This document shows, in pieces, positions 1-64,000 of a DNA stretch of 64,000 bases. This DNA comes from Ramlibacter agri. Its GTDB lineage: Bacteria > Pseudomonadota > Gammaproteobacteria > Burkholderiales > Burkholderiaceae_C. Made by a program: the position numbers and the translations under genes. The notes below the pieces were generated by a model that saw nothing but the letters and a program-made list of their open reading frames with translations, did no database searches and had not been told where the DNA came from. The stretch lies in contig NZ_JABBFX010000001.1 in NCBI RefSeq assembly GCF_012927085.1, positions 3,286,001-3,350,000 on the forward strand, read 5' to 3'. How positions within the stretch are numbered: the first letter of the stretch is position 1; every line of letters begins with the position of its first letter.

Positions 1-48
1 TGATGACTGCGGGGGAACTCACGGCGTCATTGTGCCTGCCCCGGGTGC

Positions 49-3000
49 TCAGAGTTGCGCCGCCAACAAAACGGCCGCATGCACGGCCTCCCGCTGCGCC
101 CCATCATGGATCTGGTGCCGGCAGCTCGTGCCGTCCGCCACCACGATCGCGTCCGGCGCGGAGCGCACCGCCGGCAGCAGGCTCAGTTCGGCCATCTGCA
201 TCGACACCGCATGATGCTTCGCTTCGTAGCCGAAGCTGCCGGCCATGCCGCAGCAGCTCGATTCGATCAGCTGCGGCTGCGCGCCCGGGATGAGCTTGAG
301 AACTTCCAGCACCGGCAACACCGCGCCGAAAGCCTTCTGGTGGCAGTGGCCGTGCACCAGCAGCGGCTGGGCCAGCGGCTTCAGGCGCGCGCGCAGCGGC
401 TCCAGTCGGCCGCCGGCCGCTTCACGGGCCAGGAATTCCTCCAGCAGCAGCGCCTGCCTGGCCAGCGCCTGCGCCGGCGCGCCGAAGCCCATGGCCGTCA
501 TCTCGTCGCGCAGGGTCAGCAGGCAGGACGGCTCGAGGCCGACGATGGCGATGCCCTGGTCCACGAAAGGCTGCAGCGCGGCGAGCAGCTCGCCGGCCTT
601 GGCCTTGGCTTCGTCCACCATGCCGCTGGCCAGGTAGGTGCGGCCGCAGCACAGGTGCTTGCCGTCGCCGCCTTGCCTGGCCGCGACGTGCACCGTGTAG
701 CCGCCCGCCTGCAGCACCCGCAGCGCAGCGCGGGCGTTGTCCGACTCGAAGAAGCCGTTGAAGGTGTCGACGAACAGCACCACCGGCTTGGCAGCGGCCA
801 GCACTTCATCGCGCGTGGCGCCATGCGCTTCGCCGCTGAAGAAGTGATCTCCCTGCCACTCGGGCAGGCTGCGCTTCGCCGAGAAACCCAGCAGCTTCTC
901 GCCCAGCGTCGCCAGCAAGGGAACGCGATTGCGCAGGTTCAGCAGGCCGGCGAACTTCGCGGCCTGGGCCGCGTAATCCGGCAAGCGTGCGATCAGCTTG
1001 TCCTTCAGCGACCAACCGTTCTTCTGCCGGTCCGCGTGCAGGAACTCGATCTTCATGCGCGCCATGTCGACCCCGGTGGGGCAGTCGCGCTTGCAGCCTT
1101 TGCAGGAGACGCACAAGTCCATCGCTTCGCGAACTTCCGCGCTCGCCAGGCCGTCGGCGCCGAGCTGGCCGCTGACCGCCAGCCGCAGCGTGTTGGCGCG
1201 GCCGCGCGTCAGGTGCTGCTCGTCGCGCGTCACGCGGTAGCTGGGGCACATGGTGCCGGCGTCGAACTTGCGGCAGTGGCCATTGTTGTTGCACATCTCC
1301 ACGGCCTTGGCGAAGCCATGGGCGGGGTCGCCGCCGGTGCCGGGCGCCGTGGTCTGCTCGGTGGCCGGGTCGTTCTGCACGTCCCAGGCGCTCCAGTCCA
1401 GCGCCGTTTTGAGCGGGATGACCTTGTACGAGGGCGGGAAGCGCATCAGCCGCGTGTCGTCCATGCGCGGCGGGTTGACGATGCGCTGCGGGCACAGCAG
1501 GCCCAGCGGGTCGAACATGCGCTTGATCTCGCCGAAGGCGGCGTCGATGGCAGGCCCGAACTGCCACTGGATCCACTCGCCGCGGCACAGGCCGTCGCCG
1601 TGCTCGCCCGAATAAGCGCCCTTGTACTTGCGCACCAGCGCCGAGGCTTCCTCCGCGATGGCGCGCATCTCCGGCGCGCCGTTGCGCCGCATGTCCAGGA
1701 TGGGCCGCACATGCAGCGTTCCGACCGAGGCGTGCGCGTACCAGGTGCCCTTGGTGCCGTGCTTGCGGAACACCTGGGTGAGGGCCTCGGTGTATTCGGC
1801 CAGGTGCTGCAGCGGCACCGCGCAGTCCTCGATGAAGGACACCGGCTTGCCGTCGCCCTTGAGGCTCATCATGATGTTGAGGCCGGCCTTGCGCACTTCC
1901 CACAGGGCTTTCTGCGGACCTTCCTCCGGCATCAGCACCACCGAGCCGGGCAGGCCCAGGTCGCCCATCAGCTGTTCCAGGTCCTTCAGCTTGCGCGTGA
2001 GCGCGGCGCGGTCGGCGCCGGCGAATTCGACCAGCAGCAGCGCTTCGGGCTCGCCGATGAGGGCGCTGCGCACCGTGGGCGCGAAGGCCGGGTTCTGCAG
2101 CGACAGCTCGATCATCGTGCGGTCGACGAGTTCGACCGCGGTCAGCGTGCCGTCGGCGCCCAGCTTGACGATGTGCTGGGCCGAATCCATCGCCTTGTAG
2201 AAGCTGGCGAAGTTCACCACGCCCAGCACCTTGGCGCGCGGCAGCTCCGACAGTTGCAGCTTCAGGCTGCGCGTCAAGGCGAGCGTGCCTTCGCTGCCCA
2301 CCAGCAGGTGGGCCAGGTTGACGCTGCCGTCCTGCGTGTAGGGCCGCTCGTTCTGGTTGTGGAAGACGTCCAGGTTGTAGCCGGCGACGCGGCGCAGCAC
2401 CTTGGGCCAGCGTGCCTCGATTTCGGGCTGCAGGTTCCAGGCGAGCTCGCGCACCTTCTCGCCGAGGGCGCGCGCGGTGCCGCTGGCCTGCTCGAACCGG
2501 CCGAAGTCGTGCAGCGTGCCATCGGACGTCCAGGCCTGCGCGCCGAGCACGTTGTGCACCATGTTGCCGTAGGCGATGCTGCGGCTGCCGCAGGAGTTGT
2601 TGCCCGCCATGCCGCCCAGTGTGGCCTGCGCGGATGTCGAGACGTCCACCGGGTACCAGAGCCCGGTCTTCTTCAGGTGGGCGTTCAGGTGGTCCAGCAC
2701 GATGCCGGGTTCCACCGTTGCGGTGCGCTCCTGCTCGTTCACTTCCAGCACGTTGCGCACGTGCTTGGAGAAGTCGATGACGAGGCCGGCGCCCACGGTC
2801 TGGCCGCACTGGCTGGTGCCGCCGCCGCGCGGGACGATGGGGACCTTCAGTTCGCGGCAGATGTCCAGCGCCAGGCGCGCGTCGGCTGCCGAACGCGGCA
2901 CGAACACGCCGAGCGGCATCACCTGGTAGATCGACGCATCGGTGGCATAGCGGCCGCGGTCCGCCGGCGAGAACAGCACCTCGCCTTGCGTTTCGCTTGC

Positions 3001-3108
3001 CAGGCGCTGGGCCAGGCGGCCGGCGACTTCGTTGCTGGCGCGCGCGACATCGTCGTAGGCCGTGCCGGCGTTCGCGCGCGTGACGTGCAGGGGCAGCGGG
3101 GCGTTCAT
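49..3108 (-). CDS. FAD-binding / Fe-S 2-hydroxyacid dehydrogenase (YdiJ-like)
   Basis: Predicted 1019 residues, matching the roughly 1018 of E. coli YdiJ (D-2-hydroxyglutarate dehydrogenase) and the GlcD plus GlcF fusion architecture. The N-terminal half is a PCMH-type FAD domain with VPRGGGTSQCG near residue 95, followed by an FAD-oxidase C domain. Two 4Fe-4S motifs follow near residues 611 (CNNNGHC..MCP) and 669 (CVSCKGCKRDCP), then two CCG motifs near 819 and 952, typical of GlpC/GlcF electron-transfer domains. It likely oxidises a D-2-hydroxyacid (glycolate, D-lactate or 2-hydroxyglutarate) and passes electrons to the membrane pool. The ATG start overlaps the gntR stop as ATGA. Substrate is not decided by sequence; the glyoxylate-type aminotransferase next door favours a C2 or C3 acid. 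Bases 1-48 downstream hold no recognisable gene. Confidence 0.88.
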   Translation of the reverse strand: MNAPLPLHVTRANAGTAYDDVARASNEVAGRLAQRLASETQGEVLFSPADRGRYATDASIYQVMPLGVFVPRSAADARLALDICRELKVPIVPRGGGTSQCGQTVGAGLVIDFSKHVRNVLEVNEQERTATVEPGIVLDHLNAHLKKTGLWYPVDVSTSAQATLGGMAGNNSCGSRSIAYGNMVHNVLGAQAWTSDGTLHDFGRFEQASGTARALGEKVRELAWNLQPEIEARWPKVLRRVAGYNLDVFHNQNERPYTQDGSVNLAHLLVGSEGTLALTRSLKLQLSELPRAKVLGVVNFASFYKAMDSAQHIVKLGADGTLTAVELVDRTMIELSLQNPAFAPTVRSALIGEPEALLLVEFAGADRAALTRKLKDLEQLMGDLGLPGSVVLMPEEGPQKALWEVRKAGLNIMMSLKGDGKPVSFIEDCAVPLQHLAEYTEALTQVFRKHGTKGTWYAHASVGTLHVRPILDMRRNGAPEMRAIAEEASALVRKYKGAYSGEHGDGLCRGEWIQWQFGPAIDAAFGEIKRMFDPLGLLCPQRIVNPPRMDDTRLMRFPPSYKVIPLKTALDWSAWDVQNDPATEQTTAPGTGGDPAHGFAKAVEMCNNNGHCRKFDAGTMCPSYRVTRDEQHLTRGRANTLRLAVSGQLGADGLASAEVREAMDLCVSCKGCKRDCPTGVDMARMKIEFLHADRQKNGWSLKDKLIARLPDYAAQAAKFAGLLNLRNRVPLLATLGEKLLGFSAKRSLPEWQGDHFFSGEAHGATRDEVLAAAKPVVLFVDTFNGFFESDNARAALRVLQAGGYTVHVAARQGGDGKHLCCGRTYLASGMVDEAKAKAGELLAALQPFVDQGIAIVGLEPSCLLTLRDEMTAMGFGAPAQALARQALLLEEFLAREAAGGRLEPLRARLKPLAQPLLVHGHCHQKAFGAVLPVLEVLKLIPGAQPQLIESSCCGMAGSFGYEAKHHAVSMQMAELSLLPAVRSAPDAIVVADGTSCRHQIHDGAQREAVHAAVLLAAQL

Positions 3109-3794
3109 CGTGCGCCTCCCAGCGCCACCAGGCCGGCGCGCAGCTGTTCCAGCACCACGTCGCGCTTGTTCGCCAGGTGCGTGAGCAGCACTTCGCGCAT
3201 CGCGGCGCCATCGTGCTTGGCCAGGGCTTCGATCATCCGTTCGTGTTCCTTCATGGCGCGCTTCCACTTCTCCTCGTCCTGGTTGGAGCGGAAACGCAGG
3301 GCTTGCAGGCGCGCATTGACCTGCTGGTAGACGGAGGACAGCACCGGGTTGCGGGCCGCGGCGCTGATGGCGCTGTGGATGCGCGCGTTGATGCTGTAGT
3401 AGGTCGAAAGGTCGCGCCGCGTGTAGGCGGCCAGCATCTCGAAGTGCATGGCCTGGATCTCGGCCAGTTCCTGCGGCGTGATGCGCTGGGCCGCCAGTTC
3501 GCCGCACTGGGCCTCCAGGCCGGCCATGACCTCGAAAGTATTCAGGATGTCCGCCTCGCTCAGCGACACGGCCACCGCGCCGCGATTGGGCAGCAGCTCC
3601 ACCAGGCCTTCGGCGGCGAGCATCTTGATGGCTTCGCGCAGGGGCGTGCGCGAGACGTTCAGCAGCTCGGAGAGCTCGCGTTCATTGAGCTTGGCGCCCG
3701 GGGCGATGCGGCCTTCCACCAGCATCTGGCGAAGCCGCTGGGCCGCCTGCTCGTGCAGGCTGGCACGCGGGATGGGAATGACTTCAGCGCTCAT
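3105..3794 (-). CDS. GntR family transcriptional regulator (FCD/FadR subfamily)
   Basis: A 229-residue protein with an N-terminal winged HTH (LHEQAAQRLRQMLVEGRI, then LSELLNVSRTPLREAIKML) and a helical C-terminal FCD ligand domain, usually a sensor of small carboxylic acids. It is co-transcribed with the FAD/Fe-S dehydrogenase (ATGA overlap) and divergent from the aminotransferase operon, so it probably controls both. The ATG at 3794 is chosen. A TTG at 3815 would add seven residues and sits just after AGGA, and no strong ribosome site precedes the ATG, so the start is uncertain. A TTGTATGCAA element lies directly upstream. Confidence 0.88.
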   Translation of the reverse strand: MSAEVIPIPRASLHEQAAQRLRQMLVEGRIAPGAKLNERELSELLNVSRTPLREAIKMLAAEGLVELLPNRGAVAVSLSEADILNTFEVMAGLEAQCGELAAQRITPQELAEIQAMHFEMLAAYTRRDLSTYYSINARIHSAISAAARNPVLSSVYQQVNARLQALRFRSNQDEEKWKRAMKEHERMIEALAKHDGAAMREVLLTHLANKRDVVLEQLRAGLVALGGAR

Positions 3795-3805
3795 GGGTTC
3801 ACATT

Positions 3806-3815
3806 TTGTATGCAA
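3806..3815. promoter_or_regulatory. Candidate GntR operator copy 1
   Basis: The sequence is TTGTATGCAA, a near-palindrome of the kind bound by FCD-type GntR regulators. It sits just upstream of the gntR ATG and is repeated exactly 64 bp away. Binding here would fit autoregulation; this is inference from sequence and position. Confidence 0.6.
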
Positions 3816-3869
3816 ATTCCTGATGGTGCAAACCCCAATTTCTACCTAAATGGTCTTGACAAGGGAATT

Positions 3870-3879
3870 TTGTATGCAA
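3870..3879. promoter_or_regulatory. Candidate GntR operator copy 2, overlapping a start codon
   Basis: The second exact copy of TTGTATGCAA. The ATG inside it is the best start codon of the aminotransferase, being 8 nt after AAGGGA. A bound regulator would therefore cover the translation start region. The copies are 64 bp apart, about six helical turns, which would place two dimers on one DNA face. Confidence 0.6.
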
Positions 3880-5121
3880 AAAATGCCCGCCATGCTGACC
3901 CTCGACTTCCACCCCACCGGCCGCCATTTCCTGCAGATCCCGGGCCCGTCGCCGGTGCCGGACCGCATCCTGCGGGCCATGAGCCTGCCCACCATCGACC
4001 ACCGCGGCCCCGAGTTCGGCGTGCTGGGCCTGCGCGTGATCCAGGGCATCCAGCAGATCTTCCAGACGAAGCAGCCGGTCATCATCTATCCCGCTTCCGG
4101 CACCGGTGCCTGGGAGGCCGCCCTGGCCAACACGCTGAGCCCCGGCGACCACGTGCTGATGTACGAGACCGGCCACTTCGCCACGCTGTGGCAGAAGATG
4201 GCCACGCGCCTGGGCGTGAAGACCGAGTTCCTCGGCCTGCCCGGCGTGGAAGGCTGGCGCCGCGGCGTGCAGGCCCACCTGATCGAGGAGCGCCTGAAGG
4301 CCGACAAGGAACACTCGATCAAGGCCGTGTGTGTGGTCCACAACGAGACCTCCACCGGCGCGACCAGCAACATCCTGGCCGTGCGCCGCGCCATCGATGC
4401 GGCCAAGCACCCGGCGCTGCTGATGGTGGACACCATTTCCGGCCTGGCCTCCGCCGAATACAAGCATGACGAGTGGGGCGTGGACGTCACCGTCAGCGGC
4501 TCGCAGAAGGGCCTGATGCTGCCGCCGGGCATCAGCTTCAATGCGGTCTCGCCCAAGGCCATCGAGGCCAGCAAGCACGCCAAGCTGCCCAAGGCCTTCT
4601 GGGCCTGGGACGAGATCATCGAGATGAACAAGGGCGGTTACTGGCCTTACACGCCCAACACCAACCTGCTGTACGGCCTGGCCGAAGCCTGCGACATGCT
4701 GCTGGACCCCACCTTCGGCGGCCTGCAAGGCACCTTCGCGCGCCACCAGCGCTGGGCCGAGGGCGTGCGCAGCGCCGTCAAGGCCTGGGGCCTGGAGATC
4801 CAGTGCGTCGAGGCTGCGTCCTATTCGCCGGTGCTGACCGGCGTGATCATGCCCGAGGGCGTCGATGCCGACGCCGTGCGCAAGCTGATCTACGAACGCT
4901 TCGACCTGTCGCTGGGCACGGGCCTGGGCAAGGTCAAGGGCCGCATGTTCCGCATCGGCCACCTGGGCGACTGCAACGACCTGACGCTGATGGCGGCGCT
5001 CTCGGGCTGCGAGATGGGCCTGAAGCTCGCCGGCGTCAAGCTGGCCGGCTCCGGCGTCGCCGCGGCCATGGAGTACTTCGCCGGGCACCCGGTCCAGCTG
5101 CCCATGAAGAAGGCTGCTTAA
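3874..5121 (+). CDS. Class V aminotransferase (serine/alanine-glyoxylate type)
   Basis: A 415-residue PLP enzyme of the AGXT/SgaA group. It shows the N-terminal FLQIPGPSPVP motif, IDHRGPEF, the HNETSTGA stretch, and SGSQKGL with the probable PLP lysine at residue 212. The family moves an amino group from serine, alanine or similar donors to glyoxylate, giving glycine. The ATG at 3874 is preferred because AAGGGA (3861-3866) precedes it; an ATG at 3850 lacks a ribosome site. It is first in a plus-strand operon with a Bug receptor, CoA-transferase and enoyl-CoA hydratase. With the divergent 2-hydroxyacid dehydrogenase it suggests glycolate/glyoxylate handling, although the exact substrates are not known. 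Confidence 0.88.
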   Translation: MQKMPAMLTLDFHPTGRHFLQIPGPSPVPDRILRAMSLPTIDHRGPEFGVLGLRVIQGIQQIFQTKQPVIIYPASGTGAWEAALANTLSPGDHVLMYETGHFATLWQKMATRLGVKTEFLGLPGVEGWRRGVQAHLIEERLKADKEHSIKAVCVVHNETSTGATSNILAVRRAIDAAKHPALLMVDTISGLASAEYKHDEWGVDVTVSGSQKGLMLPPGISFNAVSPKAIEASKHAKLPKAFWAWDEIIEMNKGGYWPYTPNTNLLYGLAEACDMLLDPTFGGLQGTFARHQRWAEGVRSAVKAWGLEIQCVEAASYSPVLTGVIMPEGVDADAVRKLIYERFDLSLGTGLGKVKGRMFRIGHLGDCNDLTLMAALSGCEMGLKLAGVKLAGSGVAAAMEYFAGHPVQLPMKKAA

Positions 5122-5157
5122 GTTTCCGACTCGCAAACCACCATCAGGAGAGAGACC

Positions 5158-6123
5158 ATGCAACGTAGAACGTTCATTGCCGGCGCCGCCGCGACCGTGG
5201 CCCTGCCCACGCTGCGGGCGCAGAACCTGCCGACCGGCACGGTGCGCATCATCGTCGGCTTCGCCCCTGGTGGAGGCACGGACCTGCTCGGCCGCGTGAT
5301 CGGCCAGAAGCTGCAGGAGATGTGGAAGACGACGGTGATCGTGGAGAACCGCGCGGGCGCTTCGGGCGCCATCGCCTCCGACTACGTGGCCAAGCAGCCG
5401 GCCGATGGCACGGTGCTGCACATGGCGCACATCAACAGCCATGCCATCGTTCCCAACCTGCAGAAGGTGGGCTACGACCCGATCAAGGACTTCCAGCCGA
5501 TCGTGCTGGTGGGCGTGACGCCCAACCTGCTGATCTGCGGCCAGATGCAGCCCGCCAAGACGGTGAAGGACCTGGTGGAGCTTTGCAAGAAGAACCCGGG
5601 GCAGGTGAGCTTCGGCTCCGCCGGCACCGGCAGCGCCCAGCACCTGGCGCTGGAGATGTTCATGCTGCAGGCCGGCGTGAAAGCGATCCACGTGCCTTAC
5701 AAGGGCTCCGGCCCCATGCTGACCGACCTGATCGGCGGCCAGGTGCAGTACAGCTTCGACACGATGACGGCCGCCACGCCGCACGTGAAGAACGGCAAGG
5801 CCGTGGCCATCGCGCAGACGCGCCTGAAGCGCGCGGCCGGCCACCCCACCGTGCCGACGATGGCCGAATCGGGTTTCCCCAACTTCGAAGCCACCACCTG
5901 GTACGGCCTGGTCGGCCCGGCCAAGATGCCGGTGGCCATGGCCAGGCGCATGAACGAGGACGTCAACAAGGTGCTGCTGATGCCCGACGTCATGGAGAAG
6001 CTGGAAGTGTCCGGCGCCGAGGACGGCGGTGGCTCGGTGGAGAAGTTCGCCGAGTTCATGAAGACCGAGCAGGTCAAGTGGGCCAAGGTGATCAAGGACG
6101 CTGGAGTGAAGGGCGAGGTGTGA
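5158..6123 (+). CDS. Bug/TctC-type periplasmic substrate-binding protein (orphan)
   Basis: A 321-residue receptor of the tripartite tricarboxylate transporter family. The N-terminus (MQRRTFIAGAAATVALPTLRAQ) is an export signal with an RR pair that may be Tat-like. The mature part begins with VRIIVGFAPGGGTDLLGR, then carries VENRAGASGAIASDYV and PYKGSGPMLTDLIGG, all typical of Bug proteins binding carboxylates. A strong ribosome site (CAGGAGAGAG) precedes the ATG. No tctA or tctB lies beside it, so it must share membrane subunits encoded elsewhere, possibly the set at 39.2-41.3 kb. Confidence 0.9.
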   Translation: MQRRTFIAGAAATVALPTLRAQNLPTGTVRIIVGFAPGGGTDLLGRVIGQKLQEMWKTTVIVENRAGASGAIASDYVAKQPADGTVLHMAHINSHAIVPNLQKVGYDPIKDFQPIVLVGVTPNLLICGQMQPAKTVKDLVELCKKNPGQVSFGSAGTGSAQHLALEMFMLQAGVKAIHVPYKGSGPMLTDLIGGQVQYSFDTMTAATPHVKNGKAVAIAQTRLKRAAGHPTVPTMAESGFPNFEATTWYGLVGPAKMPVAMARRMNEDVNKVLLMPDVMEKLEVSGAEDGGGSVEKFAEFMKTEQVKWAKVIKDAGVKGEV

Positions 6124-6125
6124 GC

Positions 6126-7340
6126 ATGGAAGGCAGTACCCAGCGGCCCTTGCCGCTGGCCAACGTGCGGGTCCTGGACATCAGCCAGGTGATGGCAGGC
6201 CCGTTCGCGTGCATGCTGCTCGGTGACCTGGGCGCGGACGTCATCAAGATCGAACCGCCCGGCACCGGCGACCAGACGCGCGGCTCCATGGGTTTCAAGA
6301 TGAAGGGACCCGACTCGCTCGGCTTCCTGAACATGAACCGCAACAAGCGCAGCGTGACGCTGGACCTCAAGTCGCCCGCGGGCAAGGAGGTGCTGCTGAC
6401 GCTGGCGAAGGACGCGGACATCCTCGTCGAGAACTACCGGCCCGGTGCGCTGAAGCGCATGGGCCTGGGCTACGAGGTGTTGAAGGAGATCAATCCGCGG
6501 CTGGTCTACACCAGCATCTCCGGCTTCGGCCAGACCGGCCCCTGGGCCGACCGCCCCGGCTTCGACCTGATGGCGCAGGCCATGAGCGGCGTGATGAGCG
6601 TGACCGGCTACCCCGACAGCCCGCCGGTGAAGGCCGGCGTGCCGGTGGCCGACATCGGTTGCGCGCTGTTCGCGATCTACGCGACGCTGGCCGCCTACAT
6701 CGGCGCCAAGAACACGGGGCAGGGCCAGTACATCGACGCGTCGCTGTTCGAGACGGCGATGGCCTTCTCGGTGTGGGACACCTGCGACTGGTGGGGCACC
6801 GGCAAGCCGCCGCAGCCGCTGGGCACGTCCAACAAGATGACCGCGCCGTACCAGGCCATGGCCTGCAGCGACGGCCACTTCGTGATGGGTGCCAACAACC
6901 AGAAGCTGTGGGTGCAGCTGTGCGAGCTGATGGACCGGCGCGAGCTGCTGGACGACCCGCGCTTCACCAACATCGCGAACCGCCTGGCCAACCGGCAGGC
7001 CTTGCAGGACGAACTGGAGAAGTCCTTCAAGACCAACACCAAGGACTACTGGGTGGAGAGGCTGCTGGCCGCCGGCCTGCCCGCGGGCCCCATCCTCAGC
7101 TACCCCGAGGCTTTCGGGAGCGAGCACGCGAAGGTGCGCGGCATGCGGATGGAGATCGACCATCCCATCGAAGGCAAGGTGCCCAACATCGGCTTTGCGG
7201 TGAAGCTCTCCGGCACGCCGCAGCAGGTGCGCCGGCATCCGCCGCTGCTGGGCGAGCACAACGAGGAAGTGCTGCAGGAGATCGGCATGAGCCGCGAGGA
7301 CCTGGCGCGCCTGCGGGCCGCGGGAGCCTTCGGGTCGTGA
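6126..7340 (+). CDS. Family III (CaiB/BaiF) CoA-transferase
   Basis: A 404-residue enzyme with the family III opening VRVLDISQVMAGPFACMLLG, followed by LGADVIKIEPPGTGDQTRG. The predicted catalytic aspartate is residue 176 in GVPVADIGCAL. The C-terminal block RRHPPLLGEHNEEVLQEIG is also typical. Family III enzymes transfer CoA between carboxylic acids. The gene follows the Bug receptor by 2 nt and overlaps the hydratase by GTGA, so the product probably activates the imported acid. Its substrate differs from that of the frc product later in the window; the LHLCLG region of Frc is absent. Confidence 0.9.
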   Translation: MEGSTQRPLPLANVRVLDISQVMAGPFACMLLGDLGADVIKIEPPGTGDQTRGSMGFKMKGPDSLGFLNMNRNKRSVTLDLKSPAGKEVLLTLAKDADILVENYRPGALKRMGLGYEVLKEINPRLVYTSISGFGQTGPWADRPGFDLMAQAMSGVMSVTGYPDSPPVKAGVPVADIGCALFAIYATLAAYIGAKNTGQGQYIDASLFETAMAFSVWDTCDWWGTGKPPQPLGTSNKMTAPYQAMACSDGHFVMGANNQKLWVQLCELMDRRELLDDPRFTNIANRLANRQALQDELEKSFKTNTKDYWVERLLAAGLPAGPILSYPEAFGSEHAKVRGMRMEIDHPIEGKVPNIGFAVKLSGTPQQVRRHPPLLGEHNEEVLQEIGMSREDLARLRAAGAFGS

Positions 7341-8110
7341 GCGGCGAAGTCCGCTTGCTGGTGGACGGCGGCGTCGCCTCCGTCACCTTCGACCGGCCCG
7401 AGGCGCGCAATGCGATGACCTGGGCGATGTACGAGCAGCTGCGCGCGATCTGCGAGCAGCTGCGCGGCGACGCCTCGGTGCGCGTGGTGCGCTTCCAGGG
7501 CGCGGGCGGCGAGGCCTTCGTGGCTGGGACCGATATCGCGCAGTTCCTGGATTTCCAGGGCGGCGAGGACGGTGTCGCGTACGAGCGGAAGATCGATGCC
7601 ACGGTGTCGCTCGTTGCTTCCTTGCCGATGCCTACCGTTGCCGTGGTGCAGGGCTGGTGCATCGGTGGCGGACTGGCGCTGGCGAGTGCCTGCGATTTTC
7701 GGATCGCGACGCCGGGCAGCAAGTTCGGCGTGCCGATCGCGCGGACCTTGGGGAATTGCCTGTCGATGGCGAACATCGCGGGCCTGGTTTCCTGCTTCGG
7801 CCGTCCGCGCGTGCAGCGCTTGTTGTTGCTGGCGGATTTGATCGGCGCCGAGGAGGCGTTGGCTTGCGGGTATTTGCTGGAGCTGCTGCCTGCCGAGTCT
7901 CTCGAAGCCTCGGCGTCCAAGCTGTGTTCCAGGCTCGCTTCGCTCGCGCCGGTGACGCAGGAGGTGAGCAAGGACGCATTGAACCGCCTTCTGCGCCACA
8001 GCCTGCCGGAGGCGGAGGACTTGATCCGGCGTTGCTATGGCAGTGCGGACTTCAAGGAAGGCGTGCAGGCTTTCGTCGGCAAGCGGCCGCCGGTTTGGTC
8101 GGGCCGGTAA
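7337..8110 (+). CDS. Enoyl-CoA hydratase/isomerase family protein
   Basis: A 257-residue crotonase-fold protein starting at a GTG that overlaps the CoA-transferase stop (GTGA). It has VTFDRPEARNAM at the N-terminus, an oxyanion-hole region GEAFVAGTDIAQFL and VQGWCIGGGLALASACDFRI. The usual second catalytic glutamate position holds GVPIARTLGNCLS instead, so the reaction may not be simple hydration. Translational coupling to the CoA-transferase implies it acts on the acyl-CoA made there. Its stop abuts that of the convergent quinone oxidoreductase gene. Confidence 0.85.
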   Translation: MSGEVRLLVDGGVASVTFDRPEARNAMTWAMYEQLRAICEQLRGDASVRVVRFQGAGGEAFVAGTDIAQFLDFQGGEDGVAYERKIDATVSLVASLPMPTVAVVQGWCIGGGLALASACDFRIATPGSKFGVPIARTLGNCLSMANIAGLVSCFGRPRVQRLLLLADLIGAEEALACGYLLELLPAESLEASASKLCSRLASLAPVTQEVSKDALNRLLRHSLPEAEDLIRRCYGSADFKEGVQAFVGKRPPVWSGR

Positions 8111-9094
8111 TCAGTCGACGGCCAGGACGACGTTGCCGGCGGCCTGGCCGCTCTCCACCATCTCATGGGCCTGGGCGATCTGGTCGAGAGTGAGCCGCGC
8201 AGCGATGTTGTGCTGCAAGGCGCCGCGTGCAAGCATCCGGGTAAGCGTCGCGATCGCGCGCTCGCGGTCTGCAGCAGCGAGGTTGTAGACGATGAAGAAC
8301 TTCAGCTGCAGGTTCTTCGCGATCAGCGGATAGAAGGGGAGTTGCAACTGCCCGCTGCTGCCGTACACCACGCACTCGCCGCCCGTACGCAGCATCTCCA
8401 GGTCGGCGCCCGCATTGGCGGCCATGTCCAGCTCGATGATGCGATCAACGCCACGACCCCCAGTGAGTTCGGCAACGCGAGCCGCCAACGGCTCGCTCTT
8501 GTACGACACCACCGCATCGGCGCCGGCCTCGCGCGCCAGCGCCGCTTTCGCCGGCGTGCTGGCGGACGTGAGAACGCGAGCGGCGCCGAGCAGGCTGGCG
8601 AACTGCACCGCGTAATGCCCCACGGCCCCGGCCCCACCCGCAACGAACACCGTCTTGCCGGCGACGCCCCCGTCCATCAACACCGCATGCGGGGCCGTCA
8701 GCGCGGGAATCCCCAGGCACGCACCGGCTTCGCCACTCACGCCTTCAGGAAGGACCACAGCCTGCGCCTGCGGCAAACAAACCCACTGGCAAGCCGTGCC
8801 ATGTGCCCGGCCCCAGGCCGCATTCCAGATCCACACCCGCTCTCCCATGCGCGTCGACGGAACGCCAGGACCGACCGCGTCAATCACGCCGGAGCCATCG
8901 CTATGCGGGATCACCCGCGGAAACGGCATCTCCTTGCTGCGCAAGCCCATCCGCGACTTCACGTCCGAGGGGTTGACGCCCGACCACTGCACGCGCACGC
9001 GCACTTCGCCCGGCCCAGGCTGCGGCTGGGGCAGGTCGGCCACTTGGAGAACTTCGCGCGCAGGGCCGACGCGCTCGTAGAAGGCGGCTTTCAT
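8111..9094 (-). CDS. Zinc-independent NADPH:quinone reductase (QOR/MDR family)
   Basis: A 327-residue medium-chain reductase. It has the GroES-like start MKAAFYERVGPAREVLQV, GEVRVRVQWSGVNPSDVK, and the Rossmann motif VFVAGGAGAVGHYAVQFASL. The zinc-binding cysteines of alcohol dehydrogenases are absent, which marks the quinone-oxidoreductase branch. It probably reduces quinones or enones with NADPH in the cytoplasm. The gene stands alone: it is convergent with the hydratase and divergent from the MYG1-like gene with a 35 bp gap. Confidence 0.88.
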   Translation of the reverse strand: MKAAFYERVGPAREVLQVADLPQPQPGPGEVRVRVQWSGVNPSDVKSRMGLRSKEMPFPRVIPHSDGSGVIDAVGPGVPSTRMGERVWIWNAAWGRAHGTACQWVCLPQAQAVVLPEGVSGEAGACLGIPALTAPHAVLMDGGVAGKTVFVAGGAGAVGHYAVQFASLLGAARVLTSASTPAKAALAREAGADAVVSYKSEPLAARVAELTGGRGVDRIIELDMAANAGADLEMLRTGGECVVYGSSGQLQLPFYPLIAKNLQLKFFIVYNLAAADRERAIATLTRMLARGALQHNIAARLTLDQIAQAHEMVESGQAAGNVVLAVD

Positions 9095-9129
9095 GGCGGG
9101 CAGTTTAGTGCGGCGGCACAATCCATGCG

Positions 9130-10101
9130 ATGACGAAACTGATTGCCACCCACAGCGGCAGCTTCCACGCCGACGACGTTTTCGGCGTCGCGGTGCTGGC
9201 CGCCATGTTCCCCGACAACCGCATCGTGCGCACCCGCGACGCCGGCGAGATCGCCAAAGCCGATTTCGCGGTCGACGTCGGCGGCAGCTGGGACGCCGCG
9301 CAAGGCCGCTTCGACCACCACCAGCGCGGCTTCGACGGCGCACGGGTCGACGCCCAGGGCGCGCGCGCCGAAGGCTACGCCAGCGCGGGCCTGGTCTGGC
9401 GTGAATACGGTCGCGACTATGTGCGCCAGGTCGCGCAAGGCATGGGCCGCGAATTGAGCGAGGCCGAAGCGAAGCAGGTCGCCGGCGACGTCGACACCTC
9501 GCTGGTCCGCTACCTCGACCTGGTCGACACCGGCGCCGCCAACGTGGCGCCCGGCGTCTTCGGCCTCTCCAGCCAGGTCGCGCTCCTGAACAGCAACTGG
9601 CTGGAGGAGCAGGACCTGGACGCGGTGGCGCAGGCCTCCCTGCAACTGCAGCGCTTCGATGAAGCGCGGGCGATGGTGCGGCGCCACCTGGACCGCTTCG
9701 TGCTGAAGACCATCGGCCAGCTGCTGGCCGCCGACAAGGTGCGGCAGGCGCCGCGCCTGTTCGACGACCGCGTGCTGGTGCTGGAAGACGGCGGCATGCC
9801 GTGGACCCGCGTGGTGGTCGACGAGATGCCGCAGGTGCTGCTGGTTGCCTACCCGGATTCGGAAGGCGGCCGCTGGCAGGTGCGCACCGTGCCCAAGGAG
9901 CAGGCCTCCTTCGACTCGCGGCTGGACTTGCCCGAAGCCTGGGCCGGCCTGCGCGATGCGGAGCTGGCGGCGGCCAGCGGCGTCCCCGACGCCGCCTTCT
10001 GCCACCTGAACCTGTTCATCGCCGTCGCCCGCAGCAAGCCGGGCGCGCTGCGGCTGGCGGAGCTCGCCCTGGCTACGCCGCCCTCAACTGGCGCGGCTTG
10101 A
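9130..10101 (+). CDS. MYG1 family protein (DHH-like metal-dependent phosphoesterase/exonuclease)
   Basis: A 323-residue UPF0160/MYG1 protein. The opening IATHSGSFHADDVFGVA supplies the HSG..HADD metal-binding motif, and FDHHQRGFD supplies the DHH-like motif. VDTGAANVAPGVFGL and the C-terminal SFDSRLDLPEAWAGLRD..FCHLNLFIA segment are also family features. Eukaryotic MYG1 is a 3'-5' RNA exonuclease; the bacterial role is not settled. No ribosome site is evident before the ATG at 9130. Its 3' end overlaps the convergent BKACE gene by 29 bp. Confidence 0.87.
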   Translation: MTKLIATHSGSFHADDVFGVAVLAAMFPDNRIVRTRDAGEIAKADFAVDVGGSWDAAQGRFDHHQRGFDGARVDAQGARAEGYASAGLVWREYGRDYVRQVAQGMGRELSEAEAKQVAGDVDTSLVRYLDLVDTGAANVAPGVFGLSSQVALLNSNWLEEQDLDAVAQASLQLQRFDEARAMVRRHLDRFVLKTIGQLLAADKVRQAPRLFDDRVLVLEDGGMPWTRVVVDEMPQVLLVAYPDSEGGRWQVRTVPKEQASFDSRLDLPEAWAGLRDAELAAASGVPDAAFCHLNLFIAVARSKPGALRLAELALATPPSTGAA

Positions 10102-11119
10102 GGCTGGGCGCGAAGCCGTTGCGGGCCAGCGTCTCCTCGGCGCTCGCGTAGAACTCGCCGATGCGGTAGATGCGGCGCGCTTCCGCGCCGTCCGCCACTT
10201 CGCGCGAGCACTCGCGGGCGATGCGCACCAGCTGCTCGATCTGCTTGATGCTGCCCAGCTTGGCCTTGCGGTCCTGCGTCCAGATGTTGTCCTCGATGCC
10301 GCAGCGCACGTGCAGGCCCAGCGCGATCGCCATCATGTTGACCGGCAGCACGTTGAGCATCGAAGTCTCCAGCGTCAGCACGGCGCCGTCCGGCGTGGCG
10401 CGCACGAAGTTGGCCAGGTTGTAGAGGTTCGGCTGGTCGAAGCCGCCGCCGATGGCCACCCAGGTCAGGACGAGCGGCACGTTGGCCACGCCGCGGCGCA
10501 TCATGCGTTCCACCGTCTCCAGCTGCGTGATGTTGGCCAGCTGGAAGTGCGTCTGGATGCCGTTGGCGCTCAGGCGGCGGATGTGTTCCTCCACCCAGGC
10601 CGGGCCGGCCGGGATGGTCATCTCGCGGTAGGCGTGCAGGCCCGCCGGCGTGCCCAGGCTGGTGCCTTCCACGTCGCGCGGCAGCATCTGCTCCACCACG
10701 TTCATCTGGTTGGTGTTGATCGCGATGGTTACCTGGTCGGGCGCGGGCAGCAGTTCGGCCAGCAGGTGGCGCGTGTCGTCCGACAGCCATTTCGCTACCT
10801 CGCCTTCGTTCTCGGGCGCGAAGCTGATGGAGCCGCCTACCTGCAGGATCATCTTCGGCACGCGGTTGCGGATGCCATCCAGCAGCTCGTTGAAGCGCGA
10901 CAGGCGCTTGGAGCCGTGGCCGTTGGGTTCGCGCACGTGCACGTGCAGCACGGTGGCGCCGGCGTTGTAGCAGTCCACCGCCTTCTGCACCTGGTCCTTC
11001 ATGCTGACCGCGATGTCTTCGGGGAAATCCTCGGGCATCCATTCGGGGCCGTAGGGCGCCGCGGTGATGACCAGCTTTTCCTGGTTCTCGGGATAGAGGG
11101 AGCCGTCCTGGAAGTTCAT
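10073..11119 (-). CDS. BKACE family beta-keto acid cleavage enzyme (DUF849)
   Basis: A 348-residue TIM-barrel enzyme of the 3-keto-5-aminohexanoate cleavage family. The metal-binding HVHVRE motif follows a long AVDCYNAGATVL segment, and the C-terminal VRCGIEDNIW contains the conserved R.G.ED residues. The family joins a beta-keto acid with acetyl-CoA to give acetoacetate and a new CoA ester; substrate varies with pocket residues. It lies 27 bp downstream of a TauD-like dioxygenase in an apparent two-gene operon, so the two may degrade one compound in sequence. Confidence 0.9.
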   Translation of the reverse strand: MNFQDGSLYPENQEKLVITAAPYGPEWMPEDFPEDIAVSMKDQVQKAVDCYNAGATVLHVHVREPNGHGSKRLSRFNELLDGIRNRVPKMILQVGGSISFAPENEGEVAKWLSDDTRHLLAELLPAPDQVTIAINTNQMNVVEQMLPRDVEGTSLGTPAGLHAYREMTIPAGPAWVEEHIRRLSANGIQTHFQLANITQLETVERMMRRGVANVPLVLTWVAIGGGFDQPNLYNLANFVRATPDGAVLTLETSMLNVLPVNMMAIALGLHVRCGIEDNIWTQDRKAKLGSIKQIEQLVRIARECSREVADGAEARRIYRIGEFYASAEETLARNGFAPSLKPRQLRAA

Positions 11120-11146
11120 GGTGTCGTCCTCGTCGAAAAGAAGTGC

Positions 11147-12061
11147 TCAGAAGGGCAGGTCGCCCACGATCCCGGCGCGTTCCATCTTGCGATGGCAGGG
11201 CGGGTAGTCCATCACGGCGTAGTGCTGGGTGGAGCGGTTGTCCCACATCGCCACGTCGCCCGGCTGCCAGCGCCAGCGCACCTGGTACTCGGGAATCGCG
11301 GCCTGGTTCACCAGGTACTGCAGCAGCGCCGAAGCGCCCTGGGTGTAGTCCTGGCCATAGCGCACGTTGGCGGCGGTGTGGAAGTTGGTGAAATGCGTGG
11401 TGAAGGCGTTGACGAACAGCGCCTTCTCGCCGGTCTCCGGGTGCGTGCGCACCACCGGATGCTCGGGGTCGGGGAACTGCGCCTTCAGCGCCAGCCGCTT
11501 CTCGATCGGCATGGCCGCGCCGAAAGTGGCTTCGATGCTGTGGCGGGCGCGCAGGCCGGCGATCTGTTCCTTGACGTGAGGCGGCAGCTTCTCGTAGGCC
11601 AGCGCCATGTTGGCCCACATCGTGTCGCCGCCCACCGGCGGGCACTGCACGCAATGCAGCACGCAGCCCATGGGCGGCTTCTCGCGCCAGGTGGCGTCGG
11701 TGTGCCACGCGTTCTCGTAGCGGTCGTTGGGCGTGTCGGGCGACTTGTAGATGCGCACCAGGCCCGGATGCTCCGGGTCGCTGCCGGCCACCGGATGGTC
11801 TTCCAGTTCGCCGAAGTGGCGGGCGAAGGCCACGTGCTCGGCGCGGGCCAGCTGCTGCCCGCGGAAGAACAGCACCTTGTGCTGCAACAGCAGCCGGTGC
11901 AGGGCCGCCAGCAGGGCAGGGTCGCGCGAGGCGGCGCCGATCTGCACGTTGCCGACGACGGCGCCGATGGCGCAGGTGAGCGGCTCGACGCTCAGCGATT
12001 GCAGCCGCGACTGGGCCGCGATGGTTGCCGGCGCGCCGGCTGCGAGTGGCGTGATGGCCAT
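11147..12061 (-). CDS. TauD/TfdA family 2-oxoglutarate-dependent dioxygenase
   Basis: A 304-residue Fe(II)/2-oxoglutarate enzyme. The iron triad is seen as the HTD motif in ENAWHTDATW and the distal histidine in MWDNRSTQHYAVMDY; an arginine in CHRKMERA probably binds 2-oxoglutarate. Relatives hydroxylate taurine, 2,4-D and other sulfonates or ethers, often cleaving them. It is the first gene of an operon with the BKACE enzyme. A GAGGAG-type ribosome site precedes the ATG. The substrate cannot be named. Confidence 0.9.
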   Translation of the reverse strand: MAITPLAAGAPATIAAQSRLQSLSVEPLTCAIGAVVGNVQIGAASRDPALLAALHRLLLQHKVLFFRGQQLARAEHVAFARHFGELEDHPVAGSDPEHPGLVRIYKSPDTPNDRYENAWHTDATWREKPPMGCVLHCVQCPPVGGDTMWANMALAYEKLPPHVKEQIAGLRARHSIEATFGAAMPIEKRLALKAQFPDPEHPVVRTHPETGEKALFVNAFTTHFTNFHTAANVRYGQDYTQGASALLQYLVNQAAIPEYQVRWRWQPGDVAMWDNRSTQHYAVMDYPPCHRKMERAGIVGDLPF

Positions 12062-12114
12062 GGGTTCTCCTCCTGAAAGTGCATGAAGCGTAGGAAGAGG
12101 ACCCAGGGTCCTTC

Positions 12115-12131
12115 CCCCCCGGTCCGGGGGG
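12115..12131. repeat. Perfect G/C-only inverted repeat
   Basis: The sequence CCCCCCGGTCCGGGGGG has an 8-bp stem around a single T. It lies between the end of the chemoreceptor gene and the start of the TauD gene. No U-tract follows on either strand, so a standard terminator is unlikely; it may separate the two units by RNA structure or be a protein site. Confidence 0.4.
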
Positions 12132-12154
12132 TGATGGACGGAGCTTGATTTACA

Positions 12155-13825
12155 TCAGAATTCGCGCCACTCGGTGCCGGCGTTCGCTCCGGCCAGCGCC
12201 GGGCGCGCCTGCAACAGCGCTGGCGCGCGCTGCGGGGTGGCGATGGCGAGCTCGTGCTGCTCGCCCAGGCGGAAGCGGCCCACCTGCTGCAGCAGCGATT
12301 GCGCTTCGCCCTTCATGGACTCGGTCGCCGCGGCGGCTTCCTCCACCAGCGAGGCGTTCTGCTGCACCACCTGGTCCATCTGCGTCACCGCGGTGTTGAT
12401 CTGCTCGATGCCGCTACTCTGTTCCTGGCTGGCGGCGGCGATTTCCGCCACCAGCTGGCTGACGCGCGAGACCGAGTCCACGATGTCCTGCATCTTGCTG
12501 CCGGCCACGGCCACCTGGCCGGAGCCCGCATTCACCTGGGCCACGGAGTCGACGATCAGGCCCTTGATCTCGCGCGCGGCCTGCGCGGAGCGCTGCGCCA
12601 GCGTGCGCACTTCCGCCGCGACCACGGCGAAGCCGCGGCCCTGCTCGCCGGCACGCGCTGCTTCCACCGCGGCGTTCAGCGCGAGGATGTTGGTCTGGAA
12701 GGCGATGCCGTCGATGACGCCGATGATGTCGGCGATCTTCTTCGAAGACGAGGAGATGCCTTCCATGGTGGCCACCACCTGGCCGACGGCGAGGCCGCCT
12801 TCGCGGGCCACGGACGCGGCGCTGGCGGCCAGGTCCTTGGCCAGGCGCGCGTTGTCGGCGTTCTGGCCGACGGTGGAGGTCATTTCCTCCATCGAGCTCG
12901 CCGTTTCCTGCAGCGTGCTGGCCTGTTCCTCGGTGCGCTGCGACAGGTCGGCGTTGCCCTGGGCGATCTGCACGCTGGTCTCGGCGACGCTGCGCGCGCC
13001 CTGCGCGACTTCCTGCACCAGCTCGCGCAAGCGCGTGCTCATGTCCGCCAGCGCGTGCAACAGCTGCGCCATCTCGTCGCGGCCGGTGACGGTGAGGCGC
13101 ACGGTGAGGTCGCCGTCGGCGACGCGGCGGGCCGCTTTCACGGCCTGCTCGATCGGGCCGGTGATGGAACGGGCGATCAACCACGAGGCCAGCAGCGCGA
13201 GCAGCACGCCCAGCGCGCAGAAGCCGGCCAGCACCTGGCGGCCGCTGCGGGCGCTCTCGGCGGCGGCCGCGGCGTCGCGCTCCACCTCGGTGGTGTAGTA
13301 GTCGCGCAGCGCTTCCAGCGAGGCGAGGTAGGCGTCCTGCGCCGGCACCATCAGCTGCTCCAACACGGTGTTTGCGCCGGTCTCGTCGCCGCTTTCCTTC
13401 TTCGCGGCGACCTGCTTGCGGGCCTTCAGGAACAGGTCGCGCTTTTCGGCGGCGACCTTCAGCAGCGCCTGGGCCTGCGGCGTGTCGACGATCTTCTCCA
13501 CTTCCTGCTGCAGCTCGTTGATGCGCTTGGTGCCGGCTTCCAGCTGCGGCAACAGCATCTGGTTGAGGCCGGGGTCCTGGCTGCGCGTCACCACCAGCCG
13601 CCGCACCAGGCTGGTCCGCGACTGCGACAGCCATTCGCCCACCACGCGTTCCACGCGCAGGTTGACGGTCGCCATCTCGCTGGTGCGTTCGTCCAGCTGC
13701 GCCAGGCGCCAGGCGCCCAGCACGGCCATCGTGACCAGCAGCACGATCAGCGCGCCGAAAGCGGCGGCCAGCCGCGTCTTGACGCTGACCCGGTGGAGCA
13801 GCGTCCCTTGTTCATCGAATCCCAC
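12155..13825 (-). CDS. Methyl-accepting chemotaxis protein
   Basis: A 556-residue class I receptor. A short cytoplasmic lead is followed by TM1 (about residues 18-40), a helical periplasmic 4HB-type domain, TM2 (about 195-217), a HAMP domain and the signalling domain. The tip carries GIAFQTNILALNAAVEAARA and GRGFAVVAAEVRTLAQRS. The protein ends in EWREF, fitting the xWxxF pentapeptide that tethers CheR/CheB. The ligand is unknown; no che genes are adjacent. Confidence 0.93.
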   Translation of the reverse strand: MGFDEQGTLLHRVSVKTRLAAAFGALIVLLVTMAVLGAWRLAQLDERTSEMATVNLRVERVVGEWLSQSRTSLVRRLVVTRSQDPGLNQMLLPQLEAGTKRINELQQEVEKIVDTPQAQALLKVAAEKRDLFLKARKQVAAKKESGDETGANTVLEQLMVPAQDAYLASLEALRDYYTTEVERDAAAAAESARSGRQVLAGFCALGVLLALLASWLIARSITGPIEQAVKAARRVADGDLTVRLTVTGRDEMAQLLHALADMSTRLRELVQEVAQGARSVAETSVQIAQGNADLSQRTEEQASTLQETASSMEEMTSTVGQNADNARLAKDLAASAASVAREGGLAVGQVVATMEGISSSSKKIADIIGVIDGIAFQTNILALNAAVEAARAGEQGRGFAVVAAEVRTLAQRSAQAAREIKGLIVDSVAQVNAGSGQVAVAGSKMQDIVDSVSRVSQLVAEIAAASQEQSSGIEQINTAVTQMDQVVQQNASLVEEAAAATESMKGEAQSLLQQVGRFRLGEQHELAIATPQRAPALLQARPALAGANAGTEWREF

Positions 13826-13973
13826 GACTCATCCCTCCGGCGTAGCGCGTAGTCGCTCGCCTGTTGTGTTTCGTATTACACCGGCTACCGCGCGTGCGCG
13901 CGGGCGGCGGGGCGGGACGATACCACTGCCGGCCGGTGACTTCCTGTCAAGGCGTTTACCGGCGGTGGACGGC

Positions 13974-14699
13974 TCAGCCCGGCACGAACATGTAGCCGGC
14001 GTTGCGCACCGTGCGGATCACGCGGGGCTCGCCATCGGGGTCCGGCTCCACCTTGCGGCGCAGGCGGCCGATGCGGATGTCCACCGAGCGGTCGAAGGGT
14101 TCCCACTCGCGGTTGCGGGTCTTCATCAGCAGCTGGTCGCGCGAGAGCACCCGGTTGGGATTGGCGACGAAGGCGGCCAGCAGCTCGTATTCCATAGCGG
14201 TGAGGTTCACCTCCGCGCCGCCCAGGTCGAACATGCGGTGCGACTCCAGGTCCAGTTCGCAGCGGCCGACGCGGCAGCGGCGCGCCGTGGCCGGCGGCTC
14301 CGGCGCGGGCTCGCCGGGGGCCGGCCGCGCCTGCAGCCGGCGCAACAGGCTCTTGATGCGCGCCAGCAGTTCGCGCAGGTCGAAGGGCTTGGCGATGTAG
14401 TCGTCGGCGCCCACCTCGAGCCCCACCACGCGGTCGACGACGTCGCCGGAGGCGGTGACCATGATGACGCCGACGTCGTGGTGTTCGCGCAGGTAGCGCG
14501 CCAGCACCAGGCCGTCCTCGCCGGGCAGCCGCACGTCCAGCAGCACGGCGTGCGGCCGCTCGCGCGCGAGCTCCTCGCGCATCTGCGCGCCGTTGCCGGC
14601 CTCGGCCACGGCGAAGCCATGGCCTTCCAGGTAGTCGCGCAGCAGCGAACGCACGGAGGGATCGTCGTCCACCACCAGCAGACGCGCGCGTGCGTTCAT
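13974..14699 (-). CDS. OmpR-family response regulator
   Basis: A 241-residue regulator. The receiver domain starts LLVVDDDPSVRSLL, with the phospho-acceptor D55 in VLLDVRLPGEDG and the conserved lysine in YIAKPFDLREL. A proline/alanine-rich linker near residues 125-140 leads to a winged-helix trans_reg_C domain (LTAMEYELLAAFVANPNRVL, VDIRIGRLRRKVEPDP). It lies 52 bp downstream of the hybrid kinase gene on the same strand and is probably its partner. Confidence 0.92.
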   Translation of the reverse strand: MNARARLLVVDDDPSVRSLLRDYLEGHGFAVAEAGNGAQMREELARERPHAVLLDVRLPGEDGLVLARYLREHHDVGVIMVTASGDVVDRVVGLEVGADDYIAKPFDLRELLARIKSLLRRLQARPAPGEPAPEPPATARRCRVGRCELDLESHRMFDLGGAEVNLTAMEYELLAAFVANPNRVLSRDQLLMKTRNREWEPFDRSVDIRIGRLRRKVEPDPDGEPRVIRTVRNAGYMFVPG

Positions 14700-14751
14700 G
14701 CCCGGAATTCTGCGCTTTCGCCCCGGTGCTGGCGAGTCCCGAAACGGCGGG

Positions 14752-17667
14752 TTACGCCGCCGGGCCGCGCGCGAGCAGCTCGCCCAGCAGCGGCCGCAGC
14801 ACATAGCAGTCCACCGGCTTGCGCAGCAGGGTGTGGACGCCGCTGGCAGCCAGTTCCTCGTCGCTGATCGCCAGCGCATTGCCGGTGTACATCAGCACTG
14901 GCAGGCCTGGCCGCTGCCGGTGCGCATGCCGCGCCAGGGCCAGGCCGGTCATGCCGGGCATGGTGTGGTCGGTGAGCAGCAGCGCGAAGGCTTCGCCGGG
15001 CGCTTCCAGGCGGCGCGCCGCGGCGAGCGCGTCGTGTTCTGGCACCACTTCCAGGCCCCAGCTGCGCATCAGGTCCTGCATGAAGCGGTTGACAAAGGGC
15101 TCGTCCTCCACCAGCAGCACGCGCCCGCGCAAGGGCGGCAGCGTGGCGGCGGCCGCGCGTGCGGCTGCGGGGCCGGCGGCGTCGTCGGCCTCTCCGGTCG
15201 CGGGCAGCAGCACGCGGAAGCTGGACCCCCCGCCGGGCGCCGTCGCCACCAGGACGTGGCCGCCATGGTCATGCACGATGCCATGCACCATGGCCAGGCC
15301 CATGCCGGTGCCGCGGCCGCTGTCCTTGGTGGTGAAGAAGGGCTCGAACATGCGGTCCACCACGTCGGGCGACATGCCGCGGCCATCGTCCGCCACTTCG
15401 AAGGCCACCCAGCGCTGGCCTTCCACGCGGGCGCCGCAGGACGCGCAGTGGCCGAAGGCGGCGGCATGGAAGGTCCGCAGGCGGATCGTGCCCTGTTCGC
15501 CGATCGCATCGCGGGCGTTCAGGCACAGGTTCAGCAGCACCTGCTCGAACTGCACCGGGTCGGCGAGCACCGGCGCCTCGGCGGCCAGCTCGCTTTCGAC
15601 GACGATCGAGGAGGGCAGGTTGGGGCGCAGCAGCTGCAGGGCTTCGCCCGCCACCTGCGAGGCCGCCAGCAGCTTGCGCTCGCCGCGCCGCGGGCGCGAG
15701 AAAGCCAGCAGCTGCGCGACATGCTCGCGCGCGCGTTCCGCGGCCAGCTGCGCCTGGTCCAGGTCGTGGCCCAGGCGCGCGTCGCCCGCGTGTTCCTGCG
15801 CCATCGCGAGGTAACCCAGGACGCTGGTCAGCAGGTTGTTGAAGTCGTGCGCCAGGCCGCCGGTGAGCTGGCCGATGGCTTCCATCTTCTGCGCCTGCCG
15901 CAGCTGCCGCTCCAGTTCGCTGCGCTTGTGTTCGGCCGCGACCCGCTCGGTGATGTCGCGGCCCATGTACAGCACGTGCGGCTGGCCGCGATGCGTGATC
16001 GGCACGCCGCGCAGTTCCAGCTCGCGCCGGCGGCCGTCGCGGTGGGACAGCTGCGTCTCCAGGCGGATGGTGGCGCCGGCCAGGGCTTCCTCGTGCAGCC
16101 GGCGGATCTTCTCGCGCACCTCCGGCGGGTTGGCGATGACGCGCGCCACGCCCAGCACCTCCGAGCGCGTGAGGCCGGTCCAGGCCTGGTAGGTGTCGTT
16201 GACGTCGACGATGCTGAAATCCGCGGCCCGCAGCACCATGGCGTCGAGCGAGGCATTGAAGATCGAGCGGTATTGTTCCTCGCTGCGTTGCAACTCGCGC
16301 TCGCGCTGGCGCCGCTCGCTGATGTCGCGCACCACGGCCAGCGCGTGCGGCCGCCCCTGGTGCGAGAAGGGCAGCACGCGCAGGTCGGCCTCGAAGCTGC
16401 TGCCGTCGGGGCGCAGCACCGTGGTCTCCAGGTGCGTCGCCTGGCCGGCCAGCGCGCGCCGCACCCATTCGAGGCGCTCGCGCACGTAGGTTTCGGGCAT
16501 GCTGCGCGGGAAGCTGTGGCCGACGACCTCGTCGCGGCCGTAGCCATACAGGGCGAGCGCGGCCGGGTTGGCGTCGACCACCCGCAGGTCCTCGTTCCAC
16601 AGGAACAGGCCGTCGACGGCGCTCTCGAAGATGGCGCGATACTGCGCCTCGCGCTGGCGCAGGCCCTCCAGCGCCTGCTTCTGCGCTTCGCCGGCGCGCA
16701 GCCGCTCCACCTCGGCCGCCGCGCGCACCGCGAAGATCTTGAGCGTGGACTTGACGCGGTCCAGGTGGGCCAGCGGCTGGCGCGACGCCACCGAGACGAT
16801 GCCCAGCGGCGTGCCATCGAGCCCCACCAGCGGATGGCCGGCGTAGCTGTCGCTGCCCAGCTCGCGCAGGTCCAGGTCGGCGGGGAACAGGGCCTGCACG
16901 CCGGACGGATAGGCCCGGAAGGAATGGCCGAGCACGGTGGCGCAGGGCGAGCCGGCCAGCGGATAGCGGATGTCCTGCAGCACCTTGCCGCCGCAATACA
17001 GGGCCAGCATGCGCATGGCGCCCGGCTGCGCGGGCTCGGGCTGCGCGATGAAGGCGACGTCCACCTGCAGGATGCTGGCCAGCAGGCGCACGAGTTCGTC
17101 GAACACCGAGCCGCTGCGCGACTCCGACACCGCCAGGGCCACGGCACGCAGCGTCTCGCCGGTGCGGGCGCGCTCGATCTCGGCCGCCGCGCGGGCGCCG
17201 ACCAGCGCCAGCATCGCCTCGATGCAGGCGGCCGCGCGCAGCGGCACGGGCTGGCGGTCCATGGCGACCAGCAGGCCCAGCGCTTCGCCGCAGCTGTCGG
17301 TGAGCGGCAGCACGGCGACCGCATCCATGCGCTCGCGCGCGAACAGCGAACGCGGTGGCAGCTGCGGCAGCGCGCCAGCAGCCGCGAACTGGTAACCGGA
17401 CGGAAAAGTCGGCAGGCCGGCGAGTGCCTTGCAAGGCAGGTGGAAGTTGGGCTGGCTGCGGCCGTCCAGGCTGACGGCCAGCGTGCGCAGCGTGCGGCGC
17501 GCATCCAGGGCCGGCACGGCCAGCAGGACCAGCGGCATGGCCAGCGCCGCGGCGAGCTCGTGCACGAGCACGGCCAGCAGGTCCGGCCCCGTCGCGCGCG
17601 CGGTGGACAAGGCCAGCCGGGCCAGCGCGTCCGCCGGTGGCCGGTCCTGGTCCGTGCGCGTGCTCAT
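14752..17667 (-). CDS. Hybrid sensor histidine kinase (GAF-GAF-PAS-PAS-HisKA-HATPase-REC)
   Basis: A 971-residue protein with no clear membrane segment, so probably cytoplasmic. Two GAF-like regions (about 20-330) precede two PAS domains (YRAIFESAVDGLFLWNEDLR and YRSIFNASLDAMVLRAADF). The kinase core has H607 in GGLAHDFNNLL, an N-box (LNLCLNARDAI) and the glycine-rich GRGTGMGLAMVHGIV. A C-terminal receiver has D900 in LLLTDHTMPGM. A CASC motif sits within the ATPase domain, common in this kinase group but too few cysteines for a zinc ribbon. The signal is unknown; the downstream OmpR-type gene is the likely output. Confidence 0.92.
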   Translation of the reverse strand: MSTRTDQDRPPADALARLALSTARATGPDLLAVLVHELAAALAMPLVLLAVPALDARRTLRTLAVSLDGRSQPNFHLPCKALAGLPTFPSGYQFAAAGALPQLPPRSLFARERMDAVAVLPLTDSCGEALGLLVAMDRQPVPLRAAACIEAMLALVGARAAAEIERARTGETLRAVALAVSESRSGSVFDELVRLLASILQVDVAFIAQPEPAQPGAMRMLALYCGGKVLQDIRYPLAGSPCATVLGHSFRAYPSGVQALFPADLDLRELGSDSYAGHPLVGLDGTPLGIVSVASRQPLAHLDRVKSTLKIFAVRAAAEVERLRAGEAQKQALEGLRQREAQYRAIFESAVDGLFLWNEDLRVVDANPAALALYGYGRDEVVGHSFPRSMPETYVRERLEWVRRALAGQATHLETTVLRPDGSSFEADLRVLPFSHQGRPHALAVVRDISERRQRERELQRSEEQYRSIFNASLDAMVLRAADFSIVDVNDTYQAWTGLTRSEVLGVARVIANPPEVREKIRRLHEEALAGATIRLETQLSHRDGRRRELELRGVPITHRGQPHVLYMGRDITERVAAEHKRSELERQLRQAQKMEAIGQLTGGLAHDFNNLLTSVLGYLAMAQEHAGDARLGHDLDQAQLAAERAREHVAQLLAFSRPRRGERKLLAASQVAGEALQLLRPNLPSSIVVESELAAEAPVLADPVQFEQVLLNLCLNARDAIGEQGTIRLRTFHAAAFGHCASCGARVEGQRWVAFEVADDGRGMSPDVVDRMFEPFFTTKDSGRGTGMGLAMVHGIVHDHGGHVLVATAPGGGSSFRVLLPATGEADDAAGPAAARAAAATLPPLRGRVLLVEDEPFVNRFMQDLMRSWGLEVVPEHDALAAARRLEAPGEAFALLLTDHTMPGMTGLALARHAHRQRPGLPVLMYTGNALAISDEELAASGVHTLLRKPVDCYVLRPLLGELLARGPAA

Positions 17668-17710
17668 GGCTTCAGTCTAGGAGACGCTGGCGGCAACGCG
17701 GCGGGAATTT

Positions 17711-17729
17711 CCGCCCGGTTACCGGGCGG
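17711..17729. repeat. Perfect inverted repeat between kinase and DUF4148 genes
   Basis: CCGCCCGGT, a single T, then ACCGGGCGG. It is 27 bp past the DUF4148 stop and upstream of the kinase start. The minus-strand transcript continues AAATTCC, not a U-tract, so it is at best a weak terminator; an operator for the kinase promoter is also possible. Confidence 0.4.
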
Positions 17730-17756
17730 ATACACCGCGGTTGCTTTTCGCGCCCG

Positions 17757-18149
17757 TCAGCGGGTGCTGCCCGCGACCAGGTTGCCCGCCGGCAGGCGCG
17801 GCGTGCTGCGGCCGAACTGGGCCGCGCCGCCGGCTTCCGAGTTCATCGCATGCACCTGTTCGCGCGCCGCGATGTAGTCGGCCTTGGCCTGGGCCCGGGT
17901 GTAGCCGCTCGCCACGTCGACGCGGGCGCCTTGCTGCAAGGTCCACTCGTAGGCGTAGCTCGTCATCATGGGCCGCATCTGGTCGCGCTCGGCCAGCACT
18001 TCGGCGCGGGCGCGTTCCGAGACGAAGGGCGCCTTGGTATCGTCCAGCGGCGACTCCGCGCGGGCGTTGCCGCTCATCAGGGCTGCGGCCAGGCCGGCCG
18101 CCGCTACGCTGCCGAGATAGCCGAACATCGAAGCATGGTGCTGTTTCAT
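17757..18149 (-). CDS. DUF4148 domain small secreted protein
   Basis: A 130-residue protein with a Sec signal peptide (hydrophobic FGYLGSVAAAGLAAALMSGN, cut after ARA). The mature region holds the DUF4148 hallmark GYTRAQAKADYIAAREQVHAMNSE. Such proteins are abundant in Burkholderiales and have no settled function; they are presumably periplasmic. CGGAGAGGACC supplies a ribosome site. It stands alone upstream of the kinase gene, separated by a 9-1-9 inverted repeat. Confidence 0.85.
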   Translation of the reverse strand: MKQHHASMFGYLGSVAAAGLAAALMSGNARAESPLDDTKAPFVSERARAEVLAERDQMRPMMTSYAYEWTLQQGARVDVASGYTRAQAKADYIAAREQVHAMNSEAGGAAQFGRSTPRLPAGNLVAGSTR

Positions 18150-18330
18150 GGTCCTCTCCGTGAGCGGACTGCTGGGGAAATGGCCTGCGGCTTCCGCTCT
18201 GACGCCGCCTGCCCCGGGGGATGGAAGCAGTCTGGGCGGCTGAGGTATCCGCGCCGTTTCAGGCGACGGCGGCTTTGTATGCGCCTGGTATCGCAACCCG
18301 GCCGGCGCGTCCTGTTCCATACTGCCTCGC

Positions 18331-19986
18331 GTGATCAAGGACCTCTGGTACAAGAACGCCGTCATCTACAGCCTGCACGTGGGGACCTACATGGACTCCA
18401 ACGGCGACGGCATCGGCGATTTCGAAGGCCTGTCGCGCCGGCTGGACTACCTGCAGGGCCTGGGCGTCAGCTGCCTGTGGCTGATGCCCTTCCAGAAGTC
18501 GCCGCGCAAGGACGACGGCTACGACATCAGCGACTACTACCAGGTCGACGAATGCTTCGGCACGCTGGGCGATTTCGTCGACTTCACCAACCAGGCCAAG
18601 CAGCGCGGCATCCGCGTGATGATCGACCTGGTGGTCAACCACACCAGCGACCAGCATCCCTGGTTCCAGGAAGCGCGGCGCGACCCCAGCTCCAAGTACC
18701 GCGAGTTCTACGTCTGGTCTGACAAGAAGCCGCCGCATGCCGACGAAGGCATGGTGTTTCCCGGCGTGCAGAAGTCCACCTGGACGCGCGACCCGGTCGC
18801 CAACGCCTACTACTTCCATCGCTTCTACGACTTCCAGCCGGACCTGAACACGCAGAACCCGGCGGTGCTGGCCGAGATCCGCAAGGTCATGGGCTTCTGG
18901 CTGGAGCTGGGCGTGTGCGGCTTCCGCATGGACGCCATGCCCTTCGTGATCCAGACCAAGGGCGCGGACGTGAAGAGCCGCGAGCGCTACACGCTGCTGC
19001 GCGAATTCCGCGAGTTCCTGCAGTGGCGGCGCGGCGACGCCATCGTGCTGGCCGAGGCCAACGTCGAACCGAAGCACAACGTGCAGTACTTCGGCGACGA
19101 CGGCGACCGCCTGCAGATGATGTTCAACTTCTGGGTCAACCAGCGCACCTTCTATTCACTGGCCACGGGCGACGCACGGCCGCTGGCGAAGGCGCTGGAG
19201 CAGACGCGCGAGCATCCGCCCACCGCGCAGTGGGCCCACTTCCTGCGCAACCACGACGAGCTGGACCTGGGGCGCCTCACCGACGCGCAGCGCGAAAAGG
19301 TGTTCGCGGCGCTGGGGCCGGAGCGCGACATGCAGCTCTATGGGCGCGGCATCCGCCGGCGCTTGGCGCCGATGATGCGCGGCGACCGCCGGCGGCTGGA
19401 GCTGGCCTACAGCCTGATGTTCACCTTGCCTGGGACGCCGGTGATCCGCTATGGCGACGAGCTGGGCATGGGCGACGACCTCACGCTGCCGGAGCGCAAT
19501 TGCGCGCGCACGCCGATGCAGTGGTCCACCGAGCCGCAGGCGGGCTTCACGCGCGCGAACAAGGCGATCCTGCCGGTGATCGAGCACGGGCCCTACGGCT
19601 ACCACAAGGTCAACGCGGCGGACCAGCGCCGCGACGCCGACTCGCTGCTCAATTGGACCGAGCGCATCATGCGCATGCGCAAGGAAGTGCCCGAGATCGG
19701 CTGGGGCGACTTCGAGGTGCTGGAGACCGGCAACGACGGCGTGCTGGCCTTGCGCTACGACTGGCGCAACAACACGGTGGTGGTGATCCACAACCTGCTG
19801 GGCGAGGCGGCGGAGATCCAGCTGCGCGTGGGCGGCCCGCACGGCAAGCAGCTGATCAACCTGCTGACGCAGGACCACAGCCAGGCCAATGGCCGCGGCG
19901 TGCACAGCGTCATCATGGAGCCGTTCGGGTACCACTGGTACCGGGCGGGCGGGCTGGGGTACCTGCTGGATCGATCTTCGGAGTGA
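18331..19986 (+). CDS. GH13 alpha-amylase family enzyme (trehalose synthase-like)
   Basis: A 551-residue (beta/alpha)8 enzyme of the GH13_16 type. The start LWYKNAVIYSLHVGTYMDSN is characteristic. Catalytic residues appear as D201 in GFRMDAMPF, E242 in VLAEANVEP and D309 in RNHDELDLG. The family interconverts maltose and trehalose or acts on related alpha-glucosides; these substrates are inferred. The start is GTG with no ribosome site. A CATACT hexamer 8 bp upstream could drive a leaderless transcript. The gene ends 7 bp from the convergent CLC gene; no maltokinase or glgE is nearby. Confidence 0.87.
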   Translation: MIKDLWYKNAVIYSLHVGTYMDSNGDGIGDFEGLSRRLDYLQGLGVSCLWLMPFQKSPRKDDGYDISDYYQVDECFGTLGDFVDFTNQAKQRGIRVMIDLVVNHTSDQHPWFQEARRDPSSKYREFYVWSDKKPPHADEGMVFPGVQKSTWTRDPVANAYYFHRFYDFQPDLNTQNPAVLAEIRKVMGFWLELGVCGFRMDAMPFVIQTKGADVKSRERYTLLREFREFLQWRRGDAIVLAEANVEPKHNVQYFGDDGDRLQMMFNFWVNQRTFYSLATGDARPLAKALEQTREHPPTAQWAHFLRNHDELDLGRLTDAQREKVFAALGPERDMQLYGRGIRRRLAPMMRGDRRRLELAYSLMFTLPGTPVIRYGDELGMGDDLTLPERNCARTPMQWSTEPQAGFTRANKAILPVIEHGPYGYHKVNAADQRRDADSLLNWTERIMRMRKEVPEIGWGDFEVLETGNDGVLALRYDWRNNTVVVIHNLLGEAAEIQLRVGGPHGKQLINLLTQDHSQANGRGVHSVIMEPFGYHWYRAGGLGYLLDRSSE

Positions 19987-19993
19987 TCCGCGG

Positions 19994-21697
19994 TCACGCG
20001 ATCGCCAGCCGGTCCCGCAACATCAGCATCAAGTCCGTCTTGGCGAGGTGCCCGGCGAGCCTTCCGGACGCATCCAGCACCGGCAGCCTTTCACCCGGAT
20101 GCGCTTCGAACACGCCCAGCACCTCCCACAAGGGCATGTCGATGCGCAGCCGCGGATAGTCCGGCTGCAGCAGGGAGGCAGGCCAGGGCGAGGCCGGATC
20201 GTGCGGCGTCTTCAGCACGCCCGTGAGGTCGTGCAGGGCGATCGCGCCGCGGAAGACGCCATGCTCGTCCAGCACGTACACGTGGCGCCAACGGCTTTCC
20301 AGCAAGCGCTTTTCCACCACCGCCAGGCTGTCGCCCGCCTGCACGGTGATGCTGTCGGGACGCAGCAGGTCGCCGGCGGTGGCGATGCGCGGGTCGGTCG
20401 CCGCCTTGGCCTTCTGCGAGGACGCGTAGATGGAATCCGGCCGCAGCAGCCGCGACACCGAGAAGGCCAGCACGCTGGCCAGCATCAGCGGCGCGACGAT
20501 GCCGTAGCTCTCCGTCATCTCGAAGATCATCAGCACCGCCGTCAGCGGCGCATGCGTGCTGGCCGCCAGGAAGGCGCCCATGCCGATTGCCGCACTGGCC
20601 GGTGCCGGCAGCAGCTGCGGAAACAGCGCATGCGTCGCCGCCGCGAACAAGCCGCCGCTGACCGCGCCCACGAACAGCGTCGGCGTGAAGATGCCGCCGA
20701 CCGCGCCCGAACCGGTGGTGGCCGCCACCGCGGCGATCTTCAGGGCCAGGATCACCAGCAGCGCCTGCCAGGCCCAGCCGCCCTGCAGCACGCTGTCGAC
20801 CACGCTGAAGCCGTTGCCCCACACCTGCGGCGCGTAGACCGAGATCGCGCCGACGATGAGGCCGCCCACCGCGAGCTTCAGCGGCAGCGGCACCTGCAAC
20901 GCGCCGAACGCCTTCTTGGACAGGTCCAGCAACCACAGGTAGAGCGGCGCCACCAGGCCCGCCAGCAGGCCCAGCAGGCCGCAGGCCAGCAGCGCCTGCC
21001 CGCCCAGAGGGGGCAGGGCGGGCATGTGATACAGCGGCTGGGCGCCGACCAGCACGGCCACGGTGGCATGGGCGCTGACCGAGGCGATCAGCAGCGCGGC
21101 CAGCGTTTCGGTGGCCAGCGACTGCAGCACGATCTCGGCGATGAACAGCGCGCCGGCGATCGGCGCGCCATAGGCCGTGGCCAGGCCCGCCGCCGCGCCG
21201 CAGGCAACGAGCAAGCGCCGGCGTGGGACCGGCATGGCGCGCCAGCCGGCCAGCAGCGAACCGGTCAGCGCCGCCAATTGCACCATCGGGCCTTCGCGGC
21301 CGATCGCGCCGCCGCTGGCGACGGTGCAGGCCGAGGACAGCGCGCGCAGCAGCGAAGCGCGCACCGGCAACTGGCCGCGCCCGAGCACGGTGGCTTCCAT
21401 GTAGTCGCCATGCGGCGCGCGCGGCAGGCGGCGCGCGAGCACCAGGAAGCTCCCCGCCAGCGCGCCGCCGATCACCGGCGCCAGCAGGCGCTGCCACCAG
21501 GGCAGCGACTCCGCGGCCTGCACCAGCCCGGAGGTTCCATAGAGCCAGTGCTCGATCCAGCCCAGGCTGGCACGGAAGCCCAGGGTGGCCAGCGCGCCGG
21601 TGGCGCCGACCAGCGCCGCCCAGGCCAGCATGCGCTGCCAGTCGCCGGGCCGCAGCCGCTCCAGCACCCGCAGCGCGACTTCATTCGCTTTCGTCAT
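19994..21697 (-). CDS. CLC-type chloride channel/antiporter with C-terminal CBS pair
   Basis: A 567-residue membrane protein. The CLC ion-path motifs are visible: ASGGAIGREGPMVQLAALTG (GREGP, with the gating glutamate that marks H+/Cl- exchangers) and GGIFTPTLFVGAVSGG (GxFxP). About a dozen hydrophobic helices precede a tandem CBS domain (about residues 440-565), a common regulatory module that binds nucleotides. The ATG at 21697 is preferred to an upstream TTG. The gene stands alone and is convergent with the GH13 gene. Confidence 0.92.
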   Translation of the reverse strand: MTKANEVALRVLERLRPGDWQRMLAWAALVGATGALATLGFRASLGWIEHWLYGTSGLVQAAESLPWWQRLLAPVIGGALAGSFLVLARRLPRAPHGDYMEATVLGRGQLPVRASLLRALSSACTVASGGAIGREGPMVQLAALTGSLLAGWRAMPVPRRRLLVACGAAAGLATAYGAPIAGALFIAEIVLQSLATETLAALLIASVSAHATVAVLVGAQPLYHMPALPPLGGQALLACGLLGLLAGLVAPLYLWLLDLSKKAFGALQVPLPLKLAVGGLIVGAISVYAPQVWGNGFSVVDSVLQGGWAWQALLVILALKIAAVAATTGSGAVGGIFTPTLFVGAVSGGLFAAATHALFPQLLPAPASAAIGMGAFLAASTHAPLTAVLMIFEMTESYGIVAPLMLASVLAFSVSRLLRPDSIYASSQKAKAATDPRIATAGDLLRPDSITVQAGDSLAVVEKRLLESRWRHVYVLDEHGVFRGAIALHDLTGVLKTPHDPASPWPASLLQPDYPRLRIDMPLWEVLGVFEAHPGERLPVLDASGRLAGHLAKTDLMLMLRDRLAIA

Positions 21698-21748
21698 GGG
21701 ACGCAAGCGTAACGGTTCGCGCGAGGCGGCCCGCGCGTCAGCACATCG

Positions 21749-22627
21749 TCAGCGTGCCGGCGGCGGCTGGACCAGCAGCGTGCGGATCTCGCGCAGCCTG
21801 GCTTTCACGCGCAGCCGCTGGTCTGCGTCCAGGCGCAGCAGCATCTTCTGGCCGGCGGGCAGCGCCTGCAGCCGCGGGTCCGCGAAGGCATAGCGGGTCC
21901 AAGGCTGCACGGAGGGGATGGGGCCGTGGACGGCGGTGAGTTCCACCGCCGGTGCCTGCTGCGGCTCCGGCGTGGCCAGCAGCAGGTCGACCACCGCGAT
22001 CACGCGCTCGTGGAAGGAGCGCCCGCCGAAGCCGAGCTCGATGTAGGACTGCTGCAGCACCGGGTAGAGCCGCCGGTACAGGTCGACGACGGTCGTGGCC
22101 CGCACGGAAGTCGCGAAGTCGACGAAGGGGGCATAGCGCGCCGCATTCGCCGCGGCGATGTGTTCGCTGCCGGCCTGGCCTTCCACCGCGAAGCGTCCCG
22201 GCGTGGCCAGCACCGGCCAGGCCGCCACCGGCGCATGTTCGCGCCCGAGGTTGTCGAGGGTGGCGACCAGCCGGCGCTGGAAGCCGCCCACCTGCAGGAA
22301 GCGCAGCACGGCTTCGCGGCCCAGCGCGTCGGCCAGCGCGGTCTCGACTTCGTCGCCCTGGGCCACGCGCGGTGGTTCGTCGGTTGGCGGCGGATGGACT
22401 TCGCGCTCGGGGGCGCTGCGCTCGCCGGTGTCGAGCACCACGGGCGCGCTCTTGTCCTGGCCACCCAGGAAGTCCGGCAGGCGGACGCCGTAGAACCACA
22501 GCCACCCACCCGCGGCGAGCGCCAGGACGAGCAGCACGAGCGGCCAGCGCGATGCTCTTCGAGGCGGCCGCACCCGCGGCGGCCCGGTCGAGGGCTCGAA
22601 GGTGGGCTCCTGGCGCGGGTCGATCAC
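21749..22627 (-). CDS. DUF3014 domain membrane-anchored protein
   Basis: A 292-residue protein with a short basic proline-rich N-terminus, a single transmembrane helix near residues 25-45 (WPLVLLVLALAAGGWLWFYG), a variable acidic linker and a soluble, probably periplasmic domain. DUF3014 features include VLRFLQVGGFQRRLVATLDN, RYAPFVDFATSV and YIELGFGGRSFHERVIAVVD. The start is assigned to GTG at 22627 because the reading frame meets the divergent permease promoter beyond it; no good ribosome site supports it. The function is unknown. Confidence 0.75.
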   Translation of the reverse strand: MIDPRQEPTFEPSTGPPRVRPPRRASRWPLVLLVLALAAGGWLWFYGVRLPDFLGGQDKSAPVVLDTGERSAPEREVHPPPTDEPPRVAQGDEVETALADALGREAVLRFLQVGGFQRRLVATLDNLGREHAPVAAWPVLATPGRFAVEGQAGSEHIAAANAARYAPFVDFATSVRATTVVDLYRRLYPVLQQSYIELGFGGRSFHERVIAVVDLLLATPEPQQAPAVELTAVHGPIPSVQPWTRYAFADPRLQALPAGQKMLLRLDADQRLRVKARLREIRTLLVQPPPAR

Positions 22628-22756
22628 CCCGGCATGCTGCGCCTGTCCCGCCCCCGCCGCAAGTCCGCCAGGCCGCCCCCGGGCGAGCAACCCCTGGTCC
22701 TGGCGCGGGATGCGCGCGACAATGCGCCCGCACAAGCTTGCCGCGGAGGTGTGACC

Positions 22757-24139
22757 ATGGCCGACGCAACTGCCACTGCCACCCTGAGCGCCGGCGCGCT
22801 CGGCATCACCGAATCGGTGATCATGGGCATTGCCGGCACCGCGCCGGCCTACAGCATCGAGATCACCACGTCGACGCTGATCGGCGCCGCCGGCACGCTG
22901 GCCCCGGCCAGCATCCTGGTCTGCGGCCTGGTGATGTTCGGCATCGCCTTCGCCTTCATCCACCTCAATCGCGCGGTCGCGAGCGCCGGCACCTCCTACG
23001 CCTGGGTCAGCATGGTGTTCGGCCGGGTCGCGGGCTTCTTCGCCGGCTGGGCGCTGCTGGTGCTGTGCTGCGTGTTCATGGTGTCGGCGATGATCCCCGC
23101 GGCCAACGCCACGCTGCTCATCCTGCAGCCGCAGCTGATGAACAACGTGCACTGGGTGACCTTGATCGCCGCGCTGTGGCTCACCTTCGTGAGCGCGGTG
23201 GTGGTGAAGGGCATCAAGCTCACCAGCTACGTGCAGGTGGCGATGACCCTGGCCGAAGGCGCGATCCTGCTGGCCATCGTCGTCATGGCGCTGCGGATCT
23301 TCCCGGCGCACCCGCAGCATGCCTTCGCGTGGACCTGGTTCTCGCCCTTCGCCTTCTCGCCCAAGCTGTTCGCCAGTTCCGCGCTGGTGGCCATCTTCTT
23401 CTACTACGGCTGGGACGTGACCTTGAACCTCAGCGAGGAAACGCGCGACCCGAACCGCACGCCGGGGCGGGCGGCCTTCTGGTCCATGGTGTTCCTGATG
23501 GCGTTCTTCCTGGTGTTCATCACCATCGCGCTGCTGGGGCTGACGGACGCCGAGATCCAGCACTACAACACCAACATCATCTTCGCCATCGGCGAGAAGG
23601 TGCTCGGACGCACCTGGGGCTACATCGCCATCATCGCCGTGCTCCTGAGCACCGTGGGCACGGTGGAGACGCAGATGCTGCAGTTCACCCGCACGCTGTT
23701 CGCCAAGGGCCGCGACGGCGCGCTGCACCCGCGCTACTCGAAGCTGCATCCGCGCTGGAAGACGCCGCACGTCGCCATCTTCTTCATCTGGGCGGCGGGC
23801 ATGGGGCTGCTGCTCGTGTCGTCCTACCTGCCGACGATCAACGTGATCCTGCAGGATTCGATCAACGCCATCGGTTTCCAGATCTGCTTCTACCTGGGGC
23901 TCACCGGGCTGGCCTGCGCCTGGTACTACCGGCGCAAGCTTTCCGCCGGCGCGCTGGCCGCCGTGACCCACGTGCTGTGGCCGGCCGCCAGCGGCGCCTT
24001 CATGTTCTTCATCGCGCTGTACAGCGTGCCGACCTTCGACGTCGTGACCAACGTGGTCGGCATGGGCGGCATCGCCATCGGCGCCGTGCCGCTGTTCCTG
24101 AACCGGAGGAAGCTCACTGCACTGACAATGCAGGCATGA
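22757..24139 (+). CDS. APC family amino-acid permease
   Basis: A 460-residue transporter with about 12 hydrophobic segments and the APC opening ITESVIMGIAGTAPAYSIEI. Further family features are SAGTSYAWVSMVFGRVAGFF and the charged loop LNLSEETRDPNRTPGRAAFW. It likely imports an amino acid or amine across the inner membrane. GGAGG seven bases before the ATG fixes the start. Its stop overlaps the start of the DUF1294 gene by ATGA, so the two are probably translated together. Confidence 0.9.
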   Translation: MADATATATLSAGALGITESVIMGIAGTAPAYSIEITTSTLIGAAGTLAPASILVCGLVMFGIAFAFIHLNRAVASAGTSYAWVSMVFGRVAGFFAGWALLVLCCVFMVSAMIPAANATLLILQPQLMNNVHWVTLIAALWLTFVSAVVVKGIKLTSYVQVAMTLAEGAILLAIVVMALRIFPAHPQHAFAWTWFSPFAFSPKLFASSALVAIFFYYGWDVTLNLSEETRDPNRTPGRAAFWSMVFLMAFFLVFITIALLGLTDAEIQHYNTNIIFAIGEKVLGRTWGYIAIIAVLLSTVGTVETQMLQFTRTLFAKGRDGALHPRYSKLHPRWKTPHVAIFFIWAAGMGLLLVSSYLPTINVILQDSINAIGFQICFYLGLTGLACAWYYRRKLSAGALAAVTHVLWPAASGAFMFFIALYSVPTFDVVTNVVGMGGIAIGAVPLFLNRRKLTALTMQA

Positions 24140-24729
24140 GTTCGTGGGTGTTCATCGCGGCGATCTACGTCGTCGCCAGCGTCGTCGCTTTCTGCACCTA
24201 CGCTTTCGACAAGAACGCCGCCAGGCGCAGGGCTCGCCGGATTTCCGAAAACACCTTGCACCTGCTTGCGCTCGCCGGGGGCTGGCCCGGTGCCTGGCTG
24301 GCCCAGCAGCTGCTGCGGCACAAATCCAGCAAGGCGGCGTTCCTGTCCGTGTTCCGGATCACGGTGGCCCTGAACGTGGCGGGCTTCGTGCTGGCCTGCT
24401 CGCTGATGGGCCAGGTCGGGTGGCATGCGCACCAGGCGCATTGCGGATATGCCTTAGGCCGCCCCGGCTGCGTCCTACGCGTCCGGCTGTTGCTCCTGCA
24501 TACGATAGGTTCAACCCTGGAGCCCAGCATGGCAAACAAGACGCCCCCCATGAACCAGCCCGCCAAGCCCGGCGATCCCATCGACCTGGCGACCTCGGTT
24601 GCGGGCGAGGAAGACCCGGGCGCGTCCTTCGATGCGCCCGGCCGCGCCGACCAGCCGGCCGGACAGGCCGCGGACAAGCCGGCCAAGCCGCAAGCGCCGG
24701 AGGACACCCAACCCACCGGCAAAGCGTGA
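24136..24729 (+). CDS. DUF1294 membrane protein with a long disordered C-terminal extension
   Basis: The frame gives 197 residues. Residues 1-97 are a DUF1294 domain with two hydrophobic helices around the core YAFDKNAARRRARRISENT..LHLLALAGGWPGAWLAQQLL..HKSSKAAFLSVF. No stop follows where DUF1294 proteins normally end (about 100-130 residues). The frame runs through a basic linker into a Pro/Ala/Lys-rich, probably disordered tail. The tail may be a separate protein that has fused by loss of a stop, or translation may restart at 24529. The function of DUF1294 is unknown; ATGA coupling to the permease is clear. Confidence 0.7.
   Translation: MSSWVFIAAIYVVASVVAFCTYAFDKNAARRRARRISENTLHLLALAGGWPGAWLAQQLLRHKSSKAAFLSVFRITVALNVAGFVLACSLMGQVGWHAHQAHCGYALGRPGCVLRVRLLLLHTIGSTLEPSMANKTPPMNQPAKPGDPIDLATSVAGEEDPGASFDAPGRADQPAGQAADKPAKPQAPEDTQPTGKA
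24529..24729 (+). CDS. Possible separate small hydrophilic protein (in frame with DUF1294)
   Basis: An internal ATG with a GGAG four bases upstream would give a 66-residue protein rich in P, A, D and K with no hydrophobic core (starts MANKTPPMNQPAKPGD). A CATACGAT hexamer region near 24500-24506 could act as a -10 element. It is the C-terminal third of the longer frame, so the two readings are alternatives. No family was recognised. Confidence 0.35.
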   Translation: MANKTPPMNQPAKPGDPIDLATSVAGEEDPGASFDAPGRADQPAGQAADKPAKPQAPEDTQPTGKA

Positions 24730-24730
24730 C

Positions 24731-25519
24731 ATGGCTTCGCTGCAGCGCCTGGGCACCATGCCTGCGATCCGGGCGCTGCAGACGCGCAGCGGCCGGCTCT
24801 CCTTCATCGTCTCGGGCGAAGGCAAGCCGACGCTGCTGCTGTTCAACGGCGCGGGCGTGACGCTCGAAGGCTGGCGCGCGCTGTACCCGCAGATCGAAGG
24901 GATCGCCAGGGTGTTCGCCTGGAACCGCTTCGGCCTGCAGGGCAGCGACGAGCCCGGCCCGCTGCAAAGCGGCACCGTGGTGCTGGCGTCGCTGCGCCAG
25001 CTGCTGAAGTACGCCGGCCTCAAGCCGCCCTTCGTGCTGGTGGGGCACTCGCTCGGCGGCCTCTATGCCAACCTGTGCGCGCGCCTGTATCCGGACGACG
25101 TGGCGGGCGTGCTGTTCCTGGAAGCGGCGCATCCCGACGACAACGCGATGCTGCAGAAGCACAGGAAGCACGTCGTGCGCGGGCTGGAGAAGGTGCAGGG
25201 CTTGCCGCAGCTCCTGTTCGAATCCAATGTGCACGCGGAGCTGGACGCCGCTGAAGAGACGGTGCGCGAGATCGCTTCGGCCGGCGAATTCCCGCCCGTG
25301 CCGGTGCGCGTCATCAGCGGCGGCATCACGCCAACGGGGGCGATGCTGTTGCCCGGCGTGATCGCTTCGCGGCGCGCAAACCAGCAGGCGCTGGCGGCCC
25401 TGTCGCCGCTCGGCGAGCAGGTGATCGCCGGGAAGAGCGGGCATTTCCCGCAGCTGTCGCAGCCGGAGCTGGTGCTGGAAGTGCTGGAAGAACTCGTCGA
25501 ATCCTGCCGGGTCACGTAG
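24731..25519 (+). CDS. Alpha/beta hydrolase
   Basis: A 262-residue alpha/beta-hydrolase fold protein. The nucleophile elbow is GHSLGG with serine near residue 107. The oxyanion-side strand is TLLLFNGAGVTLEGW, and a likely catalytic histidine is in GKSGHFPQLSQPE near the C-terminus. There is no signal peptide, so it is a cytoplasmic esterase, lipase or peptidase of unknown substrate. It starts 1 nt after the preceding stop and is probably the last gene of the permease operon. Confidence 0.85.
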   Translation: MASLQRLGTMPAIRALQTRSGRLSFIVSGEGKPTLLLFNGAGVTLEGWRALYPQIEGIARVFAWNRFGLQGSDEPGPLQSGTVVLASLRQLLKYAGLKPPFVLVGHSLGGLYANLCARLYPDDVAGVLFLEAAHPDDNAMLQKHRKHVVRGLEKVQGLPQLLFESNVHAELDAAEETVREIASAGEFPPVPVRVISGGITPTGAMLLPGVIASRRANQQALAALSPLGEQVIAGKSGHFPQLSQPELVLEVLEELVESCRVT

Positions 25520-25551
25520 ACCGGGTTGCGCGCCGCGCACCCCAGCAAGCG

Positions 25552-26238
25552 TCACACCGACACACCCAGTGCCGCAAACCCTTCTTCACCCGCCGGCGTG
25601 ATGCGCACCGCGCGTGAATGCTTCTTCCGCTCGATCCACCGGCGTTCCGTCAACTGCTGCGCCAAGGCGGCGCCGAGCGCGCCGGCCAGGTGGTCGCGCC
25701 GCTCGGACCAGTCGAGGCAGCGGCAGGCGAACTGGCGGCGCCTGGCCTGTGCCGCATCCACGTCGACACCGAGTTCATGCAGCGCCTTTTCGCCGCGCGG
25801 CGTCAGCGCCAGCTGCTTCGGCTCGCTGTCGTCCCTGACCCAGCCCTTGCGCAGCATCAGCGCCAGCAGGCCCGTGCCCAGCGAGCCGGCGAGGTGGTCG
25901 TAGCAGTAGCGGGCGCGCCGCTCGGGCGAGGGCGTTGCCGGTTTCGCGGCTGGGGTCTTGAGCGGCGGCGCGACGCGCATCAGGCCTTCCACCATCTGCG
26001 CCACCTGCTCGGACGCGAAGCGGAAGTACTTGTGCCGGCCTTGCGCCGTCGATTCGAGCAGCCCGTCTTCCAGCAGGCGTTTGAGGTGCGCGCTCGCGGT
26101 GGCCGGTTCCACGCCCACGCCCAGCGCGAGCTCCTTGGCCGTGAGCGCGCGGCCCTCCATCAGCAGGGCCAGCATCTGGATGCGGCGCGGATCTCCCACG
26201 GTGGTGGCGATGCGGGCGAGGTCGGGTTCGGCATGCAT
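25552..26238 (-). CDS. ArsR-family regulator with duplicated C-terminal domain
   Basis: A 228-residue protein. The N-terminal 80 residues form an ArsR winged HTH (GDPRRIQMLALLMEGRALTA, VEPATASAHLKRLLEDGLLE, GRHKYFRFASE). The rest has two similar blocks: RYCYDHLAGSLGTGLLALML..LTPRGEKALHELGV and CLDWSERRDHLAGALGAALA..ITPAGEEGFAALGV. They look like an internal duplication and carry conserved cysteines that may bind a metal or sense thiols. It is divergent from the P450-like gene (63 bp apart) and probably represses it. Confidence 0.85.
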   Translation of the reverse strand: MHAEPDLARIATTVGDPRRIQMLALLMEGRALTAKELALGVGVEPATASAHLKRLLEDGLLESTAQGRHKYFRFASEQVAQMVEGLMRVAPPLKTPAAKPATPSPERRARYCYDHLAGSLGTGLLALMLRKGWVRDDSEPKQLALTPRGEKALHELGVDVDAAQARRRQFACRCLDWSERRDHLAGALGAALAQQLTERRWIERKKHSRAVRITPAGEEGFAALGVSV

Positions 26239-26301
26239 GCTTCGATGCTAGCCAAACTGTTGCCGCTCGACAAACCCCGGGCCGCGAACCACACTGCCTG
26301 C

Positions 26302-27294
26302 ATGGAAGAACCGCGCGACGCGCTGGCGGCGCCCAGCCACACCGATCCTTATGCCTGGTACGCGCGGCTGCGCGTGCGCAGCCCGCTGGCCTACGATGCC
26401 CAGCTGAAGCTCTGGGTCGTCGCCGGCCCTTACCTGGTGGAGCAAGCGCTGCAGCACCTGCAGCTGCGCGTGCGGCCACCGGCCGAGCCCGTGCCGAAGG
26501 CGCTGCTGGGGCGGCCCACCGGCGATGTGTTCGCGCAGCTGGTGCGCATGAACGACGGCGATTTCCACGCGCGGCACCGGCCCGCGGTCGAAGCCGCGGC
26601 TGCGCGCTTCGCGCCGGCCGCCGTGGCGCAGGCGACGGAAGCGGCGACGCGGGACCTCGCGCCGCGCCTGGAGGCCAACGCGCTGCTGTCCGCGATCCCC
26701 GTGCAAGCAATGGCGCGGCTGCTGGGCGTGGCGGGCGCGTCCCTGGATCGCACGGTGGAGTGGGTGCACGAGTTCACTCGCGGCATCGGGCCCGGGGTGG
26801 ATGCGGACACGCTGGAGCGCTCCGATACGGCAGCGCGTGCGCTGCTGGCGCAAGGCGAGCGGGACGGCCTGCAGCCTTTCGCCGCCGCGAACCGCATCGC
26901 CTTCATGCAGCAGTCGCTGGATGCGACGGCGGGCTTGATCGGCAATGCGGTGTGCGCGGCGCTGCGGCAAGGGGAAGAGGCGCCGGATGCCGGCGAGCTG
27001 GTCGCGCACGTGGCGCGGCACGATCCGGCCGTGCACAACACGCGCCGTTTCGCGGCCGCCGATGTCGAATTGGGCGGCGAACGGATCGCCGCTGGAGACG
27101 CGCTGTTGCTGCTGCTGGTGAACGAGCATCCTTTCGGCGGCGGTGCGCATGCGTGCCCCGGGGATCGCATTGCGTTGCAGATCGCGGTGTCGGCGCTGCG
27201 GACGCTGCAGGTGCTCGAGCCTCTTCAGGACAAGTTCCGGGCGGTGCGCGGCTATCGGCCATTGCCCAACGCGCGGATTCCCGTGTTCTCGTAG
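26302..27294 (+). CDS. Shortened cytochrome P450-like protein with altered core motifs
   Basis: A 330-residue protein, well below the usual 380-420. The heme-thiolate loop FGGGAHACPGDRIALQIA is intact, with the heme-ligand cysteine at 285. Three features are abnormal. The ExxR motif of helix K reads HVAR (236-239). The oxygen-activating AGxxT of helix I reads AGLIG (210-214). The meander between helix K and the heme loop is about 20 residues short, since LLLLLVNEH runs directly into PFGGG. The reading frame is open throughout. It may be a heme protein that is not a monooxygenase, or a decaying P450. It precedes an ABM-domain gene and faces an ArsR regulator. Confidence 0.75.
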   Translation: MEEPRDALAAPSHTDPYAWYARLRVRSPLAYDAQLKLWVVAGPYLVEQALQHLQLRVRPPAEPVPKALLGRPTGDVFAQLVRMNDGDFHARHRPAVEAAAARFAPAAVAQATEAATRDLAPRLEANALLSAIPVQAMARLLGVAGASLDRTVEWVHEFTRGIGPGVDADTLERSDTAARALLAQGERDGLQPFAAANRIAFMQQSLDATAGLIGNAVCAALRQGEEAPDAGELVAHVARHDPAVHNTRRFAAADVELGGERIAAGDALLLLLVNEHPFGGGAHACPGDRIALQIAVSALRTLQVLEPLQDKFRAVRGYRPLPNARIPVFS

Positions 27295-27319
27295 CGTCGA
27301 ACAACAAGCAGAGGAAATC

Positions 27320-27664
27320 ATGGTCACCGTCATCTTCGAAGTCTGGCCGCACCCCGAACACAAGCAGGGCTACCTGGACTGGGCCGCGGAGCTCAAGGAG
27401 GAGCTCGTGAAGATGGAGGGCTTCCTCTCCATCGAGCGCTTCCAGAGCCTCACCGAACCCGGCAAGCTGCTGTCGCTGCAATTCTGGCGCGACGAGCAGT
27501 GCCTGCAGGCCTGGCGCAACCTGGAAGCGCACCGCGCCGCGCAGTCCGCCGGCCGGCGCACGATGTTCCGCGAATACCGGCTGCGCGTCGCCGAGGTCCT
27601 GCGCGATTATGGCAAGACGGAGCGCGAGGAAGCCCCGGCGGATTCCCGCCGGGTGCACGGCTGA
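27320..27664 (+). CDS. Antibiotic biosynthesis monooxygenase (ABM) domain protein
   Basis: A 114-residue protein with a single ABM ferredoxin-like fold: MVTVIFEVWPHPEHKQGYLD at the start, MEGFLSIERFQSLTEPGKLL in the middle and SLQFWRDEQCLQAWRNLEAH after it. ABM proteins are small dimeric cofactor-free oxygenases or heme-degrading enzymes, and many are uncharacterised. GAGGAAATC provides the ribosome site. The gene lies 25 bp after the P450-like gene, making a two-gene unit. Its stop directly abuts that of the convergent molybdenum hydroxylase gene. Confidence 0.85.
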   Translation: MVTVIFEVWPHPEHKQGYLDWAAELKEELVKMEGFLSIERFQSLTEPGKLLSLQFWRDEQCLQAWRNLEAHRAAQSAGRRTMFREYRLRVAEVLRDYGKTEREEAPADSRRVHG

Positions 27665-29845
27665 TCAGGCCAGCAAGGGCTGCACGCGCTCGCGCGTGAA
27701 AGGCACGCTGCGCACGCGCCTGCCGGTCGCATCGAAGACGGCATTGGCCAGTGCCGCCGGCACCGGCGCGGCGGCCGCTTCGCCCGCGCCCAGCGGCGGC
27801 TGGTCCAGGCGCTGCACCAGCTCGATGTCCAGCCGCGGCACCTCCGGGAAACGCAGCAGGGGATAGCCGCGCCAGTCGACGCTGGTCACGCGGCTGCGGT
27901 CGAAGGTGGTCTCCTCGTGCAAGGTACGCGACAAGGTCTGCAGGATGTTGCCCTCCACCTGTGCCCGCACCGCATCGGGGTTGATCATCAGCCCGCAGTC
28001 GTGCACGCAGGCCACGCGCAGCACGCGGATCTCTCCGCTCTTGCGGTCCACCGCCACGTCCATGCCCATCGCGACGAAGGTCTCGTTGTGCTTGTAGTGG
28101 ATGTAGGCCATGCCGCGCCCGCGGCCCTGGCCGGCGGCGCCCGCACGCGTCTCCCACTTCATCAGGCGTGCGAGCCGCTCGACCACTTCGCGCCCGCGCG
28201 GCTGCGCCAGGTCGCGCAAGCGGAATTGCAGCGGATCCACGTTGGCGCGCGCGGCCAGTTCGTCGACGAAGCTCTCCACCGCGAAGCAGTTGCCCACCTT
28301 GCCCGGCGCGCGGATGTTGGACGGCCGCAGCGGCGAGCCCTCGATCCAGTGCACGTGCACCCGCATCGCCTTGGCACCGTAAGGCGGATCGCCGTTCTGC
28401 GACACCAGCCCGGTCGATTGCCCCTTCGGTTGCGGCAGGCCCGCAGCGACAGGTGAGAGCAGGGGGATCCACGCCAGGTTGGCCGTCGCGCGCGGCAGCC
28501 ACATCTCGGTGGACCAGGCGTCGATGCCGCCTTCGGGCGTCAGGCTGGCGCTGATCTCCAGCAGCTGCGGGGGCCCCTTGGGGTCCCAGCCAAGTTCGTC
28601 TTCGCGGCTCCATTGCACCCGCACCGGCTTGCCGAGCGCCTTCGACAGCATCGCGGCTTCGACGCTGGCATCGTCATGCCCGTTCATGCCGTAGCAGCCG
28701 GCGCCGTCGAGGTAGATGGTGCGGACCCTGGCCTGCTCCAGGCCCAGCGCCGCGGCGCAGGAGACGACCAGCCGGTGGCTGGCCTGCGAAGCGGTCCAGA
28801 TGGTCGCGCCATCGCTGCGCACGTCCGCGACCGAACACGACGGGCCCATCGACGCATGCGACTGCAGCGGCCAGTAGTAGCTGGCGTGCAGCTTGCGCGC
28901 GTCGCCGGCCAGCGCTTCCAGCCGGGTCTTGTCGCCCTTGTCGACCAGAGTTTCCTCGGCCACGAAAGGCCCCGAGCGCGCCCAGTCGGCGACCTTCTGG
29001 CTGGAGGGCAGCGGCTCGTTCTCGCTCCATTGCGTCTTCAGCTCGCGCGAGGCGCGGATCGCGGCCCATTCATCCGGCGCGGCGACGGCCAGGAAGTCGT
29101 TGACGCGCACCACGCGCACGTCCGGCAACTGCGCGACCGAGCCTTCGTCGACGGCCAGCAGCTTCGCGCCGATTGCCGGCGGCCGGATCACGCGCGCATG
29201 CAGCATGCCCGGCACGGCGAAATCGTGCATCCACACATGCTGGCCGGTGACCTTGGCCGGCAGGTCGGGCCGGGGCAGCGACTTGCCGACGATCTCGTAC
29301 TGCGCGGGCGGCTTCAGCGGCGCGTTGGCGTCGACCGCCAGCTTCTGCAGCGGCAGCTCGGTCCAGGCGATGCTGCGGCCGTCGGCGCCCAGCACGCGGC
29401 CGTCGCGCAGCTTCAAGGTGGAAGCTTCCACGCCCCAGCGCTGCGCGGCCTGCGCCAGCAGCGCTTCGCGCATCGTGGCTGCGGCGCGGCGCAGTTCGAC
29501 GCCGCCGCGCATCACGCCGGTGCTGCCGGCGGTGGGGCCCTGGTTGGGCGTGAGCGCGCTGTCGCCCTCGATCAATTCGATGCGGTTCACCGGCAAGGTG
29601 AGTTCTTCGCCCACCATCTGCCGCATGGAGATGCGGTGGCCGGTGCCCAGGTCCACCTTGCCGGAGTAGACGACCAGCGTGCCGTCCGGGCGCAGCGCGA
29701 GGAAGGAATCGGCCTGGTCCAGCGGCAGCGCGCCGCGTGGCGCCTGCTGCTGTCCGTAGGCGGGAAGACCCAGCAGCGAGAAGCCGACGATGCAGACGCT
29801 GCCCTTCAGCAGTTCGCGGCGCGAGAGCGTGACGGCTGCCATCAT
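27665..29845 (-). CDS. Molybdenum hydroxylase large subunit (IorB-like)
   Basis: A 726-residue molybdopterin-binding subunit of the xanthine dehydrogenase/isoquinoline 1-oxidoreductase family. The N-terminus is a Tat signal (SRRELLKGSVCIVGFSLLGL), so the complex is probably assembled in the cytoplasm and exported folded. Family motifs include VDLGTGHRISMRQMVGEELT, GPTAGSTGVMRGG, and GGRA-type molybdopterin regions. The ATG at 29845 overlaps the small-subunit stop (ATGA); the next codon is also ATG and better spaced from AAGGAG. It is the last gene of the oxalate operon. Two-subunit members usually pass electrons to a cytochrome, but no cytochrome gene is adjacent. The substrate is unknown. 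Confidence 0.88.
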   Translation of the reverse strand: MMAAVTLSRRELLKGSVCIVGFSLLGLPAYGQQQAPRGALPLDQADSFLALRPDGTLVVYSGKVDLGTGHRISMRQMVGEELTLPVNRIELIEGDSALTPNQGPTAGSTGVMRGGVELRRAAATMREALLAQAAQRWGVEASTLKLRDGRVLGADGRSIAWTELPLQKLAVDANAPLKPPAQYEIVGKSLPRPDLPAKVTGQHVWMHDFAVPGMLHARVIRPPAIGAKLLAVDEGSVAQLPDVRVVRVNDFLAVAAPDEWAAIRASRELKTQWSENEPLPSSQKVADWARSGPFVAEETLVDKGDKTRLEALAGDARKLHASYYWPLQSHASMGPSCSVADVRSDGATIWTASQASHRLVVSCAAALGLEQARVRTIYLDGAGCYGMNGHDDASVEAAMLSKALGKPVRVQWSREDELGWDPKGPPQLLEISASLTPEGGIDAWSTEMWLPRATANLAWIPLLSPVAAGLPQPKGQSTGLVSQNGDPPYGAKAMRVHVHWIEGSPLRPSNIRAPGKVGNCFAVESFVDELAARANVDPLQFRLRDLAQPRGREVVERLARLMKWETRAGAAGQGRGRGMAYIHYKHNETFVAMGMDVAVDRKSGEIRVLRVACVHDCGLMINPDAVRAQVEGNILQTLSRTLHEETTFDRSRVTSVDWRGYPLLRFPEVPRLDIELVQRLDQPPLGAGEAAAAPVPAALANAVFDATGRRVRSVPFTRERVQPLLA

Positions 29846-30312
29846 GCTTCTCCTTGTCCGGACGCCCGCGCGATCGCTTTCAGCACGCGGTCCTGCGAGC
29901 CGCAGCGGCACAGGTTGCCGCCCAGCGCGGCCTGCGCCTGCTCGCGCGTGGGCCGCGGCGTGCGCTGCAGCAGCGCCACCGAGGTCATGACCATGCCGTT
30001 GGTGCAGTAGCCGCATTGCGCCGCCTGTTCGGCGATGAAGGCCGCTTGCACGGGATGCGGCTTCTCCGGCGTGCCCAGGCCTTCGTTGGTGGTGATCGCG
30101 TGCCCGGCGGCGTCGGACAGCTTCAGCAGGCAGGAGCGCACTGGGCTGCCATCGAGCAGCACGGTGCAGGCGCCGCACTGGCCCAGCCCGCAGCCGAACT
30201 TGGCGGCGTGCAGGCCCAGCGTGTTGCGCAGGGCGTAGAGCAGCGGCATGTCGCCGTCCCAGGCGTCCACCTCGCGCGGGGCGCCGTTCACTGTCAAGCG
30301 GTAGCTGGCCAT
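29842..30312 (-). CDS. [2Fe-2S] small subunit of molybdenum hydroxylase (IorA-like)
   Basis: A 156-residue iron-sulphur protein with two cluster domains. The plant-type cluster is GCGLGQCGACTVLLDG plus a downstream cysteine (VRSCLLKL). The second cluster is CGYCTNGM..LCRCGSQDRV. It moves electrons from the molybdenum site of the large subunit. An AGGAGGTGACC ribosome site precedes the ATG at 30312. There is no signal peptide, so it would be carried out by the Tat signal of its partner. It is co-transcribed with the NuoE/F-like gene 34 bp upstream. Confidence 0.92.
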   Translation of the reverse strand: MASYRLTVNGAPREVDAWDGDMPLLYALRNTLGLHAAKFGCGLGQCGACTVLLDGSPVRSCLLKLSDAAGHAITTNEGLGTPEKPHPVQAAFIAEQAAQCGYCTNGMVMTSVALLQRTPRPTREQAQAALGGNLCRCGSQDRVLKAIARASGQGEA

Positions 30313-30346
30313 GGTCACCTCCTGGGCAGACGGAGGCGACGGTACT

Positions 30347-31144
30347 TCAATTCGCGTACGACTGGAAGTCCTCGCGGCCGTGGCCGCCGGTCGCGGCGAA
30401 CCACTCGGGGCCATGCTCCAGCAGCACCCGCAAGCCGAACAGGGTTTCGAAGTCCTGCGCCAGCGCGGAGGCGTCGCCTGCGCTGCGCAGCTCGAGGCGC
30501 GGCAGGGCGGGCGAGGGCGGCTCGGCCTGCAGCCTGGCGAGCTCCTGCAGCAGCAGCGCGCGGCAGCCATGCCAGGCCGGGTGCAGCACGGCGCAGGCGC
30601 TGGCGCTGCCGCAAGCCCAGGCGGCGATCAGCAGCCCTTCCAGCAGGCGGTGCGGGTCGCGCTCCAGCCGGGAGCGGTGGCGGAAGTCGGAGGCATCGAC
30701 GGCGAGCAGCCGTACCCCCTGCTTGCGGGCGCCGCGCCACTGGCGCGCGGCCGGCAGGCCGGCGGCGGCCAGGGCGGCGATGACGAAGCGCGCTTCGCGC
30801 TCGCCCTTGAGGCACTGCTCCAGCATCGCGTAGCCGCCGGCGGCGCGGTATTGCGACAGGCCGATGTAGCCCTCGGGTTCGTGCGTGACGCTGCCGTCCT
30901 GGACGCAATCGATGACGCGCTGCGCCGTGGCGCAGGCCACCGGGAATTGGCCGACCATCGCAGCCGGCGCCTGGTCGCAGCGGCCGATGCAGCCGGCCGG
31001 CTGCACCGGGATTTCGCGCCCCAGCAGGGGCGGCAGCTTGTGCAGCAGTCCCGGCGCACCGGCCGCCACGCAGGACGCGCCGGTGCAGACGTGGACCGTG
31101 ACGGCAGGCCCTGTTTCAGCCTTGCGCCGCCCGCGGCTGGCCAT
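30347..31144 (-). CDS. Shortened NuoE/NuoF-like fusion protein with [2Fe-2S] domain
   Basis: A 265-residue protein. The N-terminus is a thioredoxin-like ferredoxin with Cys20, Cys25, Cys52 and Cys56, as in NuoE or FdsG. A NuoF/FdsB-like region follows: YRAAGGYAMLEQCLKGE, then GLPAARQWRGARKQG where NuoF has GLRGRGGAGFPTGLKW, then LLAVDASDFRHRSRLERDPH and EGLLIAAWACGSASA. The glycine-rich FMN-binding loop is therefore lost, and the ICGEETAL segment and C-terminal 4Fe-4S domain are missing. It may be an electron-transfer adaptor rather than an NADH dehydrogenase. It is 3 bp from the acyl-CoA ligase gene, firmly inside the operon. Confidence 0.7.
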   Translation of the reverse strand: MASRGRRKAETGPAVTVHVCTGASCVAAGAPGLLHKLPPLLGREIPVQPAGCIGRCDQAPAAMVGQFPVACATAQRVIDCVQDGSVTHEPEGYIGLSQYRAAGGYAMLEQCLKGEREARFVIAALAAAGLPAARQWRGARKQGVRLLAVDASDFRHRSRLERDPHRLLEGLLIAAWACGSASACAVLHPAWHGCRALLLQELARLQAEPPSPALPRLELRSAGDASALAQDFETLFGLRVLLEHGPEWFAATGGHGREDFQSYAN

Positions 31145-31147
31145 GCC

Positions 31148-33289
31148 TCACAGCAGGCCGGCCGCCCGCGCCCACTGGTACTTGGCGCCCAGCACTTCCA
31201 CCGGCAGTTCGGTGGAGTACGCATAGGCGGGGATGCCGTTCTCGTACAGGTACTGCGCGGCTTCCTCGACCTCCACGTCGCCCGCGAGCGAGGCGACCAC
31301 GGGCTTGACCTTGCCCTTCTCCTTCATCTCGTTGACCACCTGCACCATGTTGCGCGCGAACACCATGGGCGGCGTCACGATGGTGTGCCAGTAGCCCAGG
31401 ATCAGCGCGTGGATGCGGTCGTCCTCCAGGCCCAGGCGCACCGTGTTCATGTAGGTGATGGGCGGCTCGCCGCCGGTGATGTCCACCGGGTTGCCGGCCG
31501 CGCCGAAGGGCGGGATGAACTTGCGGAAAGCCGCGTCCAGGTCGGCCGGCATGGGCTTGAGCAGCTTCAGGCCGTTGTCCACGCAGGCGTCGGACAGCAG
31601 CACGCCGGAGCCGCCGGCGCCCGTGATGATGACCACGTTCTCGCCCTTGGGCGTGGGCAGGATGGGCACGCCGCGCGACAGCTCCAGCATCTGGCGCAGG
31701 CTGCGGGCGCGGATGACGCCGGACTGCTTGAGGACGTCCTCGTAGATCTTGTCAGTGCCGGCCACGGCGCCGGTGTGCGACGCCGCGGCGGCGGCGCCCA
31801 TGGCGGTGCGGCCCGCCTTGAGCATGATCACCGGCTTCTTCTTCGACACGCGCTTGGCGACTTCGGCGAAGGCGCGGCCGTCCTTCAGGTCCTCGGCGTG
31901 CTGGGCGATCACCTTCGTGTTGTCGTCCTGCTCGAAGAAGAGGAGCAGGTCGTCCTCGTCGATGTCCGACTTGTTGCCCAGGCCGACGATGGCCGACACG
32001 CCCATCTTGGCGGAGCGCGAGAAGCCGATGATGGCCATGCCGATGCCGCCGGACTGCGAGCTGAGGGCCGTGGAGCCCTTGACGTCGTAGGCCGTGCAGA
32101 AGGTGGCGCACAGGTTCGCCGGCGTGTAGTAGAAGCCGTAGATGTTGGGCCCCATCAGGCGGATGTTGTACTCGCGCCCGATCCGCTGCAGTTCCTCCTG
32201 GCCTTCGATGTTGCCCGTCTCGCCGAAGCCGGACGGGATGAGGATGGCGCCGGCGATCTTCTTCTCGCCGCATTCCTTGAGGGCGGCGGCCACCAGCGGG
32301 GCGGGGATCGCGAACACCGCGGTGTCGATGTCGCCCGGAACGTCCTTCACGCTCTTGTAGGCCGTGAGGCCCATGATCTCGCCGCCCTTGGGCGTGATCG
32401 GATAGATCTTGCCCTGGTAGCCGCCGTTGATCAGGTTCTTCATCACCGAGTTGCCGATCTTGCCGGCCTGGTCGGACGCGCCGATCACCGCTACCGCCTT
32501 CGGCTTCATGATGCGGTTCATGGACGTGACGACGGCCTTCTCGTCCGGGCGGTAGCGCGGCTCCTTCGGGGCGAAGTTGACCACGATGCGCACGTCGGCC
32601 GCGATGGCGCCGGTTTCGCTGGCGAACACCGGGTTCAGGTCCATCTCCGAGATCTCGGGGAAGTCGTGCACCAGCTGCGACACGCGCACGATGATGTCCT
32701 GCACCGCCTCGCGGTTCACCGGCTTGCCGCCGCGCACGCCCTTCAGCATCTCGCTCGCCTGGATGCCATCCAGCATCGAGGCCGCGTCTTCCATGGTGGC
32801 CGGGGCCAGGCGGAAGGTGACGTCCTTCAGCACCTCCACCAGCACGCCGCCCATGCCGAAGGCCACGAGCTTGCCGAAGCTGTTGTCGGTCATCGCGCCG
32901 ACGATCACCTCCTGGCCGCCCTTGATCATCTGCTGGACCTGCACGCCGAGGATCTTGGCGTCGGCCTTGTACTTCTTCGCGTTGGCGATGATCTGCTCGT
33001 AGGCGGTGGCGGCCTCGTCGGCGTTCTTCAGGCCCACCATCACGCCGCCGGCTTCCGTCTTGTGCAGGATGTCGGGCGAGACGATCTTCATCACCACGGG
33101 AAAGCCCATGGAACTGGCCAGCTTGGAGGCTTCCGCCGCGCTCGTGGACACCGCCTCCTTCGGCACCGCGATGCCATAGGCCTCGCAGACCACCTTGCCT
33201 TCCGGCGCCGTCAGCGCGTCGCGCCCGGCCTTCTTGACTGCATCGAGGACCTGGCGGACCTTGGCCTTGTCACCCTGGAAGTTGCCCAT
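31148..33289 (-). CDS. ADP-forming acyl-CoA synthetase (acetate-CoA ligase family), beta-alpha order
   Basis: A 713-residue fusion. The ATP-grasp (beta) domain comes first and contains ILHKTEAGGV with the phosphate-relay histidine. The CoA-binding domain follows (AVAVIGASDQAGKIGNSV), then the succinyl-CoA-synthetase-like domain with the other active-site histidine in AAASHTGAVAGTDKIYEDVL. Many bacterial relatives have the opposite, alpha-beta order. The enzyme couples an acyl-CoA plus ADP and phosphate to acid plus ATP, or the reverse. Lying 19 bp after frc, it could activate oxalate or conserve energy from formyl-CoA; both are inference. Confidence 0.88.
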   Translation of the reverse strand: MGNFQGDKAKVRQVLDAVKKAGRDALTAPEGKVVCEAYGIAVPKEAVSTSAAEASKLASSMGFPVVMKIVSPDILHKTEAGGVMVGLKNADEAATAYEQIIANAKKYKADAKILGVQVQQMIKGGQEVIVGAMTDNSFGKLVAFGMGGVLVEVLKDVTFRLAPATMEDAASMLDGIQASEMLKGVRGGKPVNREAVQDIIVRVSQLVHDFPEISEMDLNPVFASETGAIAADVRIVVNFAPKEPRYRPDEKAVVTSMNRIMKPKAVAVIGASDQAGKIGNSVMKNLINGGYQGKIYPITPKGGEIMGLTAYKSVKDVPGDIDTAVFAIPAPLVAAALKECGEKKIAGAILIPSGFGETGNIEGQEELQRIGREYNIRLMGPNIYGFYYTPANLCATFCTAYDVKGSTALSSQSGGIGMAIIGFSRSAKMGVSAIVGLGNKSDIDEDDLLLFFEQDDNTKVIAQHAEDLKDGRAFAEVAKRVSKKKPVIMLKAGRTAMGAAAAASHTGAVAGTDKIYEDVLKQSGVIRARSLRQMLELSRGVPILPTPKGENVVIITGAGGSGVLLSDACVDNGLKLLKPMPADLDAAFRKFIPPFGAAGNPVDITGGEPPITYMNTVRLGLEDDRIHALILGYWHTIVTPPMVFARNMVQVVNEMKEKGKVKPVVASLAGDVEVEEAAQYLYENGIPAYAYSTELPVEVLGAKYQWARAAGLL

Positions 33290-33308
33290 GGCTTTCTCCT
33301 TGAGAGAG

Positions 33309-34556
33309 TTAAATCACTTTGGACTGGCGCAGCTCGGCGATCTGGTCCTTGCCGAAACCCAGTTGCGCCAGCACTTCATCGGTGTGCTCGCCCAGCAGGG
33401 GCGAGCGCGTGACTTCGGTGGGGCTGTCCGACAGCTTGATCGGGTTGCCCACGCTCAGGTACTTGCCGCGCTTGGGGTGGTCCACTTCGACCACGGTGCC
33501 GGTGGCGCGCAGCGACTCCTCGTTGGCCAGCTCCTTCATCGACAGGATCGGGCCGCAGGGGATGTCGTACTCGTTCAGGATCTCCATCGCCTCGAACTTG
33601 GTCTTGGTCTTGGTCCATTCCTCGATGCGCGAGAAGATGGTCTTCAGGTGCGGCAGGCGTGCCTTGGGCGTGGCGTAGCTGGGGTCGGTGATCCAGGTCT
33701 CTTCGCCGATGACCTTGCAGATCTTTTCCCACACCGGGGCCTGCGTGATGAAGTAGATGTAGGCGTTGGGATCATGCTGCCAGCCCTTGCACTTCAGGAT
33801 CCAGCCCGGCTGGCCGCCACCCGACGCATTGCCCGCGCGCGGCACCGCTTCGCCGAACTCGCCTTCGGGGTATTGCGGGTACTCCTCCATCACGCCCTTG
33901 CGGTCCAGGCGCTGCTGGTCGCGCAGCTTCACGCGGCACAGGTTCAGCACGGCGTCCTGCATGGCCGCCTGCACGCGCTGGCCCTTGCCGGTGGCCTGGC
34001 GCTGGTACAGCGCGGTGACGATGCCCAGGCACAGGTGCAGGCCGGTGCCGCTGTCGCCGATCTGCGCGCCGGTGACGATGGGCGGGCCGTCGTCGAAGCC
34101 GGTGGTGGAAGCGGCGCCGCCGGCGCACTGCGCCACGTTCTCGTAGACCTTGCAGTCCTCGTAGGGGCCGGGGCCGAAGCCCTTGATCGAAGCGACGATC
34201 ATGCGCGGGTTGATCTGCTGGATGCGGTCCCAGCTGAAGCCCATGCGGTCCAGCGCGCCGGGCGCGAAGTTCTCCACCAGCACGTCGCAATGCTTGATCA
34301 GCTCGATCAGCACTTCCTTGCCCTTGGGGCTCTTGGTGTCCAGCGTGATGGAGCGCTTGTTGTGGTTCAGCATCGTGAAGTAGAGGCTGTCCACGCCGTC
34401 GATGTCGCGCAGCTGCTGCCGCGTGACGTCGCCTTCACCCGCCTTCTCGACCTTGATGACGTCCGCGCCGAACCATGCCAGCAGCTGCGTGCAGGTGGGA
34501 CCCGACTGCACGTGCGTGAAGTCGAGGATCTTGACGCCTTCGAGTGCTTTGCCCAT
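33309..34556 (-). CDS. frc: Formyl-CoA:oxalate CoA-transferase
   Basis: A 415-residue family III CoA-transferase, essentially the length of E. coli Frc (416). It opens [20 protein letters not shown] and has [16 protein letters not shown], the catalytic aspartate near residue 168 in [17 protein letters not shown], and the Frc-type [17 protein letters not shown] loop. It swaps CoA from formyl-CoA to oxalate, giving oxalyl-CoA and formate in the cytoplasm. GGAG upstream of the ATG supports the start. It is 26 bp downstream of oxc, the enzyme that makes formyl-CoA, which makes the assignment strong. Confidence 0.95.
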
Positions 34557-34582
34557 TGCTTGCTCCAGATGTTGAATTTCGT

Positions 34583-36307
34583 TCAGGCCTTCTTCTTCGC
34601 CGCCGGATTCAGGTTCGTGATCCGCCCCGATTCGGTGCCGGCCGTCTCGTCGATGATCGCGTTGATCAGCGTCGGCTTGCCGCTGGCGATGGCCTCGTCG
34701 ATGGCGCGCTTCAGTTCGGCCGGCGTCGCCGCGCGCACGCCCTTGCCGCCGAAGGCTTCCATCATCAGCTCGTACTTCGCGTCCTTGACGAACACCGTGG
34801 GCGCGACTTCCTTGCCCAGCGGGTTGACGTCGGTGCCCTTGTAGATGCCGTTGTTGTTGAAGACGACCACGCACACCGGCAGGTCGTAGCGGCAGACCGT
34901 CTCGACCTCCATGCCGGAGAAGCCGAAGGCGCTGTCGCCGCAGACGGCGATGACCTGCTTGCCGGTGACGGCCGCGGCCGCGACGGCGAAGCCCATGCCG
35001 ATGCCCATGATCCCCCAGGTGCCGACGTCGAGGCGCTTGCGCGGCTCGTACATGTCGACGATGGAGCGGGCGAAGTCCAGCGTGTTGGCGCCTTCGTTCA
35101 CCAGGTAGGCGTCCGGGTTGGCCTTGATGGTGTCGCGGATGACGTTGAGCGCGCTGTGGAAGTTCATCACCGGCGGGTTCTTCGCCAGCGTCTCGGCCAT
35201 CTTGGTGAGGTTCTTGTCCTTGCGTTCGGCGATGGCGCCGGTCCAGTCGCTGGGCGGCTTGCTCCAGGAGGAGCCGATCGCCTGGTTCATCGCGGCGATG
35301 CAGGAGCCGATGTCGCCGATCACCGGCGCGGCGACGGCGACGTTGCTGTCCGCTTCGGTCGGCGAGATGTCGACCTGGATGAACTGCTGCTGGCCCCAGC
35401 CCTTGGAATCGGCCGCGCCCCAGGTCTTGCCCTTGCCGTGCGACAGCAGCCAGTTGAGGCGTGCGCCCACCAGCATCACGACGTCGGCTTCGGCCAGCAC
35501 GTAGGAGCGGGCGGCGGAGGCGGACTGCGCGTGGTTGTCCGGCAGCAGGCCCTTGGCCATGGACATCGGCAGGTAGGGAATGCCGGTCTTCTCGACGAAC
35601 TGCTTGATCGCTTCGTCGGCCTGCGCGTAGGCGGCGCCCTTGCCCAGGATCACCAGCGGCTTCTTCGCGCCCTTCAGCAGGTCGATGGCGCGCTGCACGG
35701 CATCGGGGCCGGGGATCTGCTTCGGCGCCGGGTCGACGACCTTGATCAGCGAACGCTGGCCGACTTCCCTGGACACGACCTGCGCGAACAGCTTGGCCGG
35801 CAGGTCCAGGTAGACGCCGCCGGGGCGGCCCGACGCGGCGGCGCGGATGGCGCGTGCGATGCCCACGCCGATGTCCTCGGCGTGCAGCACGCGGAAGGCC
35901 GCCTTGCACAGCGGCTTGGCGATGGCGAGCTGGTCCATCTCCTCGTAGTCGCCCTGTTGCAGGTCGACCACCTCGCGCTCACTGGAGCCCGAGATGAGGA
36001 TCATGGGGAAGCAGTTGGTGGTGGCGTTGGCCAGCGCCGTCAGGCCGTTCAAGAAGCCGGGCGCCGACACCGTGAAGCAGATGCCGGGCTTGCCCGTGAT
36101 GAAGCCGGCCGCCGCCGCGGCGTTGCCCGCGTGCTGTTCGTGGCGGAAGGAGATGACCTTGACGCCTTCGCCTTGCGCCTGGCGCAGGAAGTCGGTGATG
36201 GGGATGCCCGGCAGCGCGAAGATCGTGTCGATGCCGTTCAACTTCAGAGCGTCGATGACCAGATGGAAACCATCCGTTGTCTCTTGATCCTGCATGGAGG
36301 TGGTCAT
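34583..36307 (-). CDS. oxc: Oxalyl-CoA decarboxylase
   Basis: A 574-residue ThDP enzyme close to known oxalyl-CoA decarboxylases. It has [18 protein letters not shown] with the cofactor-activating glutamate, [36 protein letters not shown], and the ThDP motif [17 protein letters not shown]. It converts oxalyl-CoA to formyl-CoA and CO2. The ATG at 36307 is chosen; a second ATG lies at 36295 and neither has a clear ribosome site. It is the first gene of the six-gene operon. Upstream, a TACCAT hexamer at 36339-36344 lies about 42 bp from the centre of the palindromic regulator site. Confidence 0.96.
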
Positions 36308-36338
36308 GGTCGGAGAGTCCCGCGTTGAGAGTGAGAGA

Positions 36339-36344
36339 ATGGTA
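36339..36344 (-). promoter_or_regulatory. Candidate -10 element of the oxc operon
   Basis: TACCAT on the minus strand, four of six matches to TATAAT. A start site about 7 bases downstream (near 36332) would place the palindrome at 36366-36382 centred close to -41.5, the classical class II position for a Crp/Fnr activator. No good -35 is needed for that arrangement. Confidence 0.45.
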
Positions 36345-36365
36345 GAAGTCGCCTTCCGCAAAGCC

Positions 36366-36382
36366 TCTTGACCGCAGTCAAG
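36366..36382. promoter_or_regulatory. Crp/Fnr-type operator between oxc and its regulator
   Basis: TCTTGACCGCAGTCAAG, containing the inverted repeat CTTGAC-CGCA-GTCAAG. This is the TTGAC-N4-GTCAA form used by FNR/NNR-type proteins. It stands in the divergent region between oxc and the regulator gene. The identical 17 bases recur on the minus strand at 42471-42487 before tctC. Confidence 0.75.
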
Positions 36383-36420
36383 TTTCGGAAATTCCTAGGG
36401 GAATCCCTGCTCCAGACCCG

Positions 36421-37029
36421 ATGACATCGATCGAAAAGCATCCCGAACGGAACGTCATTCGCGTGCAGCTCGCGCACAACGTCGCCCTCAAGGGCATGAC
36501 GGCGGCGCAGATGCAGGAGCTCGAGCCCATGCTCACCATCGTCGATTGCCAGAAGGGCGAGGCGCTGCTGAACCAGGGCGTGCACGAGATGGAGCAGTAC
36601 TTCATCCTCGACGGCATCCTGAAGCGGGTGGTGGGCAACCAGGAAGCCAAGGAGATGATCCTGCGCTTCGCGGAAGAGGGCCAGATGGAGACCAGCTACG
36701 CCGCCTGGCGGCTCGGCACGCCGGCGCCGTACAGCATCGTGTGCGTGACGCGCGCGCGGGTGGCCAAGCTGCCGCTGCGCGAGTGGGTGGTATTCCTCGA
36801 GCGCCATCCGGGCGTGAAGCAGGCCTTCGAGTACGAGGTGATGCACCACATGAGTGAAATCATGGCGCACACGATCACCTTGCACCTGCTGGACGCGCCA
36901 GGCCGGGTGAAGCGCTTCCTGCGCAAGCACCCGGAACTGGAGGAGCGGCTGCCGAAGAAAGAGCTGGCCTCATATCTCAATCTCTCGGCAGAAACGCTCA
37001 GCCGGCTGAAGGCCAAGGGCAAGATCTAG
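36421..37029 (+). CDS. Crp/Fnr-family transcriptional regulator of the oxalate genes
   Basis: A 202-residue protein with a cyclic-nucleotide-type beta-roll (GEALLNQGVHEMEQYFILDG, FAEEGQMETSYAAW) and a C-terminal HTH. The recognition helix LSAETLSRLKAKG carries the E-xx-SR pattern (E191, S194, R195) that in FNR reads TTGA half-sites, consistent with the TTGAC-N4-GTCAA palindrome 38 bp upstream. The N-terminal cysteine cluster of FNR is absent, so oxygen sensing by Fe-S is unlikely; the beta-roll may bind a small ligand. It is divergent from oxc, and its stop overlaps that of the OxlT-like gene by 4 bp. Confidence 0.9.
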   Translation: MTSIEKHPERNVIRVQLAHNVALKGMTAAQMQELEPMLTIVDCQKGEALLNQGVHEMEQYFILDGILKRVVGNQEAKEMILRFAEEGQMETSYAAWRLGTPAPYSIVCVTRARVAKLPLREWVVFLERHPGVKQAFEYEVMHHMSEIMAHTITLHLLDAPGRVKRFLRKHPELEERLPKKELASYLNLSAETLSRLKAKGKI

Positions 37030-38336
37030 GCCTGCGAGCGTTCGATCAGCGTGCGGCGCATCGGCCGCAGCGCCACCCAGGCCAGGATCGCGGCCGCCGC
37101 GTTCATGATGCTCGCCGTGATGAACACCGCATGCCAGCTGCCGCTGGCCGCCGAGAGCACGCTGGACAGCGGCACCAGCAGCGCCGCGGTGCCCTTGGCG
37201 GTGTACAGCAGGCCGGCGTTGGCGGCGGCGTACTTGGCGCCGAAGGTGTCCGCGCAGGTCGAGGGGAACAGGCTGTAGATCTCGCCCCAGGCGAAGAACA
37301 CCAGGCCGGTCAGGATGACGAACATGACCGGGTTGCTGCCGAAGGCGTACAGCGCCAGGATGCCCAGCGCTTCCAGCCCGAAGGCGATGAACATGGTCTG
37401 TTCGCGGCCGATGCGGTCGGAGACCCAGCCGAAGAAGGGGCGGGTCAGGCCGTTCAGCACGCGGTCCATCGCCAGCGCGAAGGTCAGCGCGGGCAGCACG
37501 ATGCCGGCCAGGCTCACCGGCGTGTCGGCGACCTTGAAGTCCTTGGCGATGGGCGCGAGCTGCGCGGTGGCCATCAGGCCGCCGGCCGCAACCAGCACGA
37601 ACATCAGGTACATCACCCAGAACACGGGCTTGCCCAGCATTTCGCCCGGCGTGTATTCCTTGCGGGTCTGCTGCACCTTCGCCGCGTCGGAGGCGCGCGA
37701 GGCGTAGCGGTTGCCCGCCGGCGCCGCGTGCAGGAACCAGGACAGCACGAAGATGATCGCGCCCTGGCCGATGCCGAAGTACAGGAAGGCGGCCTGGTAG
37801 CCGTGCGCCTGGATGTACATCGAGATCGGCACCACCGTCAATGCGGAGCCGGCGCCGAAGCCGGCGGCCGTCAGGCCGGCCGCGAGACCGCGGCGATCCG
37901 GGAACCACTTGAGCGCATTGCCAACGCAGGTGCCGTAGACCGCGCCGGCGCCGACGCCGCCGACGGCCGCGCCCACGTACAGCAAGGTCAGCGTGTCGGC
38001 ATGGGCATTGATGACCCAGCCCAGGCCCGCGAGCAGGCCGCCGGCCATGACGACCACGCGCGGACCGTACTTGTCGACCAGGTAGCCCTCCACCGGAACC
38101 AGCCAGGTTTCAGTGAGCACGAAGATGGTGAAGGCGACCTGGATCGCCGCCTTGGTCCAGTGGTGCTGCTCCGCGATCGGGTTCACGAACAGCGTCCAGC
38201 CGTACTGCAGGTTGGCGATCATCGCCATGCAGATGATGCCCAGGACCAGCTGGCTCCAGCGGTAGGCTGGTCCGTGTTCCGCCGCGGCGGGTGCGGCCAG
38301 GCCCGCGCCGGGTAGCGCGTCTACGATCTTGTCCAT
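37026..38336 (-). CDS. MFS transporter, oxalate/formate antiporter (OxlT) type
   Basis: A 436-residue protein with 12 predicted helices. OxlT-like features include the N-terminal YRWSQLVLGIICMAMIANLQ, YGWTLFVNPI, LVDKYGPRVVVMAGG, and FVLVAAGGLMATAQLAPIAK in the second half. The family exchanges oxalate for formate, so it fits formate removal after the Frc reaction. It is the last gene of the minus-strand operon tctC-tctB-tctA-kinase/BON-oxlT, 40 bp after the kinase/BON gene. Its presence with a TTT system means two uptake routes in one unit. Confidence 0.9.
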   Translation of the reverse strand: MDKIVDALPGAGLAAPAAAEHGPAYRWSQLVLGIICMAMIANLQYGWTLFVNPIAEQHHWTKAAIQVAFTIFVLTETWLVPVEGYLVDKYGPRVVVMAGGLLAGLGWVINAHADTLTLLYVGAAVGGVGAGAVYGTCVGNALKWFPDRRGLAAGLTAAGFGAGSALTVVPISMYIQAHGYQAAFLYFGIGQGAIIFVLSWFLHAAPAGNRYASRASDAAKVQQTRKEYTPGEMLGKPVFWVMYLMFVLVAAGGLMATAQLAPIAKDFKVADTPVSLAGIVLPALTFALAMDRVLNGLTRPFFGWVSDRIGREQTMFIAFGLEALGILALYAFGSNPVMFVILTGLVFFAWGEIYSLFPSTCADTFGAKYAAANAGLLYTAKGTAALLVPLSSVLSAASGSWHAVFITASIMNAAAAILAWVALRPMRRTLIERSQA

Positions 38337-38376
38337 CGATGTCTCCTGTAATGTAGGTTTAGGAGGAGGGAAGCAA

Positions 38377-39210
38377 TCAGGTCTTCGAGTGCATGAACCG
38401 GCGCGATACCGTCATCAACTGCAGCCGGTTGTCCACCTTGCCCAGGCCGGCGACCGTCGAAGCCACGCGTTCGCTGTCCTGTTTTTCTTCATCGCTCGCG
38501 ACCAGGCCGGCGAGCACCACGCGGCCGTCGCGCGCTTCGATCTGCACGTCGACGTCGCGCGTGGCGGGCTGCGACTTGAGCGCCGCGCGGACGCGGGCGC
38601 CCAGCGCCAGGCCTTCCAGCACGGCGCGCGATTCCGTCGTTTCCTGGAACTCCGGCCGCTGCGCCAGTTGCACGATCTGCTCCACGCAGCTGTCCACGGA
38701 CAGCCGCTCGGTGTTCAGCACCACGTCATAGAGCAGGGGGTCGCCCCAGCTCACGCCGAACTGCGCGTTCATGCGCGCGATGTGCGCGTTGTCGCTGCGG
38801 CGCACTTCGTTCTCCGCGGCCTGGCGGTCGTCGGTTCCCAGGTGCTCCATCAGCCAGCCCACGCGCAGCGCGAAAGGGCGCGTGACGCGCACCCGCAGCA
38901 CGTGCGAGACGGGGCGCAGCAGGCAGGTCGCGCCCCAGCCGCGCAGGATGACGTTGCCGCGCGCGGCCTGCGCCAGCACCTCCTCGGCGGTGTAGAGCGC
39001 CACCTGCTGCTTGTCGGTGGACAGGCGTTCGACCAGGCCGGCCTTGCCTTCGCGCAGGCGCCGGATCAGGCTGGGCGCCACCTGCATGCGGCCGGCCACG
39101 TTGTCCACCACCTCGTCGCGCAGCACGGCGAGGCCGCTGGTTTCGGCGAGCCGCAGGGCCACGTCCTTGGCCAGCGAGCCCATCTCCTGCGTCAGTGCGA
39201 TGACCGGCAT
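38377..39210 (-). CDS. Cytidylate-kinase-like protein fused to a BON domain
   Basis: A 277-residue protein. Residues 1-200 resemble the cytidylate kinase-2 family: MPVIALTQEMGSLAKDVALR as a degenerate P-loop, VVDNVAGRMQVAPSLIRRLR, LRGWGATCLLRPVSHVLRVR and NVERLS-like DVVLNTERLSVDSCVEQI. Residues about 205-270 form a BON-like domain (RVRAALKSQPATRDVDVQIE, DGRVVLAGLVASDEEKQDSE). The P-loop lacks a clear GKS/T, so nucleotide kinase activity is doubtful. It lies 13 bp after tctA. Why such a protein travels with a transporter operon is unclear; regulation or an assembly role are guesses. Confidence 0.75.
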   Translation of the reverse strand: MPVIALTQEMGSLAKDVALRLAETSGLAVLRDEVVDNVAGRMQVAPSLIRRLREGKAGLVERLSTDKQQVALYTAEEVLAQAARGNVILRGWGATCLLRPVSHVLRVRVTRPFALRVGWLMEHLGTDDRQAAENEVRRSDNAHIARMNAQFGVSWGDPLLYDVVLNTERLSVDSCVEQIVQLAQRPEFQETTESRAVLEGLALGARVRAALKSQPATRDVDVQIEARDGRVVLAGLVASDEEKQDSERVASTVAGLGKVDNRLQLMTVSRRFMHSKT

Positions 39211-39223
39211 GGCGGGCCCTTCC

Positions 39224-40753
39224 TCAGTCGACCGGCTGTTCGGTGGTGAAGGTGCTTGCCTTGGGCTTGCGCACCATCGCGATGAGGCGGCCGATGACCG
39301 GCCAGAACAGCAGCAGCAGCGCCAGGCCGGTGATGGTGCCCACCAGCGGGTTGGAGACCATGATCGACAGGTCGCCCTGCGACACCAGCATGGCCTGGCG
39401 GAACGAGTCTTCCGCCTTGTCGCCCAGCACCAGGGCGAGCACCAGCGGCGCCAGCGGGTAATCCAGCTTCTTGAAGATGTAGCCCAGCGCGCCGAAGCCC
39501 AGCATGAACCACACGTCCAGCATCGCGTTGTGCACGGTGTAGGCGCCGATCGCGCAGATCACCACGATCACCGGCGCGATGATGGCGAAGGGGATGCGCA
39601 GGATGGCGGCGAACAGCGGCACCGTGGTCAGCACCACCAGCAGGCCGGCCAGGTTGCCCAGGTACATCGAGGCGATCAGGCCCCAAACGAAGTCCTTCTG
39701 CTCCACGAACAGCAGCGGGCCGGGTTGCAGGCCCCAGATCAGCAGGCCGCCCAGCAGCACGGCGGCGGTCGGCGAGCCGGGGATGCCCAGGGCCAGCATG
39801 GGCAGCAGCGCGCTGGTGCCGGCGGCGTGGGCCGCGGTCTCGGGCGCGATCACGCCTTCCATCTGGCCGGTGCCGAACTTGGCGCCGTCCTTGGACATCT
39901 TCTTCGCCAGGCCGTAGCTCATGAAGGAAGCGGGCGTCGCGCCGCCGGGCGTGATGCCCATCCAGATGCCCACCAGCGAGCTGCGAATGGAGGTGACCCA
40001 GTACTTCGGCAGCTGCTTCCAGGTCTCCAGCACCACCTTCGGGTTGATCCTGGCGCTCTTGCCGGTGAAGGCCAGTCCTTCCTCCATCGACAGCAGGATC
40101 TCGCCGATGCCGAACAGTCCGATCACCGCGATCAGGAAGTCGAAGCCGCGCATCAGGTCGGGGATGCCGAAGGTCAGGCGCAGCTGGCCGGTGACGGTGT
40201 CCATGCCGACCGCGGCCAGCGCGAAGCCGATCGCCATCGAAGCGAGGATCTTGAACGGCGAGCCCTTGCCCATGCCGACGAAGCTGCAGAAGGTGAGCAG
40301 GTAGACCGCGAAGAATTCCGGCGGCCCGAACTTGAGCGCGAACTTCGCGACCACCGGCGCGAGGAAGGTGATCATCACCACCGCGACGAAGGCGCCGACG
40401 AACGACGACGTGAAGGCCGCGGTCAGCGCCTGCCCCGCGCGCCCGTCCTGCGCCATCGGGTAGCCGTCGAAGGTGGTCGCCACCGACCACGGCTCGCCCG
40501 GGATGTTGAACAGGATCGAGGTGATGGCGCCGCCGAAGAGGGCGCCCCAGTAGATGCAGGACAGCATGATGATCGCCGAGGTCGGCGACATCGTGAAGGT
40601 GAGCGGCAGCAGGATGGCGACGCCGTTGGCGCCTCCCAGCCCTGGCAGCACGCCGATGAGGACGCCGAGGGAAATGCCCACCAGCATCAGCAGCATGTTC
40701 ATCGGGCTCAGGACCACGGCGAAGCCGTGGAACAGGGCGCTGAGTTCGGTCAT
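39224..40753 (-). CDS. tctA: Tripartite tricarboxylate transporter large membrane subunit
   Basis: A 509-residue protein of the TctA family with about 12 hydrophobic helices. Signature stretches are GVLPGLGGANGVAILLPLTF, YWGALFGGAITSILFNIPGE and GITPGGATPASFMSYGLAKK. It is the sodium- or proton-coupled permease of the system at 39.2-42.4 kb, acting with the TctB and TctC products. It is 21 bp downstream of tctB and followed after 13 bp by the kinase/BON gene. The substrate is probably a di- or tricarboxylate; the operator shared with oxc favours oxalate or a related acid. Confidence 0.95.
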   Translation of the reverse strand: MTELSALFHGFAVVLSPMNMLLMLVGISLGVLIGVLPGLGGANGVAILLPLTFTMSPTSAIIMLSCIYWGALFGGAITSILFNIPGEPWSVATTFDGYPMAQDGRAGQALTAAFTSSFVGAFVAVVMITFLAPVVAKFALKFGPPEFFAVYLLTFCSFVGMGKGSPFKILASMAIGFALAAVGMDTVTGQLRLTFGIPDLMRGFDFLIAVIGLFGIGEILLSMEEGLAFTGKSARINPKVVLETWKQLPKYWVTSIRSSLVGIWMGITPGGATPASFMSYGLAKKMSKDGAKFGTGQMEGVIAPETAAHAAGTSALLPMLALGIPGSPTAAVLLGGLLIWGLQPGPLLFVEQKDFVWGLIASMYLGNLAGLLVVLTTVPLFAAILRIPFAIIAPVIVVICAIGAYTVHNAMLDVWFMLGFGALGYIFKKLDYPLAPLVLALVLGDKAEDSFRQAMLVSQGDLSIMVSNPLVGTITGLALLLLFWPVIGRLIAMVRKPKASTFTTEQPVD

Positions 40754-40774
40754 GGTTCTTGGCGCCTCAGGTTT

Positions 40775-41296
40775 TCAGTAGCCGAGGAAGGACAGCAGGT
40801 CCAGCGTGCCCTTGGCGAGCGGCACCTTGAACCAGACTTCGAACATGAGGAAGAAGGCGGCGTTGATCAGCACCGCCGTCACGACGCTCTTGATCACGCT
40901 GATCTTCCCCAGCCGCACCATGAACAGCGCGATGTAGACGGCGGAGGCGATGTAGATGCCGACGAACTGCACGGCCAGCACGTAGATCACCGCCGGCACG
41001 AACACCACCAGCACGCGCCGCAGCTGCTCGCCGGTGACGAAGATGCCGTGGCTGCGGTTCTTGCCCAGCAGCGATTGGTACAGCACTCCCAGCGCGGAGA
41101 TGCACAGGATGAGGCCGACGTAGAAGGGGAAGTAGCCGGCGCCGGGGCCGTCGCTGGTCCAGCCGGCGCCGAGCTTGTGGCTGGCGACGACGATGACGAG
41201 CCCGAGGGCCAGCACCAGCAGCGCCATCACGGCTTCGATGGCAAACGTGGGCACGCCGTGGCCTTCGGCTTCGCTGGCCTGGTCTTGCGAATCCAT
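40775..41296 (-). CDS. tctB: Tripartite tricarboxylate transporter small membrane subunit
   Basis: A 173-residue protein with four hydrophobic helices in TctB style: FAIEAVMALLVLALGLVIVV, then GPGAGYFPFYVGLILCISAL with the typical GPGxFP motif, then two more near the C-terminus. It accompanies TctA in the inner membrane. The ATG at 41296, with GGAG 9 bases upstream, is preferred over a TTG at 41311. A strong hairpin (41318-41338) separates it from tctC, suggesting lower expression than the binding protein. Confidence 0.92.
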   Translation of the reverse strand: MDSQDQASEAEGHGVPTFAIEAVMALLVLALGLVIVVASHKLGAGWTSDGPGAGYFPFYVGLILCISALGVLYQSLLGKNRSHGIFVTGEQLRRVLVVFVPAVIYVLAVQFVGIYIASAVYIALFMVRLGKISVIKSVVTAVLINAAFFLMFEVWFKVPLAKGTLDLLSFLGY

Positions 41297-41317
41297 GTGT
41301 GGAATCTCCAAGGAGAA

Positions 41318-41338
41318 GCCCCCGCGCGCGGCGGGGGC
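41318..41338 (-). other. Intercistronic hairpin between tctC and tctB
   Basis: GCCCCCGC, a 5-nt loop, then GCGGGGGC: a perfect 8-bp G/C stem just 7 bases after the tctC stop. No U-tract follows. It may stabilise the tctC message or attenuate transcription, giving excess binding protein over membrane subunits. Confidence 0.5.
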
Positions 41339-41345
41339 AGGGGGC

Positions 41346-42368
41346 TTACTGGGAGATGAAACCCGCGCTCTTCATCAGCTCGCGGTGCTGCTGTTCCGCC
41401 GCGCCGAGCCACTGGAAGTACTTGTCGCCGTCCATGGAGGTCTGGTTGAAGGCGCCCTTCTCCATGTAGTCCTTCCACTCGGGCGTCTCGCGGACCTTCT
41501 TCAGCAGGTTCACGTAGAAGTCGACCTGGTCCTTGCTCACGCCCGGGGGCATGAAGACGCCGCGCAGCATGGTGTAAGCGGTGGGCACGCCGGCTTCCTT
41601 GCAGGTGGGGATGTCCTGCCAGGACTGCTTGTCGGTGATCTTGGCCGGGTAGGGCATGCGCTTGTCGTCGAACACGCACAGCGGCCGCAGCTGGCCGGCG
41701 CGCCACTGCGCCACGGCCTCGATCGGGTTGTTCACCGTGGAGTCGATGTGCTTGCCCACCAGCTGCACGGCCACTTCGCCGCCGCCCTTGAAGGGCACGT
41801 AGATGAACTTGGCGCCGGTGGCCTTCTCGATGCCGACGGTGAGGATCTGGTCTTCCTGCTTGGAGCCGGTGCCGCCCATCTTGAACTTGTTGGCACCGCC
41901 CGCCTTGACGGCGGCGAGGTAGTCGCCGGCCGTCTTGTACGGCGTCTCGGCGTTGACCCACAGCACGAAGTTGTCCAGGGCCATCATCGACACCGGCGTC
42001 ATGTCGCGCCAGTTGAAGGGCACGCCGGTCGCCAGCGGCGTCGTGAACAGGTTCGAGAGGGTCACCACCAGCTTGTGCGGGTCGCCCTTGGCGCCCTTGA
42101 CGTCGAGGAAGCCTTCGGCGCCGGCGCCGCCCGACTTGTTCACGACGATCATCGGCTGCTTCATGAGGCTGTGCTTGACCACGATGCCCTGGATCAGGCG
42201 CGCCATCTGGTCGGCGCCGCCGCCGGTGCCGGCTGGCACCACGAATTCGACGGGCTTGGTCGGCTCCCAAGCTGCGTGGGCGCGGGGGGCTGCCGTGGCG
42301 GCTAGGCCCGCTAGGAGGACGGTGGAGGCGAGAGCCGCCAACCGGGTGCTGAAGCTCGCTTGCATCAT
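41346..42368 (-). CDS. tctC: Tripartite tricarboxylate transporter substrate-binding protein
   Basis: A 340-residue Bug/TctC receptor. A Sec signal peptide (LAALASTVLLAGLAATAAPR, cut after AHA) precedes the mature start WEPTKPVEFVVPAGTGGGAD. Family motifs include VVNKSGGAGAEGFLDVKGAK, GTGSKQEDQILTVGIEKATG and YVPFKGGGEVAVQLVGKHI. It captures a carboxylate in the periplasm for TctAB. Two ATGs are adjacent; the first is used. It is the first gene of its operon, and the palindrome shared with oxc is 103-119 bp upstream. Confidence 0.93.
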   Translation of the reverse strand: MMQASFSTRLAALASTVLLAGLAATAAPRAHAAWEPTKPVEFVVPAGTGGGADQMARLIQGIVVKHSLMKQPMIVVNKSGGAGAEGFLDVKGAKGDPHKLVVTLSNLFTTPLATGVPFNWRDMTPVSMMALDNFVLWVNAETPYKTAGDYLAAVKAGGANKFKMGGTGSKQEDQILTVGIEKATGAKFIYVPFKGGGEVAVQLVGKHIDSTVNNPIEAVAQWRAGQLRPLCVFDDKRMPYPAKITDKQSWQDIPTCKEAGVPTAYTMLRGVFMPPGVSKDQVDFYVNLLKKVRETPEWKDYMEKGAFNQTSMDGDKYFQWLGAAEQQHRELMKSAGFISQ

Positions 42369-42470
42369 GGCTTGTCTCCTGCGTTACGCCCGGCGTTCGC
42401 CATTCGTGGGAAGTGATGGCGTGATCACCAGACCGCAGGCGGATGCTCCAACCAAGCGGGTTGGATTTCT

Positions 42471-42487
42471 CTTGACTGCGGTCAAGA
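42471..42487. promoter_or_regulatory. Crp/Fnr-type operator upstream of the tctCBA operon
   Basis: On the minus strand this reads TCTTGACCGCAGTCAAG, identical in all 17 bases to the site before oxc at 36366-36382. It is the only other copy noticed in the window. It lies 103 bp before the tctC start, where no convincing -10 was found at the class II distance, so a more upstream activator position or a different promoter is likely. Confidence 0.72.
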
Positions 42488-42539
42488 TTGCGAGATTCAG
42501 TGGGCCGTTCAGGGTTTGTCCGGGGGAGTCCGCGCCGGT

Positions 42540-42558
42540 CTTAGGCGAACGCCCTAAG
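42540..42558. repeat. Imperfect inverted repeat in the tctC / small-gene intergenic region
   Basis: CTTAGGCG, AA, CGCCCTAAG: a hairpin with one bulged C. It lies about 55 bp after the stop of the 78-residue gene at 42614, together with GC-rich sequence. It may form the 3' end of that transcript. No other gene was seen in 42369-42613 apart from the operator. Confidence 0.3.
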
Positions 42559-42613
42559 GCCGCCCGGCGCGGCTGCGCGGGACGGCCCGTCTTGCAATCG
42601 CAATGGGAGCGCA

Positions 42614-42850
42614 TCAGCGCGCCTGCCAGCGCTGGCGCGCGCACTCCACGGCGTTCACGAGGAATTCGGTGTCGTAGGCGCGCAGCAGGTGCGGGCGCTC
42701 GCGCTGCAGGTAGGCGCGCACGCATTCACCCTGCGCATGCGGCAGGCTGGCCCAGGTGGCGGCGTCCCATTCCCAGTTGAGATCGAGCTCTTCGAAGGCG
42801 GCGTTGTAGGCGAGGCGCTGGTCGTCGGCGGTGGCGGTGTGGGTCTGCAT
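42614..42850 (-). CDS. Small protein of unknown family (paralogue of the 45691-45972 gene)
   Basis: A 78-residue protein with no signal peptide or membrane helix and many aromatic and acidic residues. Its core YNAAFEELDLNWEWDAATW and later RPHLLRAYDTEFLVNAVE match the protein encoded at 45691-45972 (YNAAFHELDLSWHWDAATF, HPHLLRAYALEFLAEAIE). AAGGAGA precedes the ATG at 42850, and AATCTAGGC 20 bases further upstream is also shared with the paralogue. It is divergent from a LysR-type gene that may control it. No function was recognised. Confidence 0.75.
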   Translation of the reverse strand: MQTHTATADDQRLAYNAAFEELDLNWEWDAATWASLPHAQGECVRAYLQRERPHLLRAYDTEFLVNAVECARQRWQAR

Positions 42851-42911
42851 GGCTGTCTCCTTGTGGGCGCAATCTAGGCCGGACGCGCCATAAAGGACAG
42901 TCAAAGTTATT

Positions 42912-42924
42912 CATGGTTTCCATG
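42912..42924. promoter_or_regulatory. Candidate LysR operator (CATGGTTTCCATG)
   Basis: A perfect 5-3-5 inverted repeat in the 98-bp divergent region between the 78-residue gene and the LysR gene, 24 bp before the LysR start. The region is locally AT-rich. Position fits an autoregulatory LysR site; not otherwise proven. Confidence 0.4.
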
Positions 42925-42948
42925 CACGAACGCTTATAGTTGACGGCC

Positions 42949-43887
42949 ATGCGCAATGCGACCTTGCGGCAGTTGAAGGTGTTCGAAGCGGTGGCCCGCC
43001 TGCGCAGTTTTTCGCGCGCGGCCGAAGAACTGCACCTCACGCAGCCCGCGGTGTCGACGCAGGTGCGCAAGCTGCAGGAGCACGCGGGGCTGCCGCTGTT
43101 CGAGCAATTGGGCAAGAAGATCCACCTGACGCCCGCGGGCGCGCAGATGCTGGAGTCCAGCCGCGAGATCATCCAGAAATTCCAGGAAGCCGAGGAGGCG
43201 ATGGCGCACTTCCGCGGCGTCTCGGGCGGCCGGCTGAACGTGTCGGTGATCAGCGCCGGCGACTATTTCTTTCCGCGGCTGCTGGTGGATTTCGCGCAGC
43301 GCCATGCCGACGTCAGCTTCAACTTCGGCGTCGTCAACCGCGAGGAGCTGCTCACGCGCCTGAAGGACAACCAGACCGACCTGGCGGTGATGGTGCGGCC
43401 GCCGGACGACCTGGACACCAACGCCGAAGCCTTCGCGCCGCACCCTTACGTGATCGTCGCGCCGCCGGGGCACGCGCTCGCGCGCACCCGGCGCATCACC
43501 GTGAACCGCATCGCGCGCGAGCCCTTCGTGGTGCGCGAGCAGGGCTCGGACACCTGGAACTCGATGGCGCAGGGCTTCGGGCCACAGCTGGCCAGCGTGA
43601 ACGTGGCGATGGAGATCCGCAGCACCGAGACCATCAAGCAGGCGGTGATGGCCGGCATGGGCATCAGCTTCCTGTCGGCGCACACCGTCAGCCGCGAGCT
43701 GCAGGCGGGCAGCCTGGTGGTGCTGGACGTGCAGGGCTTTCCGCTGATGCTGAACTGGTACGTGGTGCACCGGCGCACCAAGCGCCTGCCGCCCGTCGCC
43801 CAGGCCTTCAAGGCCTTCCTGTTGAAGGACGGGGCGAAGCTGATCGAGCAGGCGTTGGGGACGAAGCCGGTGCGGAAAGCGCGTTAA
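42949..43887 (+). CDS. LysR-family transcriptional regulator
   Basis: A 312-residue LTTR. The N-terminal HTH is TLRQLKVFEAVARLRSFSRA..LHLTQPAVSTQVRKLQEHAG, in the CbbR/CysB-like style. The effector domain includes VSVISAGDYFFPRLLVDFAQ and GMGISFLSAHTVSREL. The ATG at 42949 begins the canonical N-terminus; a TTG upstream is less likely. It is divergent from the 78-residue protein and its stop overlaps the convergent panE-like gene by 4 bp (TTAA). Target genes are not certain; the adjacent small gene is the first candidate. Confidence 0.9.
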   Translation: MRNATLRQLKVFEAVARLRSFSRAAEELHLTQPAVSTQVRKLQEHAGLPLFEQLGKKIHLTPAGAQMLESSREIIQKFQEAEEAMAHFRGVSGGRLNVSVISAGDYFFPRLLVDFAQRHADVSFNFGVVNREELLTRLKDNQTDLAVMVRPPDDLDTNAEAFAPHPYVIVAPPGHALARTRRITVNRIAREPFVVREQGSDTWNSMAQGFGPQLASVNVAMEIRSTETIKQAVMAGMGISFLSAHTVSRELQAGSLVVLDVQGFPLMLNWYVVHRRTKRLPPVAQAFKAFLLKDGAKLIEQALGTKPVRKAR

Positions 43888-44891
43888 ACGCTTTCCATGC
43901 GCACTCGCGCATGGCCGTTCTCACCCATCGTCTTCGCCAGCAACTTCACCAACGCATAAAGCGCATCGATATGCGGCGTCGGCGTGTCGGTGAGCCGCGC
44001 GAGCTCCACCACCGAGCCGACCAGCGCGTCGATCTCCGGCTCGCGGCCGGCTTCCACGTCCTGCAGCATCGAGGTCTTGTGCTTGCCGACCTTCTCGGCG
44101 CCGGCGATGCGCTTGTCCAGCGGCACGCGGAAGGTGATGCCCAGCTTGCCGGCCACGGCCTGCGCCTCGCGCATCATGTCCGCCGCCAGGCTGCGCGCCA
44201 GCGGGTCCTGGCAGATGTCGACCAGTGTCGCGTGCGTCAGCGCGCTGATCGGGTTGAAGGTGAGGTTGCCCCACAGCTTCAGCCAGATCTCCGCGCGGAT
44301 GTCGTCCAGCACCGGCGCCTTCAACCCGGCGCGCACGAAGCAGCCGGCGACGCGATGTACGCGTTCGCTGCTGCTGCCATCGAGCTCGCCCAGCGGGAAG
44401 CGGTCGCCCTCGATGTGCCGCACCACGCCCGGCGCCACCAGCTCGGTCGCGGGGTAGACCACGCAGCCCAGCACGCGCTCGGGCGGGATGCGGCGCGCCA
44501 ATGAACCGTCGGCGTCGACGCTGCGCACGGCCGTGCCCTCCATCGGGCCGCCAAGGCGATGGAAGTACCAGAAGGGGATGCCGTTCTGCATGGTGACCAC
44601 GACGGTGTCCGGCCCGAACAGCTTGGGCAGTTCGCCGGCCACCGCCGCCACCTGGTGCGCCTTGGTCGCCAGCACGACGATGTCCTGCGGGCCGGCTTCG
44701 CCGTAGTCGTTGGTGGCGCGGATGTTGCGCGCCACCTGTTCGCTGCCTTCCTGCCGCAGCGTGATGCCGTTGGCGCGCAGGGCCTGCAGGTTGGCGCCGC
44801 GGGCGAGGAAGGTGACGTCCTCGCCGGCCAGCGCCAGGCGCGCGCCCACATACCCGCCGATGGCGCCGGCGCCGATGATCGCGATCTTCAC
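43884..44891 (-). CDS. 2-dehydropantoate 2-reductase family (PanE-like)
   Basis: A 335-residue NADP-dependent reductase. The Rossmann motif is IAIIGAGAIGGYVGARLALAG, VVLATKAHQVAAVAGELPK follows, VVTMQNGIPFW is the catalytic-region signature and EIWLKLWGNLTFNPISALT is the C-terminal ApbA domain. Canonical PanE makes pantoate, but many paralogues in catabolic clusters reduce other 2-keto acids. Co-transcription with an FAH-family gene (21 bp upstream) and the 93-residue gene suggests the latter. The ATG is well defined by the nucleotide-binding motif. Confidence 0.88.
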   Translation of the reverse strand: MKIAIIGAGAIGGYVGARLALAGEDVTFLARGANLQALRANGITLRQEGSEQVARNIRATNDYGEAGPQDIVVLATKAHQVAAVAGELPKLFGPDTVVVTMQNGIPFWYFHRLGGPMEGTAVRSVDADGSLARRIPPERVLGCVVYPATELVAPGVVRHIEGDRFPLGELDGSSSERVHRVAGCFVRAGLKAPVLDDIRAEIWLKLWGNLTFNPISALTHATLVDICQDPLARSLAADMMREAQAVAGKLGITFRVPLDKRIAGAEKVGKHKTSMLQDVEAGREPEIDALVGSVVELARLTDTPTPHIDALYALVKLLAKTMGENGHARVRMESV

Positions 44892-44912
44892 GGAGAGCTC
44901 CTGGTTTGGGAA

Positions 44913-45680
44913 TCAGGCGATGCGGTTCGCCAGCCGGCCGACGCCGGCAATTTCCACTTCCACCGTGCTGCCCGGCTGCATCGAGCCGACGCCGACGGAA
45001 GTGCCGCAGAGAATGATGTCGCCCGGGAACAGGGTCATGTCCTGGGAGATGTGGCTCACCAGCTGCGCCACCGAAAAGCGCATGTCGCTGATGGGGTAGT
45101 CCTGCCGCAGCTGGCCGTCGAGCCAGGTGCGCACGACCAGCTGCTGCGGGTCGATGCCGGTCGCCACCGCCGGCCCGAACGGGCAGAAGGTGTCCAGGCC
45201 CTTGGCGCGCACCCATTGCCCGAAGGACGGGTCGCGATCGACGACGCCGGCCAGCGTGACGTCATTGGCGCAGGTGTAGCCCAGCACGTAGCGCGGCGCA
45301 TCCGCTTCGCTCACCTGCTTGCAGCGCTGTCCGATGACGATGCCCAGCTCGCCTTCGAAGACGATCTTGGCGCCGTTGCCGGGATGGCGGATCGTGCCGC
45401 CCGGCTCCAGGTAGGTATTGGGCGTCTTCACCAGGTACAGCGGTTCGGCGGGCACGTCGAGCTTGAGCTTTTCGCGCAGCGCGCCGAAGTTGTTCCACAA
45501 GGCGATCACCTTGCTGGGCTGCACGGGCGTGAGCAGGCTCACATCCGACAGCGCCACCGTGCGGTCGCCGCGCTCCGGGTATTCGAACAGGTTGCCGTGC
45601 CAGTGGCGCACCCGCTCGCCTTCGAGGGTGCCGAAGCCCTCGCGCCCGTTCTCGGCGAAACGCACCCAGTGCTGTTGCAT
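44913..45680 (-). CDS. Fumarylacetoacetate hydrolase family protein
   Basis: A 255-residue FAH-domain enzyme. It has YLVKTPNTYLEPGGTIRHPG, the metal-binding EGELGIVIGQRC (E.E-type site), CANDVTLAGVVDRDPSFGQW and GDIILCGTSVGVGSMQPGS. Members hydrolyse or decarboxylate acylpyruvates and 2-oxo acids such as oxaloacetate, using Mg2+. It starts 10 bp after the small 93-residue gene and precedes the PanE-like gene, in an apparent operon for keto-acid breakdown. The exact substrate is unknown. Confidence 0.9.
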   Translation of the reverse strand: MQQHWVRFAENGREGFGTLEGERVRHWHGNLFEYPERGDRTVALSDVSLLTPVQPSKVIALWNNFGALREKLKLDVPAEPLYLVKTPNTYLEPGGTIRHPGNGAKIVFEGELGIVIGQRCKQVSEADAPRYVLGYTCANDVTLAGVVDRDPSFGQWVRAKGLDTFCPFGPAVATGIDPQQLVVRTWLDGQLRQDYPISDMRFSVAQLVSHISQDMTLFPGDIILCGTSVGVGSMQPGSTVEVEIAGVGRLANRIA

Positions 45681-45690
45681 GCGGGCCTCC

Positions 45691-45972
45691 TCAGGCGGCG
45701 AGCCGTGCGTCTTGCGGCGCGGCCGGCGCGTAGCTGCCGGCGAGCCAGCGGGCCTGCGTCTGCTCGATCGCCTCGGCCAGGAACTCCAGGGCGTAGGCGC
45801 GCAGCAGGTGCGGGTGCTCCGCCGCGATCCAGGCGCGCACGCCTTCGAGCCGCACGCGGGCGAAGGTCGCGGCGTCCCAGTGCCAGCTGAGGTCCAGCTC
45901 GTGGAAGGCGGCGTTGTACGCGTGGCGTTGCGCCTCCGCGGCGGGGTCCGGGGTCGTCACCAGCTGCAGCAT
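45691..45972 (-). CDS. Small protein of unknown family (paralogue of the 42614-42850 gene)
   Basis: A 93-residue soluble protein whose centre matches the 78-residue protein at 42614-42850 (YNAAF-ELDL-W-WDAAT and HPHLLRAY--EFL--A-E----RW). It has a variable alanine-rich C-terminal tail of about 15 residues. GAAGGAGA precedes the ATG, and AATCTAGGC lies 24 bases upstream of it as in the paralogue. It heads the FAH/PanE-like operon. No signal peptide or known domain was recognised. Confidence 0.78.
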   Translation of the reverse strand: MLQLVTTPDPAAEAQRHAYNAAFHELDLSWHWDAATFARVRLEGVRAWIAAEHPHLLRAYALEFLAEAIEQTQARWLAGSYAPAAPQDARLAA

Positions 45973-46026
45973 CAGGATCTCCTTCGGTTGGAAGGGAATC
46001 TAGGCGCTGCGAGCAATCAATGATAG

Positions 46027-46971
46027 TTAAACGTTTTTATGCGAACCATCAACGATCGTTGATAGTCCGCGCTGGCGGGCGAATTCGCCGGCGCTCACCT
46101 TGCCGCCGCCTTCGGGGCGCAGCTTGAGGATCTCGATCATCCCGCCCTGCGACCAGACGAAGATGGAGTCGCTGCCGACACGCGCGATGTCGCCCGGCTT
46201 GTGGCCGCCGGGCACGAAATGGCCGACCACGTGCTTGCGGCAGTCGTAGACGCGCACGTGCACGCCATCGAGCACCGTCCAGGCGCCGGGCGCGGGGTTG
46301 CAGGCGCGGACCAGGTCGTAGACGTGGTCCAGCGGCGCGGCCCAGCGGATCTGCGCTTCTTCGTCGCGCAGCCAGCCTTCGTAGGTGGCCAGGCTCTCGT
46401 CCTGCGGGTGTTCCACGTGCCTGCCCGCCATCACCAGGTCGGCGGCTTCCAGCAAGGCGGCCACGCCCAGCGGGAACAGCTTGTGGAAGTAGACCTCGCC
46501 CAGCGTCTCGTCGGGGCCGATGGGGCAGGACTTCTGCAGCACGATCGGGCCTTCGTCCAGGCCGTCGGTGGGGCGGAAGATGGTGAGGCCCGTTTCCTTG
46601 GCGCCCAGCGCGATCGGCCAGCTGATGGAGCTGGGCCCGCGATGCCGTGGCAGCAGCGAGGGATGGAACTGGATGGTGCCGTGGCGCGGGATGTTCACGA
46701 ACTCCTGCGGCGCGAACTGCAGCACGTAGGCCATGATGCCCAGGTCGGCCTCGAGCGAGCGCATGGTCTGCACCGCTTCCTCGCTGCGCAGGCTGGCGAA
46801 GGTGAACACGGGCAGCCCCAGCGCCTGCGCGTCGGCGCGCAGGGCGTCCGGCCGGGTGCCGGGCCGGTCGGGGATGCAGAAGACGCCGGCGATGGTGTCG
46901 CCGCGGGCGAGGAAGGCATCCAGGACGGCCTTGCCGAATTCCTGCTGCCCGATGAAGGCGATGCGCGCGAT
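46027..46971 (-). CDS. Formyltransferase/10-formyl-THF hydrolase-like protein, no normal start codon
   Basis: About 314 residues from the assigned start. The N-terminal fold is ARIAFIGQQEFGKAVLDAFL. The catalytic block FHPSLLPRHRGPSSISWPIA followed by DGLDEGPIVLQK is close to the formyl-THF hydrolase part of ALDH1L; the histidine and aspartate are present, and the asparagine of Met-tRNA formyltransferases is glutamine. A C-terminal FMT_C-like domain follows. No ATG, GTG or TTG exists in frame near the N-terminus. GGAGG at 46977-46981 points to ATC at 46971. AUC initiation, an ATG-to-ATC mutation or sequence error are possible. It follows the TSUP gene by 26 bp. Confidence 0.72.
   Translation of the reverse strand: MARIAFIGQQEFGKAVLDAFLARGDTIAGVFCIPDRPGTRPDALRADAQALGLPVFTFASLRSEEAVQTMRSLEADLGIMAYVLQFAPQEFVNIPRHGTIQFHPSLLPRHRGPSSISWPIALGAKETGLTIFRPTDGLDEGPIVLQKSCPIGPDETLGEVYFHKLFPLGVAALLEAADLVMAGRHVEHPQDESLATYEGWLRDEEAQIRWAAPLDHVYDLVRACNPAPGAWTVLDGVHVRVYDCRKHVVGHFVPGGHKPGDIARVGSDSIFVWSQGGMIEILKLRPEGGGKVSAGEFARQRGLSTIVDGSHKNV
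46048..46063. promoter_or_regulatory. 16-bp perfect palindrome upstream of the 93-residue gene
   Basis: ATCAACGATCGTTGAT is fully self-complementary. It lies within the last codons of the formyltransferase gene and 76-91 bp before the small gene at 45972, in locally AT-rich sequence. Its form suggests an operator for a dimeric regulator. Confidence 0.45.
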
Positions 46972-46997
46972 GATGGCCTCCGGCTCGTTGTTCGCGC

Positions 46998-47801
46998 CTA
47001 CCTGAAGACGAAGTAGGCGGCCAGAGCGTACAACAAGATGCCGAACACCTTCTTCAGCGGCCGCACGTCCATGCGGTGCGCGGTGCGCGCGCCCACCGGC
47101 GCCATCAGCATGCTGGCGATCGCGATGCACGCCAGGCCCGGCAGGTACAGGTAGCCGATGGCGCCCTCCGGCACGCCGGTGAGGCCGCGGCCGGCCCAGA
47201 GGTAGCCGAGGGTGCCCGAGAGCGCGATGGGGAAGCCCAGCGCCGCGGAGGTGCCCACCGCGTCGTGGATCTTGATGTTGCACCAGGTCATGAAGGGCAC
47301 GCTGATGAAGCCGCCGCCCGCGCCGACGATGGCCGACAGCATGCCGATGACGCCGCCGGCCGCGAAGGTACCGGCTGGCCCGGGCAGGGTGCGGCCGGCT
47401 TCGGGCTTGCGGCCCAGGAACATCTGCGTGGCGGAGAAGCCGACGAACACCGCGAACAGGATGCCCACCACCTTGCCGGGCAGCGCCGAGGCGATGTGCG
47501 CGCCAATGAGCGAGCCGACGAAGATGCCCGGCGCGAGCACCTTCACCACGTGCCACAGCACGGCGCCGCGCTTGTGGTGCGCGCGCACCGAGGACAGCGA
47601 GGTGAAGCAGATGGTGGCGAGCGAGGTCGCCACCGCCATCTTCACCGTGAGGTCCGGCGCCACGCCCTTGGCCGCGAGGATCATGGTCATGAAGGGCACC
47701 AGCAGCATGCCGCCGCCTATGCCCAGCAGCCCCGCCGCGAAGCCGGTGGCCGTGCCGAGAAGCAGGAGTTCGAGTATGAGTTGCGGTTGGAGGAAGGACA
47801 T
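46998..47801 (-). CDS. TSUP family (TauE/SafE) sulfite/organosulfonate exporter
   Basis: A 267-residue membrane protein with about eight helices and the TauE/SafE repeats: LLLLGTATGFAAGLLGIGGG near the start and GVIGMLSAIVGAGGGFISVP in the second half. The family moves sulfite, sulfonates or other small anions; the substrate is unknown. No ribosome site precedes the ATG, and a strong terminator ends only 7 bases upstream, so translation may depend on read-through or a leaderless message. The formyltransferase-like gene follows and may be coupled to its stop. Confidence 0.87.
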   Translation of the reverse strand: MSFLQPQLILELLLLGTATGFAAGLLGIGGGMLLVPFMTMILAAKGVAPDLTVKMAVATSLATICFTSLSSVRAHHKRGAVLWHVVKVLAPGIFVGSLIGAHIASALPGKVVGILFAVFVGFSATQMFLGRKPEAGRTLPGPAGTFAAGGVIGMLSAIVGAGGGFISVPFMTWCNIKIHDAVGTSAALGFPIALSGTLGYLWAGRGLTGVPEGAIGYLYLPGLACIAIASMLMAPVGARTAHRMDVRPLKKVFGILLYALAAYFVFR

Positions 47802-47808
47802 GGCGAAG

Positions 47809-47837
47809 AAAAAGGGGCTGCCCGAATGGGCAGCCCC
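47809..47837 (-). terminator. Rho-independent terminator (end of 6S RNA transcript)
   Basis: On the minus strand, GGGGCTGCCC, loop ATTC, GGGCAGCCCC, then TTTTT. A perfect 10-bp stem with a U-tract. It follows the 6S RNA candidate and precedes the TSUP start by only 7 bases. Confidence 0.85.
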
Positions 47838-47982
47838 TGGTAGAGGGTGTCTGCGGTGGCACCGGACCGCATCCTGAACCGGAGTTCAGGTGGGCGAGGT
47901 CAGCATGGCGTTGGGTTCATCTGACGCGAGATGATCACGCTCGCCAGCGATGTTCCAAGCCCGCGCTCAAAGAGCATTGGTT
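47838..47982 (-). ncRNA. ssrS: 6S RNA (candidate)
   Basis: About 145 nt of non-coding sequence directly downstream of zapA, the site where 6S RNA lies in many proteobacteria, and ending at a strong terminator. A TATATT -10 hexamer (47989-47994) predicts a start near 47982, at TTGAACC. The RNA contains paired elements such as CCTGAAC-TCCG-GTTCAGG and GCGAG...CTCGC. 6S RNA binds the sigma-70 RNA polymerase holoenzyme in stationary phase. The call rests mainly on position and structure; the exact ends are approximate. Confidence 0.62.
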
Positions 47983-48123
47983 CAAGGAAATATAAAGCCC
48001 GGCACTCACAGCAGACGGGTTCATTCTAGGACGCAAATCGCGCGTTCGCGAAAGTCCGCGTGTGAAGTCCTGCAAGTTTTAGGGCTTGACAATTGCAGCA
48101 CGAAGCTCAACTGCCACAGACGG

Positions 48124-48465
48124 TCAGAGCAGCCGGCCGTCTTCGCCCAGCGCGTTGTCCAGGCGCACCATCAGCTGCGCGAGGCGGACGTCGTCGGCGA
48201 GGTTGCGGATGCCGGTGAGCGTCTTCTCGCTGTGGTTCGCCACGATAGGCTGCGCCGCCGGCGCGGGCCGGTCGGTGAGGTCGAAGGCGAGGTTCAGCGC
48301 GGCGAGCACCGCGATGCGGTCGCGGGCCTTGACCTTGCCGGCATCACGGATGCGGCACATCGCGGTGTCGACTTTTTCCACGGCTTCGAGCAGGCGCTGC
48401 TCGCCGCCTTCGGGGCAACCGAGCAGGTAGCTCTGGCCCATGATCTGCACTTCCAGCTGCTTCAT
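48124..48465 (-). CDS. zapA: Cell division protein ZapA
   Basis: A 113-residue protein of the ZapA family: N-terminal MKQLEVQIMGQSYLLGCPEG, then RLLEAVEKVDTAMCRIRDAG, DRIAVLAALNLAFDL and a C-terminal helical region. It binds FtsZ and promotes filament bundling at the division site. Its start overlaps the stop of the ZapB-like gene (ATGA), and the 6S RNA candidate follows about 140 bp downstream, the standard order in this group. Confidence 0.92.
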   Translation of the reverse strand: MKQLEVQIMGQSYLLGCPEGGEQRLLEAVEKVDTAMCRIRDAGKVKARDRIAVLAALNLAFDLTDRPAPAAQPIVANHSEKTLTGIRNLADDVRLAQLMVRLDNALGEDGRLL

Positions 48466-48674
48466 GCGGGCGTGTTGAGGTCCGGCAGGCGTTCCAGCAA
48501 GGCGTCTACGCGCGCACGCGCAGCCGACAGGCGGGACTTGAGCGAATCGCGTTCCTGCGTGAGCAGGTCCACCTGCTCCTGCAGCAGGGCGTTCGTGCGT
48601 TGCAGCTCCTCGTAGCGTACGAGCAGGCGCTCTACGCGTTCGACGAAGGGGTCGATCTGGGAGCCGCTGGCCAT
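48462..48674 (-). CDS. ZapB-like small coiled-coil protein
   Basis: A 70-residue, almost wholly helical protein: VERVERLLVRYEELQRTNAL, LLQEQVDLLTQERDSLKSRL, with leucines in heptad spacing. Such a protein upstream of zapA in Burkholderiales is usually annotated as ZapB-like or a TIGR02449-type coiled coil, and may connect ZapA and FtsZ to the chromosome. The ATGA overlap with zapA shows translational coupling. Confidence 0.8.
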   Translation of the reverse strand: MASGSQIDPFVERVERLLVRYEELQRTNALLQEQVDLLTQERDSLKSRLSAARARVDALLERLPDLNTPA

Positions 48675-48719
48675 GGGCGAATTGTAGGGTTTTGTGTCTG
48701 CAAGCGCTTTAGAATCAAG

Positions 48720-48955
48720 GGGTTGGTGCTCGCGGTGTGGTTCGCATGCCGCAGTTCAACGGGAAGCAGGAGGCCGCGGCGCAACAGTGCCCCGCCAACC
48801 TGCGCTGCCCCCGCAACGGTAAGCGGAGGGCGGCGCCGTCCAAGCGCGGCGCTGCCCGCTTCCATCCTCGTCAGCCACTGGGACGCGTTCGACACGGCGC
48901 GGCCTGGGAAGGCGATGGAAGGCCCATCCGCCAGCCCGGATACCGGCCAACGCAG
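48720..48955 (+). promoter_or_regulatory. Cobalamin riboswitch 1
   Basis: The aptamer core elements are all seen in order: GGTGCTCGCGG, GGTTCGCATG, AACGGGAAGCAGG, CTGCCCCCGCAACGGTAAGC, CCACTGGG, GGGAAGG and the B12-box-like GCCAGCCCGGATACCGGCCA. It occupies most of the 362-bp gap before the first TonB receptor. A GC-rich GCCGGCGGGGAAGCCGG segment between aptamer and start may be the expression platform. Binding of adenosylcobalamin would lower receptor expression. Confidence 0.95.
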
Positions 48956-49036
48956 GGGCCGTGCATGCGTGCGCGGCCGGTTTGCCCAAGGCGCCGGCGG
49001 GGAAGCCGGACGCGGGCTTGCATCCGGGTCCTTCCC

Positions 49037-50971
49037 ATGACAACAACGACCGTGCCTCCCTTCGCGCGCGCGCTGCTCGCCGCGGCCGCCGCCTTCGCCG
49101 CGCCCGCGCTCTTCGCGCAGACGACTCCGACCCTGGCCGAAACCCGCGTCACCGCGACCCGCTTTCCCGAGCTGGAACGCACGCTGCCTTTCGGCGTCAG
49201 CGTCATCACCGCCGACCAGATCCGCGCCAGCGGCGCCACCAACGTCAACGACGCCATCGTGCGCCTGCTGGGCGTGCCGGGGCGGCAGGACCTGTACGGC
49301 GGCGGCGAATACAACCTGGACCTGCGCGGCTTCGGCACCACCGCGGACCAGAACCAGGTGGTCGTGCTCGATGGCGTGCGCATCTCCGAGGCCGACCTCG
49401 GTGGCACGCGCATCTCCGGCATCCCCATCGAATCGGTGGAACGCATCGAGGTGCTGCGCGGCAGCGGCGCGGTGCTGTACGGCGAGGGCGCCACCGGCGG
49501 CGTCATCGCCATCACCACCAAGTCCGGCAGTGGCCGCCAGCAACCGAACTCCGCCTACGTCTACGGCGGCGTGGGCAGCTTCGCGACGACCGACCTGCGC
49601 GCGGGCGCCACGGTGGGCGGCAACGGCTTCAGCCTGGATGCCAATGCGCAGAAGCGCAAGACCGACAACTACCGCGACAACTTCGCCAGCGACAGCGACG
49701 CCGTTTCCGCCACCGGCCAATGGTCGAACGACTGGCTGCGCCTGGGCGCGCGGCTGGCGCAGGACAACCTGGACACCGGCCTGCCGGGCGCGTTGACCGC
49801 GCAGGAGTACGCGCAGGACCCGCACCAGGCCTCCACGCCCAACGACCACGCGCACATCCGCAACGAGCGCGCCTCGGTGTTCGGCAATGCGGACGTCGGC
49901 AACTGGCAGCTGGCCTTCGACGCCGGCCATCGCACCAAGGCCCTGCGCAGCCTGAACAGCGGCTTCCCCTTCGACTACGACATCGCGGCCGACAACTATG
50001 GCGTGCGGGGGCGCAACCAGGGCCGCATCGCCGGCCTGGACAACGTGCTGGTGCTCGGCGTCGACGTCGACGACTGGCAGCGCGACACCCTGGGCAGCTT
50101 CCCCGCCACGGCGACGCAGCAGACGCGCTCCTTCTATGCGAAGGACGACGTCATCCTGGCCGGCGGCACGCGCATCTCGCTCGGTGGCCGCCACGCCAAC
50201 CTGGACAAGAACGACGGCGACAGCGGCATCTCCGACGGCCAGAACGCGTGGGAGCTGGGCGTGAGCCATCCCTTCACGCCGGCCTTCACCGGCTATGCGC
50301 GCGCCGGCCGCAGCTTCCGCCTGCCCAACGTCGACGAGTTCAACTTCACGACGCCGGGCGTGGCGCTGCAGCCGCAGACCTCCAACGACGCCGAGATCGG
50401 CGCGCGCTTCGCCTGGCACGGTGGCCAGCTGGATGCGCGCCTGTACCGCAGCCTGTTGAAGAACGAGATCGGCTTCGACCCCAATGCGGTCGGGCCCTTC
50501 GGACCGTTTGGCGCCAACGTCAACTTCGACCCGACGCGCCGCCAGGGCCTGGAAGTGGACGCGCAGCATGCGCTGACGCGCACCGTCGGCATGCGCGTGA
50601 ATGCGGCCTGGCGCGAAGCCACCTTCCGCTCCGGCCCTTATGCCGGCAACGACATCCCGCTGGCGCCGCATGCCACTTTGGCCGTGCGGGCCGACTGGAC
50701 GCCGGTGGCGAACCAGCGCGTGAGCGGCGGCGTGGCGTGGGTGTCCTCGCAGCACCCGGACTTCGCCAACACCTGCTCGATGCCCTCGTACACGACGGCC
50801 GACGCCCGCTACGCCATCACCTACAAGATGGCCGAATTCGCGCTGGGCGTGACCAACCTGTTCGATCGCAAGTACTACACGCAGGCTTTCGGTTGCGTGG
50901 CGGGCACGACGACCTCGATCTATCCGGAAGCAGGGCGCGCGTTCACGGCGTCCGTGCGGGTGCAGTTCTAG
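49037..50971 (+). CDS. TonB-dependent outer-membrane receptor, corrinoid-regulated
   Basis: A 644-residue receptor. The signal peptide ends at LFAQ, and the TonB box region is TLAETRVTATRFPELERTL. A plug domain follows (VIRL-type RLLGVPGRQDLYGGGEYNLD, VLYGEGATGGVIAITTKSG), then a 22-strand barrel ending in aromatic VRVQF. It is behind a cobalamin riboswitch, so it probably imports a corrinoid or a nutrient used in its place. It lacks the compact BtuB hallmarks of the second receptor and may prefer a different corrinoid. The start lacks a Shine-Dalgarno site. Confidence 0.88.
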   Translation: MTTTTVPPFARALLAAAAAFAAPALFAQTTPTLAETRVTATRFPELERTLPFGVSVITADQIRASGATNVNDAIVRLLGVPGRQDLYGGGEYNLDLRGFGTTADQNQVVVLDGVRISEADLGGTRISGIPIESVERIEVLRGSGAVLYGEGATGGVIAITTKSGSGRQQPNSAYVYGGVGSFATTDLRAGATVGGNGFSLDANAQKRKTDNYRDNFASDSDAVSATGQWSNDWLRLGARLAQDNLDTGLPGALTAQEYAQDPHQASTPNDHAHIRNERASVFGNADVGNWQLAFDAGHRTKALRSLNSGFPFDYDIAADNYGVRGRNQGRIAGLDNVLVLGVDVDDWQRDTLGSFPATATQQTRSFYAKDDVILAGGTRISLGGRHANLDKNDGDSGISDGQNAWELGVSHPFTPAFTGYARAGRSFRLPNVDEFNFTTPGVALQPQTSNDAEIGARFAWHGGQLDARLYRSLLKNEIGFDPNAVGPFGPFGANVNFDPTRRQGLEVDAQHALTRTVGMRVNAAWREATFRSGPYAGNDIPLAPHATLAVRADWTPVANQRVSGGVAWVSSQHPDFANTCSMPSYTTADARYAITYKMAEFALGVTNLFDRKYYTQAFGCVAGTTTSIYPEAGRAFTASVRVQF

Positions 50972-50990
50972 CATCTGATTACAATCCCTG

Positions 50991-51224
50991 TCGTTGGTGC
51001 TCGCGGCATGGTTCGCATGTCGCGGTTCAACGGGAAGCAGGAGGCCGCCGCGCGCACGCGCCAAAGCCAACCTGCGCTGCCCCCGCAACGGTAAGCGGAG
51101 GCAGGGCGACCCTCCGGTTGCCTTGCCGCTCCCATCATCGCAAGCCACTGGCAGGCGCCTGAAACAGCGCCGCCGGGAAGGCGATGGGATCAAAGTTCCG
51201 CCAGCCCGGATACCGGCCAACGAG
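50991..51224 (+). promoter_or_regulatory. Cobalamin riboswitch 2
   Basis: The same aptamer elements occur in the same order, from TTGGTGCTCGCGG to GCCAGCCCGGATACCGGCCA. The first 53 or so bases differ from riboswitch 1 at four positions, while the middle differs more. The downstream GCCGGCGGGGAAGCCGG segment is again present. It fills the 337-bp gap before the btuB-led operon and would control the whole corrinoid uptake and assembly unit. Confidence 0.95.
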
Positions 51225-51308
51225 GTGGCCGCGCGTGTCATGCGCGCGGCCGTGGTTGCCCAATGCCGGCGGGGAAGCCGGCGCGGGTGATATCCGTTCC
51301 TGCCAACA

Positions 51309-53117
51309 ATGAAAACCAAGTCCGTGCCCCGCGCACGCCTCGCGCTGCTGCCGCTTGCGCTGTGCTCCGCCGTGCCCGCCTGGGCGCAAACCACCCTGAA
51401 GGAAACCGTCGTCACCGCGACCCGCGTGGAAACACGCGCCGACGAACTGGTGAGCGACGTCACCGTGATCGGCCGCGAGCAGATCGAAGCCTCCACCGCG
51501 CGCACGCTGGCCGAACTGCTGGCCCGCAACGCCGGCCTGCAGATGTCGTCCAACGGCGGCCTGGGCAAGCAGTCCAGCGTCTTCATCCGCGGCACCGAGA
51601 GCCGCCACACGATCCTGATGGTGGATGGCGTGCGCCTCGGCTCTGCCACCGCCGGCACGCCCAGCTGGGACAACATCCCGGTGGAGATGATCGAGCGCAT
51701 CGAGATCCTCCGCGGCCCCGCGTCTGCGCTTTACGGCAGCGAAGGCGTGGGTGGCGTGGTGCAGATCTTCACCCGCAAGGGCACGCAAGGCTTCCACCCC
51801 TTTGCCTCCATCACCGCGGGCACCTATTCGCACTACAACGCGTCGGCCGGCATCGCCGGCGGGCAGGGCGACCTGAGCTACTCGCTGGGCGCGCAGCGCA
51901 CGCAAGAGGGCGGCTTCTCCGCCACCAACCCGCGCGTCGCCTTCGGCAACTACAACCCCGACAACGACCCCTTCGAGCAGAACGCCTTCAACGGCTCGCT
52001 GCAGTACGACCTGGGCGGCGGCTGGCGCGTGGACGCCGGGGCACTCTATTCGGACGGCGTAACCTCGATCGACGACGGCCCGGGACGCGACTCGCGCACC
52101 ACCGTGCGCAACCTGGTGGCGCATGCCGGCATCAAGGGCCGGCCCATGGCGAAGTGGCAGACCTCGTTGCGCGTCAACCAGGGCAACGACACGTCCGACG
52201 CCATCGTGGCCAGCTCCCCCGGCGCCTTCAAGACGGAACAGAGCGAACTGAGCTGGCAGAACGACATCGACACCGCCGCCGGCGTGGTGCTGGCCGGCCT
52301 GGAACAGCGGGTACAGAAGGTCAGCGGTTCCACGGCCTACACCGTCACCGAGCGCACCATCAACTCCGGCTTCGCCGGCATCAACGGCAACAGCGGCCCG
52401 CACAGCTGGCAGGCCAACCTGCGCCGCGACGAAAACTCGCAGTTCGGCGGCGCCACCACCGGCTTCGCCGGCTACGGCTACCGCATCGCGCCGGCCTGGC
52501 GCGCCAGCGCGTCCTACGGCACCAGCTTCGTCGCGCCTTCGTTCAACCAGCTGTACTACCCCGGCTTCGGCAACCCGGCCTTGCAGCCGGAAAAGGGCAA
52601 GAACTACGACCTGGCGCTGACCTGGTCGCAGGACGGCCAGGAAGTGAAGCTGGTGCGCTTCGACAACAAGATCCGCGGCTTCATGACCAACACCACCTTG
52701 CCGCAGAACATCCCGCACGCGCGCATCGACGGCTGGACCTTGGGCTACACCGGCAGTTTCGGCCAGCTGGGCCTGCACAGCTCGCTGGACCTGCTGGACC
52801 CGCGCAACGAGGCCAACGGCAAGCAGCTGCCGCGCCGGGCCAAGCAGCAGGTGACCGCGGGCGCCGACTGGTCGCAAGGCGCCTGGACCTACGGCGGCAA
52901 CGTGCTGGCCGCCGGCCAGCGCTATGACGACGCGGCCAACGCCAACCGCCTGGGTGGCTACGCCACGATCGACCTGTACGCCGACTGGCAGGTGGCGCGC
53001 GACTGGAGCGTGCAGGCCAAGGTGAACAACCTCGCCGCCCGCGTGTACGAGACGGCCATGGGCTACAACCAGCCGGGGCGGGCCTTCTACGTGACGCTGC
53101 GCTGGCAGCCGAAGTAA
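51309..53117 (+). CDS. btuB: Vitamin B12 TonB-dependent receptor BtuB
   Basis: A 602-residue receptor, near the size of E. coli BtuB (594 mature). A signal peptide (ending PAWA) precedes TLKETVVTATRVETRADELV as TonB box and plug start. Plug and early-barrel signatures follow: LLARNAGLQMSSNGGLGKQS, VFIRGTESRHTILMVDGVRL and ILRGPASALYGSEGVGGVVQ. It carries cobalamin and related corrinoids across the outer membrane. It is the first gene of the riboswitch-2 operon, followed 9 bp later by a BtuF-like gene. Confidence 0.93.
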   Translation: MKTKSVPRARLALLPLALCSAVPAWAQTTLKETVVTATRVETRADELVSDVTVIGREQIEASTARTLAELLARNAGLQMSSNGGLGKQSSVFIRGTESRHTILMVDGVRLGSATAGTPSWDNIPVEMIERIEILRGPASALYGSEGVGGVVQIFTRKGTQGFHPFASITAGTYSHYNASAGIAGGQGDLSYSLGAQRTQEGGFSATNPRVAFGNYNPDNDPFEQNAFNGSLQYDLGGGWRVDAGALYSDGVTSIDDGPGRDSRTTVRNLVAHAGIKGRPMAKWQTSLRVNQGNDTSDAIVASSPGAFKTEQSELSWQNDIDTAAGVVLAGLEQRVQKVSGSTAYTVTERTINSGFAGINGNSGPHSWQANLRRDENSQFGGATTGFAGYGYRIAPAWRASASYGTSFVAPSFNQLYYPGFGNPALQPEKGKNYDLALTWSQDGQEVKLVRFDNKIRGFMTNTTLPQNIPHARIDGWTLGYTGSFGQLGLHSSLDLLDPRNEANGKQLPRRAKQQVTAGADWSQGAWTYGGNVLAAGQRYDDAANANRLGGYATIDLYADWQVARDWSVQAKVNNLAARVYETAMGYNQPGRAFYVTLRWQPK

Positions 53118-53126
53118 AGTCGTCGC

Positions 53127-53939
53127 ATGTCTCTGGAGATCGCCCGCGGCCCGCGCCGCATCGTCTGCCTCACCGAGGAAGCCACCGAGTGGCTCTACCT
53201 GCTGGGCGAGGATGCGCGCATCGTGGGCATCTCCGGCTACACGGTGCGCCCGCGCCGGGCCCGCGAGGAGAAGCCGAAGGTCAGCGCCTTCCTCAGCGCC
53301 AAGATAGCCAAGATCCTGGAACTGCAACCGGATTGCGTCTTCGGTTTCTCCGACCTGCAGGCCGACATCGCCGCGGAGCTGGTGCGCAAGGGCGTGCAGG
53401 TCACCATCTTCAACCAGCGCAGCGTGGAGGAGATCTTCGCCATGCTGTACCAGGTGGCGGCGATGGTGGGCCGCGCCGCCGACGGCCTGCGCCGGCTGGA
53501 GGCGATGCGTGCGCGCCTGCTGGAGATCGAGGCCGCGGGGCGCGCGCTGCCACGCCGGCCCCGCATCTTCTTCGAGGAGTGGGACGAGCCGCATATCAGC
53601 GCGATCCGCTGGGTGTCGCAGCTGGCCGGCATCGCCGGCGCCGACGACGTCTTTCCCGAACTGGCGCTGATGCCCATGGGCAAGGACCGCATCATCGCGG
53701 ACGGGGCGGAGATCGTCCGCCGCAATCCGGACATCGTGGTCGGCTCCTGGTGCGGCAAGAAGTTCCGGCCCGAGAAGGTTGCTGCGCGTCCGGGCTGGGA
53801 GAACGTGAACGCGGTGCGCGCAGGGCAGCTGTTCGAGATCAAGTCCGCGGACATCCTGCAGCCGGGGCCGGCGGCGCTGACCGACGGCGTCGAGCAGTTG
53901 CATCGCATCGTCCTGGAATGGAGCCGCACGCATGGCTGA
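53127..53939 (+). CDS. BtuF-like cobalamin-binding protein without signal peptide
   Basis: A 270-residue helical-backbone binding protein (TroA/BtuF fold): RRIVCLTEEATEWLYLLGED, VVGISGYTV-like VGISGYTVRPRRAREEKPKV, LELQPDCVFGFSDLQADIAA and a C-terminal VNAVRAGQLFEIKSADILQP. The N-terminus is charged (MSLEIARGPRR) with no signal peptide or lipobox, so it would stay in the cytoplasm unless the start is missed; the stretch before 53127 is only 9 bp after btuB. A true secreted BtuF is encoded at 54498. A cytosolic corrinoid-handling role is possible. Confidence 0.8.
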   Translation: MSLEIARGPRRIVCLTEEATEWLYLLGEDARIVGISGYTVRPRRAREEKPKVSAFLSAKIAKILELQPDCVFGFSDLQADIAAELVRKGVQVTIFNQRSVEEIFAMLYQVAAMVGRAADGLRRLEAMRARLLEIEAAGRALPRRPRIFFEEWDEPHISAIRWVSQLAGIAGADDVFPELALMPMGKDRIIADGAEIVRRNPDIVVGSWCGKKFRPEKVAARPGWENVNAVRAGQLFEIKSADILQPGPAALTDGVEQLHRIVLEWSRTHG

Positions 53940-54501
53940 ACTGGCGGTGGCGCGCAGCGAGCTGATCCTGGGCGGCCAGAAAAGCGGCAAGACCGCGCGC
54001 GCCGAGGCGCTGGCCGCGGCGTGGCTGGCGCGCTCGCCGGCGCATCGCGCCGTCTACATCGCCACGGCGCAGGCCTGGGACGAGGAGATGCGCGAGCGCA
54101 TTGCGCGGCATCGCCGGGACCGCGCGCTGCGCGTGCCGGCGATGGAAACCGTGGAAGAACCTCTGGAGCTGGTGCGCGCGATCGGTGCGCACAGCCGCGC
54201 CGACACGCTGGTGGTCGTCGACTGCCTGACCTTGTGGCTGACGGCGCGCCTGCTGCCGGTCGATGCCCTCCAGGCGCTGCCGGCGCCTGACGATGAATTG
54301 ATCGAACGCGCGGTCGCCGCGGCCGCCGGGCCGCTGGTGCTGGTGAGCAACGAGATCGGCCTGGGCGTGATCCCGATGGGCCGCGAGTCGCGCGCCTTCG
54401 TCGATGCGCTGGGCCGCCTCAACCAGCAGGCCGCAAGGGCTTGCGAGCGCGTGACGCTGATGGCCGCGGGCCTGCCGCTGCCGCTGAAAGGACAGTCGTG
54501 A
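53932..54501 (+). CDS. cobU: Adenosylcobinamide kinase / adenosylcobinamide-phosphate guanylyltransferase
   Basis: A 189-residue bifunctional enzyme. The P-loop is LILGGQKSGKTARAEALAAA; the guanylylated histidine region is EEMRERIARHRRDR; VDCLTLWLTARLL and VLVSNEIGLGVIPMGRESRA are strong CobU/CobP signatures. It phosphorylates adenosylcobinamide and adds GMP, the first steps of nucleotide-loop assembly. It overlaps the preceding gene by 8 bp and the next by GTGA. Confidence 0.94.
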   Translation: MAELAVARSELILGGQKSGKTARAEALAAAWLARSPAHRAVYIATAQAWDEEMRERIARHRRDRALRVPAMETVEEPLELVRAIGAHSRADTLVVVDCLTLWLTARLLPVDALQALPAPDDELIERAVAAAAGPLVLVSNEIGLGVIPMGRESRAFVDALGRLNQQAARACERVTLMAAGLPLPLKGQS

Positions 54502-55361
54502 AGAGGATCCTGGGGGCGCTGGTCCTCGCGCTCGTGCTGGCGGCGCCGGCCCGGGCGGAACTGAAAGTGACCGACGACCGCGGCGTCACCGTGACGCTGC
54601 CGCAGTCGCCGCGCCGCATCGTGAGCCTGCTGCCTTCGCTGACCGAGACCGTCTGCGAGCTGGGCGAATGCGGCCGGCTGGTCGGCGTGGACCGCTATTC
54701 CAACTATCCGGCTTCGGTGCTGGCCCTGCCCAGGGTGGGCGGTGGCATCGATCCGAACATCGAGGCGGTGGTCGCGCTCAAACCCGACGTGGTGCTGATG
54801 GCCACCTCTTCGCGCGGCGCCGAGCGGCTGGAGTCGCTGGGCGTCAAGGTGCTGGCGATGGAGCCGCGCACGGCCGCCGACGTGCCGCGCGTGATGGAGA
54901 AGCTGGGCCAGCTGCTGCAGGTGCCCGATGCGCAGCGCATCTGGCGCGCCATCAACGCCGGCGTGGCGGCGGCCGCGCAGTCGCTGCCGCCGGCGGCGCG
55001 CGGCGCGCGCGTGTACTTCGAGGTGAGCCGCGGTCCCTATGCGGCCGGGCCCGGCTCCTTCATCGGCGACGTCCTGCAGCGGCTGGGCGCGCGCAACATC
55101 ATCACGCCGGAGATGGGGCCTTTCCCGCGCATCAACCCCGAGTTCGTGGTGAAGGCCGATCCCGACCTGATCCTGATCGGCGACCGCAACGCCGACGGCC
55201 TGGAGCAGCGTCCCGGCTGGGCGAAGCTGCGCGCGGTGCGCGAGAAGCGCATCTGCGTGTTCGATGCCGCGCAGTCGGACGTGCTGGTCCGCCCCGGCCC
55301 GCGCATGGCCGAAGCCGCGCGCCTGCTGGCGGGCTGCCTGGCGGCCAAGGCTGGCAAATGA
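54498..55361 (+). CDS. btuF: Periplasmic vitamin B12-binding protein BtuF
   Basis: A 287-residue binding protein with a signal peptide (ILGALVLALVLAAPARA). The mature region has the BtuF features RRIVSLLPSLTETVCELGEC, LVGVDRYSNYPASVLALPRV, GGIDPNIEAVVALKPDVVLM and IINPEF-like FPRINPEFVVKADPDLILIG. It delivers corrinoid to the BtuCD permease encoded next. The start is GTG, overlapping the cobU stop. Confidence 0.93.
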   Translation: MKRILGALVLALVLAAPARAELKVTDDRGVTVTLPQSPRRIVSLLPSLTETVCELGECGRLVGVDRYSNYPASVLALPRVGGGIDPNIEAVVALKPDVVLMATSSRGAERLESLGVKVLAMEPRTAADVPRVMEKLGQLLQVPDAQRIWRAINAGVAAAAQSLPPAARGARVYFEVSRGPYAAGPGSFIGDVLQRLGARNIITPEMGPFPRINPEFVVKADPDLILIGDRNADGLEQRPGWAKLRAVREKRICVFDAAQSDVLVRPGPRMAEAARLLAGCLAAKAGK

Positions 55362-56374
55362 GCGCTGCAGCCGTCGTCGACCGCCGCGGACTGGTGCTGG
55401 GCTTCGTGCTGCTGCTGGTCGCGGCGCTGGTGGCGGCCGTCGGTGCCGGCGTCGGCAGCACCGGCTTCGAAAGCGTGCTGCGGGCCCGCCACGATGCCGC
55501 GGCCTGGCAGATCCTGTGGGACATCCGCCTGCCGCGCACCCTGGGCGCCTGGGCCGCCGGCGCGCTGCTGGGACTGGCTGGCGCCGTGGCGCAGGGCTTG
55601 TTCCGCAATCCGCTGGCGGATCCTTACCTGCTTGGAAGCGCGTCCGGGGCCGCGCTGGGCGTCGCGCTGGCGCTGGTCTTCGTCGGCGCCTCGCCTTTCG
55701 CCGCGCACTGGCTGCCGCGCGTGGGCCTCACGGGCGCGGCCTTCTGTGGCGCCGTGGTCGGCGTGCTGATGACGCTGGTGCTGGCGCGCGGCGTGCTGCA
55801 CACCTTGCGCCTGTTGCTGGCCGGCGTGATCGTGGGCGTGGTGCTCGGCGCCGCGCGCGACCTGCTGACGCTGGCCGTGCCCGACACCTTGCAGGCAATG
55901 CAGGGCTTCATGCTGGGCACCACCGGCTTCGTCGGCTGGCCGGCCTGCGGCGTGATGCTGGCCTTGCTGGTGCCGCTGCTCGCCGTGGCCTGGGCGCTGG
56001 GACGCATGCTGGATGCGCTGGCCCTGGGCGAGGCCACGGCGGCCAGCCTGGGCCTGCCGCTCGGTGCGATGCGCGCGGCGCTGGTCGCCGTGCTGGCACT
56101 TGCCACCGGCGGCGCGGTGGCGCAGACGGGCCTGATTGGTTTCGTGGGACTGGCGGCGCCGCACCTGGTGCGCTCCTTCGCGCCGGTGCCGCATGGCCGC
56201 CTCGTGCTGCTGGCGGCCTTGATGGGGGGGCTGCTGTTGATGGGCGCCGACGTGCTGGCCCGCTGGCTGATCGCGCCGCAGGAGTTGCCGGTGGGAGTGC
56301 TCACCGCGGTGCTCGGTGGCACCTATCTGCTGTGGCTGATGCACCGGCGCAGCCGGCGGGGCGTGTTCTCGTGA
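55358..56374 (+). CDS. btuC: Vitamin B12 ABC transporter permease BtuC
   Basis: A 338-residue FecCD/BtuC-family permease with about 10 membrane helices: VLLLVAALVAAVGAGVGSTG, LRLPRTL-type IRLPRTLGAWAAGALLGLAG, AQGLFRNPLADPYLLGSASG and the late GLIGFVGLAAPHLVRSFAP. It forms the inner-membrane channel for corrinoid import with BtuD. It overlaps the btuF stop by ATGA and the btuD start by GTGA. Confidence 0.94.
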   Translation: MSAAAVVDRRGLVLGFVLLLVAALVAAVGAGVGSTGFESVLRARHDAAAWQILWDIRLPRTLGAWAAGALLGLAGAVAQGLFRNPLADPYLLGSASGAALGVALALVFVGASPFAAHWLPRVGLTGAAFCGAVVGVLMTLVLARGVLHTLRLLLAGVIVGVVLGAARDLLTLAVPDTLQAMQGFMLGTTGFVGWPACGVMLALLVPLLAVAWALGRMLDALALGEATAASLGLPLGAMRAALVAVLALATGGAVAQTGLIGFVGLAAPHLVRSFAPVPHGRLVLLAALMGGLLLMGADVLARWLIAPQELPVGVLTAVLGGTYLLWLMHRRSRRGVFS

Positions 56375-57144
56375 GCGCCCTCGAAGCGCGCGCATTGCGC
56401 GCCAGCCTGGGCCCGCGCGGCGACCGGCGCGAGGTCCTGCACGGCATCGACCTGCGCTTCGCCGCCGGCCGCTGGACCAGCATCGTCGGTCCGAACGGCG
56501 CGGGCAAGTCGACCTTGCTGCGGGCGCTGGCGGGCCTGCTGCCCCACGAGGGCGGCGTGCTGCTGCATGGGCGCGACCTGCCCACTTTCAGCCTGCGCGA
56601 ACGCGCGCGCCAATTGGGCTGGCTGGGGCAGAACGAATCGGCAGCCGACGACCTCACGGTCTATGACGTCGCGATGCTGGGCCGCCTGCCGCATCGCGCC
56701 TGGCTGGCGCCGCCGGCGCCCGCGGACCATCAAGCGGTGGAAGAAGCCTTGCGCGCGACGCAGGCCTGGGACTGGCGCGAACGCCTGCTGGGGCACCTGT
56801 CCGGCGGCGAACGCCAGCGCGTGCTGCTGGCGCGCGCGCTCGCGGTGCGCGCCGGCGTGCTGCTGATGGACGAGCCGCTCGCCAACCTGGACCCGCCGCA
56901 CCAGGCCGACTGGCTGGTGCTGGTGCGCGAACTCGTCGCGCGTGGCACGACGGTGGTCAGCGTGCTGCACGAACTCTCCATGGCCTTGCAGGCCGACGAC
57001 ATGGTGGTGCTGGCCGGCGGTCGCGTCGTCCACCACGGCCCCTGCGGCGCGGCCGAGACCCACGCCGAACTGGCCCGCGTATTCGACCATCGCATCCGCG
57101 TGCGTTCGCTGGAAGGCCAGTGGATCACGCTGCCGCACGACTGA
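56371..57144 (+). CDS. btuD: Vitamin B12 ABC transporter ATPase BtuD
   Basis: A 257-residue ABC ATPase: Walker A in [20 protein letters not shown], signature [16 protein letters not shown], Walker [17 protein letters not shown] and the switch histidine in [15 protein letters not shown]. It powers the BtuC permease. The start is GTG overlapping btuC. ABC_FeCo-type ATPases of iron-siderophore systems look alike; the operon makes corrinoid transport the best call. Confidence 0.93.
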
Positions 57145-57155
57145 AAGAGACTCCC

Positions 57156-57725
57156 ATGCAGATCGAGACGCCGCCCGCGGCGAAACCCTACGAGAAGCCC
57201 GAAGGCGAGCGCCGCGGCCTCGTCATCGTCAACACCGGCGACGGCAAGGGCAAGAGCACGGCCGCCTTCGGTCTCGCGCTGCGGGCGCACGGGCGCGGCA
57301 AGGCGGTGAAGATCTTCCAGTTCATGAAAGTGCCCACCGCGCGCTTCGGCGAACACCGCATGTTCGAGCAGATCGGCATTCCGATCGAAGGCCTCGGCGA
57401 TGGCTTCTCCTGGAAGAGCCAGGACCTGGAGCGTTCGGCGCAGCTCGCGCGCGATGGCTGGCAGAAGGCGAGGGCGGCCATCCTGGGCGGCGAGTTCTTC
57501 CTGGTCGTCCTCGACGAGCTGACCTATCCGCTGATCTACGGCTGGCTCCCGCTGGACGAGGTGCTGGCGACCTTGCGCGAGCGCCCGCGCGAAGTGCACG
57601 TGGCGATCACGGGGCGGCGCTGCCCGCCGGAGATCATCGAGCTGGCCGACACCGTGACCGAGATGCAGAAGGTCAAGCACGCCTTCAACGCCGGCGTGCC
57701 GGCGCAGCGGGGCATCGAGGACTGA
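57156..57725 (+). CDS. cobO: Cob(I)yrinic acid a,c-diamide adenosyltransferase (CobO/CobA/BtuR)
   Basis: A 189-residue adenosyltransferase. The P-loop GDGKGKST is at residues 28-35, then [40 protein letters not shown] and [15 protein letters not shown] follow, and VTGR-type [17 protein letters not shown] ends it. It transfers adenosyl from ATP to corrinoid cobalt. It is 11 bp after btuD and ends directly before the cbiB start. Confidence 0.95.
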
Positions 57726-58670
57726 ATGGGCGCGTGGCTTGTCCTGGCGGCGCTGCTGCTCGCGTTCGCGTTGGACCATGTGTTCGGCGAACCGCGGGCG
57801 CGCTGGCATCCGGTGGTAGGGATGGGGCGCTACCTGGAGCTGGCGGGGCGGCGGGTTGCGCCGCGGGCCGGTGAGGCTGCCACTGCAACGGCACGCGTCT
57901 TCACGCTTGGCGCGCTTGCCTGGCTGCTCGGTGCCTTGCTTGTCGTCGCGCTCGCCTGGTCGCTGCAACACGCCTTGCTGCTGTTGCCTGCATGGGCCAC
58001 GGCCTTGCTGGCAGGCATCGCGCTGAAGCCGTTGCTGGCCTGGCGGATGTTGCGCGAAGAGACCGCGGCCGTGGAGCAGGCGCTGTCCGTCTCGCTGGCC
58101 GCGGGACGTGAACGCCTCGCGCGGCTGGTCAGCCGAGACGTCAATGCGCTCGACGAGGCCGGCGTGCGCGAGAGCGCGATCGAATCGCTGGCGGAGAACC
58201 TCAACGACTCCGTCGTCGCGCCGGTGTTCTGGTTCCTGCTGCTCGGGCTGCCCGGCGCCACGTTGTACCGCTTCGCCAACACCGCCGATGCGATGTGGGG
58301 CTACCGCGGCCCGCGCGGCGGCCGCGACTGGGAGTGGGCCGGCAAGTTCGCGGCGCGTGCCGACGACGCGCTGTCCTGGCTGCCGGCGCGCCTCACGGCG
58401 CTGCTGATCGCCCTGGCGCATCACGGGCTGCCCTGGCGCCCGCTGCGCGCGGAGGCGGCACGCACCGCTTCGCCGAACAGCGGCTGGCCGATGGCGGCCA
58501 TGGCGCTGGCATTGGACGTCCGCCTGGGAAAGCCGGGTGTCTACGTCCTGAATGCAGGCGCGCGCTGCGCGCAACCGGCCGATGGCGCGCGGGCTCAGGT
58601 GCTCGCCGCGCGGGCGGTCGGTTGGTTGCTCGCGTTGAGCGTGCTCGTGTTGCTGGTGGAAGGCGCATGA
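57726..58670 (+). CDS. cbiB: Adenosylcobinamide-phosphate synthase
   Basis: A 314-residue membrane protein of the CbiB/CobD family: LLLAFALDHVFGEPRARWHP VVGMGRYLE (in two parts), SRDVNALDEAGVRESAIESL, AENLNDSVVAPVFWFLLLGL and MWGYRGPRGGRDWEWAGKFA. It attaches aminopropanol phosphate to cobyric acid. The ATG follows the cobO stop with no gap, and its stop overlaps the next gene by ATGA. Confidence 0.94.
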   Translation: MGAWLVLAALLLAFALDHVFGEPRARWHPVVGMGRYLELAGRRVAPRAGEAATATARVFTLGALAWLLGALLVVALAWSLQHALLLLPAWATALLAGIALKPLLAWRMLREETAAVEQALSVSLAAGRERLARLVSRDVNALDEAGVRESAIESLAENLNDSVVAPVFWFLLLGLPGATLYRFANTADAMWGYRGPRGGRDWEWAGKFAARADDALSWLPARLTALLIALAHHGLPWRPLRAEAARTASPNSGWPMAAMALALDVRLGKPGVYVLNAGARCAQPADGARAQVLAARAVGWLLALSVLVLLVEGA

Positions 58671-59617
58671 CCGGACGCGTGCACGGCGGGCCCGGCGCGC
58701 AAGGCGCGGCCTGCTACGACTTCTCCACCAACGCCAATGCCTGCGGACCTTGCCCGCAAGCATTGGCGGCCGTGCAGGGCGCGGACGCCCTGCGCTATCC
58801 GGACCCGGCTTCGACCCGCGTGCGCGAAGCCTTGGCTGCCTTCCATGGCGTGGCCGTCGAGCGCATCGTGCCGGCCGCGAGCGCCAGCGAGATGATCTTC
58901 CGGCTCACCGCCTGGGCGGCGCGCAGCGGCGTGCGGCAGGTGGCCTTGCCCAGGCATTCCTATGGCGACTATGCCCAGGCCGCGCGCGCCTGGGGCCTCG
59001 TGCCGGCCGCGGACGCCGCGCTGGCCTGGGCCTGCGAGCCTTCCAGCCCGTTGGGGCAGGGGGAGCGCGATCTGCATGGGGCCGACGGTGCCATCGTGGT
59101 GCTGGATCGTGCCTACGAACCCTTGCGATTGACGGGCGCCAGCTCCTTCAGCGGCGCACAATGCGATGCCATGTGGCAGCTGTGGTCGCCCAACAAGGCG
59201 CTGGGACTCACCGGCGTGCGCGGCGCCTATGCCATCGCGCCGGTCGCCGTGGACACGGCGGAAGCCGAAGCGATGGCACCGTCCTGGCCCCTGGGCGCGC
59301 ACGGCGAGGCCATGCTCCTCGCGTGGTGCGAAAGTGCCGTGCAGCAATGGCTGGCCGCAAGCCGCGCCACCCTGCGCAACTGGAAAGACCGGCAGCAGGC
59401 GCTGTGTCGCGACCTCGGCTGGTCGCTGCAGCCCAGCGACGCCAACTTCTTCGTCGTGCAGGCCCCGCAATTGACTGCGGCCTTGCCGGCGCTGCGCGGG
59501 CAGGGCGTGCAGTTGCGTGACTGCGCTTCCTTCGGCCTGCGGGGGCATGCGCGCCTGAGCGTGCAGCCGCCCGCGGCGCAGGACGCGCTGGCGCTCGCCT
59601 GGAGGAATGCGCGATGA
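58667..59617 (+). CDS. cobD: L-threonine-O-3-phosphate decarboxylase-like PLP enzyme
   Basis: A 316-residue fold-type I PLP enzyme, somewhat shorter than typical (330-360). It has YDFSTNANACGPCPQALAA, YPDPASTRVREALAAFHGV and the PLP lysine in WSPNKALGLTGVRGAYA. It makes the aminopropanol phosphate linker used by CbiB, whose gene is adjacent. It ends with ATGA overlap into cobQ. Known as CobC in Pseudomonas and CobD in Salmonella. Confidence 0.88.
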   Translation: MTGRVHGGPGAQGAACYDFSTNANACGPCPQALAAVQGADALRYPDPASTRVREALAAFHGVAVERIVPAASASEMIFRLTAWAARSGVRQVALPRHSYGDYAQAARAWGLVPAADAALAWACEPSSPLGQGERDLHGADGAIVVLDRAYEPLRLTGASSFSGAQCDAMWQLWSPNKALGLTGVRGAYAIAPVAVDTAEAEAMAPSWPLGAHGEAMLLAWCESAVQQWLAASRATLRNWKDRQQALCRDLGWSLQPSDANFFVVQAPQLTAALPALRGQGVQLRDCASFGLRGHARLSVQPPAAQDALALAWRNAR

Positions 59618-61056
59618 CCGCCCGTTGCGTGATGGTGCTGGGCACCACCAGCGGCGCCGGCAAGAGCTGGCTGACGACGGCTTTGTGCCGCTGGTATGCG
59701 CGCCAGGGCCTGAAGGTGGCGCCGTTCAAGGCGCAGAACATGTCCAACAACGCGCGCGTCGTGGCCGGCGGGGAGATCGGCAGCGCGCAGTACTTCCAGG
59801 CGCTGGCCGCGCGGGCCGAGCCGGACGTGCGCATGAACCCGCTGCTGCTGAAGCCCGAGCGCGACACCCATAGCCAGGTCATCCTGCTGGGGCAGGTCGA
59901 CGATGCGCTTGCGAACGAGCCCTGGCGGGGCCGCAGCGAGAAGGTGTGGCCGCAGATCGCGCAGTCGCTGGATGCGTTGCGGGCAGAGAACGACGTCGTC
60001 GTCATCGAAGGCGCCGGTTCGCCGGCGGAAATCAACCTGAAGTCCAGCGACATCGTCAACATGCGCGTGGCGCTGCATGCCGATGCCGCCTGCCTGCTGG
60101 TCACCGACATCGACCGCGGCGGCGCCTTCGCCCACCTGTACGGCACCTGGGCGCTGCTGGACGAAGCGGAGCGGCGCCTGCTGCGCGGCTTCGTGCTGAA
60201 CAAGTTCCGCGGCGACGCGGCGCTGCTCGCGCCGGGCCCGCAGCAACTGGAGCGCCTGACCGGCGTGCCCACCGTGGCCACATTGCCCATGTGGTGGCAG
60301 CACGGCCTGCCGGAAGAGGACGGCGTGTTCGACGATCGCAGCGTCGTGGCCGGCGCGGTCACGCGCACGGTCGCCGTCGTCGCCTATCCGCGCCTGAGCA
60401 ACCTCGACGAATTCCAGCCGCTGAAGAACGTGCCCGGCCTGCGCCTGCTGTGGGCGCGCAGCCCGGCGGACGTGGCCGGCGCCGACTGGATCGTGCTGCC
60501 CGGCTCCAAGCACACGAGTTCCGACCTGCAGTGGCTGCGCACACAAGGCCTGGACCGCGCCATCGCGCGCCACGCCGAAGCCGGCCGCGCCGTGCTGGGC
60601 GTGTGCGGCGGCCTGCAGATGCTGGGCGAGGCGCTGATCGACCCGTACGCCATCGACGGCAACGGGCCGGGCCTGGGGCTGCTGCCGCTGGTCACGCAGT
60701 TCGAGCCGGCCAAGACGGTGCGGCGCACGCAGGCGAGCTTCGGCGCGATGCACGGGCCGTGGACGGCGCTTTCGGGCGTGGAAGCGTCCGGCTACGAGAT
60801 CCACCACGGCAGGACGGTGCAGCACGCCGGCATGGCGGCGGCGCACACGGTGCTGCCCGGCGGCCTGGGCTGGCAGAACGCGCAAGGCAACGTGCTGGGC
60901 GTGTACCTGCACGGCCTGTTCGAAGACCCGGCCGTGCTGCACGCGCTGTTCGGCGCGGCGGCGCCGACGCTGGACAGCGTGTTCGACGGCCTGGCCGATT
61001 TCATAGAGCGGGAGTTCCCCGCGGCTTACCTGGGCGGGCTGATCGCCTGCAACTGA
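59614..61056 (+). CDS. cobQ: Cobyric acid synthase
   Basis: A 480-residue glutamine amidotransferase. The N-terminal ATPase part has VLGTTSGAGKSWLTTALCRW, VAPFKAQNMSNNARVVAGGE and VIEGAGSPAEINL. The C-terminal GATase part has GVCGGLQMLG with the nucleophile Cys331 and histidine near 433 in GVYLHGLFED. It amidates four side chains of adenosylcobyrinic acid diamide. Its presence means corrin amidation can occur here even though ring synthesis genes are not in the window. Confidence 0.95.
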   Translation: MTARCVMVLGTTSGAGKSWLTTALCRWYARQGLKVAPFKAQNMSNNARVVAGGEIGSAQYFQALAARAEPDVRMNPLLLKPERDTHSQVILLGQVDDALANEPWRGRSEKVWPQIAQSLDALRAENDVVVIEGAGSPAEINLKSSDIVNMRVALHADAACLLVTDIDRGGAFAHLYGTWALLDEAERRLLRGFVLNKFRGDAALLAPGPQQLERLTGVPTVATLPMWWQHGLPEEDGVFDDRSVVAGAVTRTVAVVAYPRLSNLDEFQPLKNVPGLRLLWARSPADVAGADWIVLPGSKHTSSDLQWLRTQGLDRAIARHAEAGRAVLGVCGGLQMLGEALIDPYAIDGNGPGLGLLPLVTQFEPAKTVRRTQASFGAMHGPWTALSGVEASGYEIHHGRTVQHAGMAAAHTVLPGGLGWQNAQGNVLGVYLHGLFEDPAVLHALFGAAAPTLDSVFDGLADFIEREFPAAYLGGLIACN

Positions 61057-62106
61057 ATGCAGATCCAACACATCGAAGACCTCCACGACCCCGTGCTGGC
61101 GCAAAGCCTGCAGCACAAGATCGACCGCAAGACCAAGCCGCTGGGCGCGCTGGGCCGGCTGGAAACGCTGGCCTTGCAACTCGGGCTGATCCTGGGCAGC
61201 GAGACGCCGCAACTGCGCGAGCCGCAGCTGCTGGTGTGCGCCGGCGACCATGGCCTGGCCGCCCGCGGCGTGTCGGCCTATCCGAGCGACGTCACCTGGC
61301 AGATGGTGGAGAACTTCCTGGCTGGCGGCGCGGCCGTGAGCGTGCTGGCCCGCCAGCATGGCCTGGCACTGACGGTGGTCGATTGCGGCGTGCGGCATGA
61401 CTTCGCGCCGCGGCCCGGCCTGGCCATCCGCAAGATCGGCCCCGGCACCGCCGACAGTGCAGAAGGCCCGGCGATGACCGCGGCGCAGTGCGAGCAGGCC
61501 ATCGCCAACGGCCGCGAGCTGGTGGCCGGGCTGCCGGGCAACGCGGTGCTGCTGGGCGAGATGGGCATCGGCAATACCTCGGCCGCTTCCTTGCTGCTGG
61601 CGGCGTTGACCGGCACGCCGATTGCGGATTGCGTCGGTGCCGGCACCGGCCTGGACGAAGCGGGCATCGCCCGCAAGCGCGCCGTGCTGGAGCAGGTGCT
61701 GGCCAGGCACGCCGGTGCGCGCGAGCCGCTGCAGGCGCTGGCGGCCTTCGGCGGCTTCGAGATCGCGACCCTGGTGGGCGCGGTGCTGCAGGCCGCGCGC
61801 GAGCGGCGCGTGATCGTCGTCGACGGCTTCATTTCCAGCGCCGCGGTGCTGGTGGCGAAGAAGCTGCAGCCGCACGTGACGCAGCGCTGCGTGTTCTCGC
61901 ACCGGTCGGACGAATTCGGCCACCAGCTGATGCTGCGCCACCTGGGCCCGGATGCCGCGACGCCGGCGCGCGCGCTGCTGGACCTGGGCTTGCGCCTGGG
62001 CGAGGGCTCGGGCGCGGCGCTGGCCTGGCCGCTGCTGCAATCGGCCTGCGCCATCCTCGCCGAGATGGCCAGCTTCGAATCGGCCGGCGTTTCGGACAAG
62101 GCCTGA
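61057..62106 (+). CDS. cobT: Nicotinate-nucleotide-dimethylbenzimidazole phosphoribosyltransferase
   Basis: A 349-residue enzyme of the CobT family: [79 protein letters not shown] and the late [19 protein letters not shown] with the catalytic glutamate near the end. It activates the lower-ligand base to alpha-ribazole phosphate. It starts immediately after the cobQ stop and is one base from cobS. Confidence 0.95.
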
Positions 62107-62107
62107 C

Positions 62108-62905
62108 ATGATGTGGCTGCGGCACTGGCTGCTGGCGCTGCAGTTCTTCACCCGGGTGCCGGTGACGGGCCGGCTCGCCGGCTGGGTGGGCTACAGCCCC
62201 GCCATGCTGCGAGCGAGTGCCGCGCATTTCCCCGGCATCGGCCTGCTGGTGGGCGCGCTGGCGGCGCTGGTGGCCGGCGGGCTGCTCGTGCTGCTGCCGC
62301 CCAATCCGTATGCGCCGTTGGTGGCGGCGGCGTTTTCCACCATCGCCACCTTGCTCTTCACCGGCGCCTTGCACGAGGACGGCCTGGGCGACGTCGCCGA
62401 CGGCCTGGGCGGTTCGCCGGACCGCCAGCGCGCGCTGGAGATCATGAAGGACTCGCGCATCGGCAGCTTCGGCGCGCTGGCGCTGGTGCTCGCGATCGCG
62501 ACCAAGCTGGCCTTGCTGGCGCTGCTGGGCGCGCACGACGTGCGCGCACTGTGCACCGGCCTGGTGCTGGCGCACGTGCTGTCGCGTGCCTGGCCGCTGT
62601 TGCTGATCCGCTGCTTGCCGCACGTGGGCGACGCGGGCGGCAGCAAATCCAAGCCGCTGGCCGATGCGATCAGTGGCCGGGCCCTGGCCGCCGGCGCGGC
62701 GTGGACGGCGCTGGTCGTGGCCGCGGTCGCGGGACTGCAGGGGCCGCTGTTCGTCGTCGCGCCGCTGCTGGCTTCGGCGCTGGCCTTTGCCTGGGTGCTG
62801 CGCCTGTTCCGGCGGCGGCTGCAGGGTTTCACCGGCGATTGCCTGGGCACGACGCAGCAAGTGTGCGAGATTGCCTGCTACCTGGGCCTCGCCTTCCTCC
62901 CATGA
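62108..62905 (+). CDS. cobS: Cobalamin synthase (adenosylcobinamide-GDP ribazoletransferase)
   Basis: A 265-residue membrane protein with about six helices. LQFFTRVPV and GALHEDGLGDVADGLGGS, then ALEIMKDSRIGSFGALALVL, are CobS signatures. It joins alpha-ribazole to adenosylcobinamide-GDP at the inner membrane. Two ATGs are adjacent; the first is used. The stop overlaps cobC by ATGA. Confidence 0.94.
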   Translation: MMWLRHWLLALQFFTRVPVTGRLAGWVGYSPAMLRASAAHFPGIGLLVGALAALVAGGLLVLLPPNPYAPLVAAAFSTIATLLFTGALHEDGLGDVADGLGGSPDRQRALEIMKDSRIGSFGALALVLAIATKLALLALLGAHDVRALCTGLVLAHVLSRAWPLLLIRCLPHVGDAGGSKSKPLADAISGRALAAGAAWTALVVAAVAGLQGPLFVVAPLLASALAFAWVLRLFRRRLQGFTGDCLGTTQQVCEIACYLGLAFLP

Positions 62906-63444
62906 AACTCTGGCTGGTGCGCCACGCGCGGCCGCTGCTGGCGCCGGGGCTGTGCTATGGCGTGACGGATGTCGACGCCGATGCGGACGCAACGGCGTTC
63001 GCTGCGTCGGTGTTGGCTGCGCAATTGCCGCCGCACGTCGCCGTCGCGTGTTCGCCGCTGCGGCGTTGCCTGCAGCTGGCCGAGGCGCTGCAGGCCTTGC
63101 GGCCGGGCCTGGAGTTCCGCGTCGAGTCCCGCTTGGCGGAAATGGATTTCGGCTTGTTCGAAGGCGAGCGCTGGGATGCCATCGCGCGCGCCGAGTACGC
63201 GCGCTGGGAAGCGGACTTCGCCGGCTACCGTTTCGGCGGCCGCGAAAGCGTTGGTGAATTCATGGCGCGCGTCGGCGCCGCGCTGGCCGACGCACGCGGC
63301 GGCGGCGACGTGCTGTGGATCACCCACGCCGGCGTGGCCCGCGCAGTGCGGCTGCTGGCCACCGGTGTCACCGCGCCGCTGCAAGCCGCCGACTGGCCGC
63401 GCGAGGGGCTGGCTTTCGGAGAGTTGCAGTGCTTTCCGATGTGA
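62902..63444 (+). CDS. cobC: Alpha-ribazole phosphatase-like histidine phosphatase
   Basis: A 180-residue histidine-phosphatase. The catalytic motif is LWLVRHARPLL (RHA instead of the usual RHG), AVACSPLRRCLQLAEALQAL follows, EMDFGLFEGERWDAI is typical of CobC, and ITHAGVARA holds the second histidine. It removes phosphate from alpha-ribazole phosphate or adenosylcobalamin phosphate. It is the last gene of the operon. Confidence 0.9.
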   Translation: MKLWLVRHARPLLAPGLCYGVTDVDADADATAFAASVLAAQLPPHVAVACSPLRRCLQLAEALQALRPGLEFRVESRLAEMDFGLFEGERWDAIARAEYARWEADFAGYRFGGRESVGEFMARVGAALADARGGGDVLWITHAGVARAVRLLATGVTAPLQAADWPREGLAFGELQCFPM

Positions 63445-63468
63445 TGTTCGCGTCGCATGGTGCCACGC

Positions 63469-63492
63469 GCTTCGACGATCGAACGTCGAAGC
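63469..63492 (+). terminator. Possible terminator after the cobalamin operon
   Basis: GCTTCGACG, loop ATCGAA, CGTCGAAGC: a perfect 9-bp stem with only TTT after it. It lies 25 bp after the cobC stop, where the long operon should end. The short U-tract makes it weak or dependent on other factors. Confidence 0.5.
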
Positions 63493-63611
63493 TTTGGCAC
63501 AAAGGTTTCTCAGGGTAAACGCCAGCGCTCGTGTTTGCCGGAAGCAGCGTGCACGGACTATGCTTGCGCAGCCGCGGCACCCCGGCCGCAGCACTGTCTT
63601 GGGGGCATGTC

Positions 63612-64000
63612 ATGTACAAGAAGATCCTGGTGGCCTATGACGGCTCCGATGCCGGCCAGAAGGCCCTGCTGGAATGCAGGGAGCTGGCCAACTGGAGCCA
63701 TGCCGAGCTCTGCCTCGTCGCCGTGATGCCCTCAGCCATGAGCTTCGTCGGCCTGGAAGGCGGCGTCTACGACGTCGAACTCGAAGAGCGCGAGAAGAAG
63801 AAGTACCAGGGCGTGCTCGACGACGGCCTGCACCGCATGGCCGACGCCGGCTGGACGGCCAAGGGCGAAGTGGTCACCGGTGAAGCCGTCGAGGAGATCA
63901 CCAAGTACGCCAGGAAATGCGGCGCCGACCTCGTCATCGTCGGCCACAAGCACCTGGACAGCTGGGCCGCCCGCTGGTGGCGCGGCTCCATTTCCGGGGC
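63612..64000 (+). CDS. Universal stress protein (UspA family), cut by the window end
   Basis: The first 129 residues are present. The start MYKKILVAYDGSDAGQKALL is the usual USP opening, and CGADLVIVGHKH with the beginning of the GxxG-9x-GS/T loop (WWRGSISG) indicates the ATP-binding type. Such proteins are cytoplasmic stress factors of uncertain role. It is a separate unit, 167 bp after cobC. The C-terminal part lies beyond position 64000. Confidence 0.9.
   Translation, partial: MYKKILVAYDGSDAGQKALLECRELANWSHAELCLVAVMPSAMSFVGLEGGVYDVELEEREKKKYQGVLDDGLHRMADAGWTAKGEVVTGEAVEEITKYARKCGADLVIVGHKHLDSWAARWWRGSISG

Follow-up and report, generated by a model that had tools for sequence, protein, structure and literature searches.

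As judged from comparison of sequences, a 202-residue protein of the Crp/Fnr family very probably works in Burkholderiales as a class II activator dedicated to the breakdown and uptake of oxalate. It had been predicted from the window (the whole 64,000-nucleotide stretch of Ramlibacter agri DNA analysed here) that a local Crp/Fnr regulator joins the oxc and tctC operons through one site. This reading is supported by the recurrence of the site together with the regulator gene, its absence upstream of oxc in genomes that lack the regulator, its rarity in the genus and its class II distance from the putative promoters. The features concerned are listed below.

27665..29845, minus strand: molybdopterin-binding subunit, xanthine dehydrogenase family (Pfam MoCoBD_1, MoCoBD_2)
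29842..30311, minus strand: 2Fe-2S subunit, xanthine dehydrogenase family (Pfam Fer2, Fer2_2)
30347..31144, minus strand: weakly NuoE/NuoF-like protein (Pfam just under cut-off; NCBIfam under cut-off)
31148..33289, minus strand: NDP-forming acyl-CoA synthetase-like protein (Pfam ATP-grasp_5, Ligase_CoA_2; under NCBIfam cut-offs)
33309..34586, minus strand: frc, formyl-CoA transferase with a provisional start codon (TIGR03253, 739 bits, cut-off 504.2)
34583..36307, minus strand: oxc, oxalyl-CoA decarboxylase (TIGR03254, 969.9 bits, cut-off 739.4; PDB relatives)
36339..36344, minus strand: TACCAT, the oxc -10-like hexamer; distance to the centre of site 1 33 bp, spacing conserved
36366..36382, plus strand: site 1, palindrome in the oxc-regulator intergenic region (core 36368-36381; kept in relatives)
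36421..37029, plus strand: Crp/Fnr-family regulator, 202 amino acids, ending after the recognition helix (ORF; Pfam, profile, predicted model)
37026..38336, minus strand: oxlT-like oxalate/formate antiporter (TIGR04259, 643.7 bits, cut-off 335)
38377..39210, minus strand: Cytidylate_kin2-BON protein (Pfam)
39224..40753, minus strand: tctA (Pfam TctA)
40775..41311, minus strand: tctB (Pfam TctB)
41346..42368, minus strand: tctC, substrate-binding protein, tripartite tricarboxylate transporter (Pfam TctC)
42443..42448, minus strand: GAGCAT, the tctC -10-like hexamer; distance to the centre of site 2 33 bp, spacing conserved
42471..42487, minus strand: site 2, palindrome preceding tctC (core 42472-42485; kept in relatives)
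42940-43887: LysR-type gene, divergent, beside tctC

It can be seen that TCTTGACCGCAGTCAAG stands before oxc at 36366-36382 on the plus strand and that an exact copy is present, inverted, before tctC at 42471-42487 on the minus strand. The original prediction had noticed no third copy, and there is none in the window, even with up to three mismatches; a search at that tolerance returned four rows, equal to the two palindromes, against a mean of 0.15 in shuffled sequence, and four or more were reached in 0 of 100 shuffles. The pattern TTGAC-N4-GTCAA likewise matches exactly at only two sites in the window, those before oxc and tctC, and with up to two mismatches it gives 12 matches against 10.9 expected, so that in the window only the exact sites stand out. 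The count of eleven structural genes for the candidate regulon is a fair one on the basis of the open reading frames and of Pfam and NCBIfam: a breakdown set of oxc, frc, the acyl-CoA synthetase, the NuoE/F-like protein, the 2Fe-2S subunit and the molybdenum-cofactor subunit, and an uptake set of tctC, tctB, tctA, the Cytidylate_kin2-BON gene and oxlT. From strand and spacing we infer that each set forms one transcript.

The regulator reading frame holds SAETLSRLKAKGKI and then stops. Its translation bears out the presence of ETLSR, the recognition helix of FNR, and the FNR cysteines are indeed missing, the only two cysteines (C43 and C108) lying outside any FNR-like N-terminal group. Across 52 sequences E191, T192, S194 and R195 are invariant and no cysteine is, so the four-cysteine Fe-S arrangement of the FNR subfamily is absent. 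At the N-terminus there is a beta barrel of the cNMP-binding type (Pfam PF00027, 30.7 bits, cut-off 27.5). The predicted model has the CRP/FNR fold (pLDDT 94), with a long dimer helix and a C-terminal helix-turn-helix (helices 130-156, 179-185 and 190-198), and can be aligned with structures of FNR and CRP as far as residue 202; no Pfam helix-turn-helix match is listed for the protein. A wing after the recognition helix is a usual feature of the Crp/Fnr superfamily. Here the wing strands are lacking, as the chain ends at residue 202, four residues after the last helix, and 19 full-length orthologues read to the stop codon end within four residues of the same point, a count that sets aside the split match L025 and the paralogues L030 and L032.

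FNR of E. coli and A. fischeri shares 16-17% identity with the regulator which, unlike FNR, has neither the FNR cysteines nor a wing past the recognition helix and adjoins oxalate genes. When CRP and GlxR are considered, the Glu, Arg and Ser of CRP, which we take to be the residues that hold cAMP, align with Ser, Thr/Ala and Pro of the regulator; the cAMP-contacting residues of CRP are thus absent from it in the profile alignment, and its score lies far under the NCBIfam cut-off for CRP (23.7 of 266 bits). Sensing of cAMP or through an Fe-S cluster was therefore set aside on the basis of the regulator's residues. The best PDB match by sequence profile is 3dn7 (E 5.8e-13), a cyclic nucleotide binding regulatory protein from Cytophaga hutchinsonii, a member of a phylum other than the regulator's. 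Since the match reaches residue 191 of its 194-residue chain, 3dn7, like the regulator, ends just past the recognition helix. DNR of Pseudomonas (3dkw), the NO-responsive Crp/Fnr-family regulator of denitrification, gave a weaker profile match at positions 14-199 (E 8.3e-7).

Conservation was assessed in 80 related loci, with a site scored at up to one mismatch within 300 bp upstream of a gene; the sequences are related, so the counts that follow are not independent trials. The palindrome lies upstream of the regulator in 78 of 79 segments (one lacks it), upstream of oxc in 72/75 (three misses), upstream of tctC in 53/59 (six misses) and upstream of oxlT in 15/18 (three misses), and precedes frc in just 7/112, most frc copies being internal to an operon. 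Within the 80 loci its density is 28.7 per 10 kb upstream of these genes and 0.74 in the remaining sequence, a difference of about 39-fold, and both half-sites are nearly always TTGAC/GTCAA. In 399 genomes the regulator and Oxc occur together in 67, Oxc alone in eight and the regulator alone in nine; in all eight of the genomes with oxc but no regulator the palindrome before oxc is absent. Some genomes carry an uncharacterised TPP enzyme in place of Oxc and retain the regulator, the sites and frc. Spread by plasmids was rejected, no match at 1e-20 being present among 72,556 plasmid records.

The distance between site and promoter is equally constant. Among promoters with a site, the centre of the site is separated from a -10-like hexamer by 32/33 bp in 71/71 cases for oxc, 48/49 for tctC, 15/15 for oxlT and 7/7 for frc, which, judged by the -10 position alone, places the site near -41.5, the usual position for an activator. 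According to PMC7349173, class II FNR sites are centred near -41.5 and the ETxSR recognition motif reads TTGAT. The original prediction had site 1 shared by oxc and the facing regulator gene; the location between the two stands, but the activator geometry points to oxc and not to the regulator. On the regulator side the best hexamer position is 19 bp, with xAxxxT in 23/77 promoters, and autoactivation of the regulator is not supported, as no hexamer lies at 32/33 bp in that direction.

Whole-genome searches covered 7,200,642 bases in 13 contigs. The search for TTGAC-N4-GTCAA that had been called for gave eight places against three for the pattern read backwards; the short core by itself is not unique to the oxalate sites. 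The footprint-derived pattern WYTTGAYNNNNGTCAAKWTY matches with zero mismatches at the oxc and tctC sites only, and the palindrome is scarce in genomes of the genus Ramlibacter. The six further exact core sites neighbour a P-type ATPase gene, a HemN-like gene (site upstream), an outer-membrane efflux gene, ORFs without a Pfam match, a LysE-like gene and a NirK-like Cu-oxidase/cytochrome c gene (site upstream). In three of the six (L115, L116 and L120, the last with TAAGGT) an xAxxxT hexamer occurs at 32/33 bp on one side or both, so that the hexamer cannot settle any single site. A third target of the local regulator among them is possible. Given the HemN-like and Cu-oxidase/cytochrome c neighbours, such sites may also serve a different FNR-type regulator, with cross-talk as a possible result, or else the local regulator may have more targets. 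A wide regulon was not supported, as WYTTGAYNNNNGTCAAKWTY with up to two mismatches gives 39 genome matches, the level of the control pattern (37).

A potential explanation for the sites that would leave the local protein a secondary role is that they are boxes of the FNR/Anr/Dnr type whose main reader is a global regulator responding to oxygen or NO. The TTGA half-site is common to ETxSR proteins, PMC7349173 describes a functional FNR box with TTGAC, TTGACTTAAATCAA, in a related bacterium, and the HemN-like and Cu-oxidase/cytochrome c genes carry the same core upstream. However, the site travels with the local regulator across related loci and is missing before oxc in the eight genomes without it, the half-sites hardly depart from TTGAC/GTCAA, and the extended flanks are confined to the oxalate sites in the genome; we therefore regard this explanation as unlikely. 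We consider it very unlikely that the regulator is a repressor covering the promoters and released by oxalate or its CoA esters, because the fixed 32/33-bp spacing for oxc, tctC, oxlT and frc corresponds to an activator position, although on the regulator side TTGACC of the site can be read as a -35 element with a 17-bp spacer, an arrangement that would suit autorepression. This positional signal hints weakly at negative feedback in some relatives: there TTGACC resembles a -35 element for the regulator gene itself, and the protein, once bound, might hold down its own expression.

The tct operon could instead be under the control of the divergent LysR-type gene at 42940-43887, with the palindrome there incidental. 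That gene does lie beside tctC and has a relative in many of the 80 loci, but the tctC site is kept in 53/59 segments with its -10 spacing fixed in 48/49, and it also occurs at loci where the LysR gene is kilobases away or none is seen. We give this explanation next to no credence.

For the local regulator as activator, the mechanism we propose is that a dimer would read TTGAC-N4-GTCAA through its FNR-type recognition helix ETLSR and would sit about 41.5 bp upstream of the oxc and tctC transcription starts, replacing the -35 element. Bound at this class II position in place of the -35, it would bring RNA polymerase to both operons, that for breakdown and that for uptake. Both the binding of the sites by the 202-residue protein and the activation are what we infer from sequence; the signal would presumably come from oxalate metabolism, as oxalate, oxalyl-CoA or formyl-CoA.

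In PMC12927642 the words regulator, Crp, Fnr, tripartite and promoter do not occur. Among the literature matches listed, in which subscription literature is sparsely covered, no paper on a regulator of oxalate breakdown in Burkholderiales was found.

The breakdown of oxalate is important for the carbon cycle of soils and in the surroundings of plants and fungi. The proposed regulator, its single site and the precise promoter distance are directly testable in cultivable relatives, and the candidate regulon gives a handle on the TctCBA transporter and its substrate and on the TPP enzyme that replaces Oxc in some genomes. More speculatively, and with rather less chance of being right than wrong, the wingless Crp/Fnr protein may govern oxalotrophy in many Burkholderiales as its master activator, responding to a CoA intermediate (formyl-CoA or oxalyl-CoA), and may have TctCBA, acting as an oxalate importer, under its control as well. 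If so, the genomes in which the other TPP enzyme occupies the place of oxc would possess an alternative route for the same intermediate.

We found both described copies of the 17-bp palindrome in the window by sequence search, at 36366-36382 (+) before oxc and at 42471-42487 (-) before tctC, and the genes found in the two sets matched the eleven structural genes counted in the original prediction. Oxc, Frc and OxlT all scored above curated NCBIfam cut-offs, and TctA, TctB and TctC were identified by Pfam matches. Oxc is followed, in order, by frc and by genes for an NDP-forming acyl-CoA synthetase-like protein, a weakly NuoE/F-like protein, and the 2Fe-2S and Mo-cofactor subunits of a xanthine-dehydrogenase-family enzyme; the second set reads tctC-tctB-tctA-Cytidylate_kin2/BON-oxlT. 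Judging by strand and spacing, each set probably forms an operon. Two further features were noted:

Window 38377-39210, a cytidylate-kinase-like domain fused to a BON domain, within the putative tct operon; many related loci also have it next to tctA
Window 42940-43887, a gene of the LysR type, divergent from tctC; relatives lie near the oxalate cluster in many of the best 80 loci

A scan of the named genomes gave at least 595 candidate stretches, at least 550 of them encoding relatives of the regulator, and we analysed the best 80, which are those nearest to the query regulator and are related sequences rather than independent trials. At least 1.2 kb of sequence upstream of the regulator was available in 73 loci, and in 70 of these oxc is divergent to it; frc takes this place in two, and neither arrangement was seen in the last (L099). 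Where 5 kb or more lay downstream of the regulator (68 loci), this side had tctA only (52), oxlT only (9), both (4) or neither (3), a near-alternation which suggests that TctCBA may import oxalate. In two genomes a tandem paralogue adjoins the regulator orthologue (L030:1501-2085 in G007 and L032:1501-2088 in G008); these share 44-47% identity with the window protein, are also wingless and carry ETLCRL.

Allowing at most one mismatch within 300 bp upstream, the palindrome was present before the regulator in 78/79 segments, oxc in 72/75, tctC in 53/59 and oxlT in 15/18 of the best 80 loci, and before the comparison gene frc in only 7/112, the units being tblastn segments, such that a gene split by gaps is counted more than once. 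Four segments were left out as the contig end was too close, and the sole regulator miss, L099, falls just outside the limit, with its site at 302 bp. Palindrome density was 28.7 per 10 kb in the upstream windows against 0.74 in the rest of these loci (exact sites, 21.7 against 0.21). Second frc genes with their own upstream palindrome occur in L066, L074, L075, L078, L081, L082, L093 and L101, from some Oxalobacteraceae and others, and the regulon therefore seems wider there.

Among 399 genomes of the order, Oxc was found above the curated cut-off in 75 and the regulator in 76, with both in 67, Oxc alone in 8 and the regulator alone in 9 (Fisher p 1.4e-56, relatedness ignored). When 30 of the 75 oxc loci were examined, 26 carried the regulator, and 24 of these had a site with at most one mismatch within ~500 bp upstream of oxc. 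As for the other two, L129 has a site only with 2 mismatches, and the flank of L144 is too short; in a longer stretch of the same genome, L172, a site with 1 mismatch lies between the regulator and oxc. No site was found upstream of oxc in any of the 8 genomes having Oxc without the regulator; in one of them, L155, a partial tctC is preceded by a 1-mismatch site.

We then anchored the distinct promoters having a site on the site centre and scored hexamers by distance. It can be seen that TAxxxT lies 32 or 33 bp from the centre toward oxc in 71/71 promoters (TATGAT or TATCAT in 63), and that xAxxxT lies at this distance in 48/49 tctC, 15/15 oxlT and 7/7 frc promoters, against median counts over all positions of 0 to 5 for the four sets. 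The runner-up position for tctC (10/11 bp, 36/49) corresponds to the site's own conserved flank. In the window the hexamers 33 bp from the centre are TACCAT (oxc) and GAGCAT (tctC). With the -10 element at -12 to -7, the predicted site centre falls near -41.5, where PMC7349173 places class II FNR sites; the same source gives ETxSR as the motif reading TTGAT. On the regulator side no hexamer position stands out (best 23/77 promoters), and the mean -10 score peaks at 19 bp, as would be expected if TTGACC served as a -35 element with a 17-bp spacer. In two loci only 14 bp separate the site centre from the regulator start, which is ill suited to activation of the regulator.

In the genome search proposed with the original prediction, the core TTGAC-N4-GTCAA is not unique, occurring at 8 places in the 7.2 Mb genome (3 for the reversed control), 6 of them besides the oxalate sites; the extended pattern WYTTGAYN4GTCAAKWTY, built from the conserved flanks of the palindrome, matches without mismatch at the two oxalate sites only. 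At up to 2 mismatches it showed no excess genome-wide (39 versus 37 for the control). The nearest named relatives belong to Ramlibacter, which is therefore the likely genus. A similar pattern run over 41 genomes of this genus matched 42 times in 26 of them, including two palindromes scored on both strands, versus once for the control, with 0 to 3 matches per genome.

HemN-like and Cu-oxidase/cytochrome c genes are typical FNR/Anr or Dnr targets, and two of the further core sites lie upstream of such genes:

L116:2008-2021, TTGACGAAGGTCAA, upstream of a HemN-like radical-SAM gene
L120:2014-2027, TTGACGCACGTCAA, preceding a Cu-oxidase/cytochrome c gene, with TAAGGT at a distance of 32 bp; the genome contains three copies of this 14-mer

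The L120 site possibly belongs to another FNR-type regulator. xAxxxT at 32/33 bp also accompanies 3 of the 6 further sites. Taken together, these sites make cross-talk or further targets possible.

Nine genomes have the regulator and no Oxc above the cut-off; in seven of them another TPP enzyme, at 25-28% identity to Oxc, lies divergently beside the regulator:

TPP enzymes in the oxc slot (locus and coordinates)
L163:8163-9809
L164:4626-6215
L165:4884-6518
L166:4751-6358
L167:5194-6828
L168:4545-6170
L169:7752-9368

The other two (L170, L171) showed no such enzyme and only distant 1-mismatch sites in the stretch examined. Each of the seven swapped loci contains tctA or oxlT, has frc adjoining the enzyme, and carries a site within ~100 bp of the regulator start; in L166 and L169 this site appears only when 1 mismatch is allowed. 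The GDYEEMDQ segment and C-terminal tail of Oxc are absent from these enzymes. NCBIfam scans of four of them had an acetolactate synthase model and 2-hydroxyacyl-CoA lyase as the top rows, neither reaching its cut-off, and a PDB comparison of one enzyme placed it nearest a 2-hydroxyacyl-CoA lyase. Should formyl-CoA or oxalyl-CoA be a product or substrate of the swapped enzymes, it would be a candidate for the signal.
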